A stretch of DNA of 64,000 bases from Arcobacter sp. (GTDB lineage Bacteria; Campylobacterota; Campylobacteria; Campylobacterales; Arcobacteraceae). The position numbers were made by a program, and so were the translations under genes. The stretch is from NCBI GenBank assembly GCA_002869535.1, contig PKUK01000002.1, forward strand, positions 124,001 through 188,000, written 5' to 3'. The notes under the pieces were generated by a model that was given only the letters and a program-made list of their open reading frames with translations, was not told the DNA's origin and searched no databases. Shown here piece by piece: positions 1 to 64,000 of the stretch (positions within the stretch are counted from its first letter, which is position 1; the number at the start of each line of letters is the position of its first letter).

Positions 1-2
1 TG

Positions 3-21
3 AGGATAATGGTCTTATCCT
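3..21 (+). terminator. Possible terminator of the gene upstream of the window
   Basis: A 7-bp inverted repeat (AGGATAA/TTATCCT, loop TGGTC) is followed by a T-rich stretch. It could end a plus-strand gene that lies before the window. It also separates that gene from the sigma-54 promoter at 68-83. The stem is short and the upstream gene cannot be seen, so confidence is low. Confidence 0.35.
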
Positions 22-67
22 TATATCTGTTTATATCATTTGCAATATCTGTTCCTTTTAAAATAAA

Positions 68-83
68 GGAATAGATTTTGCAT
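68..83 (+). promoter_or_regulatory. Sigma-54-type (-24/-12) promoter of the first nif operon
   Basis: GG at 68-69 and GC at 80-81 are exactly 10 bases apart, and the site reads GGAA-N7-TGCAT. The -12 part matches the TTGC core of sigma-54 promoters. The GC lies 35 bp before the ATG at 116, the same distance as at nifB and nifV. The sequence is 15/16 identical to the nifV site. No NifA-type enhancer site (TGT-N10-ACA) was recognised upstream. Confidence 0.75.
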
Positions 84-115
84 AGATAATTTTATAATTA
101 TTTAAAGGATTTCAA

Positions 116-502
116 ATGATAGCTATACCATTAAGTAAAGAAGATTCAACAGTGATTTCAGATTTATATGGCAATGCCCCATATTTTGCCCTTCTTGATT
201 TAAGTTCAGGAAACTTTAGTGTTGTAGAAAACAGAGGCTGTGGAAATGGAATAGATACTGCAAAGTGTGTAAAAGATTTAGGTGCTAGTAGGACTATCTT
301 TTATCATATGGGTGAAGGTGTATTTAAAAACTTGGAAGAGAATAAAATAAAAGTTTATAGTGCTACAAAAGTTTTTCTTACTATAGAAGAGATATATAGA
401 AACTTTATAAATGATGTTTCTAAACTTGTAACAAAATCAAATTGTGACACTTTATTAGATCCTGGAACATCATCTTGTTCTTGTGAGTGCGATAAAAATT
501 AG
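116..502 (+). CDS. NifX/NifB-family Fe-Mo cluster-binding protein
   Basis: This is a 128-residue protein of the dinitrogenase iron-molybdenum cofactor biosynthesis fold (NifX/NafY/NifB C-terminus; PF02579 type). It opens with the IAIPLSKED strand and has the GASRTIFYHMGEGVF region followed by the helix typical of family members that carry FeMo-co precursors. The tail is unusual: CSCECDKN ends the protein and could add a metal site. It is the first gene behind a sigma-54-type promoter and 14 bp before the nif ferredoxin. The family call is from motif recognition; the exact partner cluster is not known. Confidence 0.75.
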   Translation: MIAIPLSKEDSTVISDLYGNAPYFALLDLSSGNFSVVENRGCGNGIDTAKCVKDLGASRTIFYHMGEGVFKNLEENKIKVYSATKVFLTIEEIYRNFINDVSKLVTKSNCDTLLDPGTSSCSCECDKN

Positions 503-516
503 TAGAGGTTTGAAAA

Positions 517-897
517 ATGTCTGTAATTATTACCGATGAATGTATCAATTGTGATGCTTGTGTTGATGAGTGTCCTGCAACTGCAATTGTAAGTGCAGAT
601 GAGGCGCCTATTGCTGATGCTGAATTTACATATGTAAAGCCTGAAAAGTGTATTGAGTGTGTGGATTGTTCAGTTCCTAAGTGTTTTGATGTATGTCCAA
701 CTCCTGGAGCAATTGCTTGGGATATGCCATATACACAAGAGTTTGATGAGTATTATCTTCAAAGAGATGAAGAGGGTATTTATAAAATCAGAGTTCACAA
801 AAAAAATGGAATTTACTCACCTGCAAATCAACCTAGACCTTTTAGAGAAGTGATTGATATGCAAGATAGAATTGATTATAAGCCTTTAGAGTTTTAG
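517..897 (+). CDS. nif-associated 2x[4Fe-4S] ferredoxin (FdxB/FdxN-like)
   Basis: This 126-residue ferredoxin has a first cluster motif C9-x2-C12-x2-C15-x3-C19-P and a second, wider motif with C45, C48, C51, C56 and C60-P. The spaced second motif and the approximately 60-residue C-terminal extension are typical of ferredoxins coded in nif clusters, which are proposed to give electrons to nitrogenase or to cofactor assembly. It sits between a NifX-family gene and a HicB-like frame in the same operon. The next start overlaps its TAG stop region closely (1 bp gap). Confidence 0.85.
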   Translation: MSVIITDECINCDACVDECPATAIVSADEAPIADAEFTYVKPEKCIECVDCSVPKCFDVCPTPGAIAWDMPYTQEFDEYYLQRDEEGIYKIRVHKKNGIYSPANQPRPFREVIDMQDRIDYKPLEF

Positions 898-898
898 T

Positions 899-1180
899 AT
901 GGAAAAAGATTTAGATTATTATTTATCATTAAACTATCCCTTTGAGTGTTACAGTGGAGAGCATGAAGTGGGAGATGCTTTTTTAGTAGAGTTTTTTGAT
1001 TTTGATATAAAAGCTTCAAGTGAGGATTATGATGAGGCAGTTGAAATAGCTTACACATATTTAGAAGAACATATTAAAAGAGAATTAAAAGCAAATAGAG
1101 AAATTCCAAACCCAAATGAAGGAAGAAGATTTATGAAACATAGAGAAGCACTAGCTGCATATAAAAGTAAAGATTTTTAA
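899..1180 (+). CDS. HicB-like small protein, in frame with the downstream Sel1-NifU gene
   Basis: The 93-residue product has a HicB-antitoxin-like alpha/beta core: a YPFECYSGEHEVGDAFLVEFFDF strand pair, then a DYDEAVEIAYTYLEE helix. No HicA toxin is next to it, so it is more likely a nif-linked HicB-fold protein than a toxin-antitoxin part. The last residues (ALAAYKSKDF) already look like the start of a Sel1/TPR repeat, and that repeat carries on without a frame change past the TAA at 1178-1180. The frame may therefore be the N-terminal part of one interrupted gene, 899-1870. Confidence 0.5.
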   Translation: MEKDLDYYLSLNYPFECYSGEHEVGDAFLVEFFDFDIKASSEDYDEAVEIAYTYLEEHIKRELKANREIPNPNEGRRFMKHREALAAYKSKDF

Positions 1181-1231
1181 AAAGCTCATGCTATTTGGCA
1201 AGAAGAAGCAAAACTAAAAAATGACCAAGCA

Positions 1232-1870
1232 ATGGCAAATTTGGGTTTGATGTACTTAAAAGGTGAAGGTGTAGAAAAGCATTATTCTATTGCTAAAGAT
1301 TGGTTTGAAAAAGCTAGTTCTTATGATAATGACTCTGCAAACTTTAACTTAGCACTTATGTATCAAACAAAAATAGGTGTTGAAGAAGATATGGAAAAAG
1401 CAAAAGATTTTTTTAGACGAGCGGTTAGAAAAAATCATACTCAAGCAGCCTTTAGATTAGCACTTATTTTACTTCAAGATAGACAAAATATCAATGGAGT
1501 AAAAGAGGGCTTTGATTGTATGTTAAAAGCTGCACAAAATGGCCATACAATGGCAACTATACAATTAACAGGTATAGATAAAGAGTTAGCAAGTGATGTT
1601 GAACTAAATGATCACTTTAGAGCTCAAACAATGGAAAAACAGCTAGAAATTATAAATGATACTTTTGATAGATTTATAAGACCAATTTTATTAAAAGATG
1701 GTGGAAATATTTTATTAATAGATTATGCAAATGAACCTGAAATCGAAGTAAGACTTGCTTATCAAGGTGCTTGTGTAGGATGTTCTATTGCAAGTACTGG
1801 AACTTATGAGATGATAAAAGGTACTTTAGAAAAAGTAATTGATCCAAGGGTTAGGATTTATATATTATGA
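1232..1870 (+). CDS. Sel1-repeat protein with C-terminal NifU/Nfu domain (5' part cut off by an in-frame TAA)
   Basis: From 1232 the frame codes 212 residues: about three Sel1 repeats (for example MANLGLMYLKGEGV), then a C-terminal Nfu domain with the Fe-S ligand pair CVGC in DGGNILLIDYA...GACVGCS. Nfu domains carry Fe-S clusters to targets; Sel1 repeats bind proteins. The ATG at 1232 has no clear Shine-Dalgarno and falls inside a repeat. The 17 codons before it (from 1181) are open and complete that repeat. The intact gene therefore probably ran through the TAA at 1178-1180, where a GAA codon would fit. It overlaps nifX by ATGA. Confidence 0.7.
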   Translation: MANLGLMYLKGEGVEKHYSIAKDWFEKASSYDNDSANFNLALMYQTKIGVEEDMEKAKDFFRRAVRKNHTQAAFRLALILLQDRQNINGVKEGFDCMLKAAQNGHTMATIQLTGIDKELASDVELNDHFRAQTMEKQLEIINDTFDRFIRPILLKDGGNILLIDYANEPEIEVRLAYQGACVGCSIASTGTYEMIKGTLEKVIDPRVRIYIL

Positions 1871-2223
1871 AAATTGCATTTGCTTAAAAGGATAATATTC
1901 ACATCAATCAACATTTTGGTTGGTGTAAAGAGTTTTATATTTATGAGATTAAAGATGATACTTTCTCTTTTATAAAATCAGTTGACTCTTCTATTGAAAT
2001 AGAAGATGAAATTGAGAAATTAAATTACAAAATTGAGTGTTGTGAAGGTTGTGACATATTATATGTACAGCAAATCGGACCAAAAGCATCACTTATGGTA
2101 AAAGCTTCAAAAATATTTCCAATGCAATCAAGTAAAGAAGATGAAAAGATAGAAGATATTTTAAATAAATTAATTAAAATGAAAGAGAACCCTCCCATTT
2201 GGATGAGAAGGTTAATAGGCTAA
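1867..2223 (+). pseudogene. nifX: nifX with an in-frame TAA at codon 7
   Basis: The frame opens MKIAFA, meets TAA at 1885-1887, and goes on in the same frame as KDNIHINQHFGWCKEF and a full NifX-like domain of about 118 codons ending LIG. The HFG motif and the CCEGCDILYVQQIG region fit NifX, which binds FeMo-co precursors. No start codon exists between the stop and the HFG motif, so the complete protein needs sense decoding at codon 7. NifX proteins usually have Ser there (TCA to TAA is one change). The ATG overlaps the previous stop (ATGA), as expected for translational coupling of a once intact gene. Confidence 0.75.
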
Positions 2224-2227
2224 TAAC

Positions 2228-3466
2228 ATGTATTCAAATAAACCTATAGAAATCGCACCAAATATCTACTTTATTGGATCTTTTGATCCAGATATTAGAA
2301 CTTTTGACATTATTATGAAAACAGCCAATGGCTCTTCATATAATGCATACTTAATCAAAACAGATGAAGGTGTGATTATTTTAGATACGGTTAAATTAGA
2401 ATTTCAAGATGAGTTTTTTAAAAAAGTTGAGTCTTTATGTTCATATTCTGAGATTAAATATGTTATTTCTCACCATCTAGAACCAGACCATGCAGGTGCA
2501 ATACCAGAACTTATGAATAGAGCACCCCAAGCAAAAGTTCTAATCTCTCCCCAAGCAACACCTATGCTAAAAGCAATCACAAGAAATGAAAACATAGATT
2601 TTGAAACTGTTTGGACAAATAAAAGTTTGACCTTAGGTGATAAAACAATTAAATTTCTTACAACGCCATATTTGCACTGGCCTGAGACTATGAGTTCATA
2701 TGTAGTAGAAGATAAGTTACTATTTTCAGTGGATGTTTTTGGAAGTCATTATCACGATAGAAGACTATTCAATGACTTAGTAGGAGACTTTTTCTACTCT
2801 TTTAAATACTATTATGACCATATTATGAGACCATTTAAATCGTATGCTCTAAATGCAATCAAACTTTATGACAAACTTGAAATTGATATGATAGCAACAC
2901 TTCATGTACCAATATTAAGAGAAAACCCAACCCAGTACATTGACTACTATAGAAAATGGAGTCAAGATAATTATAAAGATGTCTCTCATGGTAAAAAAAT
3001 CATTTCGATTTTTTATCTAACAAGTTATAAAAACACTAAAGATATGGCAGAGGCTATATTTGAAGGTGCAGAAAGTGTTGATGGAATTGTCGCTAATGTT
3101 TATGATTTAGCTTCAATTGAAGAGTCAAATATGATAAATATACTTGAAGAGAGTCAAGGTGTCTTAATAGGAACTCCCACAATTAATGCAGATGCTCCAA
3201 AACCAGTTTGGGATTTACTCTCTTGTATGATGTTATTGGAAAAAAGAGGAAAAACTGGTGGTGCTTTTGGCTCTTATGGTTGGAGTGGCGAGGCTGTTGA
3301 TATGATAATACATAGATTAAAATCACTAAACTTTAGAGTTCCACCAATGGAGTCTTTAAAAATAAAATTAATACCTACTACAGAAGAACTTGCCCAGTGT
3401 TATGAGTATGGAGTAGAGTTTGGTGAAATAGTAAATGGAAAAATGCTGGAAATGACTATGAACTAG
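2228..3466 (+). CDS. A-type flavodiiron protein (FprA/NorV family)
   Basis: At 412 residues it has the usual FDP length. The N-terminal metallo-beta-lactamase-like domain (to about 245) keeps the di-iron motif H83-x-E85-x-D87-H88 and the later LHWP, DVFGSH and LHVP ligand regions. The C-terminal flavodoxin domain starts with SIFYLTSYKNTKDMA and contains the GTPTINAD and GSYGWSG FMN loops. FDPs reduce O2 or NO to water or N2O; in nif operons (for example Rhodobacter fprA) they are thought to protect or serve nitrogenase. It lies 4 bp after nifX and is followed by a strong terminator. Confidence 0.9.
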   Translation: MYSNKPIEIAPNIYFIGSFDPDIRTFDIIMKTANGSSYNAYLIKTDEGVIILDTVKLEFQDEFFKKVESLCSYSEIKYVISHHLEPDHAGAIPELMNRAPQAKVLISPQATPMLKAITRNENIDFETVWTNKSLTLGDKTIKFLTTPYLHWPETMSSYVVEDKLLFSVDVFGSHYHDRRLFNDLVGDFFYSFKYYYDHIMRPFKSYALNAIKLYDKLEIDMIATLHVPILRENPTQYIDYYRKWSQDNYKDVSHGKKIISIFYLTSYKNTKDMAEAIFEGAESVDGIVANVYDLASIEESNMINILEESQGVLIGTPTINADAPKPVWDLLSCMMLLEKRGKTGGAFGSYGWSGEAVDMIIHRLKSLNFRVPPMESLKIKLIPTTEELAQCYEYGVEFGEIVNGKMLEMTMN

Positions 3467-3477
3467 GATGAATAAAA

Positions 3478-3522
3478 TGGAGATGAGTATAAATAACTGA
3501 CTAAAACTATTACTCATCTCCA
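3478..3522 (+). terminator. Terminator after the flavodiiron gene
   Basis: A perfect 12-bp inverted repeat (TGGAGATGAGTA with its complement) surrounds a 21-nt loop and is followed by a T-rich stretch. It lies 12 bp after the flavodiiron stop and would end the first nif operon before the MFS gene. Confidence 0.7.
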
Positions 3523-3669
3523 ATTTATTTGGAATAATTAAATAAAACTCTTCTTTTTAACACACTTTATACCTCAACAACAAATTTATATACTAATTTT
3601 TATTTATTATTTGACATAGGATTAGATTTATTGATATTATACTCATATTTTGAAACTGAGGGAAAATAT

Positions 3670-4848
3670 TTGAATAGATTATTTGATAGAAATGATAACT
3701 TAGCCATACTAATAGCAGGTATTTTTGCAGTAATTATTGGTCTTGGTATCTCAAGGTTTGTTTTTACCTCTCTAATCCCAAATATGTTAGAAGATTTTTT
3801 AGATATTACCTTTGCAGGTATTTTAGCTTCACTAAATTTTGCAGGGTATTTAAGTGGTTCGATTCTCTCAATTTTTATAAAAGATATAAATCAAAAGGTA
3901 ATACTTTTTCGAATAGGTATTTTTATTTGTATTATCAATACTTTTGTTTTAGGGATTACTACCAATGAAACTATTTGGATAATCTCAAGACTATTGGCTG
4001 GTTTTGGGGGAGCTATGGCTTTTGTTGTAGGTTCTGCTATTGTAATGACTAAGTTAAATATGGAGAGTAAAACTAAAGCTATGGGGATACACTTTTCTGG
4101 TATAGGGTTTTCCATCTTAACTACTGATTTGATTAATCGAGCTGTTTTACATTTTAGTAACTCTTGGCAAATCTCATGGATAGTTTTAGCTATTTTTGGG
4201 ATTATTATCTCTATTTATTCTATGTATATTTTATCATTTGACAAAAAAGTTGACACAAAAATTGTAAAACACAAATTTGACAAATCAATTTTCACTTTTT
4301 TTGTAATTATTTTAATAATCGCCTATTTTACAGAAGGGGTAGGTTTTGTTGTTCAAGGTACATTTTTACCTGATATTATCAATACTTTGCCAGGACTTCA
4401 AGGGTATGGAAACCTAACTTGGACACTTGTTGGAATAGCTGGAATTCCTTCTTGTATTATTTGGTTAAGACTTGCTCACAAATATGGAAGTGTAAACATA
4501 ATAATTATAGCTTTAGCCCTTCAAGCAGTTGGAATTTTAATACCAACTTTTACAAATAATATCTATCTAAATTTATTAAGTGGAGTTCTTTATGGTGGGA
4601 CTTTTGTTGGATTAGTTGGTTTGTTTATGACTTTAGGTGGGCATTTGTCAAAAGGAAATCCAGTTGTACTAATGGGTGCACTTACTACTTCTTATGGAAT
4701 TGGGCAAGTTATCGCACCGTTATATAGTGTGTATTTAATTGAGAAGTTTGGTAATTATGATTATGCTTTATATTTAACAGCATTTATTGTAGTTTCTGGG
4801 ATTGTACTTTTACTGTTTGCAAAAAAGTTTCAAGCCCACAACCTTTAA
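3670..4848 (+). CDS. YbfB/YjiJ-family MFS transporter
   Basis: This inner-membrane protein of about 392 residues has roughly 12 hydrophobic segments. The first helix GIFAVIIGLGISRFVFTSLIP carries the GxGRF-like element of the YbfB/YjiJ family. The substrate of this family is not established. I place the start at the TTG at 3670, which has GAGGG seven bases upstream; an upstream TTG at 3631 in the same frame adds 13 residues but has no such site. It sits inside the nif island but has no obvious nif role. It converges with the minus-strand genes ending at 4851. Confidence 0.75.
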   Translation: MNRLFDRNDNLAILIAGIFAVIIGLGISRFVFTSLIPNMLEDFLDITFAGILASLNFAGYLSGSILSIFIKDINQKVILFRIGIFICIINTFVLGITTNETIWIISRLLAGFGGAMAFVVGSAIVMTKLNMESKTKAMGIHFSGIGFSILTTDLINRAVLHFSNSWQISWIVLAIFGIIISIYSMYILSFDKKVDTKIVKHKFDKSIFTFFVIILIIAYFTEGVGFVVQGTFLPDIINTLPGLQGYGNLTWTLVGIAGIPSCIIWLRLAHKYGSVNIIIIALALQAVGILIPTFTNNIYLNLLSGVLYGGTFVGLVGLFMTLGGHLSKGNPVVLMGALTTSYGIGQVIAPLYSVYLIEKFGNYDYALYLTAFIVVSGIVLLLFAKKFQAHNL

Positions 4849-4850
4849 GT

Positions 4851-5039
4851 TTATGATAGGTCACTAAGTGTTGATACTTTATAAACCACATCTTTAAGTT
4901 CATTTAACTTTTTTACTATATCTTTATTGCAGTGTTCATCTAGTTCAAATCTTGTCTCCATGAAATCATATATATTATCAATGTTTGAAAAAACTTCTTG
5001 CAATAACTGCTCTTTAATCTTCTCTTGAATATTACTCAT
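4851..5039 (-). CDS. Small acidic helical protein in the nif island
   Basis: The 62-residue product is mostly helical and acidic, with no motif I recognise. Its start overlaps the stop of the NifO-like gene by ATGA, so the two are translationally coupled and read from the sigma-54-type promoter at 5420-5435. This ties it to nitrogen fixation. Function unknown. Confidence 0.6.
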   Translation of the reverse strand: MSNIQEKIKEQLLQEVFSNIDNIYDFMETRFELDEHCNKDIVKKLNELKDVVYKVSTLSDLS

Positions 5040-5395
5040 TTTATCTCCTTAAGTTTAAAATCTAAGATTTTAGTTAAATCAAATCCACAAAATTTATTAG
5101 AACCAATTGCTATAAGAGGTCTTTTTATTAATATGGGATTAGAAAGCATAAGAGATAATATCTCATCTTCTGAGGTATTTTCTATATCTAGTTCTTTGTT
5201 CTTTACAATAGGAGCATTAGGGTTTATGCAATCTTTTATACTCTTTTTTCCAAAAAAATCTAGAAGTTGATTTTTTGAAAAGTTTGTCTTTAGTAAATTA
5301 GTACTAATAACATTAAAACCAAAATCAACTAATCTCTTTTTTTGTTTGGTGTTATTTACACACCCTGGTTTTTCGTAAAAAATTACTGGAATCAT
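5036..5395 (-). CDS. Nitrogenase-associated ArsC-like protein (NifO family)
   Basis: The 119-residue protein begins IPVIFYEKPGCVNNTKQK, the thioredoxin-fold start of the nitrogenase-associated family (TIGR01616-type), related to ArsC/Spx and to Azotobacter NifO. It keeps the single Cys of the ArsC active-site loop, and the RPLIAIGSNKFCGFD region that follows the IKRPL signature. It is read divergently from nifB behind its own GGAA-N7-TGCAT promoter. NifO has been linked to molybdenum use, but the reaction of this family is not known. Confidence 0.85.
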   Translation of the reverse strand: MIPVIFYEKPGCVNNTKQKKRLVDFGFNVISTNLLKTNFSKNQLLDFFGKKSIKDCINPNAPIVKNKELDIENTSEDEILSLMLSNPILIKRPLIAIGSNKFCGFDLTKILDFKLKEIK

Positions 5396-5419
5396 ATTAT
5401 CTCCTTATATAAGTACTCT

Positions 5420-5435
5420 ATGCATTTTTTATTCC
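5420..5435 (-). promoter_or_regulatory. Sigma-54-type promoter of the NifO-like operon
   Basis: On the minus strand GG (5435-5434) and GC (5423-5422) are 10 bases apart and the site reads GGAA-N7-TGCAT. It is back to back with the nifB promoter, with only 12 bp between the two GG elements. The distance from GC to the ATG at 5395 is 27 bp, shorter than the 35 bp seen for the other three. Confidence 0.7.
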
Positions 5436-5447
5436 CAGAAATTTTAT

Positions 5448-5463
5448 GGAACGCTATATGCAT
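5448..5463 (+). promoter_or_regulatory. Sigma-54-type promoter of nifB
   Basis: GG at 5448-5449 and GC at 5460-5461 with 10 bases between; the site reads GGAACG then TGCAT. The GC is 35 bp before the nifB ATG. The AAGGAG ribosome site follows at about 5485. Confidence 0.8.
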
Positions 5464-5495
5464 AAGGTACTTCATATAATTAAAAAGGAGATACT

Positions 5496-6944
5496 ATGAG
5501 TTGTTCTTGTACATCAAGTAGTACGCAAGAGGAATTACAACAAGAGGTTATGGATAAGATTAACAATCATCCATGTTATTCTGAGGGTGCCCATCAACAT
5601 TACGCGAGAATTCATGTTGCAGTTGCACCTGCTTGTAATATACAATGTAACTACTGTAATAGAAAATTTGATTGTTCAAATGAGAGTCGTCCTGGTGTAA
5701 CTTCATCGAAATTAAGTCCTGAAGATGCAGTAAAAAAAGTTTTATATGTAGGTGGGGATATTCAACAGCTTTCAGTTGTAGGAATCGCAGGACCTGGAGA
5801 TGCACTAGCAAATCCTAAAAAAACATTTGATACATTTAGAATGCTTCACGAAAAAGCACCTGATCAAAAATTATGTTTATCAACAAATGGACTAAGACTT
5901 CCTGATTATGTTGATGAAATGGTTAAATACAATGTTGATCACGTAACAGTTACTATTAATTCAGTTGATGAGACTGGTGAAATTGGAGCTAAAATTTACC
6001 CATGGGTACATTGGAATCATGAAAAAGTATTTGGAGCTGAGGGTGCAAAAATTCTTTTAGAACAACAACTAAAAGGTATCAAAATGCTTACTGAGCGAGG
6101 TATTTTGGTAAAAGCAAACTCTGTTTTAATTCCTGGTGTTAATGATAAAGAGTTAGTAAATGTAGCTAAAAAACTTAAAGAGTTAAATGTATTCTTACAC
6201 AATATTATGCCACTTCTTTCTAAAGAAGAGTATGGAACACATTATGGTCTTACAGGACAAGCAAGTGCTACTGATCAAGAAGTAATGGCAGCACAAGAAG
6301 CATGTGGTATGGATATGAAACTAATGAGTCACTGTAGACAATGTCGTGCAGATGCTGTTGGACTTATTGGTGAAGATAGAGGAGAAGAGTTTACTCCTGA
6401 TGTTTTCCAAAATATGTCTTGCGAAGAGTTACAAGAACAATATAACATGGAAGCAAGAGCTAAAAAACATGAAGTTATTGAAAACTGGAGAGCAGCACTT
6501 GATACTGCAAATGAAAGAATCAAAATAGAACAAGCTAGTAAACAAGAGTTAAGCTCTACTGGTGAGACTAAACTTGTAGCTGTTACAACAGCTGGTGAAG
6601 GAACAGTAAACTTACACTTTGGTAATGCTACAGAGTTCTTAATTTACGAAGTTGGTGATAAAGCTATCAAATTTGTAATGCATAGAAAAGTTGAAAATGC
6701 TTATTGTAAAGGTCCTGAAGATTGTGATGGTTCTTATCCAATTGAAGAGATTAAAAATACACTAAAAGATGTAGATATTCTTTTAACAGAAAAAATTGGT
6801 GGATGTCCTCAAGAAGAATTATCTCAAATCAACTTTATTTCTGATGACTCATATGCACTACAACCAATAGAAAAATCTGTATTTGCAGCAGCTCAAAAAT
6901 ATTTCTTTAGTGCTGAAGCAAAATCACAAAAAGAGTTAGGGTAA
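5496..6944 (+). CDS. nifB: NifB, radical SAM FeMo-cofactor core synthase
   Basis: NifB makes NifB-co, the Fe-S-C core of FeMo-co, from two [4Fe-4S] clusters and SAM. The 482-residue product has the radical SAM motif C47-x3-C51-x2-C54 (ACNIQCNYC), extra N-terminal cysteines (SCSC), and the conserved AGPGDALANP and VNSVLIPGVND segments. From about residue 355 there is a fused NifX-like domain (VAVTTAGEGTVNLHFGNA). Length and layout match two-domain NifB. It is read from a sigma-54-type promoter and followed 16 bp later by a small gene of unknown role. Confidence 0.97.
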   Translation: MSCSCTSSSTQEELQQEVMDKINNHPCYSEGAHQHYARIHVAVAPACNIQCNYCNRKFDCSNESRPGVTSSKLSPEDAVKKVLYVGGDIQQLSVVGIAGPGDALANPKKTFDTFRMLHEKAPDQKLCLSTNGLRLPDYVDEMVKYNVDHVTVTINSVDETGEIGAKIYPWVHWNHEKVFGAEGAKILLEQQLKGIKMLTERGILVKANSVLIPGVNDKELVNVAKKLKELNVFLHNIMPLLSKEEYGTHYGLTGQASATDQEVMAAQEACGMDMKLMSHCRQCRADAVGLIGEDRGEEFTPDVFQNMSCEELQEQYNMEARAKKHEVIENWRAALDTANERIKIEQASKQELSSTGETKLVAVTTAGEGTVNLHFGNATEFLIYEVGDKAIKFVMHRKVENAYCKGPEDCDGSYPIEEIKNTLKDVDILLTEKIGGCPQEELSQINFISDDSYALQPIEKSVFAAAQKYFFSAEAKSQKELG

Positions 6945-6960
6945 ACCCTAGCTTTATTTG

Positions 6961-7236
6961 ATGAACTCAAAAGTTATACTCCTAAAAGGAAATGGACCAA
7001 TCTCTATAAATAGTGAGTTACTAGAACTTTATCCTGTAACTACTTGCCATGGAGCCATTGGTTTTCCTCTAAAATCATTAAGAGCAGATAAGATTTATAT
7101 TGTTGATTCTATTGATGAGTTTTGGCAAATAGAAAAAACTATCAAAGAGAAACCTTGCTGCTTTTTATACTCCTATGAAAAACTTGAAAATGAAGATTTA
7201 AAAAAGATACATGCTGAGGAGATTTTAAGCATATAA
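6961..7236 (+). CDS. Small protein downstream of nifB, function unknown
   Basis: A 91-residue soluble alpha/beta protein (VILLKGNGPISINSELLELYP...) that I do not recognise. It has conserved-looking Cys residues (TTCHGAIGFP, KPCCFLYSYE). I use the ATG at 6961; a TTG directly before it is also in frame. It follows nifB without a strong terminator, only a 6-bp TAGGGT/ACCCTA hairpin over the nifB stop, and ends just before the nifV promoter, so it is probably co-expressed with nifB. Confidence 0.6.
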   Translation: MNSKVILLKGNGPISINSELLELYPVTTCHGAIGFPLKSLRADKIYIVDSIDEFWQIEKTIKEKPCCFLYSYEKLENEDLKKIHAEEILSI

Positions 7237-7244
7237 ATTTTTAG

Positions 7245-7260
7245 GGAATAGTTTTTGCAT
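7245..7260 (+). promoter_or_regulatory. Sigma-54-type promoter of nifV
   Basis: GG at 7245-7246, GC at 7257-7258, spacing 10, sequence GGAATAG then TTTTTGCAT. It differs from the site at 68-83 at one base of 16, and the GC is again 35 bp from the start codon. Confidence 0.78.
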
Positions 7261-7292
7261 GTTTACTTATAATCCAACAAAAGGTAAATATT

Positions 7293-8408
7293 ATGTTTCT
7301 TATTAATGATACTACTTTAAGAGATGGCGAACAAGCACCATATGTAGCATTTAATACACAAGAGAAACTTTATATTGCCCAAAAACTTTATGAAGCGGGC
7401 GCTGATGAACTTGAAGTTGGAATACCAGCAATGGGAAAGAAAGAGCAAGATGATCTAAAAGAGATATTAGCTTTAAATCTTCCTATTCAAATTATGAGTT
7501 GCAATAGAGCAACAATGTCTGACTTGGAAGCCTCTTTAGGGTGTGGCTTAAAAGCGGTTGATTTGTCTATTCCAGTTTCAGATATTCTAATCGATGTAAA
7601 ATTCGGTGGAGATAAACAAAAAGTTTTAGCACAACTTGAAAAAGTTATTATTGAGGCTAAAAGAGAAGGGTTATTTGTTTGCATTGGGGGAGAAGATTCA
7701 AGTCGCGCGGATTTGGATTTTTTAAAAGAGATTTTAGCCTTAGGTAAAAGTCTTGGTGCAAATAGATTTAGATATTGCGATACGGTTGGAATATTAACAC
7801 CAACAAAAACTTATCAAAATATAAGTGAACTTACAAAGTTAGATTTACTTGATATTGAGATGCATACCCACAATGATTTTGGTATGGCAACAGCAAATGC
7901 AATTTCTGGTTATGAAGCAGGAGCTAAAAGTGCTAATACAACAGTTATTGGATTGGGTGAACGCGCGGGGAATGCATCTTTTGAGCAAGTATTGATGACT
8001 TTGGCAAGACTTCTTGGAAAAAATACTCAAATAAAACCTGATAAATTAAAAGCACTTATTCAAACAGTAGGATTAGCTTCAAATAGAAGAATTGATACTA
8101 ATTTACCTATTGTAGGAGAGTATATTTTTTCACATGAGTCAGGTATTCATGTAAATGGTATGATGAAATCAAAAAGTGCCTATGAACCATTTACTCCTAT
8201 GGATGTTGGGCTAGAGAGATGTTTCCCTATTGGAAAACATTCAGGAACATCAACACTACTTTTTCATCTACAAGCATTGGGAATAACTCCAACAAAAGAG
8301 AGTTTACAAAAAATATTGCCAATAGTAAGAGAGATTGTGACAAGTAGAAAGAAAGTGTTAGATATAAAAGAATTGGAAGAGTTATACTTATGTTCGTTGG
8401 ATATTTAA
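7293..8408 (+). CDS. nifV: NifV, homocitrate synthase
   Basis: This enzyme condenses acetyl-CoA with 2-oxoglutarate to give R-homocitrate, the organic ligand of FeMo-co. The 371-residue product starts with the family signature NDTTLRDGEQAP, has the metal-site HTHNDFGMATANA motif and the GLGERAGNASFEQV motif, and the length of NifV without a LeuA regulatory domain. It has its own sigma-54-type promoter. It overlaps the next gene by 19 bp. Confidence 0.93.
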   Translation: MFLINDTTLRDGEQAPYVAFNTQEKLYIAQKLYEAGADELEVGIPAMGKKEQDDLKEILALNLPIQIMSCNRATMSDLEASLGCGLKAVDLSIPVSDILIDVKFGGDKQKVLAQLEKVIIEAKREGLFVCIGGEDSSRADLDFLKEILALGKSLGANRFRYCDTVGILTPTKTYQNISELTKLDLLDIEMHTHNDFGMATANAISGYEAGAKSANTTVIGLGERAGNASFEQVLMTLARLLGKNTQIKPDKLKALIQTVGLASNRRIDTNLPIVGEYIFSHESGIHVNGMMKSKSAYEPFTPMDVGLERCFPIGKHSGTSTLLFHLQALGITPTKESLQKILPIVREIVTSRKKVLDIKELEELYLCSLDI

Positions 8409-9196
8409 GAAATAGTTTCGAAGAAGAGCTTTCTGCAATAATAGAAAGTGATAAGCTTTTTGACCTAGAGTTATTAAAGCAGACCTATGAAGTATATCCT
8501 GAATACTGTTTTGCTGCTTATGATGAGGGTAAAATAGTTGGAGTAATTAGTGCTTATGCTTTTAGTAAACATATTTTTATAAATGTAATAAATGTCTTGG
8601 ATGAACATAAAGAAGTTCTAACAAGACTTATAAAACTTTTAGTTCAAAATGTCTCAAGTATGAATATTTATGTTTTAGTTGAAGATAAATTAAACTCATA
8701 TTTCACAGCATTTAAGTTTCAAGAGCATTCAAAGTTTTTGAGATATATGCATAGTGGAGAGGCTGTTGCATTTAATTTTTCAAACTCAACTGCAAAACAA
8801 GTAAGCGGTGAAAATTATGTGGAGATATCTAAAGAGATAGATAAAAAAGTATTTTGGGATGATAGAGAAGAGTATATAAAAAAAGATTGTGTTTTTTCAA
8901 ACTCTTTAAAGCTCTCTACTACAAGTGGTTTTATGCACTCTTATGTTGTAAATAAAAGATATATAAGAATCTCACCTTGGCTTATGCAAAATGAATCTTA
9001 CTTAGATGCTGAAAAGCTTTTAAGAGGAGTTTTGTATTATCGAGGGTTAAAGAAAATCTTTGCTTTTATACCAAAAGATATAAAAGAGATAAGTGAACTC
9101 TATGAGAGTTACAAATTTAAAAAAGATGCAAATTTTACTTTGCTTTATTTAGGTGAAAAACCTGAAATAAAGTTAGAGAATTTATATGCAATTTAG
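8390..9196 (+). CDS. GNAT-like N-acetyltransferase, possibly tandem
   Basis: The 268-residue protein has a GNAT-type core in its N-terminal half (PEYCFAAYDEGKIVGVISAYAF, the beta-bulge region before acetyl-CoA binding). The second half (RYIRISPWLMQNE...) may be a degenerate second copy. The acetyl-CoA loop is not clear. The start at 8390 lies inside the nifV end, so the pair is translationally coupled and shares the nifV promoter. A role in nitrogen fixation is inferred only from this position. Confidence 0.55.
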   Translation: MFVGYLRNSFEEELSAIIESDKLFDLELLKQTYEVYPEYCFAAYDEGKIVGVISAYAFSKHIFINVINVLDEHKEVLTRLIKLLVQNVSSMNIYVLVEDKLNSYFTAFKFQEHSKFLRYMHSGEAVAFNFSNSTAKQVSGENYVEISKEIDKKVFWDDREEYIKKDCVFSNSLKLSTTSGFMHSYVVNKRYIRISPWLMQNESYLDAEKLLRGVLYYRGLKKIFAFIPKDIKEISELYESYKFKKDANFTLLYLGEKPEIKLENLYAI

Positions 9197-9198
9197 AA

Positions 9199-9222
9199 AA
9201 AGTACGACTCGTCGTACTCTTT
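9199..9222 (+). terminator. Terminator after the nifV operon
   Basis: AGTACGAC (9201-9208) and its perfect complement (9211-9218) form a tight hairpin flanked by A and T runs, directly after the GNAT-like gene. It works on paper in both directions. Confidence 0.65.
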
Positions 9223-9253
9223 AGGATTTCTCAAAGAGAGTGCAAGCACAAGG

Positions 9254-9291
9254 CTTCTTTAAAGGTGGCTTTGCCATCTTGTAAAAAGAAG
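9254..9291 (+). promoter_or_regulatory. Nested hairpin in the leader of the DUF683 gene
   Basis: Outer arms CTTCTTT (9254-9260) and AAAGAAG (9285-9291) surround an inner 8-bp stem (9262-9269 with 9273-9280, one G-T pair, loop TTT). It stands between the terminator at 9199-9222 and the SD hairpin at 9305-9337. No sigma-54-type promoter was found in this gap. Confidence 0.4.
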
Positions 9292-9304
9292 TAGAAAATG
9301 AAAG

Positions 9305-9339
9305 GTTCCCTTTTAAATTGGGAACAAATTTAAAAGGAG
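9305..9339 (+). promoter_or_regulatory. Two exclusive hairpins, one masking the DUF683 Shine-Dalgarno
   Basis: Stem A pairs GTTCCC (9305-9310) with GGGAAC (9320-9325). Stem B pairs 9309-9319 with 9327-9337 in a perfect 11-bp duplex that covers the AAGG of the ribosome site AAGGAG (9334-9339). Bases 9309-9310 are used in both, so only one can form. This is the layout of a translational switch or RNA thermometer. That it switches is inference. Confidence 0.5.
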
Positions 9340-9345
9340 AATATT

Positions 9346-9555
9346 ATGGCAGATTTAACACCTGAACAAAAAGAGAAGAAAAAAGAGTTAGCAAAATACA
9401 AAAGAAAAGTTGTAGAAAAAGCTGGCGTTATGCATGATATTGTTGAAGATACAATCTGGACTGACTATGTGAAGTTGCCTCAACTTAGTGAAGAGATAGG
9501 CTTAGCTATGAAAGATGTTGAAAGCTTTCTAGACGAACATCCTTATTTAAGATAA
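9346..9555 (+). CDS. DUF683 (Rop-like, CCE_0567-type) nif protein
   Basis: The 69-residue product starts with a basic helix (PEQKEKKKELAKYKRK) and has the HDIVEDTIWTDYVKLPQLSEE core of the DUF683 family, small helical-hairpin proteins coded almost only in nif clusters. Their biochemical role is not settled. The gene is followed 6 bp later by the Cys-rich gene. Translation may be controlled by the hairpin over its ribosome site. Confidence 0.82.
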   Translation: MADLTPEQKEKKKELAKYKRKVVEKAGVMHDIVEDTIWTDYVKLPQLSEEIGLAMKDVESFLDEHPYLR

Positions 9556-9561
9556 AATACT

Positions 9562-9816
9562 ATGGAAGATTTAAAATATAAAATTATTTGTGAATGTGGA
9601 GAGAAAACAGTTCTTGATGCAGTAAAAATATTTGAAACTACAGATCTTCCATATAAGAAAGCTAAAAAGTTAGTTACAGGATGTAATAAAACTTGTTGTA
9701 GAAAACCTCTTATGGCATTGTTTAATATGGTCGACTTTGGATTTGTTGATTATGAAGAAGTATCATTTTTAATAGATGCTATGAATGATAGATTAAAGGG
9801 ACAAAATGAGAAGTAA
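9562..9816 (+). CDS. Small Cys-rich protein, possibly Fe-S binding
   Basis: The 84-residue product has CEC at residues 10-12 and GCNKTCC near residue 40-46, giving five cysteines in a C-x-C...C-x3-C-C pattern. This resembles the [2Fe-2S] layout of bacterioferritin-associated ferredoxin and the central NifU domain, but the spacing differs, so the family is uncertain. It overlaps the LRR gene by 11 bp and sits in a run of nif accessory genes. Confidence 0.55.
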   Translation: MEDLKYKIICECGEKTVLDAVKIFETTDLPYKKAKKLVTGCNKTCCRKPLMALFNMVDFGFVDYEEVSFLIDAMNDRLKGQNEK

Positions 9817-10798
9817 AATTGAAGATTTTGTTAGATGTGTTCATACAAACGGATTAAGCGCTTTCATTTCCACTCATATTGATGATATAAACGGCATGAC
9901 TCATTTGGATTTATCAAAAAAGAAAATCCGAGAAATCCCCGAATCCTTTTCTGTGTTGGAAAATCTAACAGTTTTAAAGCTATCAAATAATAGATTAACG
10001 AAGTTACCCAATTGCATAGGAGACTTTAAATATCTAAAAAACCTACAATGTGAAAATAATTTACTTACAGAACTTCCAAGTAGTATTGGAAACTTATCTA
10101 AACTAATGATTTTAAATCTAAATGGGAACAGACTAGAGTATCTTCCAAAAGAGTTATATGACTTGAAAAGTCTTACAAGACTTACATTAGCTGCAAACAA
10201 GATAAAAGAGTTGGATAAGGATTTAGAAAAGCTAAATAAGCTTTTATACTTCTCTTTAGATACTAATGAGTTAGATGAACTTCCTGATAGTTTTTCTAAG
10301 ATGAAGTCTTTATATTATTTAGATGTTTCCTTTAACAACTTAACTAAATTACCCAACTCTATTTCTCAAATAGAAGAGCTACAAACACTACTTTTAGAGG
10401 GAAATCAAATAGATGATTTACCATCTTTAGAATCTCATGATATGCTGATAAAACTTGATTTAAGTGAAAATTCCTTGAAGTCATTGGACTTTAATGTTAG
10501 TAAATTAGAAGATTTGAAAATTCTTATTTTGGATAATAACTTTTTAACAACACTACCTGATGAGGTGTGTGAATTAAGCAATTTAAACAATTTGAGTATA
10601 AGCTCAAATTCCCTAATAAGACTTCCAGAAAATATTGGAGAGCTTCAAAACCTAGAAGAGTTGGATTTAGAAGATAACAATATTAAAAGATTGCCAGAGA
10701 GTTTTACAAAGCTAAAAAAGCTAAAAAACCTATATTTAGCTGATAATAATGGAGTAGAAAAGCCTGAGGGAATGGAATTTGAATATTGTGACTTATAA
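9806..10798 (+). CDS. Leucine-rich-repeat protein of the nif island
   Basis: The 330 residues are almost wholly LRRs of about 23 residues with the pattern LxxLxLxxNxLxxLPxxIxxL; about a dozen copies are seen from residue 32 on. There is no signal peptide or membrane segment, so it is cytosolic. LRR proteins bind other proteins, and LRR genes are known next to nif genes in several diazotrophs without an assigned job. It is coupled to the Cys-rich gene before it. Confidence 0.8.
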   Translation: MRSKIEDFVRCVHTNGLSAFISTHIDDINGMTHLDLSKKKIREIPESFSVLENLTVLKLSNNRLTKLPNCIGDFKYLKNLQCENNLLTELPSSIGNLSKLMILNLNGNRLEYLPKELYDLKSLTRLTLAANKIKELDKDLEKLNKLLYFSLDTNELDELPDSFSKMKSLYYLDVSFNNLTKLPNSISQIEELQTLLLEGNQIDDLPSLESHDMLIKLDLSENSLKSLDFNVSKLEDLKILILDNNFLTTLPDEVCELSNLNNLSISSNSLIRLPENIGELQNLEELDLEDNNIKRLPESFTKLKKLKNLYLADNNGVEKPEGMEFEYCDL

Positions 10799-10822
10799 GA
10801 AAGCAATTTAAAGGAGTTTAGT

Positions 10823-11143
10823 ATGCTTGATTTAGAACTTATGGAAAAAGAGGTTTTAGCTCTTTTAGTAAAACATGCAAATAATGAAGATATAAAAACT
10901 ACCCTAGCTCCTCTTATAGCAAAAACTTCTATCGAGATGGGACATCTTTATTCTGACTTGGGATTACCAAGCAGAGCAGAGATGGGAAAACTTATGAGTG
11001 CAAACTTCTCAACACTAGCAAAAATGAAACCTGATGATGTTAGATGGAAAAAGTATCTATATGACTGTATAGGAAAAACTGCACCTGCGTGTGCAAAGTG
11101 TACGGATATCTCAAACTGTTTTAACTGCTCATTAGCTTCATAA
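10823..11143 (+). CDS. Short NifQ-like protein
   Basis: NifQ brings molybdenum to FeMo-co assembly. The C-terminal third, DVRWKKYLYDC...APACAKCTDISNCFN, matches the NifQ signature MKWKKFxY...APxCxxCx5CF. The first Cys of the NifQ C-x4-C-x2-C-x5-C motif is Lys here, with a nearby Cys three residues earlier and an additional Cys after CFN. At 106 residues it is shorter than usual NifQ (about 160-190), lacking much of the N-terminus. It is the last gene of the island. Confidence 0.62.
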   Translation: MLDLELMEKEVLALLVKHANNEDIKTTLAPLIAKTSIEMGHLYSDLGLPSRAEMGKLMSANFSTLAKMKPDDVRWKKYLYDCIGKTAPACAKCTDISNCFNCSLAS

Positions 11144-11147
11144 TTTA

Positions 11148-11171
11148 GGGTAAACTATTTTTAGTTTACTC
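11148..11171. terminator. Bidirectional terminator between the NifQ-like gene and the RluA-family gene
   Basis: A stem of about 10 bp (core GTAAACTA/TAGTTTAC, loop TTTT) lies between two converging genes and includes the stop codon of the minus-strand one. Confidence 0.65.
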
Positions 11172-12062
11172 CATAAACTTATTATATAAATCTTTGTTTT
11201 TAGAGTATATTTTATATAAAACACCCTCATAACTAAACTCTAAATAGTTAGCATGAAGCCATAATCTATGGCAACCACTTACCTCTTTTCTTTTTTCTTC
11301 ATCTAACATTCTATCTAAATAAGCATCAGCAAATTCATCCTCAACGCCATAAATAGGATCACCTAATATGGCATGACCTATAGAATAAAGATGTACTCTT
11401 ATTTGATGTTGTCTTCCTGTTACTGGTATGGCCTCTACAAGTGTTAAATCTTTTTTTTCATTATATTGTAAGTGATTAACTATGGTTTTTGATTTCTTTC
11501 CTTCTAACCCTGCTTCCATTCTCACCCCTATATTTTTACCCTCTTTTTGAATAGAAGTATCAATAGTAACAGACTCTTTTAACTCACCTTTTATTATGGC
11601 TAAGTAAGATTTTTTGTATTTTTTCTCTTCAAACATTAATTTTAGCTTAGATTCTATATCTCTATCTTTTGCACACATAATTAATCCAGAGGTTTCTGCA
11701 TCAATTCTATGTACTAAGTTGGCATCAGGCCCGAAATGATAGCGCACTTCGTCCAATAAACAGTATTCTGTATTCTTGCTAATTGGATGAACAACAATTC
11801 CAGAAGGTTTCTCAAAAATAGCAAAGAATTTGCTTTGAAATAGTGGTTTTAAGCCTCTTGTATGACCTTCAAATTGTGCCATGTAAATTAAGTCTGAATC
11901 TATAATATCACCATATTTTAAAGTATTGAAAGTTTCATCAAAAACTCTTCCTTTACTAATAGACTTTTGCGCTGTAGACGTCTTTATCTTTAGATTTTTG
12001 ACTAAATGCACTTGGATTTTTTCTCCAGAGAGTGCGGGGTATTCTTTTAATATGAACGGCAA
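11166..12062 (-). CDS. RluA-family pseudouridine synthase
   Basis: The enzyme turns uridine into pseudouridine in rRNA or tRNA. The 298-residue protein has an S4-like N-terminus and the catalytic motif LVHRIDAETSG with the active-site Asp, then the GRQHQIRVHL motif. Which RNA position it acts on cannot be told from the sequence. It is read alone on the minus strand, divergent from purB. Confidence 0.88.
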   Translation of the reverse strand: MPFILKEYPALSGEKIQVHLVKNLKIKTSTAQKSISKGRVFDETFNTLKYGDIIDSDLIYMAQFEGHTRGLKPLFQSKFFAIFEKPSGIVVHPISKNTEYCLLDEVRYHFGPDANLVHRIDAETSGLIMCAKDRDIESKLKLMFEEKKYKKSYLAIIKGELKESVTIDTSIQKEGKNIGVRMEAGLEGKKSKTIVNHLQYNEKKDLTLVEAIPVTGRQHQIRVHLYSIGHAILGDPIYGVEDEFADAYLDRMLDEEKRKEVSGCHRLWLHANYLEFSYEGVLYKIYSKNKDLYNKFME

Positions 12063-12204
12063 AACTATATCCTTAAATTAAGTAAAAATTAACCAAAAAT
12101 TAATAAGATTCTTTGACTAAAGTAGATAACATATCATATTAAAAAAAATCGAAATTTATGATAAAAATACAAAAAATTTAAAAAGTGCTACAAGGAATTT
12201 ATGA

Positions 12205-13533
12205 ATGGTTGAAAGATACGCAAGAGAAGAGATGAGCTCAAAGTGGACTCAACATGCAAGATATGCTGCATGGCTTGAGGTAGAAAAAGCAGCAGTGAAA
12301 GCCTGGAATAAAATTGGGCTTATTCCAGATGCTGATTGTGAAAAAATAGTTAAAAATGCTACGTTTTCTGTTGAGAGAATAGAAGAAATCGAAGCTGTTA
12401 CAAAACATGATTTAATCGCATTTAATACAAGTGTATCTGAATCACTTGGGGAAGAATCAAGATGGTTCCATTATGGTATGACTTCATCAGATGCTGTTGA
12501 TACTGGTGTTGCAATTCAAATGAGAGACTCTTTAGAAATCATCATTGAAGATGTAAAGATGTTAATGGAATCTATTGAAAAAAGAGACCAAGAGCATAAA
12601 TTTACTTTGATGGTAGGAAGAAGTCATGGTATTCATGGGGAGCCTATTACATTTGGTTTGACTTTAGCTGTTTGGTATGATGAAGTGAGCCGTCATCTTA
12701 AAAATCTTGAAGAGACTATGGAAGTTATCTCTGTGGGTCAAATCTCTGGAGCTATGGGTAACTTTGCCCACGCACCACTTGAGCTTGAAGAGTATGCAAT
12801 GGCAGAGCTTGGACTTAAGCCTGAGCCTTGTTCAAATCAAGTAATTCACAGAGACAGATATGCAAGACTTGCAACTTCACTTGCGCTACTTGCAAGTTCT
12901 GTTGAAAAGTTTGCAGTACAAGTAATACACTTACAAAGAACAGAAGTATATGAGGCTGAAGAGTATTTTGCAAAAGGGCAAAAAGGAAGTTCAGCTATGC
13001 CACATAAAAGAAATCCAATTTTAACAGAAAATATCACAGGACTAGCACGTATGATTAGATCATATGCAACTCCTGCTATGGAAAATGTAGCATTATGGCA
13101 CGAAAGAGATATTTCACACTCTTCAACTGAGAGATTTTGGTTGCCAGATGCTTTTATTACAAGTGATTTTATGTTACATAGAATGAACAACGTAATTGCT
13201 AACTTAACAGTTATGCCAGAAAACATTATGAAAAATCTAAATCAAACTGGTGGATTAGTATTTTCACAAAGAGTATTATTAGAACTTCCAAAAGCTGGAG
13301 TTTCTAGAGAAGATGCTTATAGAATAGTTCAAAGAAACGCAATGAAAGTTTGGGAAGAGATACAACAAGGTAAATCAACTACAAATGAAAAAGGCGAATC
13401 TTTATATTTACAATATTTATTAGGGGATGAGGAGTTAAGAAACTCTTTATCAGAAGAGCAAATAAGAGAGTGTTTTAATTTTGACTACTACACTAAAAAT
13501 GTAGATGCAATTTTTAAAAGAGTTTTTAAATAA
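12205..13533 (+). CDS. purB: Adenylosuccinate lyase
   Basis: PurB cleaves SAICAR and adenylosuccinate, releasing fumarate, in purine synthesis. The 442-residue protein has the superfamily signature KGSSAMPHKRNPI with the catalytic loop, TSSDAVDTG and the GRSHG(I)HGEP active-site histidine region. Full length. It is followed 26 bp later by nrdA, a common Campylobacterota pairing that links purine and deoxynucleotide supply. The 142-bp gap upstream is AT-rich and should hold the promoter, but no clear box was picked. Confidence 0.95.
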   Translation: MVERYAREEMSSKWTQHARYAAWLEVEKAAVKAWNKIGLIPDADCEKIVKNATFSVERIEEIEAVTKHDLIAFNTSVSESLGEESRWFHYGMTSSDAVDTGVAIQMRDSLEIIIEDVKMLMESIEKRDQEHKFTLMVGRSHGIHGEPITFGLTLAVWYDEVSRHLKNLEETMEVISVGQISGAMGNFAHAPLELEEYAMAELGLKPEPCSNQVIHRDRYARLATSLALLASSVEKFAVQVIHLQRTEVYEAEEYFAKGQKGSSAMPHKRNPILTENITGLARMIRSYATPAMENVALWHERDISHSSTERFWLPDAFITSDFMLHRMNNVIANLTVMPENIMKNLNQTGGLVFSQRVLLELPKAGVSREDAYRIVQRNAMKVWEEIQQGKSTTNEKGESLYLQYLLGDEELRNSLSEEQIRECFNFDYYTKNVDAIFKRVFK

Positions 13534-13559
13534 TAAAATAAAATCTATTTAAAGGTAAG

Positions 13560-15947
13560 ATGATGGCTTTAATGATTCAGAAAAGAAATGGTAGAAAAGA
13601 GGTTTTAGATATAACTAAAATCCAAAAGATGACAATTGCAGCAACACAAGACTTAGAGGGTGTTTCTCAAAGTGAGTTAGAACTTGATTCACAAATAAAG
13701 TTTATTGATGGAATGAGTTCATCTGATATTCAAGATGCCCTATTAAAAACAGCAATTGAAAAAATCGATATTGATGTTCCAAATTGGACTTTTGTTGCAG
13801 CAAGACTGTTTATATTCAATCTATATCACAGAGTTGGAAGAACAACAAATAGCGTAAAAGGTGAAGCTTACTCACATATGAGCAATTATATAAAAGTTGC
13901 ACAAGAAGCTGGAAGAATGATTCCAGGATTAGAGAGTGGATATGATTTAGATGATTTAGATAGTTATTTAAAGCCAGAAAGAGATTTACAATTTAATTAC
14001 CTTGGTATTAAAACATTATATGATAGATACTTAATCAAAGATAGAAATTCTGAGCCAATAGAGTTACCACAACATATGTTTATGGGTATTGCTATGTTCT
14101 TGGCACAAAACGAAGATAATAAACAAGCAAGAGCAAAAGAGTTCTATGATGTTGTTTCTAAATTTGAAGTTATGTTAGCAACTCCAACACTAAGTAATGC
14201 AAGAACAAATAGACACCAACTATCATCTTGTTATATTGGATCAAGCCCAGATAACATCGAAGGTATTTTTGATGGTTATAAAGAGATGGCACTACTATCT
14301 AAGTTTGGTGGTGGTATTGGTTGGGATTGGAATCAAATTAGAGCCTTAGGTGGAGCTATTGATGGTCACAAAAGTGCTGCTGGTGGAACTGTTCCATTTT
14401 TAAAAATCACAAATGATATTGCAATCGCTGTTGACCAATTAGGTACTAGAAAAGGTGCAATTGCAGTTTATTTAGAGCCTTGGCATATGGATATCTCTGA
14501 TTTTCTTGACTTAAAGAAAAACTCAGGGGAAGAGAGACGAAGAGCTCATGATTTATTCCCAGCACTTTGGATTTCAGATATTTTTATGCAAAGAATCATG
14601 GAAGACTCACACTGGACACTATTTGATCCAAATGATGTAAAAGATTTAAGTGAACTTCATGGGGAAGCATTTGAAAAAAGATATATAGAGTATGAACATG
14701 ATGATTCTATTGTAAAAGAGAGAATCAAAGCAAAAGATTTATGGAAGAAGATTTTAACTTCATATTTTGAATCTGGTTCTCCATTTTTATGTTTCAAAGA
14801 TAATGCAAACAGAGCAAATCCAAATGGACACGTTGGACATATCAGAAGCTCAAATCTTTGTACAGAGATATTCCAAAATACAAACCCAAATAGATATAAG
14901 ATAAAATTAGAGTTTGAAGATGGTGTAATAGAAGTACATGATGAAGATGATACTATTAAAGTGGATTCTGGAATAGTTAAAAAAGCAAATAAAGTAACAG
15001 CCCTAGACTCTATTGGTGGTAAAAAAATCTTTATAGTTGAAAAAGAGAAAACTGATGGTGATACAGCAGTTTGTAACTTGGCTTCTGTTAACTTAAGTAA
15101 AATACATACAAAAGAGGATATTGAAAGAGTTGTTCCAACAGCCGTTAGAATGTTAGATAATGTTATTGATTTAAACTTCTATCCTCTAAGAAAAGTAAAA
15201 GCTACAAACCTAAAATCAAGAAGTATTGGTCTTGGTGTTATGGGTGAATCTCAAATGCTAGCAGAAGAGAAGCTTGCATGGGGAAGTTCAGACCACTTGA
15301 AAAAGATTGATAAAGTTATGGAAGCAATTTCATACAATGTAATCAAATCAAGTTCTGAATTAGCAGTTGAAAAAGGTATATACCCTACTTTTGAAGGTTC
15401 AAACTGGTCAAAAGGTATTATGCCACATGACCATGCACCACAAGCTGTAAATGCTTTAGTAGATAAAGACTTATTTGATGCTGGTTATGATTGGGATGCA
15501 CTTAGAGAACAAGTTAAAAAAGATGGTATGAGAAATGGATACTTAATGGCTATCGCTCCTACTTCATCTATTTCTATTTTAGTTGGAACTACACAAGCAA
15601 TCGAACCTGTTTATAAAAGAAAATGGTATGAAGAGAACTTATCAGGACTTATTCCTGTTGTTGTTCCAAAATTAAGTCCTGAAACATGGTCTTATTATAC
15701 ACCAGCTTATGATGTGGACCAATTGGATATAATCAAAGCTGCAGCAGTAAGACAAAAATGGATTGACCAAGGACAAAGTACAAATATCTTTATGTCTTTA
15801 GATAAAGCAAGTGGTAAATATATGCACCAAATTTATACTTTAGCTTGGCAATTAGGTCTAAAATCAACTTATTACCTAAGAAGTCAATCACCAGAAGCTG
15901 CAAATGATGTGGAAGATAGAAGTATGGAGTGTTCAGGTTGTCAATAA
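13560..15947 (+). CDS. nrdA: Class Ia ribonucleotide reductase, alpha subunit
   Basis: The 795-residue catalytic subunit reduces ribonucleoside diphosphates. It has an N-terminal ATP-cone (about residues 4-95: IQKRNGRKEVLDITKIQKM), the SSCYIGSSPDN active-site Cys strand, the SNLCTEIFQ loop with its Cys, and a C-terminal Cys pair (ECSGCQ) that passes electrons from thioredoxin. The start has the ribosome site AAAGG. It is followed by nrdB. Confidence 0.95.
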   Translation: MMALMIQKRNGRKEVLDITKIQKMTIAATQDLEGVSQSELELDSQIKFIDGMSSSDIQDALLKTAIEKIDIDVPNWTFVAARLFIFNLYHRVGRTTNSVKGEAYSHMSNYIKVAQEAGRMIPGLESGYDLDDLDSYLKPERDLQFNYLGIKTLYDRYLIKDRNSEPIELPQHMFMGIAMFLAQNEDNKQARAKEFYDVVSKFEVMLATPTLSNARTNRHQLSSCYIGSSPDNIEGIFDGYKEMALLSKFGGGIGWDWNQIRALGGAIDGHKSAAGGTVPFLKITNDIAIAVDQLGTRKGAIAVYLEPWHMDISDFLDLKKNSGEERRRAHDLFPALWISDIFMQRIMEDSHWTLFDPNDVKDLSELHGEAFEKRYIEYEHDDSIVKERIKAKDLWKKILTSYFESGSPFLCFKDNANRANPNGHVGHIRSSNLCTEIFQNTNPNRYKIKLEFEDGVIEVHDEDDTIKVDSGIVKKANKVTALDSIGGKKIFIVEKEKTDGDTAVCNLASVNLSKIHTKEDIERVVPTAVRMLDNVIDLNFYPLRKVKATNLKSRSIGLGVMGESQMLAEEKLAWGSSDHLKKIDKVMEAISYNVIKSSSELAVEKGIYPTFEGSNWSKGIMPHDHAPQAVNALVDKDLFDAGYDWDALREQVKKDGMRNGYLMAIAPTSSISILVGTTQAIEPVYKRKWYEENLSGLIPVVVPKLSPETWSYYTPAYDVDQLDIIKAAAVRQKWIDQGQSTNIFMSLDKASGKYMHQIYTLAWQLGLKSTYYLRSQSPEAANDVEDRSMECSGCQ

Positions 15948-15993
15948 GATAATCTGATTTCCCATAAGAAGAAAAATAATATAAGGCAAAACA

Positions 15994-17013
15994 GTGGCAA
16001 GAAAAACTATATACAATCCAGAATCAAAAGAGAGTTTAAACGATAGAAGAATTTTTGGTGGAAATCCAGATGGTATGATAAATTTCACTAGAATGAAATA
16101 CCAATGGGCAATAAACCTGTGGGATACTATGGAAGCTAATACTTGGTTTCCAAGAGAAGTACAAATGACAGGTGATGCAAAGGATTATAAATACCTAACT
16201 GCACCAGAAAAAAGAATGTATGACTTAGTTTTATCTCAGCTTATTTTTATGGATTCGCTACAGACAAATAACTTAATGGATAATATTAACCCTTATATAA
16301 CAGTTCCAGAAATCAATGCTTGTCTTTCAAGACAATCATATGAAGAAGCAAATCACTCAAAATCATATGCAGTTATGGTTGAGTCAATTTCTGATAATAC
16401 AGATGAGATTTATGACAAATGGAAAACTGATACTCAATTAAGAGAAAAAAACAACTACATAGCGGCTGTTTACGATAACTTATCTGATGATATTACAGAT
16501 AAAAAAATGGTTTTAGCAATGTTTGCCAACCAAATCTTAGAAGGGCTATACTTCTATGCAGGTTTTGCAGCAATGTATGCCCTAGGAAAATCAGGGAAGA
16601 TGTTAGGAAGTTCTCAAATGATAAAATTCATCCAAAGGGATGAAGTAACACACCTACTACTTTTCCAAAATATGATTAACTCTACAAGAAAAGAGAGACC
16701 TGAACTATTTACTCCTGAGTTAGAACAAACTGTAAGAGGAATGTTCAGAAAAGCAGTTGATTTAGAAGCTTCTTGGGGGTCATATATTACGCAAGGTCAA
16801 ATCCTAGGTTTTACAGATGGAATCATCAGACAATATATTGAGTATCTAGCATATAAAAGATTAGATGCAGTAGGATATAAACCAGAATATAACGTAAAAC
16901 ATCCAATACCATGGGTAGATGGATATGCAAGTTTTAATGACCAAAGAACGAATTTCTTCGAAGGAAACGTAGTTAACTACAGTAAAGGTTCAATCGACTT
17001 CGACGATTTTTAA
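15994..17013 (+). CDS. nrdB: Class Ia ribonucleotide reductase, beta subunit
   Basis: This 339-residue subunit holds the di-iron tyrosyl radical. Iron ligands lie in the [11 protein letters not shown] helix and in the [14 protein letters not shown] helix. The C-terminal residues SIDFDDF are the docking tail for the alpha subunit. The start is GTG. Its stop codon lies inside a large inverted repeat (17007-17133) that fills the gap to the AbiC-like gene. Confidence 0.95.
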
Positions 17014-17133
17014 TAGGTCTTTTAGACCAATCTCTGCGTTGGAGGAGTTTTTTAACTCAGTCACCTACTACTTGTAGGCTCCTTCGCCAAAAAACTCCCC
17101 CGCCTTGACCTTGACTAAAATACCTATTAAAAA
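17007..17133. repeat. Nested palindromic element between nrdB and the AbiC-like gene
   Basis: Outer arms are a perfect 12-bp inverted repeat (17007-17018 with 17122-17133). Inside lie GGAGTTTTTT (17044-17053) with its complement at 17089-17098, a small hairpin CCTAC/GTAGG (17064-17078), and GGTCT/AGACC right after nrdB (17017-17029). The 3' arm ends at the ribosome site (AAAAAGGA) of the AbiC-like gene. The element is richer in G and C than its surroundings. It could be a terminator, a cruciform-forming repeat or a mobile remnant. Confidence 0.6.
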
Positions 17134-17141
17134 GGATTTAG

Positions 17142-18050
17142 ATGTTTATCAATCAAATTTCTTCAAATAAAAAAGATAATAAAAAAAAGTTACCATGGGT
17201 TTTAATATCATTTGGATTATTTGCATTATTCTGTATTGTTAGCATATTTGGATATTACAAGATTATATTTTGGAATTTTACTATTACATCAGATACATAA
17301 AGTTTTGGACAGTTTGGAGACTTTATTGGTGGTACATTAAATCCAATATTAGCATTTTTAAGTTTCATGGCATTACTTTATACTATCAAAATTCAAACAG
17401 ATGAATTGAAACTTTCAAGAGAAGAATTAGAAGCAACTAGGGAGGAATTAAAAGGTTCTAGAATTGCACAACAAGAGCAGAGTGAATCTTTAAAACTTCA
17501 AAATAAAGCTACAGAATTACAAATTTTTGAAAATACTTTTTTTAAATTACTTGACCTTTTTATTGAGAATAAGAATAATTTTTCAGTTAAACCTTCTATA
17601 GGAAAAACTTCTTATTCTTTAGAAGCAATTAAATTACTTTTAGGTTGGTATAAAAGCTACAATAGTTATGATGAGTTTAATAATAATCATGAAAAAAATA
17701 CTGGTGTGTATTTTGGGCAAATATATAAAATATTAAAATTTATTGATAATAGTAATATTGAAAATAAACAAAGATATGTAGGTATTTTTCGAGCCCAATT
17801 TATGAAAGATGAATTAGAATTCTTATTTTATCATTGTTTAGGAAGTATTGGTAAAAGAAGATTTAAAAAACAAGTTGAAGAGTATGAATTTTTTGAGCAT
17901 ATTTCATTTAATGGAAATATTGGAAAAGAGTTATTAAAATATAATATTAAGGCTTTTGGAAAGAATGAAATAATATTAGAAATATACAATAAATTAAAAA
18001 ATAAAAGCCAAAACACCAAAGAAATCCCAGCCTTTGTCAAAGCCGAGTAG
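17142..18050 (+). pseudogene. AbiC-like putative phage abortive-infection protein with an in-frame TAA
   Basis: The frame from ATG 17142 codes two membrane helices (about residues 17-38 and 70-85), a coiled coil (ELKLSREELEATREELKG) and a C-terminal region with VYFGQIYKILKFIDNS and YVGIFRAQFMKDELEFLFYH, the pattern of the putative abortive phage infection family (PF16872 type). A TAA at 17298-17300 breaks it just before SFGQFGDFIGGTLNP, a hallmark of this family where Glu or Lys usually stands. Downstream the frame is open to 18050, so the part from ATG 17367 could be made alone. The last 15 codons lie in the structured element that follows. Confidence 0.72.
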
Positions 18051-18091
18051 TTTTAAATTTTTTTCGGAAAAAGTCGAGGACTGTCTGAGTG

Positions 18092-18118
18092 AAAAAGAGT
18101 GATAAACTCACTCTTTTT
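18092..18118 (+). terminator. Hairpin within the structured element after the AbiC-like gene
   Basis: A perfect 11-bp stem (AAAAAGAGTGA with its complement, loop TAAAC) ends in a T run, which would serve as a terminator for the AbiC-like gene 42 bp upstream. Confidence 0.6.
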
Positions 18119-18199
18119 TGCGAGTTCCGCAGACTAGAAAACAAATTTGAAACTGGGAGGGAAGCTTTGCCTTTGACAACTCGGCTGGTGGCTTTTTGC

Positions 18200-18225
18200 C
18201 TTACTTTTTAACACTAAAAAGTAAG
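18200..18225. terminator. Second hairpin of the structured element
   Basis: A perfect 11-bp stem (CTTACTTTTTA with its complement, loop ACAC). It closes the structured element and could stop transcription in either direction. Confidence 0.45.
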
Positions 18226-18324
18226 AAAGCGAAGAACTTGTTCTTCAAGAGAATATTTAAAGCCCAAACTTAAACCCCTTTAGTTAAAATATTCCATACA
18301 ATTTATCAAATATAAGAGGCAAGA

Positions 18325-18774
18325 ATGTTCACAGAACTAATAAGACCAAGATTTTTAGAAACAGATGCTTTAGGGCATATAAACAATAACACTTATGGAG
18401 TATGGTTTGAATCTGCTCGTGACCCAATTTTCCATATCTTTATGCCAAAGGTTGATGTAAAGAAGTGGAATCTTGTGATGGCTCATAGCTCTTTTGATTT
18501 TCTAAAAGAGGTATTTTGGGGTAAGGAAGTGATTGTTAAGACAGGGATTTCTAAGATAGGTAACTCTTCCCTTGAACTATGTCATGCCGTTTATCAAGAA
18601 GGTAAGCTATGTACTACTGGAAAGTGCGTGCTTATTCATTATAACTTTGAGACAAAAGAGTCTATTCGTATTCCTGATAATATAAGAGAAGAGTTAGAAA
18701 AAGATCTATTTACAATATCGTGGTTTACTTCTTTAAATGAGTTAGAAGAGTATATAAAAAGTAGCAAAAACTAA
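18325..18774 (+). CDS. Acyl-CoA thioesterase (4HBT/YbgC-like hotdog)
   Basis: The 149-residue hotdog-fold protein has the N-terminal RFLETDALGHINNNTYGVWFE motif, in which the Asp acts in thioester cleavage in 4-hydroxybenzoyl-CoA thioesterase-like enzymes. The natural substrate is not known. It is a single gene after the structured element and ends at a bidirectional terminator. Confidence 0.8.
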   Translation: MFTELIRPRFLETDALGHINNNTYGVWFESARDPIFHIFMPKVDVKKWNLVMAHSSFDFLKEVFWGKEVIVKTGISKIGNSSLELCHAVYQEGKLCTTGKCVLIHYNFETKESIRIPDNIREELEKDLFTISWFTSLNELEEYIKSSKN

Positions 18775-18791
18775 ATATTATTTTTGCTACT
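18760..18791. terminator. Bidirectional terminator between the thioesterase and LysE genes
   Basis: A perfect 11-bp inverted repeat (AGTAGCAAAAA with its complement, 10-nt loop) stands between converging genes and has T runs on both strands. Confidence 0.75.
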
Positions 18792-18798
18792 AAAATAG

Positions 18799-19410
18799 TT
18801 ATTCAAATATAAACGGTATCACAGAGGCTATAAGTAGTATCGCCATGATGATATTGAATTTTCTTACATGACTTTCATCTTTTATAAATCTTTTCAAAGC
18901 AACCCCTCCAATAGCCCATGTATTGGTTGAAAGCATTCCTGATAGTAAAAAAATAAGAGATATAATTAATACTTGTGTAATACTATCCTCTTTGGAGCTT
19001 ACAAAAATAGATATAGAAGTAAGTGACATAATCCAACCTTTTGGATTAACCCATTGAAATAGTGCTGCTTGTATAAAACTAAAAGGTTTACTTTTTTCTT
19101 TTATATTCATACTTCCTTTGCTAGTTGCTATTTTATATGCCATCCAAAAAAGATAAGCTATTCCTACAACTTTGAGTACTTTTAAAACTACTGGAAACTT
19201 TTCAAATATAATTCCAAAGCCTAGTCCCACAAGTAAAACCATCAAAGAAAAACCTAATGTCACACCAAGTATATGTGGAATAGTCCTTTTATATCCAAAT
19301 GTTAGTCCAGAAGATAAAAGCATAATATTATTTGGTCCTGGAGTCATAGTACTACTTACAGTAAATGTTGCAATAGAAAGTAGCATGGTAAAGGCATAAA
19401 ACTCTTCCAT
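18799..19410 (-). CDS. LysE/RhtB-family amino acid exporter
   Basis: This 203-residue inner-membrane protein has six hydrophobic segments and the family start region TMTPGPNNIMLLSSGLTFGYKRTIPHILGV. The WVNPKGWIM segment is also typical. The family exports amino acids and their analogues; the substrate here is unknown. The ribosome site AAAGGAG precedes the ATG. Confidence 0.85.
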   Translation of the reverse strand: MEEFYAFTMLLSIATFTVSSTMTPGPNNIMLLSSGLTFGYKRTIPHILGVTLGFSLMVLLVGLGFGIIFEKFPVVLKVLKVVGIAYLFWMAYKIATSKGSMNIKEKSKPFSFIQAALFQWVNPKGWIMSLTSISIFVSSKEDSITQVLIISLIFLLSGMLSTNTWAIGGVALKRFIKDESHVRKFNIIMAILLIASVIPFIFE

Positions 19411-19535
19411 TAGAACTCCTTTTAAATTTAGTGAGGTAATTATATCTGTTAAAATTTTTTTACTCTATACATATATTGATATAAAAATTATCTATTCTTG
19501 CTAAAAGATATCTCTATAATATGATATAATTTTTC

Positions 19536-19916
19536 ATGATAAAAATAAACCACTTAGATCATCTTGTATTAACTGTTAAAGATATAAATAAAACTGTTGA
19601 GTTCTATACTCAAATATTAGGCATGGAAAAAGAGATTTTCAAAGGCTCTCGTATTGCTTTAAAGTATGGTAACCAGAAGATTAATCTTCATGAACTAGGA
19701 AATGAATTTGAACCAAAAGCTTACAATGTAAAAGAAGGAAGTGCAGATTTGTGTTTTATTGTAGATACAAAAATTGAAGATGTAAAAGAGTTTTTAGAAT
19801 CACAAGGTATAGAAATCATAGAAGGAATAGTTCCAAGAACTGGTGCAATTAGCAATATAAAATCTATTTATATAAGAGACCCTGATATGAATTTAGTGGA
19901 GTTATCAAACTATTAG
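19536..19916 (+). CDS. VOC-superfamily (glyoxalase-like) protein
   Basis: The 126-residue protein has two beta-alpha-beta-beta-beta units: LDHLVLTVKDINKTVEFYTQILGMEKEIF, and ADLCFIVDTKIEDVKEFL...SIYIRDPDMNLVELSNY. His in LDHLVL and Glu in LVELS fit metal ligands. It resembles the small virulence-protein/dioxygenase group; the reaction is not known. Its last 11 codons are part of a 41-bp direct repeat that recurs at 21086-21126. Confidence 0.82.
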   Translation: MIKINHLDHLVLTVKDINKTVEFYTQILGMEKEIFKGSRIALKYGNQKINLHELGNEFEPKAYNVKEGSADLCFIVDTKIEDVKEFLESQGIEIIEGIVPRTGAISNIKSIYIRDPDMNLVELSNY

Positions 19917-19925
19917 TTAACTTTT
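19885..19925 (+). repeat. 41-bp direct repeat, copy 1
   Basis: This segment covers the last codons and the stop of the VOC gene plus some following bases. It matches 21086-21126 at 40 of 41 positions (difference at 19907 versus 21108). The two copies bracket the lipoprotein gene. Confidence 0.85.
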
Positions 19926-20077
19926 ATCCTCTGTCTTCAAATAAATAATAAATATTCCATAGTAATGATAAAATTATATTTATATTACTTTTTTAAAATA
20001 TTTAAATTGTATTAATATTCATTATGCTACTATGCAAAGAAATTTTATGCTATTTAATACATAAAGTAGGAGTAATA

Positions 20078-21067
20078 ATGAAAAATAAGTTTAAATTTGT
20101 AGGACAAATAACAATAATATTATCTATTGTTTTTTCTTTTCAGGCCTGTTCTTTAAAGGTTCCTTTAAAATCTGTTGAGAAATCTGAAAATACATATGTA
20201 CCAACTCTAGAAGAAAAAGAGATTACAGAAATAAGTTTTATAGATGGACTAGGAGATAGTCCTCAAATAGTTACTGGTATATTTGAAAAAGCAATATTTT
20301 TGGAAAATGACAAAAAAAGTATTGAAGCGTATTCTTTCATATCAAATGCAATAAAAAAAGAGTTTTTAGCAAGAAAACTACCTGTAAAGTTTGTTGAAAC
20401 ATCAAACGAATCATTGGTTTTAAAGAAGTTTGAAATTTTTACACATAGAAGCACTGGATTTTCACCAATTGTTACAATATCTATGTTAAAAGTTACTGTA
20501 AATATTGGTAGTGAGGAAAAAATATTTACATCAGTTATAAAAAGAGGAAAAGTGCCAATATGGTCACCTGATGAATTAAATGACCCTTGTTTTAATGAAC
20601 CTATTATGCTTATGGTAAAAGAAATTGTTGCAAAAATTAATAAAGCTTATTTCAATTATAAATTAAGTGATGAAAAAGTTGCAGAAATAATAAATAAAAT
20701 AGAAAATGAAATAACAACAAAAGATAACCTAAACTATATTAATATGTATGAATTAGGTTTCTCAAACAATAAAAAAGCTCTTGATACTGTAAAGCTTTAT
20801 AATAGTAGTACTGATGAATATTTAAGATTATCATCTATTGCAGTAGTAGGTTTATTAGGAGGAGAAAAAGAGTTCTCATACTTAACAAATATTTATAGAA
20901 ATGCAAAACTTTGGCAAGATAGAGCAATGGCCTTGAAGTCAATTGCTGATATAGGAACAAAAGAGACTAGAGAGTTTATTGATAGGGAGTATAATCTTTG
21001 GCAAACTCAAGATACAAAAGAAGGTAAGTGGAATAGTATGATTTTAAAACTATATGAAAAAAATTGA
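20078..21067 (+). CDS. Lipoprotein with HEAT-like C-terminus
   Basis: From the ATG at 20078 (AGGAG six bases upstream) the protein of about 329 residues has a lipoprotein signal: a basic start, a hydrophobic stretch, and the lipobox FQAC with Cys at about residue 24. The C-terminal 100 residues (LRLSSIAVVGLLGGEKEFSYLTNIYRNAKLWQDRAMALKSIADIG) look like HEAT repeats. Function unknown. A longer frame from 20024 would hide the signal. The gene is bracketed by the 41-bp repeats and ends in a strong hairpin, so it may be a later insertion. Confidence 0.75.
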   Translation: MKNKFKFVGQITIILSIVFSFQACSLKVPLKSVEKSENTYVPTLEEKEITEISFIDGLGDSPQIVTGIFEKAIFLENDKKSIEAYSFISNAIKKEFLARKLPVKFVETSNESLVLKKFEIFTHRSTGFSPIVTISMLKVTVNIGSEEKIFTSVIKRGKVPIWSPDELNDPCFNEPIMLMVKEIVAKINKAYFNYKLSDEKVAEIINKIENEITTKDNLNYINMYELGFSNNKKALDTVKLYNSSTDEYLRLSSIAVVGLLGGEKEFSYLTNIYRNAKLWQDRAMALKSIADIGTKETREFIDREYNLWQTQDTKEGKWNSMILKLYEKN

Positions 21068-21086
21068 TTTTTCATATAGTTTTAAA
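21043..21086 (+). terminator. Strong hairpin terminator after the lipoprotein gene
   Basis: Perfect 19-bp arms (21043-21061 and 21068-21086) with a 6-nt loop; it contains the end of the lipoprotein frame and touches the second 41-bp repeat copy. Confidence 0.75.
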
Positions 21087-21126
21087 TATGAATTTAGTGG
21101 AGTTATCTAACTATTAGTTAACTTTT
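21086..21126 (+). repeat. 41-bp direct repeat, copy 2
   Basis: It is a non-coding copy, on this strand, of the VOC gene end at 19885-19925 (40/41 identical). On the minus strand it contains the last codons of the small membrane protein. This suggests that the VOC gene and that gene were once adjacent. Confidence 0.85.
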
Positions 21127-21335
21127 TCATCAAGAAAGAGTTTTATTAGAAGTAGCGTTAAGACAAAGAACAATGAATTTAATATAAGATAGAGACTATC
21201 TAGAAGTTCTGATGTTGTTAAACTATCTGTTTGATATTGAAAATTAATCAAATCAACTATTCCCATAGAAACAAAATATGAAAAAAGTATAGCAATGGTT
21301 AATTTAAAAGCTTTTATAGTATTTACAGTTAACAT
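21114..21335 (-). CDS. Small two-helix membrane protein
   Basis: The 73-residue product has two hydrophobic helices (LTIAILFSYFVSMGIV and LYLILNSLFFVLTLLLIKLF) and no known motif. It is probably an inner-membrane protein of unknown role. Its 3' end falls in the 41-bp repeat. Confidence 0.6.
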   Translation of the reverse strand: MLTVNTIKAFKLTIAILFSYFVSMGIVDLINFQYQTDSLTTSELLDSLYLILNSLFFVLTLLLIKLFLDEKVN

Positions 21336-21411
21336 ATAAGTATCCTAAAAAGTATTTATATATTATTTTAGGATAAAGACGTCACATATTACGTCACAAA
21401 AAAGCTAAATT

Positions 21412-21894
21412 TTAAAATTTAGTCTCATCGTGATAAAACTCATTTACACCATTAAAGCCCTCTAAGAAGTAAAGAAAAAATGCTACATCATCAATTTCAC
21501 TTAAGCTTATTTTTCCTTTGAGACTTGGCATGGTGTTAAAATGTTTTACAACCCCTTCAAGACAGATTGTTTTTGCTTTATTTGGATAATAAAGATAATC
21601 TTTTACAAAATCACTTGCTTCTATAATCTGAAACTCAATATCATTTATACTACCTATTTGACTCTTTAGTCTAAAGGATATTTCATTGCCTGTTGGGGCT
21701 TTTAGATTTAGAAGTTTGTTATCTTCCTCAATAAAGTTTTTCATCAAAAGTGCTATATCCATGTATTTCACATGGCATTCAGTACATTTTTGCTCAAAAA
21801 CTTTTTCACCTTTTGAATACTTTTGTTTATCAAATTGTTCGGGTAAGGCGTAAATGAAACTAAAAATTATACAAAAGAGAGCTAAAAATCGCAT
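21412..21894 (-). CDS. Periplasmic c-type cytochrome
   Basis: From the ATG at 21894 (GGAGT upstream) there is a signal peptide MRFLALFCIIFSFIYA, followed by one haem site CTECH and, near the end, a cytochrome c fold with the distal Met in MPSLKGKISLSEIDDVAFFLYFL. The product has about 160 residues. It has an unusually long insert between the haem site and the Met loop. The partner oxidoreductase is not visible nearby. Confidence 0.8.
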   Translation of the reverse strand: MRFLALFCIIFSFIYALPEQFDKQKYSKGEKVFEQKCTECHVKYMDIALLMKNFIEEDNKLLNLKAPTGNEISFRLKSQIGSINDIEFQIIEASDFVKDYLYYPNKAKTICLEGVVKHFNTMPSLKGKISLSEIDDVAFFLYFLEGFNGVNEFYHDETKF

Positions 21895-22077
21895 ATGTAC
21901 TCCTTCTTGTTTTATCAATACTAAAATTGTACGTAAATTAAATAAAAATATAATTACAAAAAAAATGTTAAATATTTCATATAAGAAATATTTTATTTCT
22001 TTTTACAATTTATTATTTTTTGTTTAAAAATATAATTTTTTTAGATACAATTGATAGATTTCATCAAAGAGAGATAA

Positions 22078-22842
22078 ATGAGTGCAATTAAACAGATTAT
22101 TTTTTTAACATTTCTTTTAATAGCCGTAATGGTTGGTTGTGTATATACATACATTAATCAATATGGAATCCAAACAGATACTACAATAACTACCCCTTCT
22201 CAAGAAGAGACAAAAAATACAGAACCTATAGAAGAAAAAGTAACCAAAGAAATAACCAAAAATGAAGAAGTTATTGAAAAGGTTGAAGAAAAAGAAAATG
22301 AAAATATCGAGAAAAAAATAGAAGAAACTAAAGAGATTGATAAACCTAAAGAAAAAGAAGTAATAGAAGAAATAATAGAAAAACAAAAGGAAGAACCAGC
22401 TCTTTTAGAAAAGATACCACAAGAACAGAAGATAGAAGAGTTATCTAAAAAGATTCAACCTAAAAAACTACAAAACAATAAAACTCAAGAAGAGATAGAT
22501 AATATTCTTTATAAAGAGAAGATATTTTTCAAAAGATTAGGTACAGATATTACAGAAAAAAGTTACAAAGTTGTTCAAGATATAGCAGGTATTTTATTAA
22601 GAAATCCAGATGTAAAAGTAGAAATAGGTGGACATACTGATGCTAAAGGTGAAGAGGATGTCAATGAATGGATTTCCCTACAAAGAGCAAAAAGCGTAAG
22701 AAAAGAGTTAGTTAAGCTTGGAGTTTCAAAGGATAGAGTTACTGCAAAAGGTTATGGTGAAACAAGACCTTTGGTACCTAATGATAAAAATGGTTACTCT
22801 TTTGAAAATAGAAGAGTAGAATTTAAAATAATTGAGGAATAA
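22078..22842 (+). CDS. OmpA-family peptidoglycan-binding protein
   Basis: The 254-residue protein has an N-terminal membrane anchor (IIFLTFLLIAVMVGCVYTYI), a Lys/Glu-rich low-complexity linker from about 45 to 145, and a C-terminal OmpA domain (VEIGGHTDAKGEEDVNEWISLQRAKSVRKELVKLGVSKDRVTAKGYGETRP). The OmpA domain binds peptidoglycan, so it likely tethers the inner membrane to the wall. It is 2 bp from the next gene and co-transcribed with it. Confidence 0.85.
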   Translation: MSAIKQIIFLTFLLIAVMVGCVYTYINQYGIQTDTTITTPSQEETKNTEPIEEKVTKEITKNEEVIEKVEEKENENIEKKIEETKEIDKPKEKEVIEEIIEKQKEEPALLEKIPQEQKIEELSKKIQPKKLQNNKTQEEIDNILYKEKIFFKRLGTDITEKSYKVVQDIAGILLRNPDVKVEIGGHTDAKGEEDVNEWISLQRAKSVRKELVKLGVSKDRVTAKGYGETRPLVPNDKNGYSFENRRVEFKIIEE

Positions 22843-22844
22843 GT

Positions 22845-23234
22845 ATGTTGATGATTGCTTCTAAAATAGTTTTTTGGTTACTTGCTGTGTCTATACTCTC
22901 TATGTATATTGGATTTTTAATTGGAAAAGTAAGATATAAGAAAAAGCCAGTAAGTTATGAAATCAACCCAATTTTGCGAAAACCTGGAAATATTTACAAT
23001 AAACCTTTTATTTTAGGAAATCCAAGACCTACAGGAAAAGATGACTTAAAAGAGATAGAGGGTATTGATAAAGAGATGGAAGTCAAGTTAAACGCACTTG
23101 GAATTTTCCATATTGAGCAAATAGCAAAATGGAGTGAGAAAAACATAGATTGGATAGAAGAGTATTTTTCTATTGATAATCGAGTAATCGAAGAAGAGTG
23201 GGTTGAAAAAGCTAAAGTAATCACAAAAAGATAG
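22845..23234 (+). CDS. Membrane-anchored helix-hairpin-helix protein
   Basis: A 129-residue protein with one N-terminal membrane helix and a C-terminal domain DDLKEIEGIDKEMEVKLNALGIFHIEQIAKWSEKNIDWIEEYFS. This HhH-like domain is the same type as the C-terminal extension of some NuoE and ribosomal L21-linked proteins. It follows the OmpA gene closely. Function unknown. Confidence 0.7.
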   Translation: MLMIASKIVFWLLAVSILSMYIGFLIGKVRYKKKPVSYEINPILRKPGNIYNKPFILGNPRPTGKDDLKEIEGIDKEMEVKLNALGIFHIEQIAKWSEKNIDWIEEYFSIDNRVIEEEWVEKAKVITKR

Positions 23235-23254
23235 AACTTATTTTTCTATCTTTT
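23226..23254. terminator. Bidirectional terminator
   Basis: Perfect 11-bp arms (AAAAGATAGAA with its complement) with a 7-nt loop overlap the stops of two converging genes. Confidence 0.8.
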
Positions 23255-23681
23255 CCTCTAAAAGATTTTTAACACAACACTCAATCATATCAAAAACTTT
23301 ATCAAAGCCTTCAAAGCCATCAAAAAAATATGGGTCAGGAACATCTTCTCCCTCATATCCATAATCTCCAATAAGAAGTGGATTCTTACATCCTAACTCT
23401 TTTAGTGAAGCTATATTTTTTGAATCAAGCCCTACTATTAAATCAAACTTTTTAAAATCATCTTTGCAAACTTGTCTTGCTTTATAGTTTGAGATATCAA
23501 GTCCTCTTATTTTGGCTATCTTTTGAGAATCAGGACATGGAGCATCACCTATGTGCCAAGAACCTGTTCCACAAGAGTCTACTTCTATAGAGTAACCTTT
23601 TTCTTTGGCATAATCTCTAGCTATTGCTTCTGCAAGTGGTGACCTGCATATATTTCCTAAACAAACAAATAAAATTTTCAT
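23238..23681 (-). CDS. Low-molecular-weight protein tyrosine phosphatase
   Basis: The 147-residue protein has the active-site loop VCLGNICRSPLAEA (C-x5-R) at its start and the general acid loop VPDPYF near residue 118. It removes phosphate from tyrosine residues. Directly upstream on the same strand are the nitrilase-like and phosphohexomutase genes, so a link with surface polysaccharide control is possible but not shown. Confidence 0.92.
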   Translation of the reverse strand: MKILFVCLGNICRSPLAEAIARDYAKEKGYSIEVDSCGTGSWHIGDAPCPDSQKIAKIRGLDISNYKARQVCKDDFKKFDLIVGLDSKNIASLKELGCKNPLLIGDYGYEGEDVPDPYFFDGFEGFDKVFDMIECCVKNLLEEKIEK

Positions 23682-23682
23682 A

Positions 23683-24399
23683 CTATTTTATACCCACATC
23701 TAAATATTTTCTCATAAGTTTTATCTCTTTTAAATCTATTGTCTTTGAGATAAGCTCTTGGCTATCATCTATTGTCATATCTCCAAAGGGAGTTATAATA
23801 GAGGAACTTTTTGCACAAGACTCATCTGAACTGTCACTTGCAATAACAAAACACTGATTTGCAACAGCTAAGGCTCTTGATAAAGTCTCATAATTATCTT
23901 TTCTTTTTGCTCCCCACATAGCAGGAATCAAAATAATATCAGCACCTTTTAGTTTTTGCCAATAATCTAAAAACCTTAATTCAAAACAGATTAATACTCC
24001 AATTTTAAGTCCATCTACTTCAAAAAGTTTTATATCCTCTTCTCTACCACTTTCAAAATATTTATTTTCGTCATTTAGTGTAAAGAGTTTTATTTTTGAT
24101 TGTTTATGTATGATTTTACCTTTATGAAAAATATAAAAGGTATTGAAGTAATCTTCACACTCTTTATTCGTCATAGTTAAACTAATAGTTCGCTCTTTTG
24201 ATAGCTCTGTAAGCTTTTCTATAGCTGTTTTAGTAAACTTTCCAGCTTCTATTATTCTTCCATAGGCATAACCTGTTAAGCATAATTCAGGTGCTAAGAT
24301 AAATGACTCTTTTGGAGTTTGTAAGATAAGAGTTTCAAGATGATTTAAATTATCTTGAAAGTTTGTACTAGGCTTTGTTTGAAGAGTTATTAAGTTCAT
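23683..24399 (-). CDS. Carbon-nitrogen hydrolase (nitrilase superfamily)
   Basis: The 238-residue protein has the three catalytic parts: Glu in LAPELCLTGYAYGR, Lys in KQSKIKLF, and Cys in VLICFELRFLDYW. Such enzymes act on amides; the short form here resembles NIT2/omega-amidase-like or YafV-like members. Its start overlaps the end of the phosphohexomutase gene by 32 bp. Confidence 0.82.
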   Translation of the reverse strand: MNLITLQTKPSTNFQDNLNHLETLILQTPKESFILAPELCLTGYAYGRIIEAGKFTKTAIEKLTELSKERTISLTMTNKECEDYFNTFYIFHKGKIIHKQSKIKLFTLNDENKYFESGREEDIKLFEVDGLKIGVLICFELRFLDYWQKLKGADIILIPAMWGAKRKDNYETLSRALAVANQCFVIASDSSDESCAKSSSIITPFGDMTIDDSQELISKTIDLKEIKLMRKYLDVGIK

Positions 24400-25774
24400 T
24401 TTTACTTCTTTTTATTAGTTCATTAATTTTTGTTTCATAAAGTTTTGCAACTTCAAGATCTGTTGATTCAAATCTAGTTACAAGCACAGGTGTAGTATTT
24501 GAAGCTCTAACTAATCCCCAACCTTGTTCAAATATTATTCTTACACCATCAACTTCTATAATATCTAAGATTTTAGGAAAATCACTCCCTACTGTTATTA
24601 GATTTTTTTTAATTTGATGCATCAAATCAAACTTCTCTTCCTCTGTTGTTTCTACTTTTATCTCTTCGGTTGAATATACTTTTGGTAAAGAGTCTATCTC
24701 TTTATCTATATCCATACCATTATGGATAAGTTCTAAGAGTCTAAAAGTAGCATAAATTGCATCATCAAAACCATAATATCTATCATTGAAGAAGATGTGC
24801 CCAGATACCTCTGCTGCCATATCTGCATTTAGTTCTTTTAGTTTTACTTTTAGGTTTGAATGACCTGTTTTATACATAACAGCAGTTCCATTTTCATTGA
24901 TTCTGTCATACATAACTTGAGTACATTTTACTTCTCCAATGATTACTGGATTTTTCATAGTTTTTGCAAAAAGTAGTGCCATGATGTCACCTTTTACATT
25001 GTGCTTTTTAGTTAAAAATGCAATTCTATCAGCATCTCCATCATAAGCAAAACCATACTCATACTCACCTTTTAATTTTTCAATAACGTCTTTTAGGTTT
25101 TCCTCAACACTTGGATCTGGATGGTGGTTAGGAAATGTACCATCTGGCTCACAATAAAGAGCATCATAGTTTAGCTCTAAGGCATCTAAAATATCAGTTA
25201 AAACAGTATCTGCAACTCCATTTCCACAATCAATAATAAGCTTTTGTTTCATACCTTTTAAATGTGCAAACTCTTTAATCATATAGTTTTTATATAAGCT
25301 TTTTACATCTATTTCTTTAAAACTATCATTATCTTCGATAATCATATCTTGATTACTTGTGATTTCTTCACACATTGCATAGATATCTTCACCAAAGAAG
25401 GGTGCATTATTAATAGTTATTTTGAATCCATTATATGGACTTGCATTATGGCTACCTGTTATCATAACTGAGGCATTTGGCAAAACTGAATCAAACTCTT
25501 GAAAAGAGGCAAAATAATTAACTCCTGTTGCTACCATACCCATGCCTAAAACTTGGCAACCAGCTTTATTAAATCCAGATGTTAGGTAAGAAAAAAGTTC
25601 AGGAGAGTGAGTTCTAGCATCATAACCTATTACAACAATAGGTTTTGTAGTTTTTACTCTTTTGATAGTCTCTAGTCCTAGATAATATCCAATAAGTTTT
25701 GTACTTTGCTCATTTAGCTCATTCCCAACAATCCCTCTAATATCATACTCTCTAAAAATACTTTTATTTATCAC
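24368..25774 (-). CDS. Phosphomannomutase/phosphoglucomutase
   Basis: The 468-residue enzyme of the alpha-D-phosphohexomutase family moves phosphate between C1 and C6 of mannose or glucose. It has the phosphoserine loop MITGSHNASPYNG, the metal loop DGDADR and the sugar loop EVSGHIFF. The C-terminal phosphate loop RASNTTPVLVTRFES is present. It feeds LPS or capsule sugar synthesis (ManB/AlgC type). Confidence 0.92.
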   Translation of the reverse strand: MINKSIFREYDIRGIVGNELNEQSTKLIGYYLGLETIKRVKTTKPIVVIGYDARTHSPELFSYLTSGFNKAGCQVLGMGMVATGVNYFASFQEFDSVLPNASVMITGSHNASPYNGFKITINNAPFFGEDIYAMCEEITSNQDMIIEDNDSFKEIDVKSLYKNYMIKEFAHLKGMKQKLIIDCGNGVADTVLTDILDALELNYDALYCEPDGTFPNHHPDPSVEENLKDVIEKLKGEYEYGFAYDGDADRIAFLTKKHNVKGDIMALLFAKTMKNPVIIGEVKCTQVMYDRINENGTAVMYKTGHSNLKVKLKELNADMAAEVSGHIFFNDRYYGFDDAIYATFRLLELIHNGMDIDKEIDSLPKVYSTEEIKVETTEEEKFDLMHQIKKNLITVGSDFPKILDIIEVDGVRIIFEQGWGLVRASNTTPVLVTRFESTDLEVAKLYETKINELIKRSKNELNNSSNKA

Positions 25775-25849
25775 TTATCTACCCTATTTTTTTATAGATT
25801 ATAACTAAAAATTATTTTATGGAAGATTTATTAAATTTTTTTATTTATT

Positions 25850-26785
25850 ATGATAAACTTTATTATGCAAAAATTATTAATAATAATTACTCTTATTTCA
25901 TCTCTTTATTCTTCTGATTTAATATCACCTATTCCCACAAATGAAGATTATGATATAAATAAAGCACTTCTTGGGAAAAAATTATTTCACGAAAAAAGAT
26001 TAAGTGTTGATAATACAATATCTTGTGCTTCTTGCCACATAATAACTGAAGGTTGTGATGATAATAGGAAGTTTTCTATTGGAGTTAATAACAAAAAAGG
26101 AAATGTAAACTCTCCAACTGTATTAAACTCAAGATACAACCTTTCGCAGTTTTGGGATGGGAGAGCAAAGGATTTAAAAGAACAAGCCCTTGGACCTATT
26201 CATAATCCTCTTGAAATGAACAATGATTTCAAAAATATTATAAGTAAACTGAAAAATGATGATTATTATAAAAATGCTTTTAAAATCTACAAAGATGGCA
26301 TGACCCAAGATAATATTTTAGATGCAATAGTAGAGTTTGAAAAAGCCCTAGTAACACCACACTCAAAGTTTGATAGATATTTATTAGGGGATAAAGACAT
26401 TTTATCAACTGAAGAAAAAGAGGGCTTTGAACTCTTTAAAGATTATGGTTGTATATCTTGTCATAATGGAGTTAATATTGGTGGAAATCTTTATCAAAAG
26501 ATGGGCATTATAAAAGAGTATAAAATTAAATCAGGCAATTTAGGTAGATATAATGTCACTAAAAATGAAGAAGATAAATACTATTTTAAAGTTCCAACAC
26601 TAAGAAATATAGAACATACCTCTCCTTATATGCATGATGGTTCTGAGGAGAATTTAAAAGAGACAATAAAAGTGATGATTGAGTATCAAGTGGGGATTAT
26701 TCCAACTGATGAAGAGATATATAAAATTGAACTCTTTTTAAAAACATTAAATGGGAATACTCCGGTTATTATGGTTGATGAATGA
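25850..26785 (+). CDS. Di-haem cytochrome c peroxidase
   Basis: This periplasmic enzyme reduces H2O2 with electrons from cytochrome c. The 311-residue protein has a signal peptide (starting MINFIMQKLLIIITLISSLYS; a second Met at codon 6 is also possible), two haem sites CASCH and CISCH, and the CCP/MauG motif GRAKDLKEQALGPIHNP. It overlaps the next kinase gene by ATGA. Confidence 0.9.
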   Translation: MINFIMQKLLIIITLISSLYSSDLISPIPTNEDYDINKALLGKKLFHEKRLSVDNTISCASCHIITEGCDDNRKFSIGVNNKKGNVNSPTVLNSRYNLSQFWDGRAKDLKEQALGPIHNPLEMNNDFKNIISKLKNDDYYKNAFKIYKDGMTQDNILDAIVEFEKALVTPHSKFDRYLLGDKDILSTEEKEGFELFKDYGCISCHNGVNIGGNLYQKMGIIKEYKIKSGNLGRYNVTKNEEDKYYFKVPTLRNIEHTSPYMHDGSEENLKETIKVMIEYQVGIIPTDEEIYKIELFLKTLNGNTPVIMVDE

Positions 26786-28701
26786 AAAGTACATATTTTG
26801 TTGCACTGTTTTTTTTATTGTTAATTAGTAGTTTGATATATAATGTTGTAGAAGATAATAGAAGAGTAAATAACTATTTTGATTTTGATGAATATATAGC
26901 AGATATTGTAATAATAGATAATAATTTTAACAAGTTTATAGGTAGTGATATTGGATTTATAAATTTTGATTTTATAAATGACCAAATTGAAAGAGCTAAC
27001 TTTAATATAAATAAGATAGAAGAAGCAAATATTTTTAATAATATTGCAGATAGAAGTTTAAAAAAAGAGTTTTTATCTATAGCAGAGTTATTAAAAAAGA
27101 AAATGAGAATAGTTGAAAGATTAAAATCTCATAATGCTATTTTAAATAATTCACTTAGAAATAACATAAAAATCATTGAACATATTGAAGATAAAAGATA
27201 TTTAAATATTTTTGTAAAAATAGTAGCACTAAATTTTAATTCTGAGCAATCAATGGATTCCTTAAAAAAACAGCTTGAAGAAATTACTCCAAAAAATAAG
27301 TTTCAAGAGCTTTTTTTAGTGCATAGTAAGATTATACTCAAAAAGATGAAAGAGTATAAAGCACTAAAATAGGATGGCTCAGTATTAGCTTTTGGAAGAG
27401 AGTTAGAGAGTTTTGAGAAGAACTATTCTAGTCATACTAAAGAGTTGATTTTAGGAATAAAAAATATAATTTTAGCCCTTCTTCTTTTGCTATCTATTTT
27501 AATATTTGGATTTTTGTATTATTCATATAAGGTTTTAAAAAGTCAACTAGAACTAAAAAGATTTAAAAATGCAGTTGATAACTCCAACAATTTTGTTGTA
27601 GTTACAGATAAAGATAAAAAAATAAAATATATAAATAAGAGTATGTCTTCAGTTACTGGGTATAGTCTAAATGAAGTTATAGATAAAACACCAGCTATTT
27701 TTGCTGCAGGAATTATCCCAGAAGATTATTATAAAAAGATGAATGAAGCTATTTATTCAGGGGAAAAATGGACAGGTGAATTTATAAATAAAAATAAAGA
27801 GGGTAATATTATTTATGAAAAAGCAACAATCTCTCCTATTTTTAATGAAAAAGGTAAAATAGAAGAGTTTTTAGCAATTAAACAAGATATTACCAAAGAA
27901 AAAGAGATATTAAAATCTCTTAAAGAAAAAGATCACAGGTTAACTCAACAAGCCAGAATGGTAATTATGAATGAGATATTAAACTCTATTGCACATCAAT
28001 GGAGGCAACCTTTATCTATAATCTCAACAGCTGCAAGTGGATTACTTATACACAAAGAGTATGGTACTTTAAATGATAAGTTATTTACGGACTTAGCTGA
28101 TTCTATTATGAATAACTCTCAATATCTATCTCAAACTATAGATAATTTCAAATCATTTTTTAAAACAGGTAATGATGTGACTATATTTAATATAAAAAAT
28201 AGTCTTGATAAGTCTTATAAACTAATAGAGTATAGACTTAGTAATCTTGAAATAAAATATATTTTTAATTGTGATGATGACTCTATTGTATTAAAGGGAA
28301 TCGAAAATGACCTAATACAAGTTTTTGTAAATATTTTAAATAACTCTATGGATGCTTTAGAGAACTTAGGAAGTAGACCAAAACTTATTTTAATAGATAT
28401 AAGTAAAGATGAAAACAATGTTTATATAAAAATCAAAGATAATGCATTGGGAGTTAGTGAAGAGGTTATAAATAAGATATTTGAACCATATTTTACCACA
28501 AAACACAATTTTCAAGGAACTGGTATGGGATTATATATTTCTCATCAAATTATATCAGATCAGTTTAAGGGTAAGATTTCTTTAGAAAACACAGGATTCT
28601 CTTGGGAAAAAGCTCAGTATACAGGGGTAGAGTGTCTTATTACAATCCCACTTTTAGATGATAATTTTGAAAATGAAAGACCTACTTTAGGGACAAATTA
28701 G
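26782..28701 (+). pseudogene. Sensor histidine kinase with an in-frame TAG
   Basis: The frame codes a membrane helix, a long helical periplasmic domain (DAHL-like), a second helix (NIILALLLLLSILIFGFLYY), a PAS domain (FVVVTDKDKKIKYINKSMSSVTGY), an H-box IAHQWRQPLSII and an ATPase domain with GTGMGLYISHQI. A TAG at 27370-27372 interrupts it inside the sensor domain; 24 more in-frame codons lead to the TTG at 27445. Reading through gives one complete kinase of about 639 residues. Without it, the catalytic part would lack its input domain. It is coupled to the peroxidase gene, so the signal may be oxidative or respiratory. Confidence 0.75.
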
Positions 28702-28718
28702 AACTATCTAATTTGTCC
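28691..28718. terminator. Bidirectional terminator between the kinase and proA
   Basis: Perfect 12-bp arms (GGACAAATTAGA with its complement, loop ACTA) contain both stop codons of the converging genes. Confidence 0.8.
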
Positions 28719-29936
28719 ATTACCATAAATCTTAAATTTAAATGTTGTTAAATCATTGATTCCCATTGGTCCTCTTGAGTGAAGTTTATTAGTAGAAATC
28801 CCAACCTCAGCACCTAGTCCAAAAGCACCACCATCTGTAAATCTTGTACTTGCATTTGCATATACACAAGCAGAATCTACTTCATTTAGGAATTTATTTA
28901 CGCTACTATAGTTTTCACTAATAATTGCCTCAGAGTGACCAGAACCATATTTCGCAATATGTGAGATAGCCTCATCCATATCTTTTACAACTTTAATAGA
29001 TAAGATATTTGCTAAATACTCTGTATCATAATCATTTTCACTTGCACAGTGAATATCTATGTATTCTCTTGTATTACTACAACCTCGCAGTTCTGTATCA
29101 TTTTGCATAAAAGCTTCATGTAATGGAGGTAAAATATATGCTGCTACATCTTTATGAATTAATAGTGTTTCTAAAGCATTACAAGCACTTGGTCTAGAGC
29201 ATTTAGCATTTATAGAAATAGAGATTGCCTTTTCATGATTTGCATCTTTATCAATATAAGTATGACATACTCCCTTATCATGTTTTATAACAGGAACACT
29301 AGAGTTTTCACTTACATATTTTATTAGTGCTTCTCCACCTCTTGGAATGATTAAGTCAACATATTTATCTTCTTTTATTAACTTTGCCACACCCTCTCTT
29401 GAAGAGTCAGGTAGTAAAGATATAGCGTTTTGTGGAAGACCATTATTATCTAAGACTGTTCGTAAAATAGTTGCTATTGCTTTATTTGAATGTTCAGCCT
29501 CTTTTCCACCTTTTAAAACACAAACATTTCCACTTTTAAAACATAAAGCGGCTGTATCACTAGTAACATTTGGTCTACTCTCATAAATGATTCCAATTAC
29601 TCCAATAGGAATAGATATCTTTTGAATATTTAATTCATCTTCAGTAATCCAACCCTCAAGTGTTCTTCCAACAGGGTCTTTTAGCATGGCTATTTCTTTT
29701 ATAGCTTTTGCCATACCCATAACTCTATCTCCTGTTAAAAGTAATCTATCCATCAATGCTGCATCTAGATTATTTACTCTTCCATTTTCCATATCTTTTT
29801 TATTATGGCTAATAATATAATCACAGTGCTCAATTATGGCATCTGCCATCTCATTAAGTACTTTGTTTTTTATTTCACCACTTAGTGTTGAGATATGTCT
29901 GCTTGTTTTTTTTGCTTCTACTAAAAATTGTTGCAT
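28704..29936 (-). CDS. proA: Gamma-glutamyl phosphate reductase
   Basis: ProA reduces gamma-glutamyl phosphate to the semialdehyde in proline synthesis. The 410-residue protein belongs to the aldehyde dehydrogenase fold, with GVIGIIYESRPNVT, the GGKEAEHSNKAI NADP loop, and the catalytic Cys in CSRPSACNALETLL. No proB is nearby. It is a single gene on the minus strand. Confidence 0.95.
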   Translation of the reverse strand: MQQFLVEAKKTSRHISTLSGEIKNKVLNEMADAIIEHCDYIISHNKKDMENGRVNNLDAALMDRLLLTGDRVMGMAKAIKEIAMLKDPVGRTLEGWITEDELNIQKISIPIGVIGIIYESRPNVTSDTAALCFKSGNVCVLKGGKEAEHSNKAIATILRTVLDNNGLPQNAISLLPDSSREGVAKLIKEDKYVDLIIPRGGEALIKYVSENSSVPVIKHDKGVCHTYIDKDANHEKAISISINAKCSRPSACNALETLLIHKDVAAYILPPLHEAFMQNDTELRGCSNTREYIDIHCASENDYDTEYLANILSIKVVKDMDEAISHIAKYGSGHSEAIISENYSSVNKFLNEVDSACVYANASTRFTDGGAFGLGAEVGISTNKLHSRGPMGINDLTTFKFKIYGNGQIR

Positions 29937-29991
29937 GAGACTCTCTTTTTATATTTAGTATAAATTTTCTCTATTTTATCCAAAAAAATCT

Positions 29992-31932
29992 TTATATATT
30001 TTTCTCAACATCTATAATTGTATTTTTTAAGATATTTATTATATTATTTTTATCAATTTGATTTAGGTCCAAAATAAGGTTAAATCCAGTTTGTTCTTCT
30101 ATTATTGTACTATTATTACCACTTGAGATTACTTCATAAGTCTGTATAGGATGAGCTATACCTTTTATTTGTAACTCCTCTTTTTTTGTACATTTAATAG
30201 TATCTTTAATTAGTGTGTAAGTTTCACTTGATATTAAAATTTGATCAGGTCTTGCATTTGATTCCAATCTTGAGGCTAAATTTACAACCCCTCCAATAAT
30301 AGTATAATCAAGTCTATTTTTAGAACCAAAGTTTCCAACTGTACAGTAACCACTATTTATCCCCATTCTTATATGAAAAGGTTTACTAATCCCATCTTTT
30401 TGCCATTTAATACGTAGTTTACTCATCTCTTCTTTCATCTGGATTGCCATATTCATACAAGAAATAGCATCTTGTGCTTTTCCATTTGAAAGAGGATCTC
30501 CAAAGAAGACCATGATACTATCCCCAATATACTTATCAATTGTTCCACCATGTTTTATTGCAACAGTGGACATAATATCTAGGTATTCATTTAAAATCTC
30601 AGTTAAGGTTTCTGTTTCAACACTATCCGTTATATCGGTAAAGCCTTTAATATCTGAGAAAAACACTGTTAAGTATTTTCTTTTAGATTCTATTTGTACA
30701 TCTTGTTTTCCACTAAAGATTGACTCGAAAAGTTGAGGTGAAAGGTATTTGGCAAGTTTGTTTGATAGATTTTCTAATATATCTTTTTGTTTTTGGATAT
30801 TTACTAGAGCTCCTTGTAATTCGTTTGTTCTAAGTTTGATTTTCTCTTCTAGGGTATTTTGATGCTCTTCAATATTTTGAGCCATATTATTAAAAGTTGT
30901 AGCAATTTCACTAAACTCTTTATCCTCTTTTATAACTATAGTTGAACTATAATCTCCATCTTTTAATCTTTTAACTCCACTATTTAATTTTTGTATGATA
31001 CTAGTAAGTTTAGATGAGATATATAGTGTTAAGGCAATTGTTATTAGAATAATTGTAATAACTAAAATTAGTTCTATAAAAGAGATTTTACTTAAAAATT
31101 GTTCTGCAACTTCTTCTATTTTTATCTCTATTGAGCTAGATTCATCTCTATTTTCTTTTAGAATTTTTATAAGCTTGGTAGTCAGAATTTTTTCTTCTTT
31201 TTCAATATTGTGAATATTTATAGCCAAGTTACCCATGATTTCTACGGTTTCTTTGTACCCTGTAAAAAGAGGAAGAATTTTTAACCTATCGTTTTTTCTT
31301 AGCTCTAAAATAATTTCATCAATAGAGTTTGTCCACTTTTGAAATGTTTCCATATCCCTATGTTGATAAAGAGTCTCTTTACTGTAATATCTAAGGTTTC
31401 CAAACTCTTGTATAAGTTTTAAGTTGGTTGTTTTAAATATAAGTTCTTGAAGTAGTTTTCTCTTCTCATTCTCTTCTGGATAGATTTTAGAAAATAGGTC
31501 ATTATGATAGATGTGTTTGTTTTGAAACTTATAAATATCATCAAATATAAGTTCGATTGCATGTTCATTTTCAAAGAGATTGTTTAATGATTTTGAGATA
31601 TTTTGATTTTGACGAATATTGGGTAAAATATAATCAATTAAATCTTTGTGATCTTTTTTAGTTATATCTTCCCTTAGTAATTCAAAATCATTTTCGAAGC
31701 TAATAAATTTTTCTTTTATATTTTTTAGTTTTTCTAATGAATTTTCTATTGTGACTAAGTTAATTAATTCATTCATATCTTCTTGAATATTGATTAACCT
31801 AGAAACCTGTTTTGCAAAACTAGAGTTTTCTTTCATATGGTATGTTGTTATCATACTCAATGAACTAATTGATATAATAAAAGCAACTAGAATCACAAAA
31901 CTAAAAATTACTTTTTTTCTTATATTCATCAA
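29992..31932 (-). CDS. Membrane adenylate/guanylate cyclase with HAMP domain
   Basis: The 646-residue protein has a first membrane helix, a long helical periplasmic domain, a second membrane helix (about 275-300), a HAMP domain, a coiled coil (EEKIKLRTNELQGALVNIQKQ) and a class III cyclase domain from about 425: VFFSDIKGFTDITDSVE, GDSIMVFFGDP, RMGINSGYCTVGNFGSKNRLDYTIIGGVVNLASRLES. Metal-binding Asp residues are present. It likely makes cAMP in response to a periplasmic or membrane signal. Confidence 0.88.
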   Translation of the reverse strand: MMNIRKKVIFSFVILVAFIISISSLSMITTYHMKENSSFAKQVSRLINIQEDMNELINLVTIENSLEKLKNIKEKFISFENDFELLREDITKKDHKDLIDYILPNIRQNQNISKSLNNLFENEHAIELIFDDIYKFQNKHIYHNDLFSKIYPEENEKRKLLQELIFKTTNLKLIQEFGNLRYYSKETLYQHRDMETFQKWTNSIDEIILELRKNDRLKILPLFTGYKETVEIMGNLAINIHNIEKEEKILTTKLIKILKENRDESSSIEIKIEEVAEQFLSKISFIELILVITIILITIALTLYISSKLTSIIQKLNSGVKRLKDGDYSSTIVIKEDKEFSEIATTFNNMAQNIEEHQNTLEEKIKLRTNELQGALVNIQKQKDILENLSNKLAKYLSPQLFESIFSGKQDVQIESKRKYLTVFFSDIKGFTDITDSVETETLTEILNEYLDIMSTVAIKHGGTIDKYIGDSIMVFFGDPLSNGKAQDAISCMNMAIQMKEEMSKLRIKWQKDGISKPFHIRMGINSGYCTVGNFGSKNRLDYTIIGGVVNLASRLESNARPDQILISSETYTLIKDTIKCTKKEELQIKGIAHPIQTYEVISSGNNSTIIEEQTGFNLILDLNQIDKNNIINILKNTIIDVEKNI

Positions 31933-31969
31933 GTCCCTTTAATTTTTTAAATTAGTAGACTTAATAATA

Positions 31970-32944
31970 TTATATTTTAACTAAATATCTTCCTGATGCT
32001 TTTCCTGCAATAAGAGACTCATATGCTACTTTTATCTCATCAAGTGTAATTTCATTTGTAAGTTTTTCTAAAGTATCTATTTTAAAATCACCTGCAATTT
32101 TTTCCCAAGCTGCAATTTTTTTCTCTATTTTACACTCTACAGAATCAATTCCTATAAGTCTAACACCTCTTAATATGAATGGAAAAACATTTGTATTTAA
32201 TTCAAAAGAAGAAGTTAATCCACAACAAGTTGCAACTCCATCGTATTTAATAACCTTTAAAGCCTCTGCTAAAATATTCCCTCCAACAGTATCAATTACA
32301 CCATCATATTTTTCGCTACCCATTGGTCTTTTATTTTCAACATCAAACTCATTTCTTAGTATCACTTCACTAGCACCCAAATCTTTCAAAAATGGTATTT
32401 TATCCTCTTTTCCACTAATAGCAGTTGTACTAAATCCAAGTTTATGTAGTATACTTATGGCTATGCTTCCAACTCCACCTGTGGCACCTGTTACTAAAAT
32501 ATTACCTTTTGTGATACCATTATTAAGTAATTCATTAACACTTAAAGCAGCTGTTAATCCAGCAGTTCCATATATCATAATCTCTCTATCACTTATAGTT
32601 TCTGGAATTTTAACTACCCAAGAATCTGGTACTTTTACAAACTCTTGATGACCACCATCTGTGTTCATTCCCATATCATATCCAGTTACTAAAACTTTTT
32701 CTCCTACAGCAAATTTAGCTGAATTTGATTTTTCAACTACACCTGCAACATCAATACCTGTTACATGTGGAAAATTTCTTGTAACTCCTGGATTTCCAAC
32801 AGAACTTAGTGCATCTTTATAATTTAGTGATGAATAAGTTGCTTTTATTAAAACTTCATTTTCAGAAATCTCTGGAACCTCTATATCTTTTATCCCTGAT
32901 TCAAATTTTTTATCTTCTATTTTTTCTACTATATATGCTTTCAT
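31970..32944 (-). CDS. YhdH/AcuI-type NADPH acrylyl-CoA reductase
   Basis: The 324-residue zinc-free medium-chain reductase starts MKAYIVEKIE and has the NADPH loop VTGATGGVGSIAISIL and the AcuI/YhdH motif SYSSLNYKDALSSVGNPGVTRNFPHVTGID. AcuI-like enzymes detoxify acrylyl-CoA; the substrate here is not proven. It is divergent from the HxlR regulator at 33051, which likely controls it. Confidence 0.87.
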   Translation of the reverse strand: MKAYIVEKIEDKKFESGIKDIEVPEISENEVLIKATYSSLNYKDALSSVGNPGVTRNFPHVTGIDVAGVVEKSNSAKFAVGEKVLVTGYDMGMNTDGGHQEFVKVPDSWVVKIPETISDREIMIYGTAGLTAALSVNELLNNGITKGNILVTGATGGVGSIAISILHKLGFSTTAISGKEDKIPFLKDLGASEVILRNEFDVENKRPMGSEKYDGVIDTVGGNILAEALKVIKYDGVATCCGLTSSFELNTNVFPFILRGVRLIGIDSVECKIEKKIAAWEKIAGDFKIDTLEKLTNEITLDEIKVAYESLIAGKASGRYLVKI

Positions 32945-33021
32945 TTCTTTCTCCTATTTACTTATACTGAAACTTTAGCTAAAATTAGACAAAAGAACAA
33001 GAACATACAAAAAGAATAGGT

Positions 33022-33039
33022 ACTATCTAAAAGTATAGT
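33022..33039. promoter_or_regulatory. Possible HxlR operator
   Basis: ACTAT and ATAGT, 8 bp apart, lie 12 bp before the HxlR start in the 106-bp divergent region. HxlR regulators bind such short imperfect dyads next to promoters. Support is only position and weak symmetry. Confidence 0.3.
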
Positions 33040-33050
33040 TAGGAAAGAAC

Positions 33051-33383
33051 ATGGTTAAAAAAATTGAAAATAGTATTATTGATAAGTGTCCTGTAGAGAC
33101 GGCACTTGATGCCTTATCAGGGAAGTGGAAAATTCTTATTTTATGGTATTTAAGAGCTGAGAAAAAAAGATTTAATGAATTAGAAAAACTTCTTCCACGA
33201 ACAACTCAAAAGATGTTAATTCAGAAATTAAGAGAGTTAGAAGAGGATGGAATTGTGCATAGAGAGGTTTATCCAGTAGTTCCTCCTAAAGTGGAGTACT
33301 CTTTAACTGAATATGGGCAAACCCTAAAACCAATCTTAAAACAGCTATATTTATGGGGAGAAATCCATAAAAATAAGAAATAA
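33051..33383 (+). CDS. HxlR-family transcriptional regulator
   Basis: The 110-residue winged-helix protein has the HxlR pattern [22 protein letters not shown]...[10 protein letters not shown]...[38 protein letters not shown]. The Cys at residue 11 is the redox or electrophile sensor position in HxlR/HypR/YodB members. It is divergent from the acrylyl-CoA reductase gene, so regulation by reactive electrophiles is a plausible inference. Confidence 0.9.
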
Positions 33384-33465
33384 ATTTATTTTTTTTATTA
33401 GTTTTATTTTGAAGTAAGTTTTTAAAACTTATTGATAGAATATCTCAAAAATAACGGTTTAAATT

Positions 33466-34080
33466 ATGAATTCTAAAAAAGTACTAATATTAGATGAGTC
33501 CAAGATATCTAAAGAGAGACTTGTTTTTTTAACTGCTAGTATAACAAACTTTGAAATTGATACTCCAACTGATGTTGAGAGTGCAAAAGAGTTATTTGAT
33601 AATCACCCTTATGAGTTTATTGTACTTGAGCATAATTGTAAAATGTCAAATGAATTTATGACATATGTATTGAGTTTAAATTCAAAACAAAAAATGATTT
33701 TCTTAAGTGATAGTATCAATTGTCCCGTAGATTGTGATACTTGTGTAGACACATTCAAATTTGTTAGACTATTAAAACCAATAAGTATTGATAATATTGT
33801 AAAATATTTGTTAAATGGTGATGATGAAAATTTTATTTGCCCAAATAAATATAGATTTGATAATATAGATAGCTTAGAAAAACTTTATGATTTTATCTAT
33901 TTGGATGAAAACTGCTTTTTTACAGAAAAAGAGATAAAAGATGATGTTTTATATATAAAAACAAATGTAAGTGGACCTTTACGGTTTGATGAATTGGCAA
34001 AAATTGAAGATAATGTAAATGAAAAATATTTTAATCTAACTTTTACAGAAGACAATAATATTGCTATAACTCAGCTTTAA
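33466..34080 (+). CDS. Atypical response-regulator-like protein
   Basis: The first 115 residues of 204 follow a receiver fold: VLILDES with acidic pair D10-E11, VLEHN with Glu55 where the phosphorylated Asp normally is, Ser81 and the Lys104 of LLKPIS. Glu at the phosphosite argues against phosphorylation and may mimic it. The C-terminal 90 residues match nothing I know. No kinase is adjacent. Its end overlaps the FetB-like gene by 17 bp, converging. Confidence 0.55.
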   Translation: MNSKKVLILDESKISKERLVFLTASITNFEIDTPTDVESAKELFDNHPYEFIVLEHNCKMSNEFMTYVLSLNSKQKMIFLSDSINCPVDCDTCVDTFKFVRLLKPISIDNIVKYLLNGDDENFICPNKYRFDNIDSLEKLYDFIYLDENCFFTEKEIKDDVLYIKTNVSGPLRFDELAKIEDNVNEKYFNLTFTEDNNIAITQL

Positions 34081-34762
34081 CTTTTTTTAATAAAAAATAA
34101 ACCATTGTACTAATTCCCGCACTTGAGATTACCATGGTCATTATCATTATTTGATATCTTACTGCAATTAAAGGATCCACTCCAGAGAGTATTTGCCCTG
34201 TCATCATTCCAGGAAGCGATACTAGTCCAACGGCAAGCAAAGAGTTTATTTGAGGTATCATACAGGCTTTAAATGCTATCTCTCTAGCTTTTTCAAAGAT
34301 AACATCTCTACTTATCTCTTTTTCATATCTCTCAATTGCTATAGATAGAGCATTCATAGTATTTGCAAATATCATCCCAGCAATTGGTATTACAAATCTT
34401 GGTTCATAAAACTCTTCTAAATCAAGTACAAAACCTACAATTAAAACAAGATGAATAAGTCCTGATATTCCAATAGATATGAAAATAAAAGAATAGTGTT
34501 TTATTGATCTATCTTGGGTATTTCTAAGAGCTATCCAAGTGGATACACTAACCATAAATAAAATAATAAGTAATCCAATGAAATTATCTTTTTTTTCAAA
34601 TAAAAGAATAAGAAAATATCCTATTAAAAGTAGTTGAAAAACCATTCTAATAGTTGATATGAGTATTTCATATTTGTCGTTTGTCCATTTATGGTAATAG
34701 TACCAAACAATTAAAAGGGGAATAAGTGTTAATGATAGGTTAAAAAATGGTATTGTCTGCAT
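34064..34762 (-). CDS. FetB/UPF0014-family ABC transporter permease
   Basis: The 232-residue membrane protein has about seven helices and the family segments VIPIAGMIFANTMNALSIAIERYEKE and GLVSLPGMMTGQILSGVDPLIAVRYQIMIM. E. coli FetAB exports iron and related proteins are linked to metal resistance. The matching ATPase FetA is not next to it, so it must work with a distant subunit. It lies 2 bp from gpsA. Confidence 0.82.
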   Translation of the reverse strand: MQTIPFFNLSLTLIPLLIVWYYYHKWTNDKYEILISTIRMVFQLLLIGYFLILLFEKKDNFIGLLIILFMVSVSTWIALRNTQDRSIKHYSFIFISIGISGLIHLVLIVGFVLDLEEFYEPRFVIPIAGMIFANTMNALSIAIERYEKEISRDVIFEKAREIAFKACMIPQINSLLAVGLVSLPGMMTGQILSGVDPLIAVRYQIMIMTMVISSAGISTMVYFLLKKVKAEL

Positions 34763-34764
34763 TT

Positions 34765-35661
34765 TTAACTTTTCAGTAAGTCCTTTAGGCTATCAATAGG
34801 ACTTTTACCATCAAGTATTTTTTTTACTTCATTGGCAATGGGAGTATAAATATTGTTTTCCAAAGATAATCTATATATTGCTTCAGCTGTTTTAACACCC
34901 TCTGCTACTTCTCCAAGCTCTTCTAAAATCTCTTCTAAGGTTTTTCCATTAGCAAGACCAAGACCAACTCTATAATTTCTACTCATTGTAGAACTAGCAG
35001 TTAAAAATAGATCCCCTGCTCCACTTAGACCTAAAAAAGTAGACTTTCTTGCGCCAAACTCTTTTCCAAATCTTTCCATCTCTACAAGGCCTCTGGAAAT
35101 TAGAGATGCTCTGGCATTATTTCCAAGATGTAGTCCATCACAAATACCACTAGCTATAGCTAAAACATTTTTATATGCACCAGCAATTTCTGCACCTATT
35201 ACATCTTTTGAGTAGTATGTTTTTAAATAGTCTGGAAAGAAGTGACTAAATTTTTTATATAGTTTTTTTGATTTAGAGTTTATTACAATTGCAGCAGGTA
35301 GAGCTTTTATTACCTCTGCTGCAAATGAGGGACCAGAGATAAATCCTATATGTTTATCTGGAACAAACTCTTCGTAAATCTCATTTAGAAATTTACCACT
35401 TGAGGCTTCAATACCTTTTGAGGCTACGAGTATTTTTTGGCCATTATAAACAAAGTTTTCTTTTAGCCATTTTTTTATCTCTTGGGCTGGAATTGCTATA
35501 ATTAAATATTCACAATCCATTGCAGTTTTTAAGTCAACAAAGTTTTTAATATCTTTTGTTGTTCTTGAAGTTATATATACCTCTTGTTTTAAGCTAAGGG
35601 CAAAATGAAGAGCTTGTCCCCATTTACCAGCACCTATTACTGCAATAGAATTTTTTTTCAT
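34765..35661 (-). CDS. gpsA: Glycerol-3-phosphate dehydrogenase [NAD(P)+]
   Basis: GpsA makes sn-glycerol 3-phosphate from dihydroxyacetone phosphate for phospholipids. The 298-residue protein starts with the nucleotide loop AVIGAGKWGQAL, has GPSFAAEV, the catalytic-Lys region EIAGAYKNVLAIASGICDG and the GLSGAGDLFLT motif. It is directly downstream of gatB (no gap), a common Campylobacterota arrangement. Confidence 0.95.
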   Translation of the reverse strand: MKKNSIAVIGAGKWGQALHFALSLKQEVYITSRTTKDIKNFVDLKTAMDCEYLIIAIPAQEIKKWLKENFVYNGQKILVASKGIEASSGKFLNEIYEEFVPDKHIGFISGPSFAAEVIKALPAAIVINSKSKKLYKKFSHFFPDYLKTYYSKDVIGAEIAGAYKNVLAIASGICDGLHLGNNARASLISRGLVEMERFGKEFGARKSTFLGLSGAGDLFLTASSTMSRNYRVGLGLANGKTLEEILEELGEVAEGVKTAEAIYRLSLENNIYTPIANEVKKILDGKSPIDSLKDLLKS

Positions 35662-37080
35662 TTATGCTAATCTTTGCTTTAAAAGTTCATTTACTTTTTG
35701 AGGGTTTGCACTTCCTTTAGAAGCTTTCATTGTTTGACCAACAAAAAAGGCAAGTAGTTTTTCTTTACCTGCTTTATACTCTGCTACTTTTTCAGGGTTA
35801 TTTGCTAAAATCTCATCAATAATTGCAAATAGTGCACCATCATCAGAAACTTGTTTAAGTCCTAACTTATCAATTACATCATCAACACTTGCATCATTTT
35901 CCATTAGGTAATCAAGTACCTCTTTTGCAGCTTTTCCTGAGATAGTATTATCTTCGATTCTTTTTACTATAGTTGCTAATTTCTTAGCATCAACAGGTGA
36001 GTTTGTAATAGAGTCTGATAATCTTCCTTGTAACTCGACTGTTAACCAAGTAACTGCATTTTTACCACTAATCCCTTCTTCTAACATCTCTTCAAAGAAG
36101 TGAGCCATTTCAAGTTGGCTTGTAATAACACTTGCATCATAATCTTTAATATGATAATCTTTTACAAATCTAGCTTTTTTCTCATCTGGAAGTTCAGGAA
36201 TTTGTGAATACTTTTCCATCATTTCCTCTGTAATAATTACAGGTCTTAAATCTGGGTCTGGAAAATATCTATAATCAGCAGCATCTTCTTTACCTCTCAT
36301 AGATCGAGTTTCACCTGAATCTGGATTAAAAAGTCTTGTTTCTTGTACTATCTCAGTTGAGTGAATACCATCTTCCCAAGCTTCTATATGTCTATTTACT
36401 TCATAAGCAATTGCTTTTTCAATAAACTTAAATGAGTTCATATTTTTGATTTCACATCTTGTATAAAGGTTTGTATCACCTTTTGGTCTAATAGATACAT
36501 TTACATCACATCTAAAGCTTCCCTCTTGCATATTTGCATCACTTATGCCAAGATATCTTACGATTGAATGAAGTTTTTTAAGGTATAAAAGAGCCTCTTC
36601 TGCAGTTCGCATATCAGGTTCACTTACTATTTCAAGTAAAGGAGTTCCAGCTCTATTTAAATCCACATGTGAAACTGGACCAGCATGGATATTTTTACCA
36701 GCATCATTTTCTAAATGTGCTCGTGTTACTCCAATAGTTTTTTGGCTTCCATCTGGAAAATCAATAACTAATTGACCAAGTCATACAATAGGAACTTCAA
36801 ATTGAGAGATTTGGTAGCCTGATGGTAAATCAGGATAGAAGTAATTTTTTCTATTAAATATTGATTTTTGATTAATTTCTGATTTTAATGCAGTCCCTAG
36901 CATAATTGCTTTATGAACAGCCTCTTTATTTAATACAGGAAGTGCTCCTGGAAGACCTAGACATGTAGGACATACATTTGTATTTGGCTCTTCTCCAAAA
37001 CTAGTTGCGCATGAACAAAAAAGTTTACTATTTGTGTTTAGTTGTACATGTACCTCAAGACCTATTACTACTTCAAACAT
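35662..37080 (-). pseudogene. gatB: gatB interrupted by an in-frame TGA
   Basis: GatB is the tRNA-binding subunit of the amidotransferase that makes Gln-tRNA and Asn-tRNA. The frame begins [23 protein letters not shown] and has [13 protein letters not shown] and the zinc Cys residues. It reaches TGA at 36783-36781 after QFEVPIV and resumes with [11 protein letters not shown]...[11 protein letters not shown]...[19 protein letters not shown] through the C-terminal YqeY-like domain. With one sense codon it is a normal protein of about 472 residues. As GatCAB is essential in bacteria lacking AsnRS or GlnRS, this stop is probably a sequence error or is read through. Confidence 0.8.
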
Positions 37081-37089
37081 TTATTTCCT

Positions 37090-37944
37090 TTATCTTATCA
37101 CTTTTATATCAGCAGTTAATTTTAATTTTTCAAAATACTCTTTTAAGAATTTTTGTTCTCTTTCACTCATTAATGTATTAAAAATTTTGCTTTTTACATC
37201 TTCAAATTTTAAAGTTGTAACTCCACTTTTATTTTTTACATAAAACATTACAAAGTTTCTATCAGCTGTAAAAATAGGAGTGAACGTTCCATTTTTAGTA
37301 TCATTTAAAAGAAATTTTAATTGTGGATTTAATTTATCTTGCTCTAAAACAAAATCTTTTTTAACAACATCTTTAAATGTAGCCATTGGGTTTTGAGCTA
37401 TTGTTATTAAGGCTCTTTTATTTTTAGATGCATATTGTGTTACTTCGATTGCTGAAGCAGTTGTAAACATATTTTGATTATTGTTATAGTATATTTTTAA
37501 ATCTTCTTCTGTGGCAATTGCTAAGTTTCCACGTACTAATTTATCTATTAGTTTTCTTTTTAAAAGTTCTTTTTTAGTTTGGGCTTCAAACTCATCATAA
37601 CTTTTATTTTTTTGTCTTATGATTGATTTAAAAGCATATAAATCCATACCATTTGAAGCAGCTATTTTCTCTAGATAGTTATTTAATTCAAATATATCTA
37701 CGCTAATACCTTGCTTTTCTAATTCTTGATTATATAAAATTTCATCAACTAGTAGACCAACTGCATCCATTTTTTTGAGGTTTGTTTCGGCCATTTTTTC
37801 ATTGATATCACTTATAGTAATTGGTTCATCATTTACAGTAAGTGCTAGACCATTTATAATTTCTGCATTTGAAATAGTGAATGTTGCTAATAAAGTGAAT
37901 AGAACTCTTTTTGTAAAAAGTTTGATATTCTTATCTTTCATCAT
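37090..37944 (-). CDS. SurA/PpiC-like periplasmic chaperone
   Basis: The 284-residue protein has a signal peptide (RVLFTLLATFTISNA), a SurA-type N-terminal helical domain (GLALTVNDEPITISDINEKM) and a parvulin-like part in the middle that looks weak. It resembles Campylobacter Cj1289-type SurA-like proteins that help outer-membrane proteins fold. It precedes gatB by 9 bp on the same strand. Confidence 0.78.
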   Translation of the reverse strand: MMKDKNIKLFTKRVLFTLLATFTISNAEIINGLALTVNDEPITISDINEKMAETNLKKMDAVGLLVDEILYNQELEKQGISVDIFELNNYLEKIAASNGMDLYAFKSIIRQKNKSYDEFEAQTKKELLKRKLIDKLVRGNLAIATEEDLKIYYNNNQNMFTTASAIEVTQYASKNKRALITIAQNPMATFKDVVKKDFVLEQDKLNPQLKFLLNDTKNGTFTPIFTADRNFVMFYVKNKSGVTTLKFEDVKSKIFNTLMSEREQKFLKEYFEKLKLTADIKVIR

Positions 37945-38017
37945 TTAATCCTTTTTAATAAAGCAAATATTTTACCACAAAGTTGGTAAAATATTTGTTT
38001 GATGAAAGTTCTGTTTT

Positions 38018-40849
38018 TTAAATTTTAGAAGAGCTACATCTATTTACTAGATATAAAATAGAGTTATAATCAAGTCCTGATTCTTCGCTCAATCCAATTT
38101 CACAAGTTTTTGATGTGGAAAATGCAAGTTTTGCTCCACTTGTTTGTTCTTTTAAACTACTAAGTGCTGATTTGTTTAATTCAGGGAAATTAAATCCTCT
38201 ATCCCCTGCAAAACCACAACATTTCACATCAGCTGGAACTATTACTTCATTTGAACATAGTTTTGCAAGAGCTATAAACTTTTCATGTAATCCCATTTTT
38301 CTAGAACTACATGTTGTGTGAATAGTTATTGGTTCATCTATTTTAGTAAACTCTAATTCATTTACCACATAATCTAAACAAAACTCAATAGGCTCATAAA
38401 TTTTTATATCACTAATAAAGCTTTCCTGCATCTTTTTAGTACAAGGACTTGTATCACAAAGTATTGGATACTCTCCATTATTACTAACTTCAAGTAAAGC
38501 TTTTTCTAATTGAGTTGATTTTTGCTCTGCTTGTTTAGTGAAACCTTTTGAAGAAAAAGGCATACCACAGCATAACTCTTCAAGTGCTTTTGGCAATACT
38601 ATTTCAAAACCAGCTTTTTGTAAAACTTCAACAGTCACATCATATAGACTTTTTTCTTCTTGTGAAAAACTACTTTGTCCCATGGTTCTACTAATACATG
38701 AAGGGAAATATACTATTTTTTTATCACTTGCTTTATTGGTAAATTTTTCATTTATACTCAATCCGCTTGGAAGAGTTGCACTCCATTTTGGAGTTCCTAA
38801 TAGTTTTCTAAAATTGTTTGTCATCCCTGTCATTAAAGATGTTCCAATTAATGAGTGTACAAAATTTGCACTTTTTAGGCCTACTCTCATTCCACTTAAT
38901 GTTGTAGAGAAATTGTTTGCAATAAAAGTTGCAACTTTATCTTGTGTTGGAGTAATTCTTTCATGTCTTAGATACTTTGTTAAAGCTCCTGTATCTATCC
39001 CAACAGGACAAGCAGTTGAACATAAGCTACAAGTTGCACAAGTCTCTAAACCATCATATACATATGCCTCTTTTAATTCGTCAGCCTCTTTTTGTTCTCC
39101 TATAACCTCAAGTCTACTAATCTCTCTATTTGCTACAATTCTATGTCTTGGCGTAAAGGTAATGGCATTTGATGGACACATTGGCTCACAAAAACCACAC
39201 TCAATACATGTATCAACTAAATCATTGGTTGCAGGTAGTGGTTTTAGATTTTTAAGGTGAGCTTGTTTGTCATGATTTATTATTACACCAGGATTTAAAA
39301 TACCTGTAGGGTCAAAAAGGTTTTTAATACTTTCCATCATATCAAAAGCAGTTTTCCCCCACTCTAACTCTATAAATGCAGCCATATTTCTACCTGTACC
39401 ATGTTCAGCTTTTAGACTTCCCTGATATTTAACGGCAACTGAATTTGTAACATCATTCATAAACTCGTCGTATCTTTTTATCTCTTTTTGATCATTGAAA
39501 TCTTGTGTAAATACAAAGTGGAAGTTTCCTTCTAGGGCATGTCCAAAAATAAGTGCTTCATGGTAACCATGTTTCTCAAATAAACTTTGCAGTTCTAATG
39601 TTGCTTCAGCCAATGATTCTATTGGATATGCAACATCTTCAATTATTACAGTTGTCCCTATTTTTCGTATTGCACCAACAGCAGGGAAAAGTCCTTTTCT
39701 TATTTTCCAAAAAAGTGTGTACTCTTCTACTTTTGTAGTAAACTTTATAGGTCTTACTGTTTTAAATTCACTTAAAATATTTTCTATATCTTTTGTTTGA
39801 GTTTTTAAATCTTTTTTTAGATTTGCTCTAGTTTCAACCAATAAAGCTGTAACTTCACTATCAAATTCTTTAAGATAGCTTGGCATTCCTTCTTTATCTT
39901 GAACAGATTTAAGTGCTTTGTTATCCATAAGTTCAACTGCATCAACAATGATTTTTCCATCATCTTTTGCAAGTTTGATTTTAGATACTGCATTACAGGC
40001 ATCTTTGATATTTTCAAAAAATATTAAAGCACTTGCTTTATTTGGATAATCTTCAACTGTATTATATGTTACCTCTTCAATAAAGGCCAAAGTTCCTTCA
40101 CTTCCAATGATTAAGTGAGATAAAATATCAAACTCATCTTCATAATCAACAAGTGCATTTAAAGAGTAACCACAAGTATTTTTTATCTTGAATTTTCTTT
40201 CAATTAAAGACTTTAACTCTTTGTCATGTTTTGTTTTACTTGCTAACTCTTTTAAGTTTTCTAAAAACTCTTTGTGCTGGTGTCTAAATCTTTTTTTAGA
40301 CTTCTCTGAAGATGTATCAAGCTTTGTTCCATCAGCCATTATAAGCTTGATTGATTTTAAAGTTTTATAAGAATTTTGTGATATACCGCAACACATTCCA
40401 GAGGCATTGTTTGCTGCAATTCCACCTATCATGGCTGCATTAATACTTGCTGGGTCTGGACCTATTTTTTTGTTAAACTCTTTTAATATATTATTTGCCT
40501 GTTCACCAGTAAGAGCTGGTTCTAAACTTATATAACTTTTATCATCAGCTAATTTAAAATTGGTAAATTTTCTTGATGTAATTAACAAAATAGAGTCACT
40601 AATTGCTTGACCTGAAAGTGATGTTCCTGCTGCTCTAAATGTAATAGGCAGAGCTCTTTTATATGCTTCTTTTATGATAAATTGTACTTCATCTGAGTTG
40701 TCTGCTTTTATAACAATCTTTGGTAATAATCTATAAAAAGAGGCATCTGTTCCATATACTAAAGTATGAAGTTTATCTGTGAAAATTTGATTTTTTTTAA
40801 TTTTTTCAGAGATAGTTTCTAAAAATTCTTGGTAGTTTCCTTCTAACAT
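38018..40849 (-). CDS. FAD/Fe-S D-lactate dehydrogenase (GlcD-GlpC fusion)
   Basis: The 943-residue enzyme has an N-terminal FAD-binding PCMH domain (PITFRAAGTSLSGQAISDSILL), a FAD-linked oxidase C-terminal domain (EHGTGRN), a ferredoxin-like domain with CIECGFCEPMCPS and CATCSLCSTACP, and a C-terminal CCG domain (CCGMPFSSKGF, CCGFAGDRGF). This layout matches the Campylobacter Cj1585c-type D-lactate dehydrogenase, a peripheral respiratory enzyme. It is at the end of the lactate module, after the TRAP transporter. Confidence 0.88.
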   Translation of the reverse strand: MLEGNYQEFLETISEKIKKNQIFTDKLHTLVYGTDASFYRLLPKIVIKADNSDEVQFIIKEAYKRALPITFRAAGTSLSGQAISDSILLITSRKFTNFKLADDKSYISLEPALTGEQANNILKEFNKKIGPDPASINAAMIGGIAANNASGMCCGISQNSYKTLKSIKLIMADGTKLDTSSEKSKKRFRHQHKEFLENLKELASKTKHDKELKSLIERKFKIKNTCGYSLNALVDYEDEFDILSHLIIGSEGTLAFIEEVTYNTVEDYPNKASALIFFENIKDACNAVSKIKLAKDDGKIIVDAVELMDNKALKSVQDKEGMPSYLKEFDSEVTALLVETRANLKKDLKTQTKDIENILSEFKTVRPIKFTTKVEEYTLFWKIRKGLFPAVGAIRKIGTTVIIEDVAYPIESLAEATLELQSLFEKHGYHEALIFGHALEGNFHFVFTQDFNDQKEIKRYDEFMNDVTNSVAVKYQGSLKAEHGTGRNMAAFIELEWGKTAFDMMESIKNLFDPTGILNPGVIINHDKQAHLKNLKPLPATNDLVDTCIECGFCEPMCPSNAITFTPRHRIVANREISRLEVIGEQKEADELKEAYVYDGLETCATCSLCSTACPVGIDTGALTKYLRHERITPTQDKVATFIANNFSTTLSGMRVGLKSANFVHSLIGTSLMTGMTNNFRKLLGTPKWSATLPSGLSINEKFTNKASDKKIVYFPSCISRTMGQSSFSQEEKSLYDVTVEVLQKAGFEIVLPKALEELCCGMPFSSKGFTKQAEQKSTQLEKALLEVSNNGEYPILCDTSPCTKKMQESFISDIKIYEPIEFCLDYVVNELEFTKIDEPITIHTTCSSRKMGLHEKFIALAKLCSNEVIVPADVKCCGFAGDRGFNFPELNKSALSSLKEQTSGAKLAFSTSKTCEIGLSEESGLDYNSILYLVNRCSSSKI

Positions 40850-41025
40850 TGTAAATCCTTTTTAATTTTTAATTCTTTTAATTAAAAAAATAATCTATTC
40901 AAGGCGAGGTACAGTATAAATTCTTTGTTGTGGGTTGTTAATAAATGAGTGCATTATGTCACTTTGTTTTAAAATAATATTTGATAATAATTTTAAAAAT
41001 TGTAACATAATGCCTCTGGGTTTAG

Positions 41026-42399
41026 TTAATTAGAAATGCTCATTCCAAATATTTCTGGATAGAAAGCTACTAATGCTAATACGATTACTTGTATAAGAAT
41101 GAAAGGTAAAACACCTTTATAAATCTCCATAGTTCTTACACTATCTGGGGCACAGCCTTTTAAATAGAAGAGGGCAAAGCCAAAGGGTGGGGTTAAAAAT
41201 GATGTTTGTAAATTCATTGCTATTAAAATTGCAAACCAAATAGGATCTATACCTAATGCTTGTGAAACTGGAATTAAAATAGGAACAATAATATATGAGA
41301 TTTCAATAAAGTCAATAAAGAAACCTAATACTAAAACAGCTAACATTGTAAATAGAATAAATGACCATTTACTATCACCTGGTAAACTTGTCATAAAATC
41401 ATGTACAATCTCTTCTCCACCTGTATATGAGAATACCATAGAAAAAGCCGTTGCCCCAATTAAGATACCAAATACCATTGAAGTAATTTTAACAGACTCT
41501 AGTGCAGCTTCTTTTATCATTTGAATAGAAAATGTTCTATACATTAAAGCTAGTCCAACTGCTCCTATACATCCAACTGCTGAAGATTCAGTAGGTGTTG
41601 CTACACCTGCAAAAATTGAACCTAAAACTAAAACAATAAGAGTTAAAGAAGGAATAATTGCAATTAGTGCTTGAATTATTTGTTGTTTTTTATTTCCGCC
41701 ATGTTCATGAGCTGGAATTGCTGGTGCCATATCTTTTTTAAAGTATGAAACAATTAAGATAAAAAGAATATAAGCACCAACAAGAGCAAGTCCTGGCCAA
41801 ACTGCTGAGGCAAATAGGTCACCAACAGGCACTTGAAATACATCTCCTAAGATGATTAGTACAATAGAAGGAGGAATGATTTGTCCCAAAGTTCCAGAAG
41901 CACAAATAGTTCCTGTTGCTAGTGGAACATTATATTTGTATTTCATCATAACTGGAAGTGAAATTACCCCCATTGCAACAACTGATGCTCCTACAACTCC
42001 TGTTGAAGCCGCAAGAAGTGTTCCTACTAGTACCGTAGAGATTGCAACTCCACCTCTAATTTCTACAAATAAAAATCCCATAGATTCAAGAAGTTTTTCA
42101 GCAAGACCTGTTTTTTGTAAAACTATACCCATAAAAATAAACATAGGAATAGCCATCAAAATTGTATTTTGTTGAATTGCAAAAATTCTAAAAGGCATAT
42201 AATCAAACATCAATACACCTTCATACAGACCTTCTGTAATAATCGGTATTATTCCTTGACTCAATTCCATGTAAGACATAACTTCAACAATACCTGCAAT
42301 CATTCCAAAAAATACTGAAACAGCAGCAAAGGTAAAGGCAACAGGAAATCCAATTAACAGCATAAATAATGCTGTAAAAAACATAATTATACCAATCAT
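41026..42399 (-). CDS. dctM: TRAP transporter large permease (DctM)
   Basis: The 457-residue protein has about 12 membrane helices with the DctM hallmarks AISTVLVGTLLAASTGVVGASVVAMG and GTICASGTLGQIIPPSIVLI. It moves substrate with Na+ together with DctQ and DctP. It overlaps dctQ by 4 bp. Substrate is probably lactate or another 2-hydroxy/2-oxo acid, inferred from the neighbours and the DctP type. Confidence 0.92.
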   Translation of the reverse strand: MIGIIMFFTALFMLLIGFPVAFTFAAVSVFFGMIAGIVEVMSYMELSQGIIPIITEGLYEGVLMFDYMPFRIFAIQQNTILMAIPMFIFMGIVLQKTGLAEKLLESMGFLFVEIRGGVAISTVLVGTLLAASTGVVGASVVAMGVISLPVMMKYKYNVPLATGTICASGTLGQIIPPSIVLIILGDVFQVPVGDLFASAVWPGLALVGAYILFILIVSYFKKDMAPAIPAHEHGGNKKQQIIQALIAIIPSLTLIVLVLGSIFAGVATPTESSAVGCIGAVGLALMYRTFSIQMIKEAALESVKITSMVFGILIGATAFSMVFSYTGGEEIVHDFMTSLPGDSKWSFILFTMLAVLVLGFFIDFIEISYIIVPILIPVSQALGIDPIWFAILIAMNLQTSFLTPPFGFALFYLKGCAPDSVRTMEIYKGVLPFILIQVIVLALVAFYPEIFGMSISN

Positions 42400-43004
42400 T
42401 TAGATTCTCCTTTTTCATCAATATCTTTAATATGATATTTATGTTGTTCTAAATCACATTTTAGATTTTCAATTTCACCTTTTAAATTATAATCATCTGA
42501 AGGATGAAGACCCTTATAAATATTTAAATTTTTAATGAAATATCCAATTGATGTTATTAATAAAAGTAAAAATGATAAAGGTATAAGTGCTTTTACTATC
42601 CATCTATAAGGTAGTCCCCCTGGATCGCCACTTTGTTCCATTGATAAATATGCTTCATGTGCATTACCAATTGAACTTAGTCCTACTAGCAAAGCAATAG
42701 GAAGAATAAAAGTTACAACTCCTACCATATTAATCATGGCTTTTTTCTTGTCAGTTAATCTATCGTAAATTAAATCTACTCTAACATGTCCATCTTCTTT
42801 TAGTGTATAAGAGATACCTAAAAGTATAATTACAGAAAACAGATGCCACTCCATCTCTTGCATTGCGATACTTCCTGATCTAAAAAAGTATCTCATAATA
42901 ACATCATAAAATACATTTAAAATCATAAGCACCATAGTAATAGCAGTAATAGTTCCGATAATATTAGCAAATTTATCGAAACCTCGCTCCAGTTTTAACA
43001 GCAT
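42396..43004 (-). CDS. dctQ: TRAP transporter small permease (DctQ)
   Basis: A 202-residue protein with four membrane helices and the DctQ segment FYDVIMRYFFRSGSIAMQEMEWHLF. The C-terminal 40 residues form a charged cytoplasmic tail longer than in many DctQ proteins. It overlaps dctM by 4 bp and is separated from dctP by 106 bp with two hairpins. Confidence 0.88.
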   Translation of the reverse strand: MLLKLERGFDKFANIIGTITAITMVLMILNVFYDVIMRYFFRSGSIAMQEMEWHLFSVIILLGISYTLKEDGHVRVDLIYDRLTDKKKAMINMVGVVTFILPIALLVGLSSIGNAHEAYLSMEQSGDPGGLPYRWIVKALIPLSFLLLLITSIGYFIKNLNIYKGLHPSDDYNLKGEIENLKCDLEQHKYHIKDIDEKGESK

Positions 43005-43036
43005 AAAAAATCCTTTGGGGTTTTCAAATAAGTCAG

Positions 43037-43063
43037 ATAAATATACTTTAAAAGTATATTTAT
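43037..43063. promoter_or_regulatory. 27-bp palindrome between dctP and dctQ
   Basis: Two perfect 13-bp arms (ATAAATATACTTT and complement) around one central base, 33 bp before the dctQ start. Too little loop for a good RNA hairpin, so a protein-binding dyad or an RNA processing site is more likely. Confidence 0.45.
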
Positions 43064-43077
43064 GTTACTTATAACAG

Positions 43078-43103
43078 GTTTAATCCCTAAAAAGGGATTA
43101 AAC
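43078..43103 (-). terminator. Attenuating hairpin after dctP
   Basis: Perfect 11-bp arms (GTTTAATCCCT with complement, loop AAAA) 8 bp after the dctP stop. Such hairpins keep the binding protein in excess over the membrane subunits by stopping part of the transcripts and shielding the 3' end. Confidence 0.65.
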
Positions 43104-43110
43104 AATTTTC

Positions 43111-44184
43111 TTATAAATTATCTTTTAAATATAAGTAATCTGACATTTCAGTCCATTTTCTAGCTTTCTTTTGGTAAGCTTCTTGAGAATCTAAAATCTC
43201 TTTTAATAATGGTTGTCCTTTTACTATTTCAGCTCTTAACTCTTTATTAGTTTGTTTTAAAGCATCCATAACTTCTTTTGGAAATGTTTTAATTTTAATA
43301 TTTGGATATTCACTTATCATTTTAGACCAAGCTTCAGCACTCATATGATAGTTTTGAATATACATATCATAAGCACTTACTCTCATCGCTGTTACTAAAA
43401 TCTCTTGTAAATCTTTTGGAAGTTTATTAAATGCTCTTTCATTTACTAAAAACTGTAAATCTAATCCTGGTTCATGCCATCCTGTATAGTAGTATGGTGC
43501 AACTTTATGGAACCCCATATTAATATCCATTCCAGGTCCAACCCACTCTAGTGCATCAATTGTTCCTCTTTCTAGTGAAGTATATAATTCACCCGGAGCA
43601 ATATTTGTAACAGTAAGTCCTAATTTTGCCATAACTTCTCCAGCAAAACCTGGGATTCTCATTTTAAGACCTTTTAAATCATCAACAGTGTTGATTTCTT
43701 TTCTAAACCATCCACCCATTTGATTTCCACTACTTCCCCCAGGGAAAGATAAAACTTTATGTTTTGCATAAGTTTTTTTCATAAGTTCCATACCACCACC
43801 GTGATAGAACCAAGCATATTGTTCAGGTGTAGTCAGACCAAAAGGCATAGTACTAAAAGGCATAGTATTAATATCTTTACCTTTCCAATAATATGATGCA
43901 GAGTGACCCATATCATATTGTCCACCTTTAACCATATCTAAAATTCCAAATGCAGATTTGTGTTTGTTAGAAGCATCAACTCTTATTTGAAGTCTTCCAT
44001 CAGACATCTTTTCTACCATTTCAGCCATTTTTGTAGGTGCATCAATAAATGGTGATAAAGTAGGCCCCCAAGTTGTTGCCAACTTCCATTTATATACTTT
44101 CTCAGCAGCCATTGAAGCAGTACTTAGACCTGCAAGTAATGCAGATGCTACAAGAAGTTTAGTTGTTTTACCAAACATATTCAT
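43111..44184 (-). CDS. dctP: TRAP transporter substrate-binding protein (TakP-like)
   Basis: The 357-residue periplasmic protein has a signal peptide (LLVASALLAGLSTASMA) and the TakP/lactate-binding subgroup motifs FYHGGGMELM, GNQMGGWFRKEINTVDDLKGLKMRIPGFAGEV and GTIDALEWVGP. Members of this subgroup bind small 2-oxo or 2-hydroxy acids such as pyruvate and lactate. Genes for lactate oxidation on both sides support lactate. The ATG at 44184 has GGAG upstream. Confidence 0.88.
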   Translation of the reverse strand: MNMFGKTTKLLVASALLAGLSTASMAAEKVYKWKLATTWGPTLSPFIDAPTKMAEMVEKMSDGRLQIRVDASNKHKSAFGILDMVKGGQYDMGHSASYYWKGKDINTMPFSTMPFGLTTPEQYAWFYHGGGMELMKKTYAKHKVLSFPGGSSGNQMGGWFRKEINTVDDLKGLKMRIPGFAGEVMAKLGLTVTNIAPGELYTSLERGTIDALEWVGPGMDINMGFHKVAPYYYTGWHEPGLDLQFLVNERAFNKLPKDLQEILVTAMRVSAYDMYIQNYHMSAEAWSKMISEYPNIKIKTFPKEVMDALKQTNKELRAEIVKGQPLLKEILDSQEAYQKKARKWTEMSDYLYLKDNL

Positions 44185-44279
44185 ATATTCTCCTTTTTTG
44201 TTTGTTCAATTAAATTGTAACTTGTAAATATGATAATGGAATGATATTTTTAAGTTAATTTTTAAAAAAAGGTTAAAAT

Positions 44280-44921
44280 TTAGATTTTAAATATGTACCC
44301 TGTATCAACTACAGTTTGGATGTACTCTTTAATTAAAATCTTTCTAACTCTTCTAATTAGACTTCGTATTGACTCCAAAGAGACAAAGTTACCTTCCCAC
44401 ACATAGTTTTCAATTGTCGCATATGAAATTACTGCATTCTTTTTAGTTAAAAATAGATTTATTAGAAGTCTCTCTTTTTTTGTAAGTCTTATTTCTTGAT
44501 TATCTATTTTTAATAAAGATGATTTAAAATAAAAAAAACAATCCTTGTCAAACTCTATAATATCATTTGTGATTTTACAAAGTTTTTCAATTTTTATCTC
44601 TAGTTCATCTATAAAAAAAGGTTTTTTCAAATAATCATTACAGCCAAAATCATAAGACTCTTTAATAATATCAAGTTCAACAGTAGAACTAATGATTATA
44701 ACTGGTACATCTTCATTATACTCTCTGATTTTTTTTAATATTTTTATCCCATCAACATTTGGAACATTTATGTCTAGTAAAAAACAGTTGTATCCATTAC
44801 TTAGTGCATCATAAGCTTTTTGTCCATCATAAAAAGAGTCAACTTTATATCCCTTTAGTCCAAGCCTCTTATTTATGGTTTGATTTAGTTTTTCATTATC
44901 TTCTAATAGTAAAATTTTCAT
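44280..44921 (-). CDS. OmpR-type response regulator of the lactate module
   Basis: The receiver domain has MKILLLEDNEK, the phospho-Asp in CFLLDINVPNVDG, and KKPF. The C-terminal winged helix ends SLIRRVRKIL...VDTGYIFKI. I start it at ATG 44921 rather than the TTG two codons upstream. It directly follows the kinase gene (stop 44924) and precedes dctP, so it probably controls the TRAP transporter. Confidence 0.88.
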   Translation of the reverse strand: MKILLLEDNEKLNQTINKRLGLKGYKVDSFYDGQKAYDALSNGYNCFLLDINVPNVDGIKILKKIREYNEDVPVIIISSTVELDIIKESYDFGCNDYLKKPFFIDELEIKIEKLCKITNDIIEFDKDCFFYFKSSLLKIDNQEIRLTKKERLLINLFLTKKNAVISYATIENYVWEGNFVSLESIRSLIRRVRKILIKEYIQTVVDTGYIFKI

Positions 44922-44923
44922 AA

Positions 44924-47119
44924 TCAAACCTTTTTATTTTTTGGAATTTTTATAGTAAAGACTACATTGTTTTCATCATTTTTTACAAAAATTTGCCCTT
45001 GCATTTTATCTTCAATAATTACCTTTGCCATATAAAGACCTATTCCAGTTCCTTCTTCTTTTGTTGTGAAGTAGGGATCAAAAATTGAGTGAATTATAGT
45101 TTCATCTATTTCACCAGCATTGTCAATTATTTCTATAATATTATAACTACTATTTTTATAAACATTAACCATAATCTTACTTTTGTTTTCTAACTTCTTT
45201 TCTACAATTTTATTTTTTGCATTATTTATTAGATTTAATAAAACTTGTTTAAACTCATTTTTATATCCAAAAATAATAAAATCATCAATATTTTCTTGGT
45301 AGTTTATTTCAAGTTTAATATTGCAATAAAAGAGTTGCTTGCTTACAATCTCTAAAATATCATCAAAAGATTGTTTTATAGAAAACTCTATTTTTGTTGT
45401 TGAGGGTTTTAAAAAGTTTCTAAAATCACTTAAGGTTTGTGACATATATTGAATTTGAATCATAGAGTTTTTCACAAAACTCTCTACATCTTGGGTTTGT
45501 AACTCTTCTAACATATGAGAAGTTTGTATATCTTGAACTAGGGCAGAGAGTTCTACAAGTGGCTCATTCCATTGGTGGGCAATGGCTGCAACCATATCTC
45601 CCATTTCTGCTAATTTTGATTGCTGGATTAAAAACTGTTTTTGTTGAACCCTTTCAGTTATATCATCCATGATACATACAATACCACCTATCTCTCCATC
45701 TATATTTTCATAGGCAGCTTTATTTAGAATAAAATATTTCATTTGTAAGTTAGATAAATGCAGGGCTATTTCTGAGGTATCAGTTATCTGCTCTTTTAAT
45801 ATTTTTGCATCTATTTCAACATTTCTTTTAGCAATCTCTTTTGGGAAAAAGTCAAAGGCTGTTTTTCCAATAACTTCTTTTTTTGTGACATTAAAAAGCT
45901 TTGCAAAGGCTAAATTACAAGCTATGAACTTACCATCTCTATTTTTATAATATATTGCATTAGGAATAGTATTTAATAAAACTTTTTCAAATTTAAGTTG
46001 ATTGGAGAGGTAGTTTTCTAGTTTTTTTCTTCTTTGAATATTTGCTCTCATTGTTACAACCATAATACTCAAAATAAAAATTATAAGAATAGATATAACT
46101 ACAAATTTTGTGTGTTGTCTATATACAGAGTTTGGCTCATTGATTATTTCATAGTTTTCCACTGCATTTTCTAGGGATATATCAAATCTTTTTAATTCAT
46201 TATAATCAAATATATATCTATTGGGAGATTTTTCTAGGATGGGTATATCTTTTATATCTTTGCCATTTAAAACCTGTAGTGCCATACTTGCAACACTATC
46301 TCCTTGTGCAGTTGCAGAAGTTAGTAATCCTCCTACAATCCCATAATTTAAATAAAAATCCCACAAGCCATAAATAGGATTTTTACTCACATCCCTTATT
46401 TGCTTAAAGCCTCTTTTATAAGTAAAGTATTTTCCGGTAGTATCTTTAAAAAGCAGTAAAAAAAGCATTACATCATCTTCATGCAAATGTTTAACTCTCT
46501 CTTTTAGATGCTCAATATCTAGTTGGTCAATATATTCTATGTTAAATTTATCTTTATATTTTTCAATTATTGGACGTAAGTCTCTTTTTACAGCATATCC
46601 TGTTTTTGATTTATCATTTATAATAATTAAATTTTTAATTTTGGGATGTAAGTTTCGAATTAATCTAAAGTTATTTTCTAAATCTACTTGTTCAACTACT
46701 CCTGAAATATAATCTTTCATATTGTTTTCATCTAATAAGGCTTTGTCAAAATTGTTGATTCCACAAAAAAGAACGGGAATATCTTTAAAGAGATATTCAT
46801 GATATCTTATGATAAATTCAAAGGCATTATTATCACTAACAATTATTAAGTCAAACTTTCTATTTGAGAGTTGTTCTTTATATAGATTTGCTAATTTATT
46901 TAAATAAATTGGGTCAAGAATTCTTTTTGTATCCATGTACATAGTGGTAAGTTCAATATTTTGGTGAGATGCAAATTTATCTTCAATTGCTTTTGAGATA
47001 TCATCACTCCACTTATACCCTTTGTGGTAAGAGTGGAGGAGTAAGACTTCTTTGTTGTTATCATCTGCATGAGATAGAGCAATAAAGATTAAAAAATAGA
47101 GTAATAAAAATTTCTTCAT
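44924..47119 (-). CDS. Histidine kinase with periplasmic ABC-substrate-binding-like sensor
   Basis: The 731-residue protein has a signal peptide (FLLLYFLIFIALSHA), a periplasmic domain of the ABC_sub_bind type (about 25-330: NNKEVLLLHSYHKGYKWSDDISKAIEDKF), a membrane helix (about 340-360), a PAS domain (ILNTIPNAIYYKNRDGKFIACNLAF), the H-box IAHQWNEPLVEL and an ATPase domain with GTGIGLYMAKVI. The sensor could bind lactate or another carboxylate outside the cell. It lies between lutC and its regulator gene. Confidence 0.88.
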   Translation of the reverse strand: MKKFLLLYFLIFIALSHADDNNKEVLLLHSYHKGYKWSDDISKAIEDKFASHQNIELTTMYMDTKRILDPIYLNKLANLYKEQLSNRKFDLIIVSDNNAFEFIIRYHEYLFKDIPVLFCGINNFDKALLDENNMKDYISGVVEQVDLENNFRLIRNLHPKIKNLIIINDKSKTGYAVKRDLRPIIEKYKDKFNIEYIDQLDIEHLKERVKHLHEDDVMLFLLLFKDTTGKYFTYKRGFKQIRDVSKNPIYGLWDFYLNYGIVGGLLTSATAQGDSVASMALQVLNGKDIKDIPILEKSPNRYIFDYNELKRFDISLENAVENYEIINEPNSVYRQHTKFVVISILIIFILSIMVVTMRANIQRRKKLENYLSNQLKFEKVLLNTIPNAIYYKNRDGKFIACNLAFAKLFNVTKKEVIGKTAFDFFPKEIAKRNVEIDAKILKEQITDTSEIALHLSNLQMKYFILNKAAYENIDGEIGGIVCIMDDITERVQQKQFLIQQSKLAEMGDMVAAIAHQWNEPLVELSALVQDIQTSHMLEELQTQDVESFVKNSMIQIQYMSQTLSDFRNFLKPSTTKIEFSIKQSFDDILEIVSKQLFYCNIKLEINYQENIDDFIIFGYKNEFKQVLLNLINNAKNKIVEKKLENKSKIMVNVYKNSSYNIIEIIDNAGEIDETIIHSIFDPYFTTKEEGTGIGLYMAKVIIEDKMQGQIFVKNDENNVVFTIKIPKNKKV

Positions 47120-47139
47120 AATGGTTGATTATATCATTA

Positions 47140-47721
47140 TTATACAAAAATAATATAGCCAGACTTTGGACCATGAGCTCCTATTACAAGTGATTGTTCT
47201 ATATCAGCAGTTTTAGAAGGTCCTGAAACAAATACTCCATAACCACTATTTTCAAACTCTATTTTTGAATATGCTTCATGCATATTGTTTACAATATCAT
47301 TTTTGTTTACTACTATTATGATATTTTGAGCTATAAAATAGAGACTTCTATGTCTATTGTTTTCATCTTTTATCCAAACTGCACCATTTTCAGCAACTGC
47401 AAAGTTCCCTTTTACTATTGCTAAATCTATATCTTTTAAATAGTGGGCATCATCTTGTTTGTTTGCATCAAAATTACTCAATGAACAAAACTCAACATTT
47501 GAATAAACAATAGTTAAATCTTCATATAGGTTTTGTATAGTCTCATCTAGTTTATCTTTTGATATTACCATAGATTCTCCACCTACGGTTTTAATAACTT
47601 CTGCATATTTTTCTAATTTATTTTCATAAGTTATCCCAAAATCATCATACTCAGGAAGGATTGTGTTCTTTACTATATTGTTTGATTTTATAGCATTTAA
47701 TATCTCTTCTTTACTTGACAT
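47140..47721 (-). CDS. lutC: LutC, lactate utilisation protein C
   Basis: The 193-residue protein has the LUD domain (AVAENGAVWIKDENNRHRSLYFIAQNIIIVV and SGPSKTADIEQSLVIGAHGPKSGYIIFV). LutC is needed for the LutABC L-lactate oxidase complex. Its start touches the lutB stop. Confidence 0.9.
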   Translation of the reverse strand: MSSKEEILNAIKSNNIVKNTILPEYDDFGITYENKLEKYAEVIKTVGGESMVISKDKLDETIQNLYEDLTIVYSNVEFCSLSNFDANKQDDAHYLKDIDLAIVKGNFAVAENGAVWIKDENNRHRSLYFIAQNIIIVVNKNDIVNNMHEAYSKIEFENSGYGVFVSGPSKTADIEQSLVIGAHGPKSGYIIFV

Positions 47722-49085
47722 TATGAATCCTTTCTTTGTTTATATAACTCTTTAAAAGAGTTCTTTGGCATCTTAGGAATATCTCTTTGTTTTCCCCAAA
47801 CATTTGCTTTTGAGTAAATAATTGAATCAGGAAGCATAGGTATTATTTTTCTCATAATTTTCCCACCAAGGGTAAATATTTTTGGATGGTCCATTACCCA
47901 TGAAGTTATCTTCATAGCCATTGCTTTTTTAGCATCTATTAAATGTTTTTTTGCAAGGTCTTGTCTATGGGCATAAAGCTGAGAATCTAAGTCTATTTTT
48001 ACAGGACATACGTTTGTACATGATGAACAAAGTGTACAAGCAAAAGGTAAAGATTTATGCTCTTTTGGATTTCTAAATGCTCCTAATGTAGAACCAATAG
48101 GTCCAGGAATAACATACTTATATGAGTGACCGCCACTTCTTCTATATATTGGACACGTATTCATACACGCTCCACATCTAATACAATTAAGTGCTTTTTG
48201 ATAAGTCTGGTCTGCTAAAAATGGAGTTCTTTTATTGTCTACTATTACAATATGCATCTCTCCACCTTCAATTGGGCCATGAAAGTGTGAAGTATATGAT
48301 GTAATTGCTTGACCTGTTGCACTTCTTGCAAGTAGTCTTGTAAATACTGATAAGTCTTTAAGTCTTGGAATGATTTTTTCTATTCCCATAGATGCAATAT
48401 GAAGTTTAGGAACACTTGCCCCCATATCTGCATTTCCTTCATTTGTACAAACAACTACTCCACCTGTTTCACTTATGGCAAAGTTTACACCAGTTAGTCC
48501 TGCTTGGGCACTTAAAAAATCTTCTCTTAGACTTGCCCGTGCAGCTCGTGTAAGATAAGTAGGATCATCATTTCCTTTTTCTGTTCCTAAGTGTTCATGA
48601 AAAGTATCACTTACATCTGATTTTTTAAGATGAATAGCGGGTAATACAATATGTGAAGGTGGTTCATTTCTTAGTTGAACAATTCTCTCACCTAAATCTG
48701 TATCAATAACTTCAATACCTCTATCTTCTAAGTAAGGATTTAAGTGACACTCTTCTGTTAGCATTGATTTTGATTTAACAAGTTTTGTAACTTTGTGAGA
48801 AGATAAAATCTCATGAACTATTTTATTGTGTTCTTGGGCATCTTTTGCCCAATGAACTTTTATACCTTTTTTTATGTCATTTTTTTCAAACTCTTCTAAA
48901 TAAAAGTCAAGCTTGTGCATAGTGTGAGTTTTTATACTATTTGCATATTCTCTTAGTTTTTCCCATTCAGGAATACCTTTACTTGCAACATCTCTTTTTT
49001 CTCTTACAAACCATAATGCCTTATCATGCCAATGCATTCTTTCGTCATTGGCTACAAATTTTGCTGCTTCTTCTGGGTGACTCAT
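47721..49085 (-). CDS. lutB: LutB, L-lactate oxidation iron-sulfur protein
   Basis: The 454-residue protein joins a LUD domain (NFAISETGGVVVCTNEGN) with a C-terminal 2x[4Fe-4S] domain (CIRCGACMNTCPIYRRSGGHSY and CTLCSSCTNVCPVKIDL). It works with LutA and LutC to oxidise L-lactate to pyruvate and pass electrons to the respiratory chain. It overlaps lutA by 4 bp. Confidence 0.93.
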   Translation of the reverse strand: MSHPEEAAKFVANDERMHWHDKALWFVREKRDVASKGIPEWEKLREYANSIKTHTMHKLDFYLEEFEKNDIKKGIKVHWAKDAQEHNKIVHEILSSHKVTKLVKSKSMLTEECHLNPYLEDRGIEVIDTDLGERIVQLRNEPPSHIVLPAIHLKKSDVSDTFHEHLGTEKGNDDPTYLTRAARASLREDFLSAQAGLTGVNFAISETGGVVVCTNEGNADMGASVPKLHIASMGIEKIIPRLKDLSVFTRLLARSATGQAITSYTSHFHGPIEGGEMHIVIVDNKRTPFLADQTYQKALNCIRCGACMNTCPIYRRSGGHSYKYVIPGPIGSTLGAFRNPKEHKSLPFACTLCSSCTNVCPVKIDLDSQLYAHRQDLAKKHLIDAKKAMAMKITSWVMDHPKIFTLGGKIMRKIIPMLPDSIIYSKANVWGKQRDIPKMPKNSFKELYKQRKDS

Positions 49086-49825
49086 AATGTTTCTCCTAAA
49101 AGTATTTCACTTATATGCATGACTTTAATAGGGGTTTTATCTCTATTTATAATTCCTTGCATATGCATCAAACATGACATATCAGCTCCTGTCATAACTT
49201 CTACATTTGAATCCATATGATCTTTTATTCTATCTTTTCCCATAGCAACAGATATTGCTTCTTCTGTTACACAAAAAGTACCACCAAAACCACAACACTC
49301 ATCACTTCTATTTAGTTGAACTAACTCTATTCCTTCAACAAGTGATAATAGGTTTTCTAGTTTATTATATGGAGTAATATTGAGTTCACTTGCACTTCCA
49401 AGTTTTAAAACTCTATGTCCATGACATGAGTTATGAACTCCAACTTTAAAATTAAATTTAGAGTCTAGTTTGTCAATTTTTGCAATATCGTGTAAAAATT
49501 CTGTAATCTCATATATTGATGTTTTAATTTTATTGTAATCTTTATTATCATTAAAAAAAGGTTCATAATGCTCTTTTACCATAGTTACACAAGAACCACT
49601 AGGTGCTACTACATAATCATATTTTTTAAATGTATTTACAAATCTGTGTGCCAGTTTTTCTATATCTTGGCTACATCCTGAGTTTGCCATAGGTTGCCCA
49701 CAACAAGTCTGTTCTACGGGATATTCAACATTAAAATTCAATTTTTCTAAAAGCTTTAAAGTTGCCATTGAGGCTTCTGGATAAAGCTCATTCATAAAGC
49801 AAGGTATAAATAATCCTATTGTCAT
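49082..49825 (-). CDS. lutA: LutA, CCG-domain protein of L-lactate oxidation
   Basis: The 247-residue protein has two CCG-type domains: TCCGQPMANSGCSQD and ECCGFGGTFCVTEEAIS, which bind an Fe-S cluster. It is the first gene of the minus-strand lactate run (lutA-lutB-lutC-kinase-regulator-dctP-dctQ-dctM-dehydrogenase). Confidence 0.93.
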   Translation of the reverse strand: MTIGLFIPCFMNELYPEASMATLKLLEKLNFNVEYPVEQTCCGQPMANSGCSQDIEKLAHRFVNTFKKYDYVVAPSGSCVTMVKEHYEPFFNDNKDYNKIKTSIYEITEFLHDIAKIDKLDSKFNFKVGVHNSCHGHRVLKLGSASELNITPYNKLENLLSLVEGIELVQLNRSDECCGFGGTFCVTEEAISVAMGKDRIKDHMDSNVEVMTGADMSCLMHMQGIINRDKTPIKVMHISEILLGETL

Positions 49826-49884
49826 AAAAACTCCTCTTTTGATGAGCTTATTTTATATTTAAAGTATGAGATATTTATGATATT

Positions 49885-50454
49885 TTATTTTTTTAAGATT
49901 ATTGAGACGTCATTTTCTAAATAGTTTTCTTCTATTTGCATATTTTTTGTAAGGGTTTTACAATAGGATAAGACATCTTTAACTTTTACTTTAGTCAAAG
50001 GGTCATCTTTTAAAAAGTTAAATATAAAAGCTTTTGTTGAGGCATTAAAACATTTATGTATAAACTGGAATATTTCATATTTATCTAAAATATTTAGTGC
50101 TCCACTACATATATAATAATCAGCAGTTTCTAGTTCATCATAAAGAATATTTTTGATATGAAAATTAGTATCTAAAAATCTTTTGCTAGCAAGTTTTATC
50201 ATCTCTTGTTCACAATCTATTCCTATATATGACTTTGGTTTTAAATCATTATCAAATAGATAGTTATAATACTCCCCAAATCCACAGCCTGCATCAATTA
50301 TGGAAGAGTTTTTTATATCTTTTTTAATAAATCGAGTAAGTATTTCAAATCTCATATATTGGGTAAATTCAGAATTCCAATGTACACCTTTGGCACTTAT
50401 CCCATATTTTTTTATAGATTTTTTATAAAATGTAGTGTTGTCTTTTTGCGCCAT
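49885..50454 (-). CDS. Class I SAM-dependent methyltransferase
   Basis: A 189-residue protein with motif I IIDAGCGFGEYYNYLF, the acidic residue at IGIDCEQEMIKLA, and a later CSGALNIL strand. The substrate is unknown. It starts 1 bp from the dCMP deaminase stop, on the same strand. Confidence 0.8.
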   Translation of the reverse strand: MAQKDNTTFYKKSIKKYGISAKGVHWNSEFTQYMRFEILTRFIKKDIKNSSIIDAGCGFGEYYNYLFDNDLKPKSYIGIDCEQEMIKLASKRFLDTNFHIKNILYDELETADYYICSGALNILDKYEIFQFIHKCFNASTKAFIFNFLKDDPLTKVKVKDVLSYCKTLTKNMQIEENYLENDVSIILKK

Positions 50455-50889
50455 TTAATCTATTTGTTCTATGATTACTTTATTTTCTTTTAAAAATGTA
50501 GAAACAATATCTGAATCTGTATGTTCATAAGCTCTTTGAAAAACAATTCTTTGGATTCCTGCTGCGATTAAATTTTTTGAACATTCACTACAAGGTTCCA
50601 ATGTTACATAAATTGTTGCCCCTTCTATACTTATACCTCTTCTTGCTGCCCAAATAATTGCATTCATCTCTGCATGTATTTCATAAGTCTTTGACCAATC
50701 ATGGTGATCTTTTGTATATTCCCCACCCCAGTGGTCATTACAGTTCTTAAATCCAGCTGGTGTTCCGTTATATCCAGTAGATAAAATTCTTCCATCTTTT
50801 ACGATGACTGCACCTACTTGTTTTGATACACATTTTGAAGCACTAGCTATTTCATTGGCAATATTTATAAAATTTTTATCACTTATCAT
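50455..50889 (-). CDS. dCMP deaminase (ComEB-like)
   Basis: The 144-residue zinc enzyme turns dCMP into dUMP for thymidylate supply. It has the zinc motifs HAEMNAIIWAARRG and PCSECSKNLIAAGI, and the N-terminal SKCVSKQVGAVIVKDGRILSTGYNGTP segment. It precedes the methyltransferase gene in the same operon. Confidence 0.9.
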   Translation of the reverse strand: MISDKNFINIANEIASASKCVSKQVGAVIVKDGRILSTGYNGTPAGFKNCNDHWGGEYTKDHHDWSKTYEIHAEMNAIIWAARRGISIEGATIYVTLEPCSECSKNLIAAGIQRIVFQRAYEHTDSDIVSTFLKENKVIIEQID

Positions 50890-51081
50890 TCTCTATCCTA
50901 GACTTTTTTAAAATTTCTTAAAATCTTCAATTTTTGCTTAAAATTAACTATTTTTTCGCAATTTCTGTTAAAAATGTATAAATTATTGCAAAAATTGTTA
51001 AATTTTATTAATTTTTGATTTATGACATTTTTATAGTTATTTGTGTATTATACCTTAAAATTTTCAAAAAAAAGGCTAGAG

Positions 51082-51546
51082 ATGGAATTTAAAGATATAA
51101 AAGAATTAATTAGAGTTTTTGATAAAAGTGACTTAAATAAATTAAAAATCAAAGATGGTGAGTTTGAAATTAGTATGCAAACAGGTTTTGATGGTGGAAC
51201 AGTTGTTTCACAAGCAGCACCTGCTGTTCAAACTATTCAAGCTGCACCAGCAGCTACTGCACCTGCTTCAGCATCTACTACAGAGACTACAGCGCCAGCT
51301 GTTAGTGGTGATACAATTAACTCTCCAATGATTGGAACTTTTTATGCTTCACCATCTCCTGAATCACCAGCATTTGTAAAAGTAGGAGATACTGTAAAAG
51401 CTGGACAAGCATTATGTATTTTAGAGGCTATGAAAATAATGAATGAGGTTGAGGCAGAATTTGATTGTAAGATTGTTAAGATATTAGTTGAAGATTCTAG
51501 TCCAGTTGAATATGATATGCCACTATTTCTTGTAGAAAAATTATAA
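51082..51546 (+). CDS. accB: Biotin carboxyl carrier protein of acetyl-CoA carboxylase
   Basis: From ATG 51082 (the frame is open further upstream, to a TTG at 51043) the 154-residue protein has the AccB start MEFKDIKELIRVFDKSDLNKL, an Ala/Pro/Thr linker, and the biotin domain with EAMKIMNEVEAEF (Lys biotinylated; Ile replaces the usual Met before Met). It is 12 bp before accC. Confidence 0.93.
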   Translation: MEFKDIKELIRVFDKSDLNKLKIKDGEFEISMQTGFDGGTVVSQAAPAVQTIQAAPAATAPASASTTETTAPAVSGDTINSPMIGTFYASPSPESPAFVKVGDTVKAGQALCILEAMKIMNEVEAEFDCKIVKILVEDSSPVEYDMPLFLVEKL

Positions 51547-51558
51547 GAAAGATAAAAG

Positions 51559-52911
51559 ATGGCAGAAATTAAAAAAATCTTAATAGCTAATAGGGGAGAA
51601 ATTGTTCAAAGAGCAGTTCGAACTATTAGAGAGATGGGTAAAAAATCAGTTGCAGTTTATAGTGCAGGGGATAAAGAAGCATCATATCTAAAACATGCTG
51701 ATGAAGCTGTTTGTATAGGTGGAGCTAGGTCTAATGAGTCTTATTTAAATATTCCTGCAATTATAACTGCTGCTGAGATGACAGGTTGTGATGCAATTTT
51801 CCCAGGGTATGGATTTTTATATGAAAATCAAGATTTTGTAGAAATTTGTAGATTACACAATATCAAATTTATTGGTCCTTCTGTTGAAGTAATGGAAAAA
51901 ATGGCTGATAAATCAAAAGCAAAAGAAGAGATGATAAGAGCAGGTGTTCCTGTTGTTCCTGGTTCTGAGGGTGCTGTTCATTCTGTAGAACAAGGTAAAA
52001 TTGTAGCTCGTGAAATTGGATATCCAATTATGGCAAAAGCATCTGCTGGTGGTGGTGGAAGAGGTATGAGACTTATTGAATCAGAAGATAAGTTTGACCA
52101 ACTATTCACAGCAGCTTCACGTGAAGCTTTAGCAGCTTTTGGTGATGGTACTATGTATTTAGAGAGATTTATCAATAACCCAAGACATATTGAAGTTCAA
52201 GTTGTAGGTGACTCTCATGGAAATGCTATTCATATTGGTGAGCGAGATTGTTCACTACAAAGAAGACATCAAAAAGTTATCGAAGAATCACCTGCAATTT
52301 TATTAAATGATGAAACAAGAGCAAAACTTCATGAAGTTGCAGTTAAAGCAACAAAATATTTAGAGTATGAAGGTGCAGGAACTTTCGAATTTTTAGCAGA
52401 TGACAAACAAAATATCTATTTTATGGAAATGAATACAAGACTTCAAGTTGAACATCCTGTTTCTGAAATGGTATCTGGAATTGATATTGTTGAACTTATG
52501 ATAAAAGTTGCAGAGGGTGAAAAAGTACCTCCTCAAGAAAAAATCAAATTTAGAGGTCATGCAATAGAGTGTAGAATTACAGCAGAAGATCCAAATACAT
52601 TTTTACCAAGTCCAGGGAAAATAACACAATGGATGGTTCCTGGTGGAAGAAATGTAAGAGTTGATTCACATATTTATACAAACTATGTAGTTCCTCCTTA
52701 TTATGACTCAATGATTGGAAAACTAATTGTTTGGGGAAGAGATAGAGAAAAAGCTATCAATATTATGAAAAGAGCTTTAAATGAGTTTGAAGTTTATGGA
52801 ATCAAAACAACTATTCCTTTTCATATAAAAATGATGAGCAATGAAGATTTCATCTCAAATAACTACGACACAAAATACCTAGAAAACTACAAAGGTTTAG
52901 GTGATATTTAA
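51559..52911 (+). CDS. accC: Biotin carboxylase
   Basis: AccC carboxylates biotin on AccB with ATP and bicarbonate, the first step of malonyl-CoA formation. The 450-residue protein has IANRGEIVQRAVRTIREMG, the Gly-rich ATP loop KASAGGGGRGMRLI, GERDCSLQRRHQKVIEESPA and EMNTRLQVEHPVSEMV. A terminator overlaps its stop. Confidence 0.96.
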   Translation: MAEIKKILIANRGEIVQRAVRTIREMGKKSVAVYSAGDKEASYLKHADEAVCIGGARSNESYLNIPAIITAAEMTGCDAIFPGYGFLYENQDFVEICRLHNIKFIGPSVEVMEKMADKSKAKEEMIRAGVPVVPGSEGAVHSVEQGKIVAREIGYPIMAKASAGGGGRGMRLIESEDKFDQLFTAASREALAAFGDGTMYLERFINNPRHIEVQVVGDSHGNAIHIGERDCSLQRRHQKVIEESPAILLNDETRAKLHEVAVKATKYLEYEGAGTFEFLADDKQNIYFMEMNTRLQVEHPVSEMVSGIDIVELMIKVAEGEKVPPQEKIKFRGHAIECRITAEDPNTFLPSPGKITQWMVPGGRNVRVDSHIYTNYVVPPYYDSMIGKLIVWGRDREKAINIMKRALNEFEVYGIKTTIPFHIKMMSNEDFISNNYDTKYLENYKGLGDI

Positions 52912-52938
52912 CAAAAGAGCATAAAACTCTTTTGTTAA
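52908..52938 (+). terminator. Terminator after accBC
   Basis: Perfect 12-bp arms (TTAACAAAAGAG with complement, 7-nt loop) that include the accC stop codon. The rest of the 192-bp gap to the helicase is AT-rich leader without a gene. Confidence 0.7.
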
Positions 52939-53103
52939 AGCTTAAACTAATACATTTTTATGTATAATCCGGCAAATATACACAATTATACTTATTACTC
53001 ACTCATTTAGTTACTGTACACTTTTATAACTAAACTGTTTTATCAAGTTTCAAACTTTTAGTTTTAAATATATACGTGTATATAAAATACACAAAGGTAA
53101 CAC

Positions 53104-54573
53104 ATGACTTTTCAAGACTTTAATTTTAAAGCAAATTTACAAAAATCAATTGACGATGCGGGGTTCAAAGAACCTAGTCCAATACAAAAAGATGCTATTC
53201 CTGTAGTTTTATCAGGAAAAGATATGGTTGGTCAAGCACAAACAGGAACTGGTAAAACAGCAGCATTTGGTCTTCCAATGATTAATATGATGAAGGGTGG
53301 CTCTGGCGTTGAAGCTGTAGTTATTGTTCCAACAAGAGAGCTTGCAATGCAAGTATCTGATGAACTGTTTAGATTCGGTAAAAACTCAGGAATGTATACA
53401 GCAACTGTTTATGGTGGACAATCATATAATATGCAGTTAAGAAATATCGAAAGAGCTTCAATCATTGTTGCAACTCCAGGAAGACTTATTGATTTACTAA
53501 AAGGTAAAAAAATTGATATTAAACCATCTTTTGTAGTTTTAGATGAAGCTGATGAGATGTTAGATATGGTATTTTTAGATGATATTAAAGAGATATTTAC
53601 TTTCTTACCAAAAGAGAGACAAACTTTACTATTCTCTGCAACAATGCCTCCTGCAATTAAAAAACTTGCTCAAAATATTTTAAAAGAGCCTGAGTTTATA
53701 ACTGTTACAAAATCAGAAATGACTAACTCTAAAATTACACAAAGCTTTTATGTGGTTGATGAATATGAGAGAGATGATGCATTAATTAGACTTTACGACT
53801 TTAAAAGCCCTGATAAATCAATTATTTTTTGTAGAACAAAAAAAGAGGTTGATAGATTATCGACTTTTCTAGTTTCTAAAGGGCATATGGCTAAAGGACT
53901 TCATGGAGATATGGAGCAAAGACAAAGAGAAGAGGTAATTAGATCTTTTAAAAAGGGTGCACTTGATGTTCTTATTGCTACTGATGTTGCAGCAAGAGGT
54001 TTAGATGTAAATGACGTTTCTCACGTATTTAACTATCATTTACCATTTGATTCAGAATCTTACGTACATAGAATCGGAAGAACAGGAAGAGCTGGAAAAG
54101 AGGGTGTTGCAATTTCAATAGTTACTCCTCATGAGTTTAGAATGATTCAAAAGATTCAGCATGTAACTGGTGGAAAAATGGAAGCAAAAGTTATTCCTAA
54201 TATTGATTCAGTTAAAGAGAAAAAAACAAGTTCTTTAAAAAGTAAAATTTCTGAACAAAAAGTTTTTGATTCTGGTATTGCTATTGTTGAGAGTTTAAAA
54301 GAAGAGTTTGATTTATCTACTATTGCATTTAAATTAGCTTCAATTTTAAGTGATTCTACTTTTGTAAAAGGTAATAACTATATTGGTAAATCAGAAATTG
54401 ATATTAAAAAACTTTTCGAAAGATTAAAAGATGACAAAGGCGGAGACTCAAGAGGTCGAGGTCGAGGTGGATACCGAGGTGGTAATAGAAATGGTGGCGG
54501 TGGAAACCGAAACAGAAGTGGTGGCGGTGGAAACCGAAACAGAAGTGGTGGTGGAGGAAGAAGAAGAGATTAA
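53104..54573 (+). CDS. DEAD-box RNA helicase with RGG/GGNR tail
   Basis: The 489-residue protein has all helicase motifs: AQTGTGKT, PTRELA, VLDEADEMLD, SATMP, HGDMEQRQREEVIRSFK, ATDVAARGLDV and HRIGRTGRAG. After a linker comes a Gly/Arg/Asn-rich tail from about residue 450, coded in part by two 27-bp tandem repeats (54493-54546). It resembles DeaD/CshA proteins that unwind structured mRNA at low temperature. The 190-bp leader upstream fits cold-shock type control, which is inference. Confidence 0.93.
   Translation: MTFQDFNFKANLQKSIDDAGFKEPSPIQKDAIPVVLSGKDMVGQAQTGTGKTAAFGLPMINMMKGGSGVEAVVIVPTRELAMQVSDELFRFGKNSGMYTATVYGGQSYNMQLRNIERASIIVATPGRLIDLLKGKKIDIKPSFVVLDEADEMLDMVFLDDIKEIFTFLPKERQTLLFSATMPPAIKKLAQNILKEPEFITVTKSEMTNSKITQSFYVVDEYERDDALIRLYDFKSPDKSIIFCRTKKEVDRLSTFLVSKGHMAKGLHGDMEQRQREEVIRSFKKGALDVLIATDVAARGLDVNDVSHVFNYHLPFDSESYVHRIGRTGRAGKEGVAISIVTPHEFRMIQKIQHVTGGKMEAKVIPNIDSVKEKKTSSLKSKISEQKVFDSGIAIVESLKEEFDLSTIAFKLASILSDSTFVKGNNYIGKSEIDIKKLFERLKDDKGGDSRGRGRGGYRGGNRNGGGGNRNRSGGGGNRNRSGGGGRRRD
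54493..54546 (+). repeat. 27-bp tandem repeat in the helicase tail
   Basis: Two identical 27-bp units (54493-54519 and 54520-54546) code GGGGNRNRS twice, followed by a degenerate third start. The unit is a multiple of three, so copy number changes alter only the tail length. Confidence 0.8.
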
Positions 54574-54794
54574 TCTCTTCCTTCATCTTTATAGTACTTC
54601 TTTGCTACTTTTTTGGCTTTTTTAAATGCTTCCCGAGTATTTTTTCCAAAACCTCTAAAGACTCCATCTTTTCCAAAAAACTCTACAATTTCAAGCTTTC
54701 CTGTTTTCATATCTATAACTCTAAATATATCAAATCTATTTTTCACTTTAGATACTTCAGGAAATTCATTTTCTGTTAATATTTTAATAGACAT
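54570..54794 (-). CDS. Small basic protein, function unknown
   Basis: The 74-residue product (MSIKILTENEF...) has an alpha/beta start and a Lys-rich C-terminal helix (TREAFKKAKKVAKKYYKDEG). A good ribosome site (AAAGGA) precedes the ATG. It converges with the helicase and overlaps its stop by 4 bp. No family recognised. Confidence 0.6.
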   Translation of the reverse strand: MSIKILTENEFPEVSKVKNRFDIFRVIDMKTGKLEIVEFFGKDGVFRGFGKNTREAFKKAKKVAKKYYKDEGRD

Positions 54795-55037
54795 ATTCTT
54801 TCCTTTCTCTATAAATTATTACTATTATATATATTAAAATTTAAAAAGAGCTTAATTTTATCTTTATCAAAGAATTATAATACAAATTTTAGAATTTTGG
54901 TGGAATAAGTTATAGAGTTTTATAATATTTTACTACTAAATAGTATAAAAGTTTAAGCTTTGTTTAAGAATTATGTAAATTAAATGTGGCTAATATCCTA
55001 CACTTAAAAAATTACAAAACGATTACAAAGGTGAATT

Positions 55038-56618
55038 TTGGATTTTAACACGATAAAAAGTATGGACGAAGCACGAGATAAATCTCTACCAGGATTTGCA
55101 AAGTTATCAATGGCACTATTATTTTTAGTAATTGTATTTTTGTGGAGTTATGCTTCTCATGAATCTTTACCAAATAACAGCTTTTTGATTATTGGAGCAG
55201 TTTTTGGTGCTTATATGGCGATAAATATAGGTGCTAATGATGTTGCAAATAATGTAGGGCCTGCTGTTGGTGCTAAAGCAATGACTTTAATGTGGGCAAT
55301 AGTAATAGCAGCTGTATTTGAAGCTGCAGGTGCATTTATTGCTGGTGGGGATGTTGTTAAAACAATCAAAAAGGGAATTATTGATCCTGCGTTAATTTCT
55401 GATCCACAAATATTTATATGGGCTATGGCTGCTGCACTGTTAGCTGCTGCTTTATGGCTAAACTTCGCAACTTCTATTGGCGCACCTGTTTCAACTACAC
55501 ACTCTATTGTAGGTGGTGTTATGGGAGCTGGTATTGCAGCTGCAGGATTTGCAATTGTTTCTTGGGGAACTATGGGTAAAATTGCTGCTTCTTGGGTAAT
55601 ATCACCAGTTTTAGGTGGAATAATTGCTGCCTCCTTTTTATATTTTATTAAAAAGAATATTATGTTCAAAGAAGATAAGATTGAATCAGCAAAAAAATTT
55701 GTACCTTTATTAATTTCTTTCATGACTTGGGCATTCTCAACATATATTATTTTAAAAGGTATTAAGCATCTTGTTAAAGTTAACTTCTTAACTGCTGCAA
55801 TTGCTGGGTTAATTATTTCAATTGTTCTTTATTTTTTTATTAAACCTATGATTGCTAAAAAAGCTGATAAATTAACAAGCAGTAGAAAAGATGTTAATAC
55901 TCTATTTAACATCCCATTAATATTTGCTGCTGCGCTTCTATCTTTTGCCCATGGTGCAAATGATGTTGCAAATGCAATTGGACCACTAGCCGCTATTAAT
56001 GATGCAGTTATGAATGCTTCTATTTCATCTAAAGTTGGAATTCCATTTTGGGTTATGGCTGTTGGTGCTGTTGGTATTGCAATAGGACTTGCTTTATATG
56101 GCCCTAGGCTTATTAAAACAGTTGGATCAGAGATTACTGAGCTAGATCAAGTTAGAGCCTTCTCGATTGCTATGGCTGCTGCTATTACTGTTATAATTGC
56201 TTCTCAGCTTGGACTTCCTGTCTCTTCTACTCATATTGCTGTTGGTGGTGTATTTGGGGTTGGCTTTTTAAGGGAGTGGTTAGACTCATCTGAAGAGAAG
56301 TTTTTAAAAGATATTAGAGATAAATTTAAAAAAGATAAAAAAGAGTTAGACAAATATCAAAATGAACTATCAGATATCACTGCTACTGAATCAAAGTCTA
56401 AATCTGACTATAAAAGAATAGTAGAACTATATAATTTAATTGATGCAAAAGATGAAAAAGTAAAATTAGAAAAAAGAGAACTTAAATCTGCAAAACGAAT
56501 TAAATATGTTAAACGTGATGCTGTTAAAAAAATAGTTGCTGCATGGATTATCACTGTTCCTGCAGCTGCATTCTTATCAGCTGCAATATTTTTTATGATT
56601 AGGGGGATTATGCTTTAA
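55038..56618 (+). CDS. PiT-family inorganic phosphate transporter
   Basis: This 526-residue membrane protein has the two PiT signature repeats: GANDVANNVGPAVGAKAMTL near residue 64 and GANDVANAIGPLAAI near residue 308, each followed by a SxTHxxVG motif (VSTTHSIVGGVMGAG, VSSTHIAVGGVFGVG). A Lys/Glu-rich cytoplasmic insert (about 410-490) precedes the last helix. It imports phosphate with H+ or Na+. The start is TTG at 55038 with AAAGGTG upstream. Confidence 0.92.
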   Translation: MDFNTIKSMDEARDKSLPGFAKLSMALLFLVIVFLWSYASHESLPNNSFLIIGAVFGAYMAINIGANDVANNVGPAVGAKAMTLMWAIVIAAVFEAAGAFIAGGDVVKTIKKGIIDPALISDPQIFIWAMAAALLAAALWLNFATSIGAPVSTTHSIVGGVMGAGIAAAGFAIVSWGTMGKIAASWVISPVLGGIIAASFLYFIKKNIMFKEDKIESAKKFVPLLISFMTWAFSTYIILKGIKHLVKVNFLTAAIAGLIISIVLYFFIKPMIAKKADKLTSSRKDVNTLFNIPLIFAAALLSFAHGANDVANAIGPLAAINDAVMNASISSKVGIPFWVMAVGAVGIAIGLALYGPRLIKTVGSEITELDQVRAFSIAMAAAITVIIASQLGLPVSSTHIAVGGVFGVGFLREWLDSSEEKFLKDIRDKFKKDKKELDKYQNELSDITATESKSKSDYKRIVELYNLIDAKDEKVKLEKRELKSAKRIKYVKRDAVKKIVAAWIITVPAAAFLSAAIFFMIRGIML

Positions 56619-56627
56619 TAGCATAAT
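56607..56627 (+). terminator. Terminator after the phosphate transporter
   Basis: ATTATGCT with its perfect 8-bp complement (loop TTAAT), then a T-rich run. Confidence 0.65.
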
Positions 56628-56685
56628 TTTTCTTTCTTAATATACCTTATGATAATATTTCAAAAATTATCATTAGGAATATGCT

Positions 56686-57603
56686 ATCGAAGCTTTAATT
56701 TCAGTTGCTACAATTTATTTATTTATTATCATAGGATTTGTTTTTAAAAGAACTTTTCGTGATGATGTAAATGAGAGAACAATAGTTTTACTGAATTTGT
56801 ACTTCTTACAGCCTATTTTGATCTTCTGGGGCCTAACACGAGCCCCATTAAGTTTTGAACTTCTTATTTCTCCTATAATTTATTTTATTGCTATTTTTAT
56901 TGTTTTGGGTATTGCATATTTATATTCATTAAGAGCCTTTAAAAATGAAATTCAAGATAAATCAATATTTATGGCTTCATCCTTAGTTGGAAATACAGGA
57001 AATCTTGGTATTCCTTTAGGAATAGCCCTTTTTGGCTTGGAGAGTGTTCCTTTTACCTCTGCTTTAAATATTGCAAATATTTTTTATATCTGTATTTTTT
57101 CAGTATATTTTTTCGCTGGTGAAAAGTTTAATTTTACTAATTCTTTAAAAGAAATCTTTAAAATACCAGCAATTTGGTTTACTTTTTTTGCTTTATTATT
57201 TAACTATTTTGATTTTCATATGAGTGCTGATTTTGAAAAAGTTTTTACTATGGGTGCTTATACTGCAATCGTTATGCAACTAGTTATTTTTGGTATCTTT
57301 ATGTCTCAGGTTAAAATTAGAAGTGCAAATTGGAATTTAGCACTTAATATTTCACTATTTAAGCATTTTGTTTTACCTGTTGTAGGTTTATTTGTTATTT
57401 TGTTTTTTGATTTGCCAGCTTTCGTTGGAGCCATAATTTTTATGGAACTATTTGTTCCACTTGCAGTAAATAATGTAAATATTGCTTCTTTATATAAGTG
57501 TAAGCCTATTGATACAACTTTTTCTGTTCTAATTAGTTCTTTTATATTTATATTTTTAATGTACGTCTATATAGTCTCTATAGAGATGTTTTTCGGACTT
57601 TAA
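56686..57603 (+). CDS. AEC-family auxin-efflux-type transporter, ATC in place of the start codon
   Basis: The open frame from 56677 includes a full first helix (EALISVATIYLFIIIGFVFKR) in front of LLNLYFLQPILIFW, as in AEC carriers (PF03547); the total is about 305 residues with ten helices and the GNTGNLGIPLG motif. No ATG, GTG or TTG begins this first helix; TTG 56797 would remove it. ATC at 56686 stands seven bases after AGGA, where an ATG would be ideal, so the start is probably a mutated or misread ATG. Substrate unknown, perhaps organic acids. Confidence 0.72.
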   Translation: MEALISVATIYLFIIIGFVFKRTFRDDVNERTIVLLNLYFLQPILIFWGLTRAPLSFELLISPIIYFIAIFIVLGIAYLYSLRAFKNEIQDKSIFMASSLVGNTGNLGIPLGIALFGLESVPFTSALNIANIFYICIFSVYFFAGEKFNFTNSLKEIFKIPAIWFTFFALLFNYFDFHMSADFEKVFTMGAYTAIVMQLVIFGIFMSQVKIRSANWNLALNISLFKHFVLPVVGLFVILFFDLPAFVGAIIFMELFVPLAVNNVNIASLYKCKPIDTTFSVLISSFIFIFLMYVYIVSIEMFFGL

Positions 57604-57604
57604 T

Positions 57605-59386
57605 ATGTGTGGTATATTAGGAACAAACTTTATTAGCGATAACTTCTCTAGGGCCTTATCTTTTATGAATAATAGAGGTCCAGATAATAGCAGTGTAATC
57701 AATCATAAAAATTATCAATTTGGGCATACAAGATTATCTATTATTGATGTGGATGATGAAGCAAACCAGCCAATGGTCTTTGATGATATAGTAATTGTAT
57801 TTAATTGAGAGATATATAACTTTAAAGAGTTGATTATTAGTGAAAATTTATCTTGTAAAACCTCTTCTGATACAGAAGTTATAATTAGACTATATCAAAA
57901 GTTTGGAATTGACTTTTTAAACAAGTTAAATGGGATGTTCTCTTTTGTAATCTTTGATATAAAAAAGGAAAAGTATTTCTGTGCAAGGGATAGATACGGT
58001 AAAAAGCCATTTTTTTACTATTTTAAAGATAATAAATTTATTTTTTCATCATCAATAAAGTCTATAATTAAAATTCTTGGCACAACACCTAGCTTTAATA
58101 AAGTTGCATTATCTCAATATTTACAATATTTTGTTAGTTTAAATGATTTGACTTTTTACAATGATATTATGAAACTTGAAGCTTCTTCCTACATGACCTT
58201 ATCAAACAATGAAATTTTTATTAAAAAATATTATAAAGTTAACACATATAAACAAATAAGCGATGAAAAGATTGCTTTAAATGATATTGAGGAACTTTTA
58301 TATAAAAGTATAGACTCAAGGCTTGTAGGTGACGTAGAAATAGGCTCATTGTTAAGTGGCGGCATAGATAGTTCTTTGATTTCAACTTTATATACTAATA
58401 TGTCTGGCAAAAAAACCCATACATTTTCTGTTGGGTATTCGGATTATAAAAACTATTCAGAATTGGACTATGCAAAATTGGTATCAAATGATATAAACTC
58501 TATTCATCACCCTTTAGAGATTACAAAAAGAGATTTTTTAGATGTTTTTGATGATGTTATTGATGCTTTAGAGGAACCCCATGCTGATAGTGCTGCATTC
58601 CCTCTATTTTGTTTGACAAAATTGATAAATAAAAATGGAATAAAAGTTGTTTTAAGTGGAGAGGTAAGTGATGAGCTCTTCTTGGGCTATGATAACTACT
58701 CAAAGTTTTTAAAGTATTATGAGTTTAAAGACTCTTTATCTACGTCACAAAACTCTTTTCTAAAAGATATAGGCTCTTGCTTGCAAAATAATACAAAAGA
58801 GAGTGAATATCTAAGACGTGTTATTAGTGATGAAAACATTTATAACTCTTTTGGAGAAATTTATACAACTTTACAAAAAAAGAAATTATTTAAGCGCTTA
58901 CCTAATTTTAAGCAAGAAAAACCTAAAAAAGACCCTATAGATTGGATGAGTTATATTGATTTAAAGGTGTGGCTAGGGCAATCTTTACTTTCAAAGGTTG
59001 ATAAAATATCTATGGCTAACTCCATTGAAGTCAGAACACCATTTTTGGATTATAGATTAGTTGATTATCTTTTTTCAATTAAAACTGATTTAAAAGTTGG
59101 AGATACAAATAAATATCTACTAAAAAAAATTGCACAAAAATATATTCCTCAAAAAATTATAAATAGACCAAAAAAAGGCTTTAACTCTCCATATAATGAA
59201 TGGATATTTTCTACTTACGATGATGATTTATTAAAACTTGTCCTAAAAGTTAATTCTCATACTAATTTATTCAATGATGATTATGTTATTATGATTTATA
59301 ATCTTGCAAAATCAAATAAATTTAAACAACATTTTTGGGCATTATATATTTTTTCTTATTGGTTTAACAAAAATTATCTTATATAA
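57605..59386 (+). pseudogene. asnB: asnB (glutamine-hydrolysing asparagine synthase) with an in-frame TGA
   Basis: The first part starts MCGILGTNF with the nucleophile Cys2 of the glutaminase domain and reads RGPDNSS and HTRLSIID. It reaches TGA at 57806-57808 in VFN-stop-EIYNFKEL, where asparagine synthases have an invariant Gly (FNGEIYN); GGA to TGA is one change. The frame then runs on to the synthetase domain with LLSGGIDSSLIS and VRTPFLDYRLVDY. Full length would be 593 residues. The AEC gene ends 1 bp before it. ATG is absent near the break, so the product from 57830 would lack Cys2. Confidence 0.82.
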
Positions 59387-59415
59387 TAACTTTATAAAAA
59401 ATTCAAAGGTTTAAT

Positions 59416-59724
59416 ATGACACTTTTAATTCCAACAAATTCTAACAATAGACACGAATGTATTATTTCAAGTATTGAAGAAAATTCTTCATGGGCTTACA
59501 TAACATTAAATGATGGACAAATCATTTCTTGTGATTTTTTTGATAGAAAAGAAGATATTATTGAATGGATAGATTATGTTGTTGTAATCAATGACAAAGA
59601 ATTTATTTGGACATTTATCGATGAAAAAACAAAAGTTTTAATTGTGGAAAATCAAAAAAGTATTGATGAAATAATAGAATCTTTTTTATTAAATAACTTA
59701 TCAGAATTTACACCAAAACTTTAA
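59416..59724 (+). CDS. Small protein, perhaps a degenerate NifX-fold domain
   Basis: The 102-residue product begins LLIPTNSNNRHECIISSIEENSSWAYITLNDGQI, which recalls the first strands of the NifX/NifB family, and ends with a helix DEIIESFLLNNLSE like that fold. The central HFG-type motif is missing, so the assignment is weak. It is 29 bp after asnB and may share its transcript. Confidence 0.45.
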   Translation: MTLLIPTNSNNRHECIISSIEENSSWAYITLNDGQIISCDFFDRKEDIIEWIDYVVVINDKEFIWTFIDEKTKVLIVENQKSIDEIIESFLLNNLSEFTPKL

Positions 59725-59875
59725 TCTTTTTATTTTAAGAAATTATTATTTTTACTAATATTTGATTATTAAACTTGTGCATTTTTACGCACTTTTTTAG
59801 CCATAAATAATTAGTTCTAGAAATATTTAGATAAATTAAGATATAATTTTAAGAGCCCATAATATAGGAACAAAT

Positions 59876-60139
59876 ATGGAAAAAAGAAAAGTAGGAAGAC
59901 CAATACAAAAGATTGGCAGAGTAAAGATAGGTTTATCTATTGATGGTGAAACAAATAGTTATTTAACTGAACTAAGTGTTAATAGTGGGAAAACTAAAAG
60001 TAGAATTATAGAAGAATCAATTGCTTTATATTATGAAAATAATAAAGAATTAACTGATAAAATAATTTTAGCGAATAAGCTAAAAGATGATCCATATCAT
60101 CATTTTAGAGATGTTCTAAAAAAATCAATGGATAAATAA
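59876..60139 (+). CDS. Ribbon-helix-helix DNA-binding protein
   Basis: The 87-residue protein has a basic start (MEKRKVGRPIQKIGRVKIG), a beta strand RVKIGLSIDGE and two helices (TNSYLTELSVNSGKTKSRIIEESIALYYE), the CopG/Arc-type pattern. It could be a transcription factor or an antitoxin; no toxin-like partner is adjacent. It converges with the fumarate reductase-like operon. Confidence 0.65.
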   Translation: MEKRKVGRPIQKIGRVKIGLSIDGETNSYLTELSVNSGKTKSRIIEESIALYYENNKELTDKIILANKLKDDPYHHFRDVLKKSMDK

Positions 60140-60140
60140 T

Positions 60141-60860
60141 TTAAAAAGAGTTTGGATTAAATCCTGTGTCAAAATTGTTAAATTCATTTAAGAAATCATT
60201 ACTTTGAATTGTTGGGTCAGTGTATCCATTTTGAATTGATTTCATTCTAAGATTCATGATGTCAGTTTTTGGATCAATAAATTGTGGACAGGCTATTGTA
60301 CAATTTCCACATAAGGTGCAATCCCAAATTCCATTTGTTTGTATTGAATCAAGTTTATTATTTATGTTCAACTCTTTCTTGTCATTTACATATCTTAAAA
60401 CTCTTGTTAAAATATATGGACCTTTAAATTCCTTATTCACTTCATAAACAGGACATGAACTGTAACAACTTTGACATAAGATACAATTACTTTGCAGATC
60501 AATAAGTTTTTCATCTTTTTTTAGAATTTTTTCATTTGATAGTTCTTCTAGGTAGGTTTTATTATTTTTAAGTAAATCTTCCATCTGTTTTACATCTACA
60601 ACTAAATCTTTTATCACTTTTACATATTTTAGTGGTTTAATAGTATCCTTATCACTTACTTTACATTTGCATGCAAGTGATTCTTTATCATTCACTAATA
60701 CACTACAAGAGCCACAAATTCCGCTTTTACATCCACTTCTATATGCCAAAGATGAATCAAAATTTTCTTTTACATACTCTAAGGCTGCTAAGAGGGTTAT
60801 ATTTTCTTCACTAATATTATATTCTACTTCATTACTATCTCTAGTTACTGTTATTTTCAT
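60141..60860 (-). CDS. Fumarate reductase/succinate dehydrogenase iron-sulfur subunit, non-classical type
   Basis: The 239-residue protein has a [2Fe-2S] domain (CKSGICGSCSVLVNDKESLAC), then CILCQSCYSSCP and CTLCGNCTIACPQFIDP. The second motif has Cys in the position that is not Cys in classical SdhB/FrdB with a [3Fe-4S] centre; this predicts a second [4Fe-4S], as in SdhABE/MfrABE-type enzymes. The CCG-type E subunit that goes with this type is not next to it. It overlaps the flavoprotein gene by 4 bp. Confidence 0.82.
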   Translation of the reverse strand: MKITVTRDSNEVEYNISEENITLLAALEYVKENFDSSLAYRSGCKSGICGSCSVLVNDKESLACKCKVSDKDTIKPLKYVKVIKDLVVDVKQMEDLLKNNKTYLEELSNEKILKKDEKLIDLQSNCILCQSCYSSCPVYEVNKEFKGPYILTRVLRYVNDKKELNINNKLDSIQTNGIWDCTLCGNCTIACPQFIDPKTDIMNLRMKSIQNGYTDPTIQSNDFLNEFNNFDTGFNPNSF

Positions 60861-62452
60861 AATATTTCCTCAAAGTTATGTTCAGTTTTGTTATTTATAT
60901 TTTTTATTATTGATATCTTTTCATAATTTTTTGATGTTTCTATAAAGTCACTTCTATAGTGTGAACCCCTTGATTCTTCCCTCTTTATCGCTGATATAGT
61001 GGTGAGTTTTGATAGAAGAATTATATTTCCAAGTTCAATATAATCTAATAGATTTTTATTATATTTTTTCTCTTTGTTTGAAATTCCAGTATTTTTGTAC
61101 TCTATTTCTAATTCTTCAATTTTCTCCAATAAGTTTTCTAAATCACTTTTTGTTCTAAATAAGCCAGCATATGCAAACATTAGTGAACTTAACTCTTTTT
61201 TTATAAGATATATGGATTTATTTTCATCTTTAATTAAGATATTATCTATAAAGTCATCACTATTTCTTTTATCAAAAGTATCTGACTCTTTTATTTCTTT
61301 ACTTTTCTTTGATGCATTTTTTCCTGCTATTTTGCCAAATGTTACTATTTCAAGTAGAGAATTTCCACCTAATCTATTTGCTCCATGCGTGTTATTTTGG
61401 GCTACTTCCCCACAGGCATATATGTTTTTATTAGATGTTTCACATGAAACATCTGTCAAAATTCCTCCCATAGTATAGTGTGCAGCTGGTGTAATAGGAA
61501 TCAAATCTTTTTGCACATCCAAGTTTAATAGCTCTTTTATTAACCTAAGTTCTTGGGGCATTTTTTCTTTTAGAGATTCTATGTCGATATGTCTCATATC
61601 TAAATATACATTATGATTATTTAAGAGTTTTGTTTTTATTGCTCTTGCAACTTCATCTCTTGTTGACAATTCATCAATAAATCTCTCTTCATTATCATCG
61701 ACTAAATATGCGCCTTCTGCCCTTGCACTTTCACTTATTAATGTGTTACTTCCCTTTAATGCAGTTGGATGAAATTGGACAAATTCTAAGTTTGATAAAG
61801 TTAGACCTTTTCTAAAAGCAACTCCAAGTCCATCGCCTGTTGTGGAGAGACTATTCGTAGTATGTGAAGAGTAAATATTTCCATATCCTCCAGTTGCAAT
61901 TATTAATGTTTTAGAGTAATAATTAACAATTTCACCACTTATCAAATCTAATATTTTAACACCTTTATAACAAGAGTTTTCTATAATTATATCTACTAAA
62001 ATATGCTCATACAAAAATTCAATATTGTTTTTAATGCAGTTATCATAGAGTGTATGAAGTATCTTTAGTCCTGTGTAATCTGCACTGTAACAAGTTCTTT
62101 TGAATTTTGTCCCACCAAAATATCTTTGTTCTATTTTGCCATCATTGTCTTTACTAAATGGTACACCAAGTTTATCAAGCCAGGTTATAGTGTCTTGGGC
62201 ATTTGTGCACATAGTTTCAATACTTTTTTTATCAGATAAATGTTTTGATGAATTATATGTGTCTATTATGTGCTTTTCAACTGAGTCATTTTTTGTATCA
62301 AAAACACAGTTTATCCCTCCTTGAGCTTGTACTGTTTGGGAGTGTGTTGGGAATGTTTTGGAGATAATCAAGACTTTATCTGTATTCTCTTTAGCACTTA
62401 ATCCTGCACTTAATCCTGCGCCCCCTGCACCTATAATAATTACATCTTTCAT
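60857..62452 (-). CDS. Fumarate reductase/succinate dehydrogenase flavoprotein subunit
   Basis: The 531-residue protein begins with the FAD loop VIIIGAGGAGLSAGL, has the flavin-attachment region SQTVQAQGGINCVF, the catalytic stretch LEFVQFHPTAL and ARAEGAYLV with the active-site Arg, AAHYTMGGI and GANRLGGNSLLEIVTFG. No signal peptide, so it acts in the cytoplasm. It could be NadB-like, but the coupled Fe-S subunit gene argues for a fumarate/succinate enzyme. Direction of the reaction cannot be told. Confidence 0.85.
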   Translation of the reverse strand: MKDVIIIGAGGAGLSAGLSAKENTDKVLIISKTFPTHSQTVQAQGGINCVFDTKNDSVEKHIIDTYNSSKHLSDKKSIETMCTNAQDTITWLDKLGVPFSKDNDGKIEQRYFGGTKFKRTCYSADYTGLKILHTLYDNCIKNNIEFLYEHILVDIIIENSCYKGVKILDLISGEIVNYYSKTLIIATGGYGNIYSSHTTNSLSTTGDGLGVAFRKGLTLSNLEFVQFHPTALKGSNTLISESARAEGAYLVDDNEERFIDELSTRDEVARAIKTKLLNNHNVYLDMRHIDIESLKEKMPQELRLIKELLNLDVQKDLIPITPAAHYTMGGILTDVSCETSNKNIYACGEVAQNNTHGANRLGGNSLLEIVTFGKIAGKNASKKSKEIKESDTFDKRNSDDFIDNILIKDENKSIYLIKKELSSLMFAYAGLFRTKSDLENLLEKIEELEIEYKNTGISNKEKKYNKNLLDYIELGNIILLSKLTTISAIKREESRGSHYRSDFIETSKNYEKISIIKNINNKTEHNFEEIL

Positions 62453-62453
62453 A

Positions 62454-62897
62454 TTACTCCCAAAAATCTTTTAGATTATCTTGAATTACTGTTTTATCGT
62501 TGTTTATAATTCCTTCAATATTATCAAGTTTGTCAAGAAGAGCACTCTTTTTTGATTGATGTTCTATATTTATCTCTTCATTTATTTCTTTATCTATTGT
62601 ACTAGTATCTATTTTTTCTTCGATTCTTTCTGTTTCTTTTATATTTATAGTTTCTAGCATTGCTAACTCTTTATCAACTGAGAGCTTATTTGAGATAAAA
62701 AAATTGATAAGTTCTTCATATTTTCCAAAATCCATTAATAAAAATGAAGGTTTTCCATCTCTTAATATTACAGCTTTATCAACTTCATTGTATTGTATAG
62801 CATCAAATACTTGTTTACTCTTTCTAATGAGCTGTGTTGATGGTATCATCTCATTTGATTTATATTGTAACAATGATCTTAATTTATCTTCATTCAT
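62454..62897 (-). CDS. Phd/YefM-antitoxin-like domain protein
   Basis: Residues 15-70 (MIPSTQLIRKSKQVFDAIQYNEVDKAVILRDGKPSFLLMDFGKYEEL) follow the Phd/YefM pattern of DNA-binding antitoxins. The C-terminal half is acidic and low in complexity, unlike the toxin-binding tail of known antitoxins. No toxin gene is adjacent. It overlaps the hydroxyacid dehydrogenase gene by 8 bp and is 1 bp from the flavoprotein gene, so it may regulate this operon. Confidence 0.6.
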   Translation of the reverse strand: MNEDKLRSLLQYKSNEMIPSTQLIRKSKQVFDAIQYNEVDKAVILRDGKPSFLLMDFGKYEELINFFISNKLSVDKELAMLETINIKETERIEEKIDTSTIDKEINEEINIEHQSKKSALLDKLDNIEGIINNDKTVIQDNLKDFWE

Positions 62898-63819
62898 TTA
62901 TAAATCCTTTTATATTTTTATATACGCCCTCTATTAGTTTTTTTCTTGACTCTCTTGATGCCCAAGCTATATGAGGTGTGATAATTATATTTTCTAACTC
63001 TAATATACTATTTAAGGGAGAATCTTCTTCTATTGGCTCTGTAGATATGGTATCTAAACCAAAATATAAATTTTTCTCTTTTATTATTTTAGTAATATCA
63101 TATTCATTTATTATTCCACCTCTAGCAACATTTATGATAATTGCATTATTTTTTAACAATTTCATATTTTCATAATTTAGTAAATCTTTTGTTTTTTCAT
63201 TTAGAGGGCAATGTATGGATATTATATCAGATGTTTCCAATAGTGCTGTAATGTTAGTCGTATTGTAGTTTGTATTAAAATTCATATTTGAAGTTGAATA
63301 ATAGTTAATATTACAGTCAAAAGCAGTTGCAATTTCAGCTACTTTTTGACCAATATTCCCAAGTCCTATTATTCCCCAGTTTTTGCCACTCAATTGTGAA
63401 AAGGGTTTATCAATATGTGTGAAGATCTTTGATTTGTGCCAATTACCTTCTTTTACGTAGTCAGAATAGTAATTGATTTCTTGCATAAAATGAAGCACTA
63501 AAGATATAGTTAATTGTGCAACGCTTGCAGTTGAATATCCTGCTACATTTCTTACTTCAATCTTTTTGTGTTTTGCATATTCAAGATCTACATTGTTTGT
63601 TCCTGTTGCACTTATACATATTAATTTTATGTCTGTATTATCCATAACATCTTTAGTAATTAGTACTTTATTTGTAATTACAACATCACAGTTCTTTAAT
63701 CTTTCAATTGTATCTTCTTCTTTAGTGTAAGCATATTCAGTTATTTCGCCAAATTCACTAAGCATAGATAAGTCTATGTCTGGTCCTAGAGTTGATCTAT
63801 CAAGTATTACAATTTTCAT
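62890..63819 (-). CDS. D-2-hydroxyacid dehydrogenase (glycerate dehydrogenase-like)
   Basis: The 309-residue protein has the NAD loop GIIGLGNIGQKVAEIA, the signature INVARGGIINEYDI with the catalytic Arg, the Glu in TEPI, and the proton-relay His in ITPHIAWASRES. It interconverts a 2-oxo acid and a D-2-hydroxy acid, perhaps hydroxypyruvate/glycerate. It is the first gene of the four-gene operon; its ribosome site lies in a 26-bp palindrome. Confidence 0.88.
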   Translation of the reverse strand: MKIVILDRSTLGPDIDLSMLSEFGEITEYAYTKEEDTIERLKNCDVVITNKVLITKDVMDNTDIKLICISATGTNNVDLEYAKHKKIEVRNVAGYSTASVAQLTISLVLHFMQEINYYSDYVKEGNWHKSKIFTHIDKPFSQLSGKNWGIIGLGNIGQKVAEIATAFDCNINYYSTSNMNFNTNYNTTNITALLETSDIISIHCPLNEKTKDLLNYENMKLLKNNAIIINVARGGIINEYDITKIIKEKNLYFGLDTISTEPIEEDSPLNSILELENIIITPHIAWASRESRKKLIEGVYKNIKGFINE

Positions 63820-63827
63820 TTTGTATT

Positions 63828-63853
63828 CCTTTACGTATTATAATACGTAAAGG
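63828..63853. promoter_or_regulatory. 26-bp perfect palindrome over the ribosome site of the dehydrogenase gene
   Basis: CCTTTACGTATTA is followed directly by its full complement. On the minus strand the right arm ends in AAAGG, the Shine-Dalgarno eight bases before the ATG at 63819. It may be a dimeric repressor's operator or an RNA hairpin that hides the ribosome site; it could also end the partial gene that lies upstream on the minus strand. Confidence 0.55.
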
Positions 63854-63878
63854 TATCAAAGTTAAGCTAAAATTTTGA

Positions 63879-64000
63879 TTATTTATTTTTATTAGAAAAG
63901 ATATTTTCTGCCCATTCTGTAACAGGACCTCTTAATACTTTTTGTAGTTCAATAGCAAATATATTTACTAAAGATGATTCTTCTTTTGTGGATTTTAATA
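63879..64000 (-). CDS. C-terminal end of a minus-strand gene, partial
   Basis: The frame is open from the window edge to a TAA (plus-strand 63879-63881) and codes about 40 residues, ...NIFAIELQKVLRGPVTEWAENIFSNKNK. The start lies outside the window. I do not recognise the family. It would be upstream of the hydroxyacid dehydrogenase gene on the same strand, separated by the 26-bp palindrome. Confidence 0.5.
   Translation of the reverse strand, partial: LKSTKEESSLVNIFAIELQKVLRGPVTEWAENIFSNKNK

Follow-up and report, generated by a model that had tools for sequence, protein, structure and literature searches.

Introduction

Klebsiella-type nif promoters combine a GG-N10-GC core with an activator of the NifA family and a TGT-N10-ACA enhancer. 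In R. (Cereibacter) sphaeroides two sigma-54 factors share the work, RpoN1 serving nif and RpoN2 the flagella, with NifA pairing with the nif copy (PMC11999139, citing Poggio 2006), and the promoters of the two are reportedly told apart partly by the base at -11 (PMC11999139 and PMC3538637). The rpoN2 genes of Mesorhizobium loti and Rhizobium etli are carried on a symbiosis or nif element, where their operon has a sigma-54 promoter to itself, and are needed for nitrogen fixation (PMC3538637). Among the Campylobacterota, the flagellar sigma-54 promoters of C. jejuni follow the consensus GGaa-N6-tTGCTt (PMC3847290), A. butzleri has been described as lacking RpoN (PMC2147049), and RpoN has been stated to be lost in all Arcobacter (PMC9321776). 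Our literature search found no paper joining Arcobacter or Sulfurospirillum with rpoN and nitrogen fixation.

Sigma-54-type sites cluster at nif operons

The window, a 64-kb stretch of an Arcobacter genome of 2.68 Mb (positions 124001-188000 of contig C7), contains exactly four matches to GGAA-N7-TGCAT, the same four that a first-pass annotation had put forward as sigma-54-type nif promoters: GGAATAGATTTTGCAT at 68-83 (+), GGAATAAAAAATGCAT at 5420-5435 (-), GGAACGCTATATGCAT at 5448-5463 (+) and GGAATAGTTTTTGCAT at 7245-7260 (+). Only 0.49 would be expected by chance, and none of 100 shuffles reached four. A relaxed pattern recovered a fifth site that had gone unlisted, GGAACAGATATTGCAA at 40-55 (-), which is conserved before nifE across the family; the nifE start lies 86 bp downstream, just left of the window. 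The window sites all place a GG-N10-GC core upstream of a gene. The predicted promoter at 68-83 ends 32 bp before the ATG (at 116) of an operon whose first gene encodes a 128-aa NifX/NifY-type protein (116-502, +; Pfam Nitro_FeMo-Co), followed by genes for a ferredoxin-type 4Fe-4S protein (517-897, +), a Sel1-repeat protein with a NifU domain (899-1870, +) and a second NifX-like protein (1867-2223, +); the last two are interrupted in the assembly, by TAA at 1178-1180 (GAA in a same-genus relative) and at 1885-1887 (a Ser codon in the relative). The minus-strand site at 5420-5435 lies 24 bp before the ATG of a gene for an ArsC/Spx-type nitrogenase-associated protein (5036-5395, -; TIGR01616, just under its cut-off). 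The remaining two end 32 bp before the ATGs at 5496 and 7293 of nifB (5496-6944, +; TIGR01290, above cut-off) and of nifV, the gene for homocitrate synthase (7293-8408, +; TIGR02660, 462.4 bits against a cut-off of 462.9). A conserved 92-aa gene with no Pfam or NCBIfam match sits between nifB and nifV, at 6958-7236.

Scanning the whole genome, as the first-pass annotation had proposed, returned 40 matches, 10 of them within a nif island of ~40 kb (C7 90.9-131.3 kb). Nine of these ten, together with the site before nifE and one before nifH that reads TGCAA, precede genes or operons of the island (ferredoxin, an AKR gene, nifH, nifX, nifN, nifE, the 128-aa NifX-type gene, the ArsC-like gene, nifB, nifV and one more), and the tenth (C7:114755) lies inside a flavodoxin gene. 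Outside the island, 28 of the 30 matches are in open frames, one overlaps a start codon and one (C5:377841-377856) precedes the cysteine desulfurase gene iscS (loci L102, L406-L408); this last site is kept in all three same-genus genomes, but the seven other relatives compared lack it. If the shuffle rate of the window holds, ~20 matches would be expected in 2.7 Mb, as a reading of the sites as chance matches in an AT-rich genome would have it; that reading is refuted, to the point of having virtually no probability left, by the clustering at nif starts and by conservation over 22 islands, where nifH, E, N, X, B and V repeatedly have such sites upstream. The same clustering supports the assignment of the sites as nif promoters.

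A fixed distance of 35 bp to the ATG had also been claimed. The three plus-strand sites do lie exactly 35 bp from the start if the distance is taken between the C of GC and the A of ATG (equivalent to 32 bp from the site end), but the minus-strand site is 8 bp closer to its ATG, other sites of the island end 24, 28, 38, 86, 90 or 95 bp before theirs, and the distances of 187 family sites have their mode at 30-33 bp (72 sites) within a range of 19-158. Since the spacing varies between sites and between genomes, we rejected it as a regulatory feature.

The island encodes the only RpoN and the only sigma-54 activator of the genome

The genome has a single rpoN (C7:111.7-112.9 kb) and a sole true sigma-54 activator (enhancer-binding protein), NifA (C7:94.1-95.6 kb), so that the two regulators that the first-pass annotation had recommended looking for are present once each, in the same island. 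The same-genus orthologue of RpoN is recognised by the sigma-54 models of Pfam and NCBIfam, the copy in the window genome having three in-frame stops, and the best NCBIfam model for the activator is nifA (TIGR01817), which matches its C-terminal 363 aa below the full-length cut-off. Among 104 genomes of the family Arcobacteraceae, 33 carry rpoN and 30 carry nifH, and all 30 of the latter have both rpoN and NifA. The occurrence of rpoN in 33 of 104 genomes contradicts the published statements that Arcobacter lacks RpoN and corrects its reported loss across all Arcobacter (PMC9321776): those that fix nitrogen retain a different RpoN, linked to nif.

Taken together, we estimate a probability of roughly 85% that the sites are promoters of nif operons, read by the nif-type RpoN encoded in the island and opened by NifA. 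They would act as -24/-12 promoters from which the operons of this Arcobacteraceae bacterium are transcribed; the reader would be the RpoN encoded in the island operon that holds nifX, ferredoxin and rpoN, and opening would depend on NifA as the single sigma-54 activator of the cell. The flagellar RpoN of other Campylobacterota is missing here, and sigma-54 would therefore serve nif only, plus one recruited iscS gene. Because the rpoN operon itself begins with such a promoter, the nif-type RpoN is probably self-amplifying.

In the assembly of the window genome, rpoN contains three in-frame stops (Ser93, Glu143 and Glu351), nifA one (Ser29) and nifD one (Gly68), and several other island genes are likewise interrupted, as might be expected if the regulon were dead in this strain, with rpoN, nifA and nifD reduced to pseudogenes and the promoters to relics. 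However, the stops (window 1178-1180, 1885-1887 and 36783; C7 95.5, 104.6, 107.4, 111.9, 112.5, 112.7 and 115.6 kb) affect gatB and a chemotaxis-type gene as well as nif genes, each is consistent with a G-to-T or C-to-A substitution, no frameshift was found, and the corresponding genes are intact in same-genus relatives. The gatB gene, interrupted by a similar stop (window 36783), is normally essential, which also argues against a dead regulon, an explanation that we regard as improbable. The stops look like the signature of errors or of a mutator in this genome, and sequence or assembly error is the likelier, though unproven, source.

The nif-type RpoN forms a separate clade

In a 72-row tree, the island RpoNs and the second copies from Sulfurospirillaceae (f19) and Sulfurimonadaceae (f15) form one clade (100/99). 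This separate, nif-linked group, which is the second copy in Sulfurospirillum, Sulfuricurvum and relatives, is a putative nif-dedicated sigma-54 paralogue: it is found in the operon context nifX, NifX-associated gene, flavodoxin, nifZ-type gene, ferredoxin, rpoN, and 69 of its 75 public loci have nif-operon neighbours within 2 kb. The other rpoN copy of Sulfurospirillaceae adjoins a gene resembling lptB. Residues that are fixed, or almost so, tell the two RpoN clades apart, for example Leu269 (38/38) versus Ala (37/37). The nif-type copies of Sulfurospirillaceae nest inside Arcobacteraceae in the tree, which suggests that the nif island moved between families by transfer; because the island seems to bring a sigma factor with it, it is relevant to the moving of nif clusters between hosts. 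Similarly, the operon holding rpoN2 in M. loti and R. etli belongs to a symbiosis or nif element and has its own sigma-54 promoter (PMC3538637).

The base after GC differs between nif and flagellar promoters

When the base directly after GC (-11) was left free, it was A in 179 of 179 upstream sites from 22 islands, against T in 12 of 12 flagellar sigma-54 sites from five genomes of other families, a comparison that is partly confounded in that the A sites come from single-RpoN genomes, and genomes with both factors contributed only a few strict sites. GG and GC are kept in all 187 family sites, both being required by the search pattern. The extended TGCAT had been taken to suggest a lineage-specific consensus for nif genes; TGCAT is indeed characteristic of nif promoters in this group, but GGAA also occurs in Campylobacter flagellar sigma-54 promoters (PMC3847290), so that only the A after GC is nif-specific. 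The likeness to the flagellar RpoN promoters of C. jejuni (PMC3847290) extends to GGAA at -24, TTGC at -12 and equal spacing, whereas the A in place of T after GC, the nif rather than flagellar genes served and the RpoN clade set the present sites apart.

Genomes with two RpoNs show further departures. The nifH promoters of Sulfurospirillaceae have TGCAA, in nif promoters of Sulfurimonadaceae GGAA is mostly replaced by AGAA or CGAA, with TGCA (L255, L317-L323, L326), and six nif promoters of one genome (G229; L324, L325) have GA or GT replacing GC at -12 (TGAA or TGTA for TGCA), resembling the nifH promoter of M. loti and R. etli, in which A replaces C at -12 (PMC3538637). As a separate observation, Sulfurimonadaceae RpoNs read KERLF or KERAF for KERKK just after the RpoN box, a possible co-change with the AGAA and CGAA promoters.

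An A directly after GC would thus be a signature of promoters read by the nif-type RpoN, and T of flagellar ones, with the base at -11 possibly contributing to recognition. Alternatively, these could be ordinary nif sigma-54 promoters read by interchangeable RpoNs, the A and T having drifted without selection between factors. The general consensus TGGCACG-N4-TTGCW, quoted in PMC3538637, permits A or T (W) at this position, and A alone need not mean selectivity. Drift is nonetheless an unlikely account: a split of 179/179 against 12/12 is not drift-like, the nif promoters of two-RpoN genomes also differ from flagellar ones at -24 (AG or CG) or -12 (GA or GT), and fixed residues separate the two RpoN clades. 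A selective nif-type RpoN would match R. sphaeroides in its separate nif and flagellar sigma-54 copies, its contrast at -11 and the pairing of NifA with the nif copy, and would differ from it in belonging to another phylum, in that selectivity is here deduced from sequence alone, and in that Arcobacteraceae keep the nif copy only. It would add to R. sphaeroides, from a different phylum, a second natural example of a pair of sigma-54 factors that promoter sequence seems to keep apart.

NifA probably acts without a classical enhancer

TGT-N10-ACA lies upstream of 12 of the 187 family promoters against 12.2 expected, that is, at chance level, while the same search detects it at 5 of 11 promoters of four proteobacterial nif plasmids (0.28 expected). 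The earlier failure to recognise a NifA-type enhancer is therefore borne out, and activation probably proceeds without the classical one. The locus resembles the Klebsiella-type arrangement in its GG-N10-GC promoters and NifA-family activator and departs from it in the undetected TGT-N10-ACA enhancer and in that the cell as a whole has a single activator and a single sigma-54. In M. loti and R. etli, NifA enhancers (UAS) are present (PMC3538637), whereas here they are undetectable.

NifA may instead use an enhancer that a motif search would miss because its sequence differs or because it lies elsewhere, for instance within the divergent genes, and we give this close to an even chance. The Fis-type recognition helix of NifA is preserved in most genomes, and in 18 of 22 genomes an inverted repeat (TARGAYA-N5-TRTCYTA, C7:106263-106281) is conserved ahead of nifH, 114-117 bp upstream of the GG. 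On the other side, a general dyad search across nif promoters found no shared pattern except the partner promoter, and NifA lacks its DNA-binding domain (HTH) in G102 (L247) and has a degenerate recognition helix in G079 (L240), G081 (L236) and G082 (L242), though all four genomes kept their nif promoters. The nifH repeat also stands beside iscS/sufB, tpx, ahpC/ferredoxin and other stress genes (C5:377902, 378038, 453195 and 231363; C4:88639) and at no other nif promoter, for which reason we rejected it as a general nif enhancer; this distribution makes it look like the operator of another regulator, probably one of oxidative stress or Fe-S functions with nifH among its targets.

We hypothesize that NifA activates without any enhancer. 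In a broader proposal, which we hold tentatively and at somewhat under even odds, a sigma-54 borne on the nif operon evolved independently in Campylobacterota, its promoter code drifted in each lineage (A at -11 nearly everywhere, AG or CG for GG in the Sulfuricurvum type, GA or GT for GC in G229), and NifA of Arcobacteraceae came to work enhancer-free because one sigma-54, one activator and one promoter set were left. Enhancer-free activation would in turn have allowed promoters to lie back to back 12 bp apart and the DNA-binding domain of NifA to decay. This minimal sigma-54 system, with one factor, one activator and one pathway, is a setting in which enhancer-free activation is testable.

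The 12-bp gap between the sites at 5420-5435 and 5448-5463 had been correctly described. It had also been taken to leave no room for an upstream enhancer between the promoters, but a back-to-back arrangement alone does not rule one out, as it might be placed on the far side of the opposite promoter. With the fifth site, at 40-55 (-), divergent from that at 68-83 (+) across another 12 bp, the window contains two back-to-back pairs with the same gap. Divergent pairs overall are separated by 10-13 bp or, for five of them, by 22-23 bp, about one helical turn more, and these two classes may reflect phasing or ancestry.

Follow-up and report, generated by a model that had tools for sequence, protein, structure and literature searches.

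The window analysed here, a 64,000-nucleotide stretch of Arcobacter sp. DNA, is located on contig 7 of a genome of 2.68 Mb and carries a run of small genes downstream of a nif cluster (Table 1). By their sequences, we take the genes of the upstream cluster to be nifH, nifD, nifE, and nifN; TIGR01282 confirmed nifD and also gave a nifE-like match there. The last four genes of the run encode a DUF683 protein, a small cysteine-containing protein (here termed CYS), a leucine-rich repeat (LRR) protein, and a short NifQ. The preliminary description had read this section as four tightly packed genes, and ORF calls and Pfam searches recovered all four, with 6 nt between the DUF683 gene and CYS, an overlap of 11 nt between CYS and the LRR gene, and a gap of 24 nt before nifQ. 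The conserved run nifB-nifV-GNAT-DUF683-CYS-LRR is headed by a gene that, by its sequence, we take to be nifB; the name is consistent with TIGR01290, as scanned on the phmmer homologue in another genome of the sample (G186).

Table 1. Genes of the nifB-nifQ run in the window (positions in the 64,000-nucleotide stretch).
Feature	Position	Strand	Characteristics
nifB	5496..6944	+	ORF; heads the conserved run
nifV (homocitrate synthase)	7293..8408	+	ORF; TIGR02660 on the G186 homologue agrees with the name
GNAT-domain protein	8390..9196	+	between nifV and DUF683; PF18014 27.1 bits, cut-off 22.7
Rop-like/DUF683 protein	9346..9555	+	69 aa; PF05082 29.7 bits, cut-off 27
CYS	9562..9816	+	84 aa; Cys at residues 10, 12, 41, 45, 46; predicted Bfd-like fold
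LRR protein	9806..10798	+	330 aa; Pfam LRR families, LRR_8 E 1e-36, 7 stretches
Short NifQ	10823..11143	+	106 aa; PF04891 80.6 bits, cut-off 27, profile positions 58-158 of 159

Just upstream of nifB, a sigma-54-like site with two mismatches was detected (5447-5461), which may drive the run nifB-nifV-DUF683-CYS-LRR-nifQ. The pattern scan gave 42 matches compared to 25 expected, a number reached in 0 of 100 shuffles; none of the 42 had fewer than two mismatches. No Rfam family matched within the window at gathering scores. Parts of the approximately 150 bp between the GNAT gene and DUF683 (9197-9345) are repeated at five other sites of the genome; in an alignment with ten other loci, a piece of this spacer was present in L065 and missing from the other nine. 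An ArsC-like protein is encoded on the minus strand at 5036-5395 and is close to the nitrogenase-associated TIGR01616 (102.7 bits, cut-off 109). Positions 1232-1870, within the nif cluster, encode a fusion protein of Sel1 repeats with a NifU (Nfu) domain at the C terminus, and matches to this query are found near nifQ in several loci.

CYS did not match any Pfam or NCBIfam family at E-values up to 0.001. All five cysteines are kept in 117 of 118 distinct intact homologues, a count from which a 39-aa broken piece of G224 was left out. The single exception (L115) lacks C41, which makes C10, C12, C45, and C46 the more probable ligands. The spacing is CxC-x28-C-x3-CC in 114 of the 117 sequences and x30/x4 in the other three. 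Between the two cysteine groups, the stretch L29-P30-x2-K-A-K-K-L-V-T39 is strongly conserved. Among the papers listed in literature searches, none describes this protein in its title or in the opening lines of its abstract.

An AF2 model of CYS built from 28 sequences (pLDDT 88.6, pTM 0.75) was compared with 39 chains using VIA-align. The bacterioferritin-associated ferredoxin Bfd aligned best (4e6k/6e6r, Z 6.0/5.9, rmsd 2.1, 55/56 residues), followed by an unrelated chain with Z 2.7; a Z of 6 is middling, and according to the tool's own note, such values are common. In a Foldseek search with the model, Bfd appeared only at rank 5 with an E-value of 4.0 and a TM-score of 0.73 by target length. 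The end points of the alignment (7..61 on 1..56) set C10/C12 over residues 4/6 of Bfd, its CxC ligands; the position of the gap is not given, so that the placement of the second cysteine pair is not fixed. The ligand pattern of Bfd is CxC...CxxC. CYS differs from Bfd in its second group, C-x3-CC instead of CxxC, in an extra C-terminal helix (64-82), in a sequence identity of only 11-12%, and in its restriction to nif genomes in our sample.

Sequence profiles pointed in the same direction over a short section. The CYS profile scored 26.7 against Bfd/NifU domains, whereas reversing the profile gave 19.3 and none of 150 column permutations exceeded 18.4, in a match of only 24 columns comprising the CxC and the first helix; the 30 BFD domains used came from the family of the window (f1) and were picked by a CxC...CxxC-type pattern. 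The IVCEC start and the next helix of the central Bfd-like domain of NifU resemble the IICEC... of CYS, which is a standalone protein without the IscU or Nfu domains of NifU. PF04324 (Fer2_BFD) did not match any of 28 CYS members at E-values up to 10, a range in which the HMMER filters drop most matches above 0.1. The best matches in sequence searches of the PDB had E-values of 0.3 (single sequence, a ferredoxin) and 0.023 (profile, RNA polymerase subunit F) and were both taken as chance. On the strength of the model, CYS is predicted to have a Bfd-like fold, and it would bind an Fe-S cluster, probably [2Fe-2S], via the CxC and the following Cys/CysCys loop. Since the CxC-x28-C-x3-CC arrangement differs from that of Bfd, such a cluster is only putative. 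The idea that CYS replaces a dedicated NifU that the genomes lack was considered and rejected, because several long NifU_N genes, in part located near nifQ, accompany CYS in some genomes. The genome of the window has a single NifU_N match, located on another contig, and five other BFD domain matches.

The proteins encoded beside CYS have conserved features as well. An alignment of 47 DUF683 proteins displayed an HDIVEDT-x-W core that is conserved in the phylum and would be consistent with metal binding. DUF683 did not match any NCBIfam model, and the best PDB sequence match had an E-value of 0.18. A DUF683 metalloprotein, CCE_0567, is referenced in an excerpt of PMC3538637. The window protein shares with this family a score above the PF05082 cut-off, the nif context, and the conserved HDIVEDT, and differs in lying beside a Bfd-like protein instead of FdxB. 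The LRR proteins (n = 40) are either 324-344 or 476-512 aa long. The protein of the window had been described as a pure LRR scaffold; however, its homologues also have an N-terminal F..W and a C-terminal E-x-C-D in common.

The nifQ gene of the window is the sole NifQ match in the genome. Its product retains the C-terminal half of the PF04891 family with the APxCx2Cx5C core, and the motif APACAKCTDISNCF is present, as had been stated before, while the first cysteine of the pseudomonadotal motif is absent and the Pfam profile is unmatched over its N-terminal half. The protein thus lacks the Cx4Cx2Cx5C pattern of Pseudomonadota for want of its first cysteine, which most pseudomonadotal NifQ proteins examined possess. 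It has one further cysteine after the last (C-x2-C, CFNC), which results in C90-x2-C93-x5-C99-x2-C102. This arrangement without the first cysteine was found in 54 of 58 distinct NifQ sequences from the fetched loci; of the remaining four, three are full-length proteins that have the first cysteine without the last, and one has neither at those places. Eight NifQ proteins encoded on plasmids of Pseudomonadota all lack the last cysteine; six have the first, and two from Azospirillum have neither. Short forms occur in 70 of 73 genomes and full-length forms in three (G395, G117, and G355). Judged from these sequences, the short NifQ is a phylum-wide variant with a moved cysteine, and the protein of the window is best explained as a short molybdenum donor with its own four-cysteine motif. 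A model of NifQ gave a confident helical bundle (pLDDT 86.7) with a cysteine tail of low confidence; the fold search returned nothing at an E-value below 6, and the PDB sequence search had no match at E-values up to 1.

The preliminary description had suggested that CYS supplies the ligand missing in NifQ. Because the short NifQ has four motif cysteines of its own in 54 of 58 sequences, and CYS is also present in all three genomes with a full-length NifQ, CYS need not supply a ligand, and this role was rejected. The latter genomes also exclude a confinement of CYS to genomes with a short NifQ. In Azotobacter, NifU gives a cluster to NifQ, according to an excerpt of PMC11605450. Four loci (L121-L124) carry nifQ approximately 1-1.5 kb from a gene for a 326-327-aa protein matched by the NifU-domain query, with NifU_N recognised there in G143, which fits the published transfer from NifU to NifQ.

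The distribution of CYS was analysed in 397 genomes of Campylobacterota. nifD (TIGR01282) was detected in 78 of them at E-values up to 0.001, 73 of which scored over the cut-off. CYS was found in 73 genomes at E-values up to 0.01: 71 of the 73 with nifD over the cut-off, two of the five with weaker nifD matches (G224 and G368), and none of the 319 nifD-negative genomes. NifQ is likewise encoded in 73 genomes, 72 of them shared with CYS, which supports the association with nif and the co-occurrence of CYS and NifQ in the phylum. This co-occurrence reflects nif specificity and does not alone single out a partner or the step served. DUF683 was detected in 67 of 77 nif-related genomes searched (the 78 nifD genomes minus G245, whose nifD match has an E-value of 5e-4). 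The profile search did not find CYS in two genomes with nifD over the cut-off, G186 and G335; in G335, the nifV-GNAT run stops at a contig end and CYS is absent from the assembly. Beyond the 397 genomes, a scan for the pattern KAKKLVTxC recovered 111 relatives, the best 80 of which are, by their titles, from campylobacterotal or unassigned metagenome-assembled genomes, apart from one titled Proteobacteria; with this single pattern and a plasmid search as the means used outside Campylobacterota, distant relatives could have escaped. The plasmid search gave a single match at an E-value of 6, taken as chance. Two unusual clusters were seen in the sample. In G224 (L116), the nif cluster is fragmented, with nifB, nifV, nifD, DUF683, and CYS as short or broken frames, which reflects either decay or poor assembly. 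G007 (L289) has a compact nifH/nifE/nifN/nifB-like cluster with a nifD match below the cut-off and no match to NifQ, CYS, or DUF683, perhaps another nitrogenase-like system.

Synteny was examined in stretches around CYS from 58 of the 73 CYS genomes, in addition to the broken pieces of G224. Neighbouring homologues were identified in phmmer searches that used 29 proteins from the genome of the window as queries, and counts near the ends of stretches are lower bounds. DUF683 is located immediately 5' of CYS in 46 of the 58 loci and the LRR gene immediately 3' in 40, with gaps of -47 to +8 nt. The tight coupling proposed for the four genes thus holds for DUF683-CYS-LRR, often with overlapping frames. 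Other neighbouring genes are similarly frequent: nifV lies within 3 kb of CYS in 51 loci, nifB within 5 kb in 45, and GNAT within 3 kb in 43, and nifH follows CYS in several. NifQ, which had been counted as part of the unit, is not a general member: it is found within 2.5 kb of CYS in only 16 of the 58 loci, and the family to which the window belongs (f1, presumably Arcobacteraceae) accounts for 15 of these.

The same separation of NifQ from the other genes is seen in G186, an assembly of 10 contigs. Here, nifB-nifV-GNAT is followed by 237 bp and nifH, while the relatives L290 and L293 have the order GNAT-DUF683-CYS-LRR-nifH. DUF683 and CYS are absent from G186 genome-wide and the LRR gene from that stretch, where it was looked for; nifB, nifV, nifH, and nifQ are retained. 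This joint absence suggests, for one genome, that DUF683, CYS, and LRR form a block that excludes NifQ. If the nif cluster of G186 is functional, the block is dispensable in at least one lineage.

In 18 of the 58 loci, no LRR gene adjoins CYS. Seven of them (L095, L097, L104, L107, L110, L112, and L117) have a frame of 145-162 aa that overlaps the CYS stop codon by 4 or 11 nt; the one that was searched, in L104, encodes a GNAT protein. In the remaining loci, CYS is followed by nifH, a flavodiiron-like gene, a Fer2 ferredoxin gene, or nothing recognised. In L089 (6565-8957) and L111 (7922-10243), both from genomes with a full-length NifQ, CYS precedes a Fer2 ferredoxin gene and a gene for an FrdA/SdhA-like (fumarate-reductase-like) flavoprotein; these stretches contain no further homologue of any of the 29 queries. 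These neighbours hint at a redox context for CYS.

Pairs of DUF683 with a small Fe-S protein are known from other bacteria. Two beta-proteobacterial plasmids (L273 and L276) have the order DUF683-fdxB-nifQ, which the other fetched plasmid stretches lack. For Mesorhizobium loti, an excerpt of PMC3538637 describes msi338-msi337(fdxB)-nifQ and a second such pair, and its text suggests that msi338 is a DUF683 gene. As predicted for the window, DUF683 is followed there by a small Fe-S protein and nifQ; in contrast to the window, the annotation of the Fe-S protein is ferredoxin III, and the order is not interrupted by an LRR gene. The pairing of DUF683 with a small Fe-S protein therefore recurs in another phylum. 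The same excerpt reports that nifQ alone restored both the DUF683 and the fdxB mutants of M. loti. In Pseudomonas stutzeri A1501, according to an excerpt of PMC2820453, a DUF683 gene is among those strongly induced in nitrogen fixation (63.84) and precedes a [4Fe-4S] ferredoxin gene. The nif island of this strain includes PST1332, with leucine-rich repeats, and PST1337, which encodes a DUF683 protein. Unlike in the window, these two are not adjacent, and the table of that paper places nifQ far from both.

Taken together, we consider the chances about even that DUF683, CYS, and LRR make up a nif-specific module for redox or cluster delivery beside nifB-nifV, with CYS as a Bfd-fold protein and NifQ as a neighbour in one family that does not need CYS for ligands. 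The unit is joined to nifB-nifV in most of the diazotrophic campylobacterotal loci examined. CYS would most likely hand electrons, or else a cluster, to FeMo-cofactor assembly at a step near the products of NifB and NifV, with DUF683 as its putative partner and the LRR protein as a possible docking platform; NifQ would act as molybdenum donor, its gene being part of this run in the family of the window. This reading draws on the predicted fold, the distribution, the synteny, the joint absence in G186, the neighbours in L089 and L111, the DUF683-Fe-S pairs elsewhere, and the cysteine shift in NifQ. Weighing against it are the Foldseek rank and E-value, the middling Z, the lack of a Fer2_BFD match in the members searched, the 24-column profile match, the cysteine pattern unlike that of Bfd, the nif genes without the module in G186, the 18 loci without an adjacent LRR gene, and the rescue by nifQ alone reported in the M. 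loti excerpt. From the preliminary interpretation, the nif association, the co-occurrence of CYS with NifQ, and the coupling of DUF683, CYS, and LRR, which are also jointly absent from one site in G186, are supported, while the donation of a ligand to NifQ and the general membership of NifQ are not.

That all four proteins assemble into a single complex for molybdenum/Fe-S delivery, with a defective NifQ whose cluster site is completed by CYS, would agree with the abutting genes in the window, the 16 loci with nearby NifQ, the 72 shared genomes, and the DUF683-ferredoxin-nifQ order in the two plasmids and in the M. loti excerpt (PMC3538637). With NifQ outside 2.5 kb in 42 of 58 loci, retained without CYS in G186, and mostly equipped with its own four cysteines, and with CYS beside full-length NifQ in three of three cases, such a complex appears quite improbable. 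Somewhat better placed, though still unlikely, is a Bfd-fold protein that has no Fe-S redox function and instead acts, for instance, as an adaptor of the nif operon that binds zinc or has a regulatory task. The adjacent CysCys, the departure from the Bfd cysteine pattern, and the failure of Pfam to recognise Bfd speak for it, and the conserved stretch L29-P30-x2-K-A-K-K-L-V-T39 suggests contact with a protein or nucleic acid; the CxC at the Bfd ligand place and the redox neighbours in L089 and L111 speak against it.

Nitrogenase assembly needs much iron, and CYS might be a true Bfd that releases iron from ferritin for this purpose, as its predicted fold would allow. Its cysteine pattern differs from that of Bfd, and with five other BFD matches in the genome a nif-only copy is not obviously needed; we regard this as the least probable of the explanations considered. 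By analogy with the Shethna protein (FeSII), a [2Fe-2S] protein of Azotobacter, the module might instead protect or repair nitrogenase. A small predicted Fe-S protein tied to nif would suit such a function, as would the Fer2 ferredoxin adjoining it in two genomes. In most of the loci examined, however, the module is syntenic with nifB-nifV, although nifH follows in several, and the fold of FeSII differs from that predicted for CYS, which leaves protection or repair a very doubtful reading. The cluster-delivery module is thus the explanation that we prefer.

Of the new points, the strongest are the predicted Bfd-like nature and the nif specificity of CYS, the DUF683-CYS-LRR block, and the cysteine shift in NifQ. 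According to an excerpt of a 2024 paper on NifQ, to which NifU feeds clusters, an unknown protein probably mediates the exchange of Fe for Mo (PMC11605450); a nif-specific Bfd-like protein such as CYS would be a concrete candidate for this mediator. It is conceivable, though we consider it speculative and on balance unlikely, that CYS founds a new nif-dedicated family of Bfd-fold metalloproteins with an unusual five-cysteine site, which is dedicated to supplying FeMo-cofactor assembly in Campylobacterota with electrons or clusters. CYS could then even be the mediator of the exchange of Fe for Mo on NifQ, usually in partnership with DUF683 and an LRR docking protein. The compact NifQ with its moved fourth cysteine indicates the portion of the protein that may be sufficient, and it could provide a smaller piece for the engineering of nitrogenase in other hosts. 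A protein without a Pfam or NCBIfam name that tracks nif almost one-to-one in the sampled genomes of the phylum suggests, in our judgement, that FeMo-cofactor assembly has a component still missing from its description in organisms that have been little studied for nitrogen fixation.
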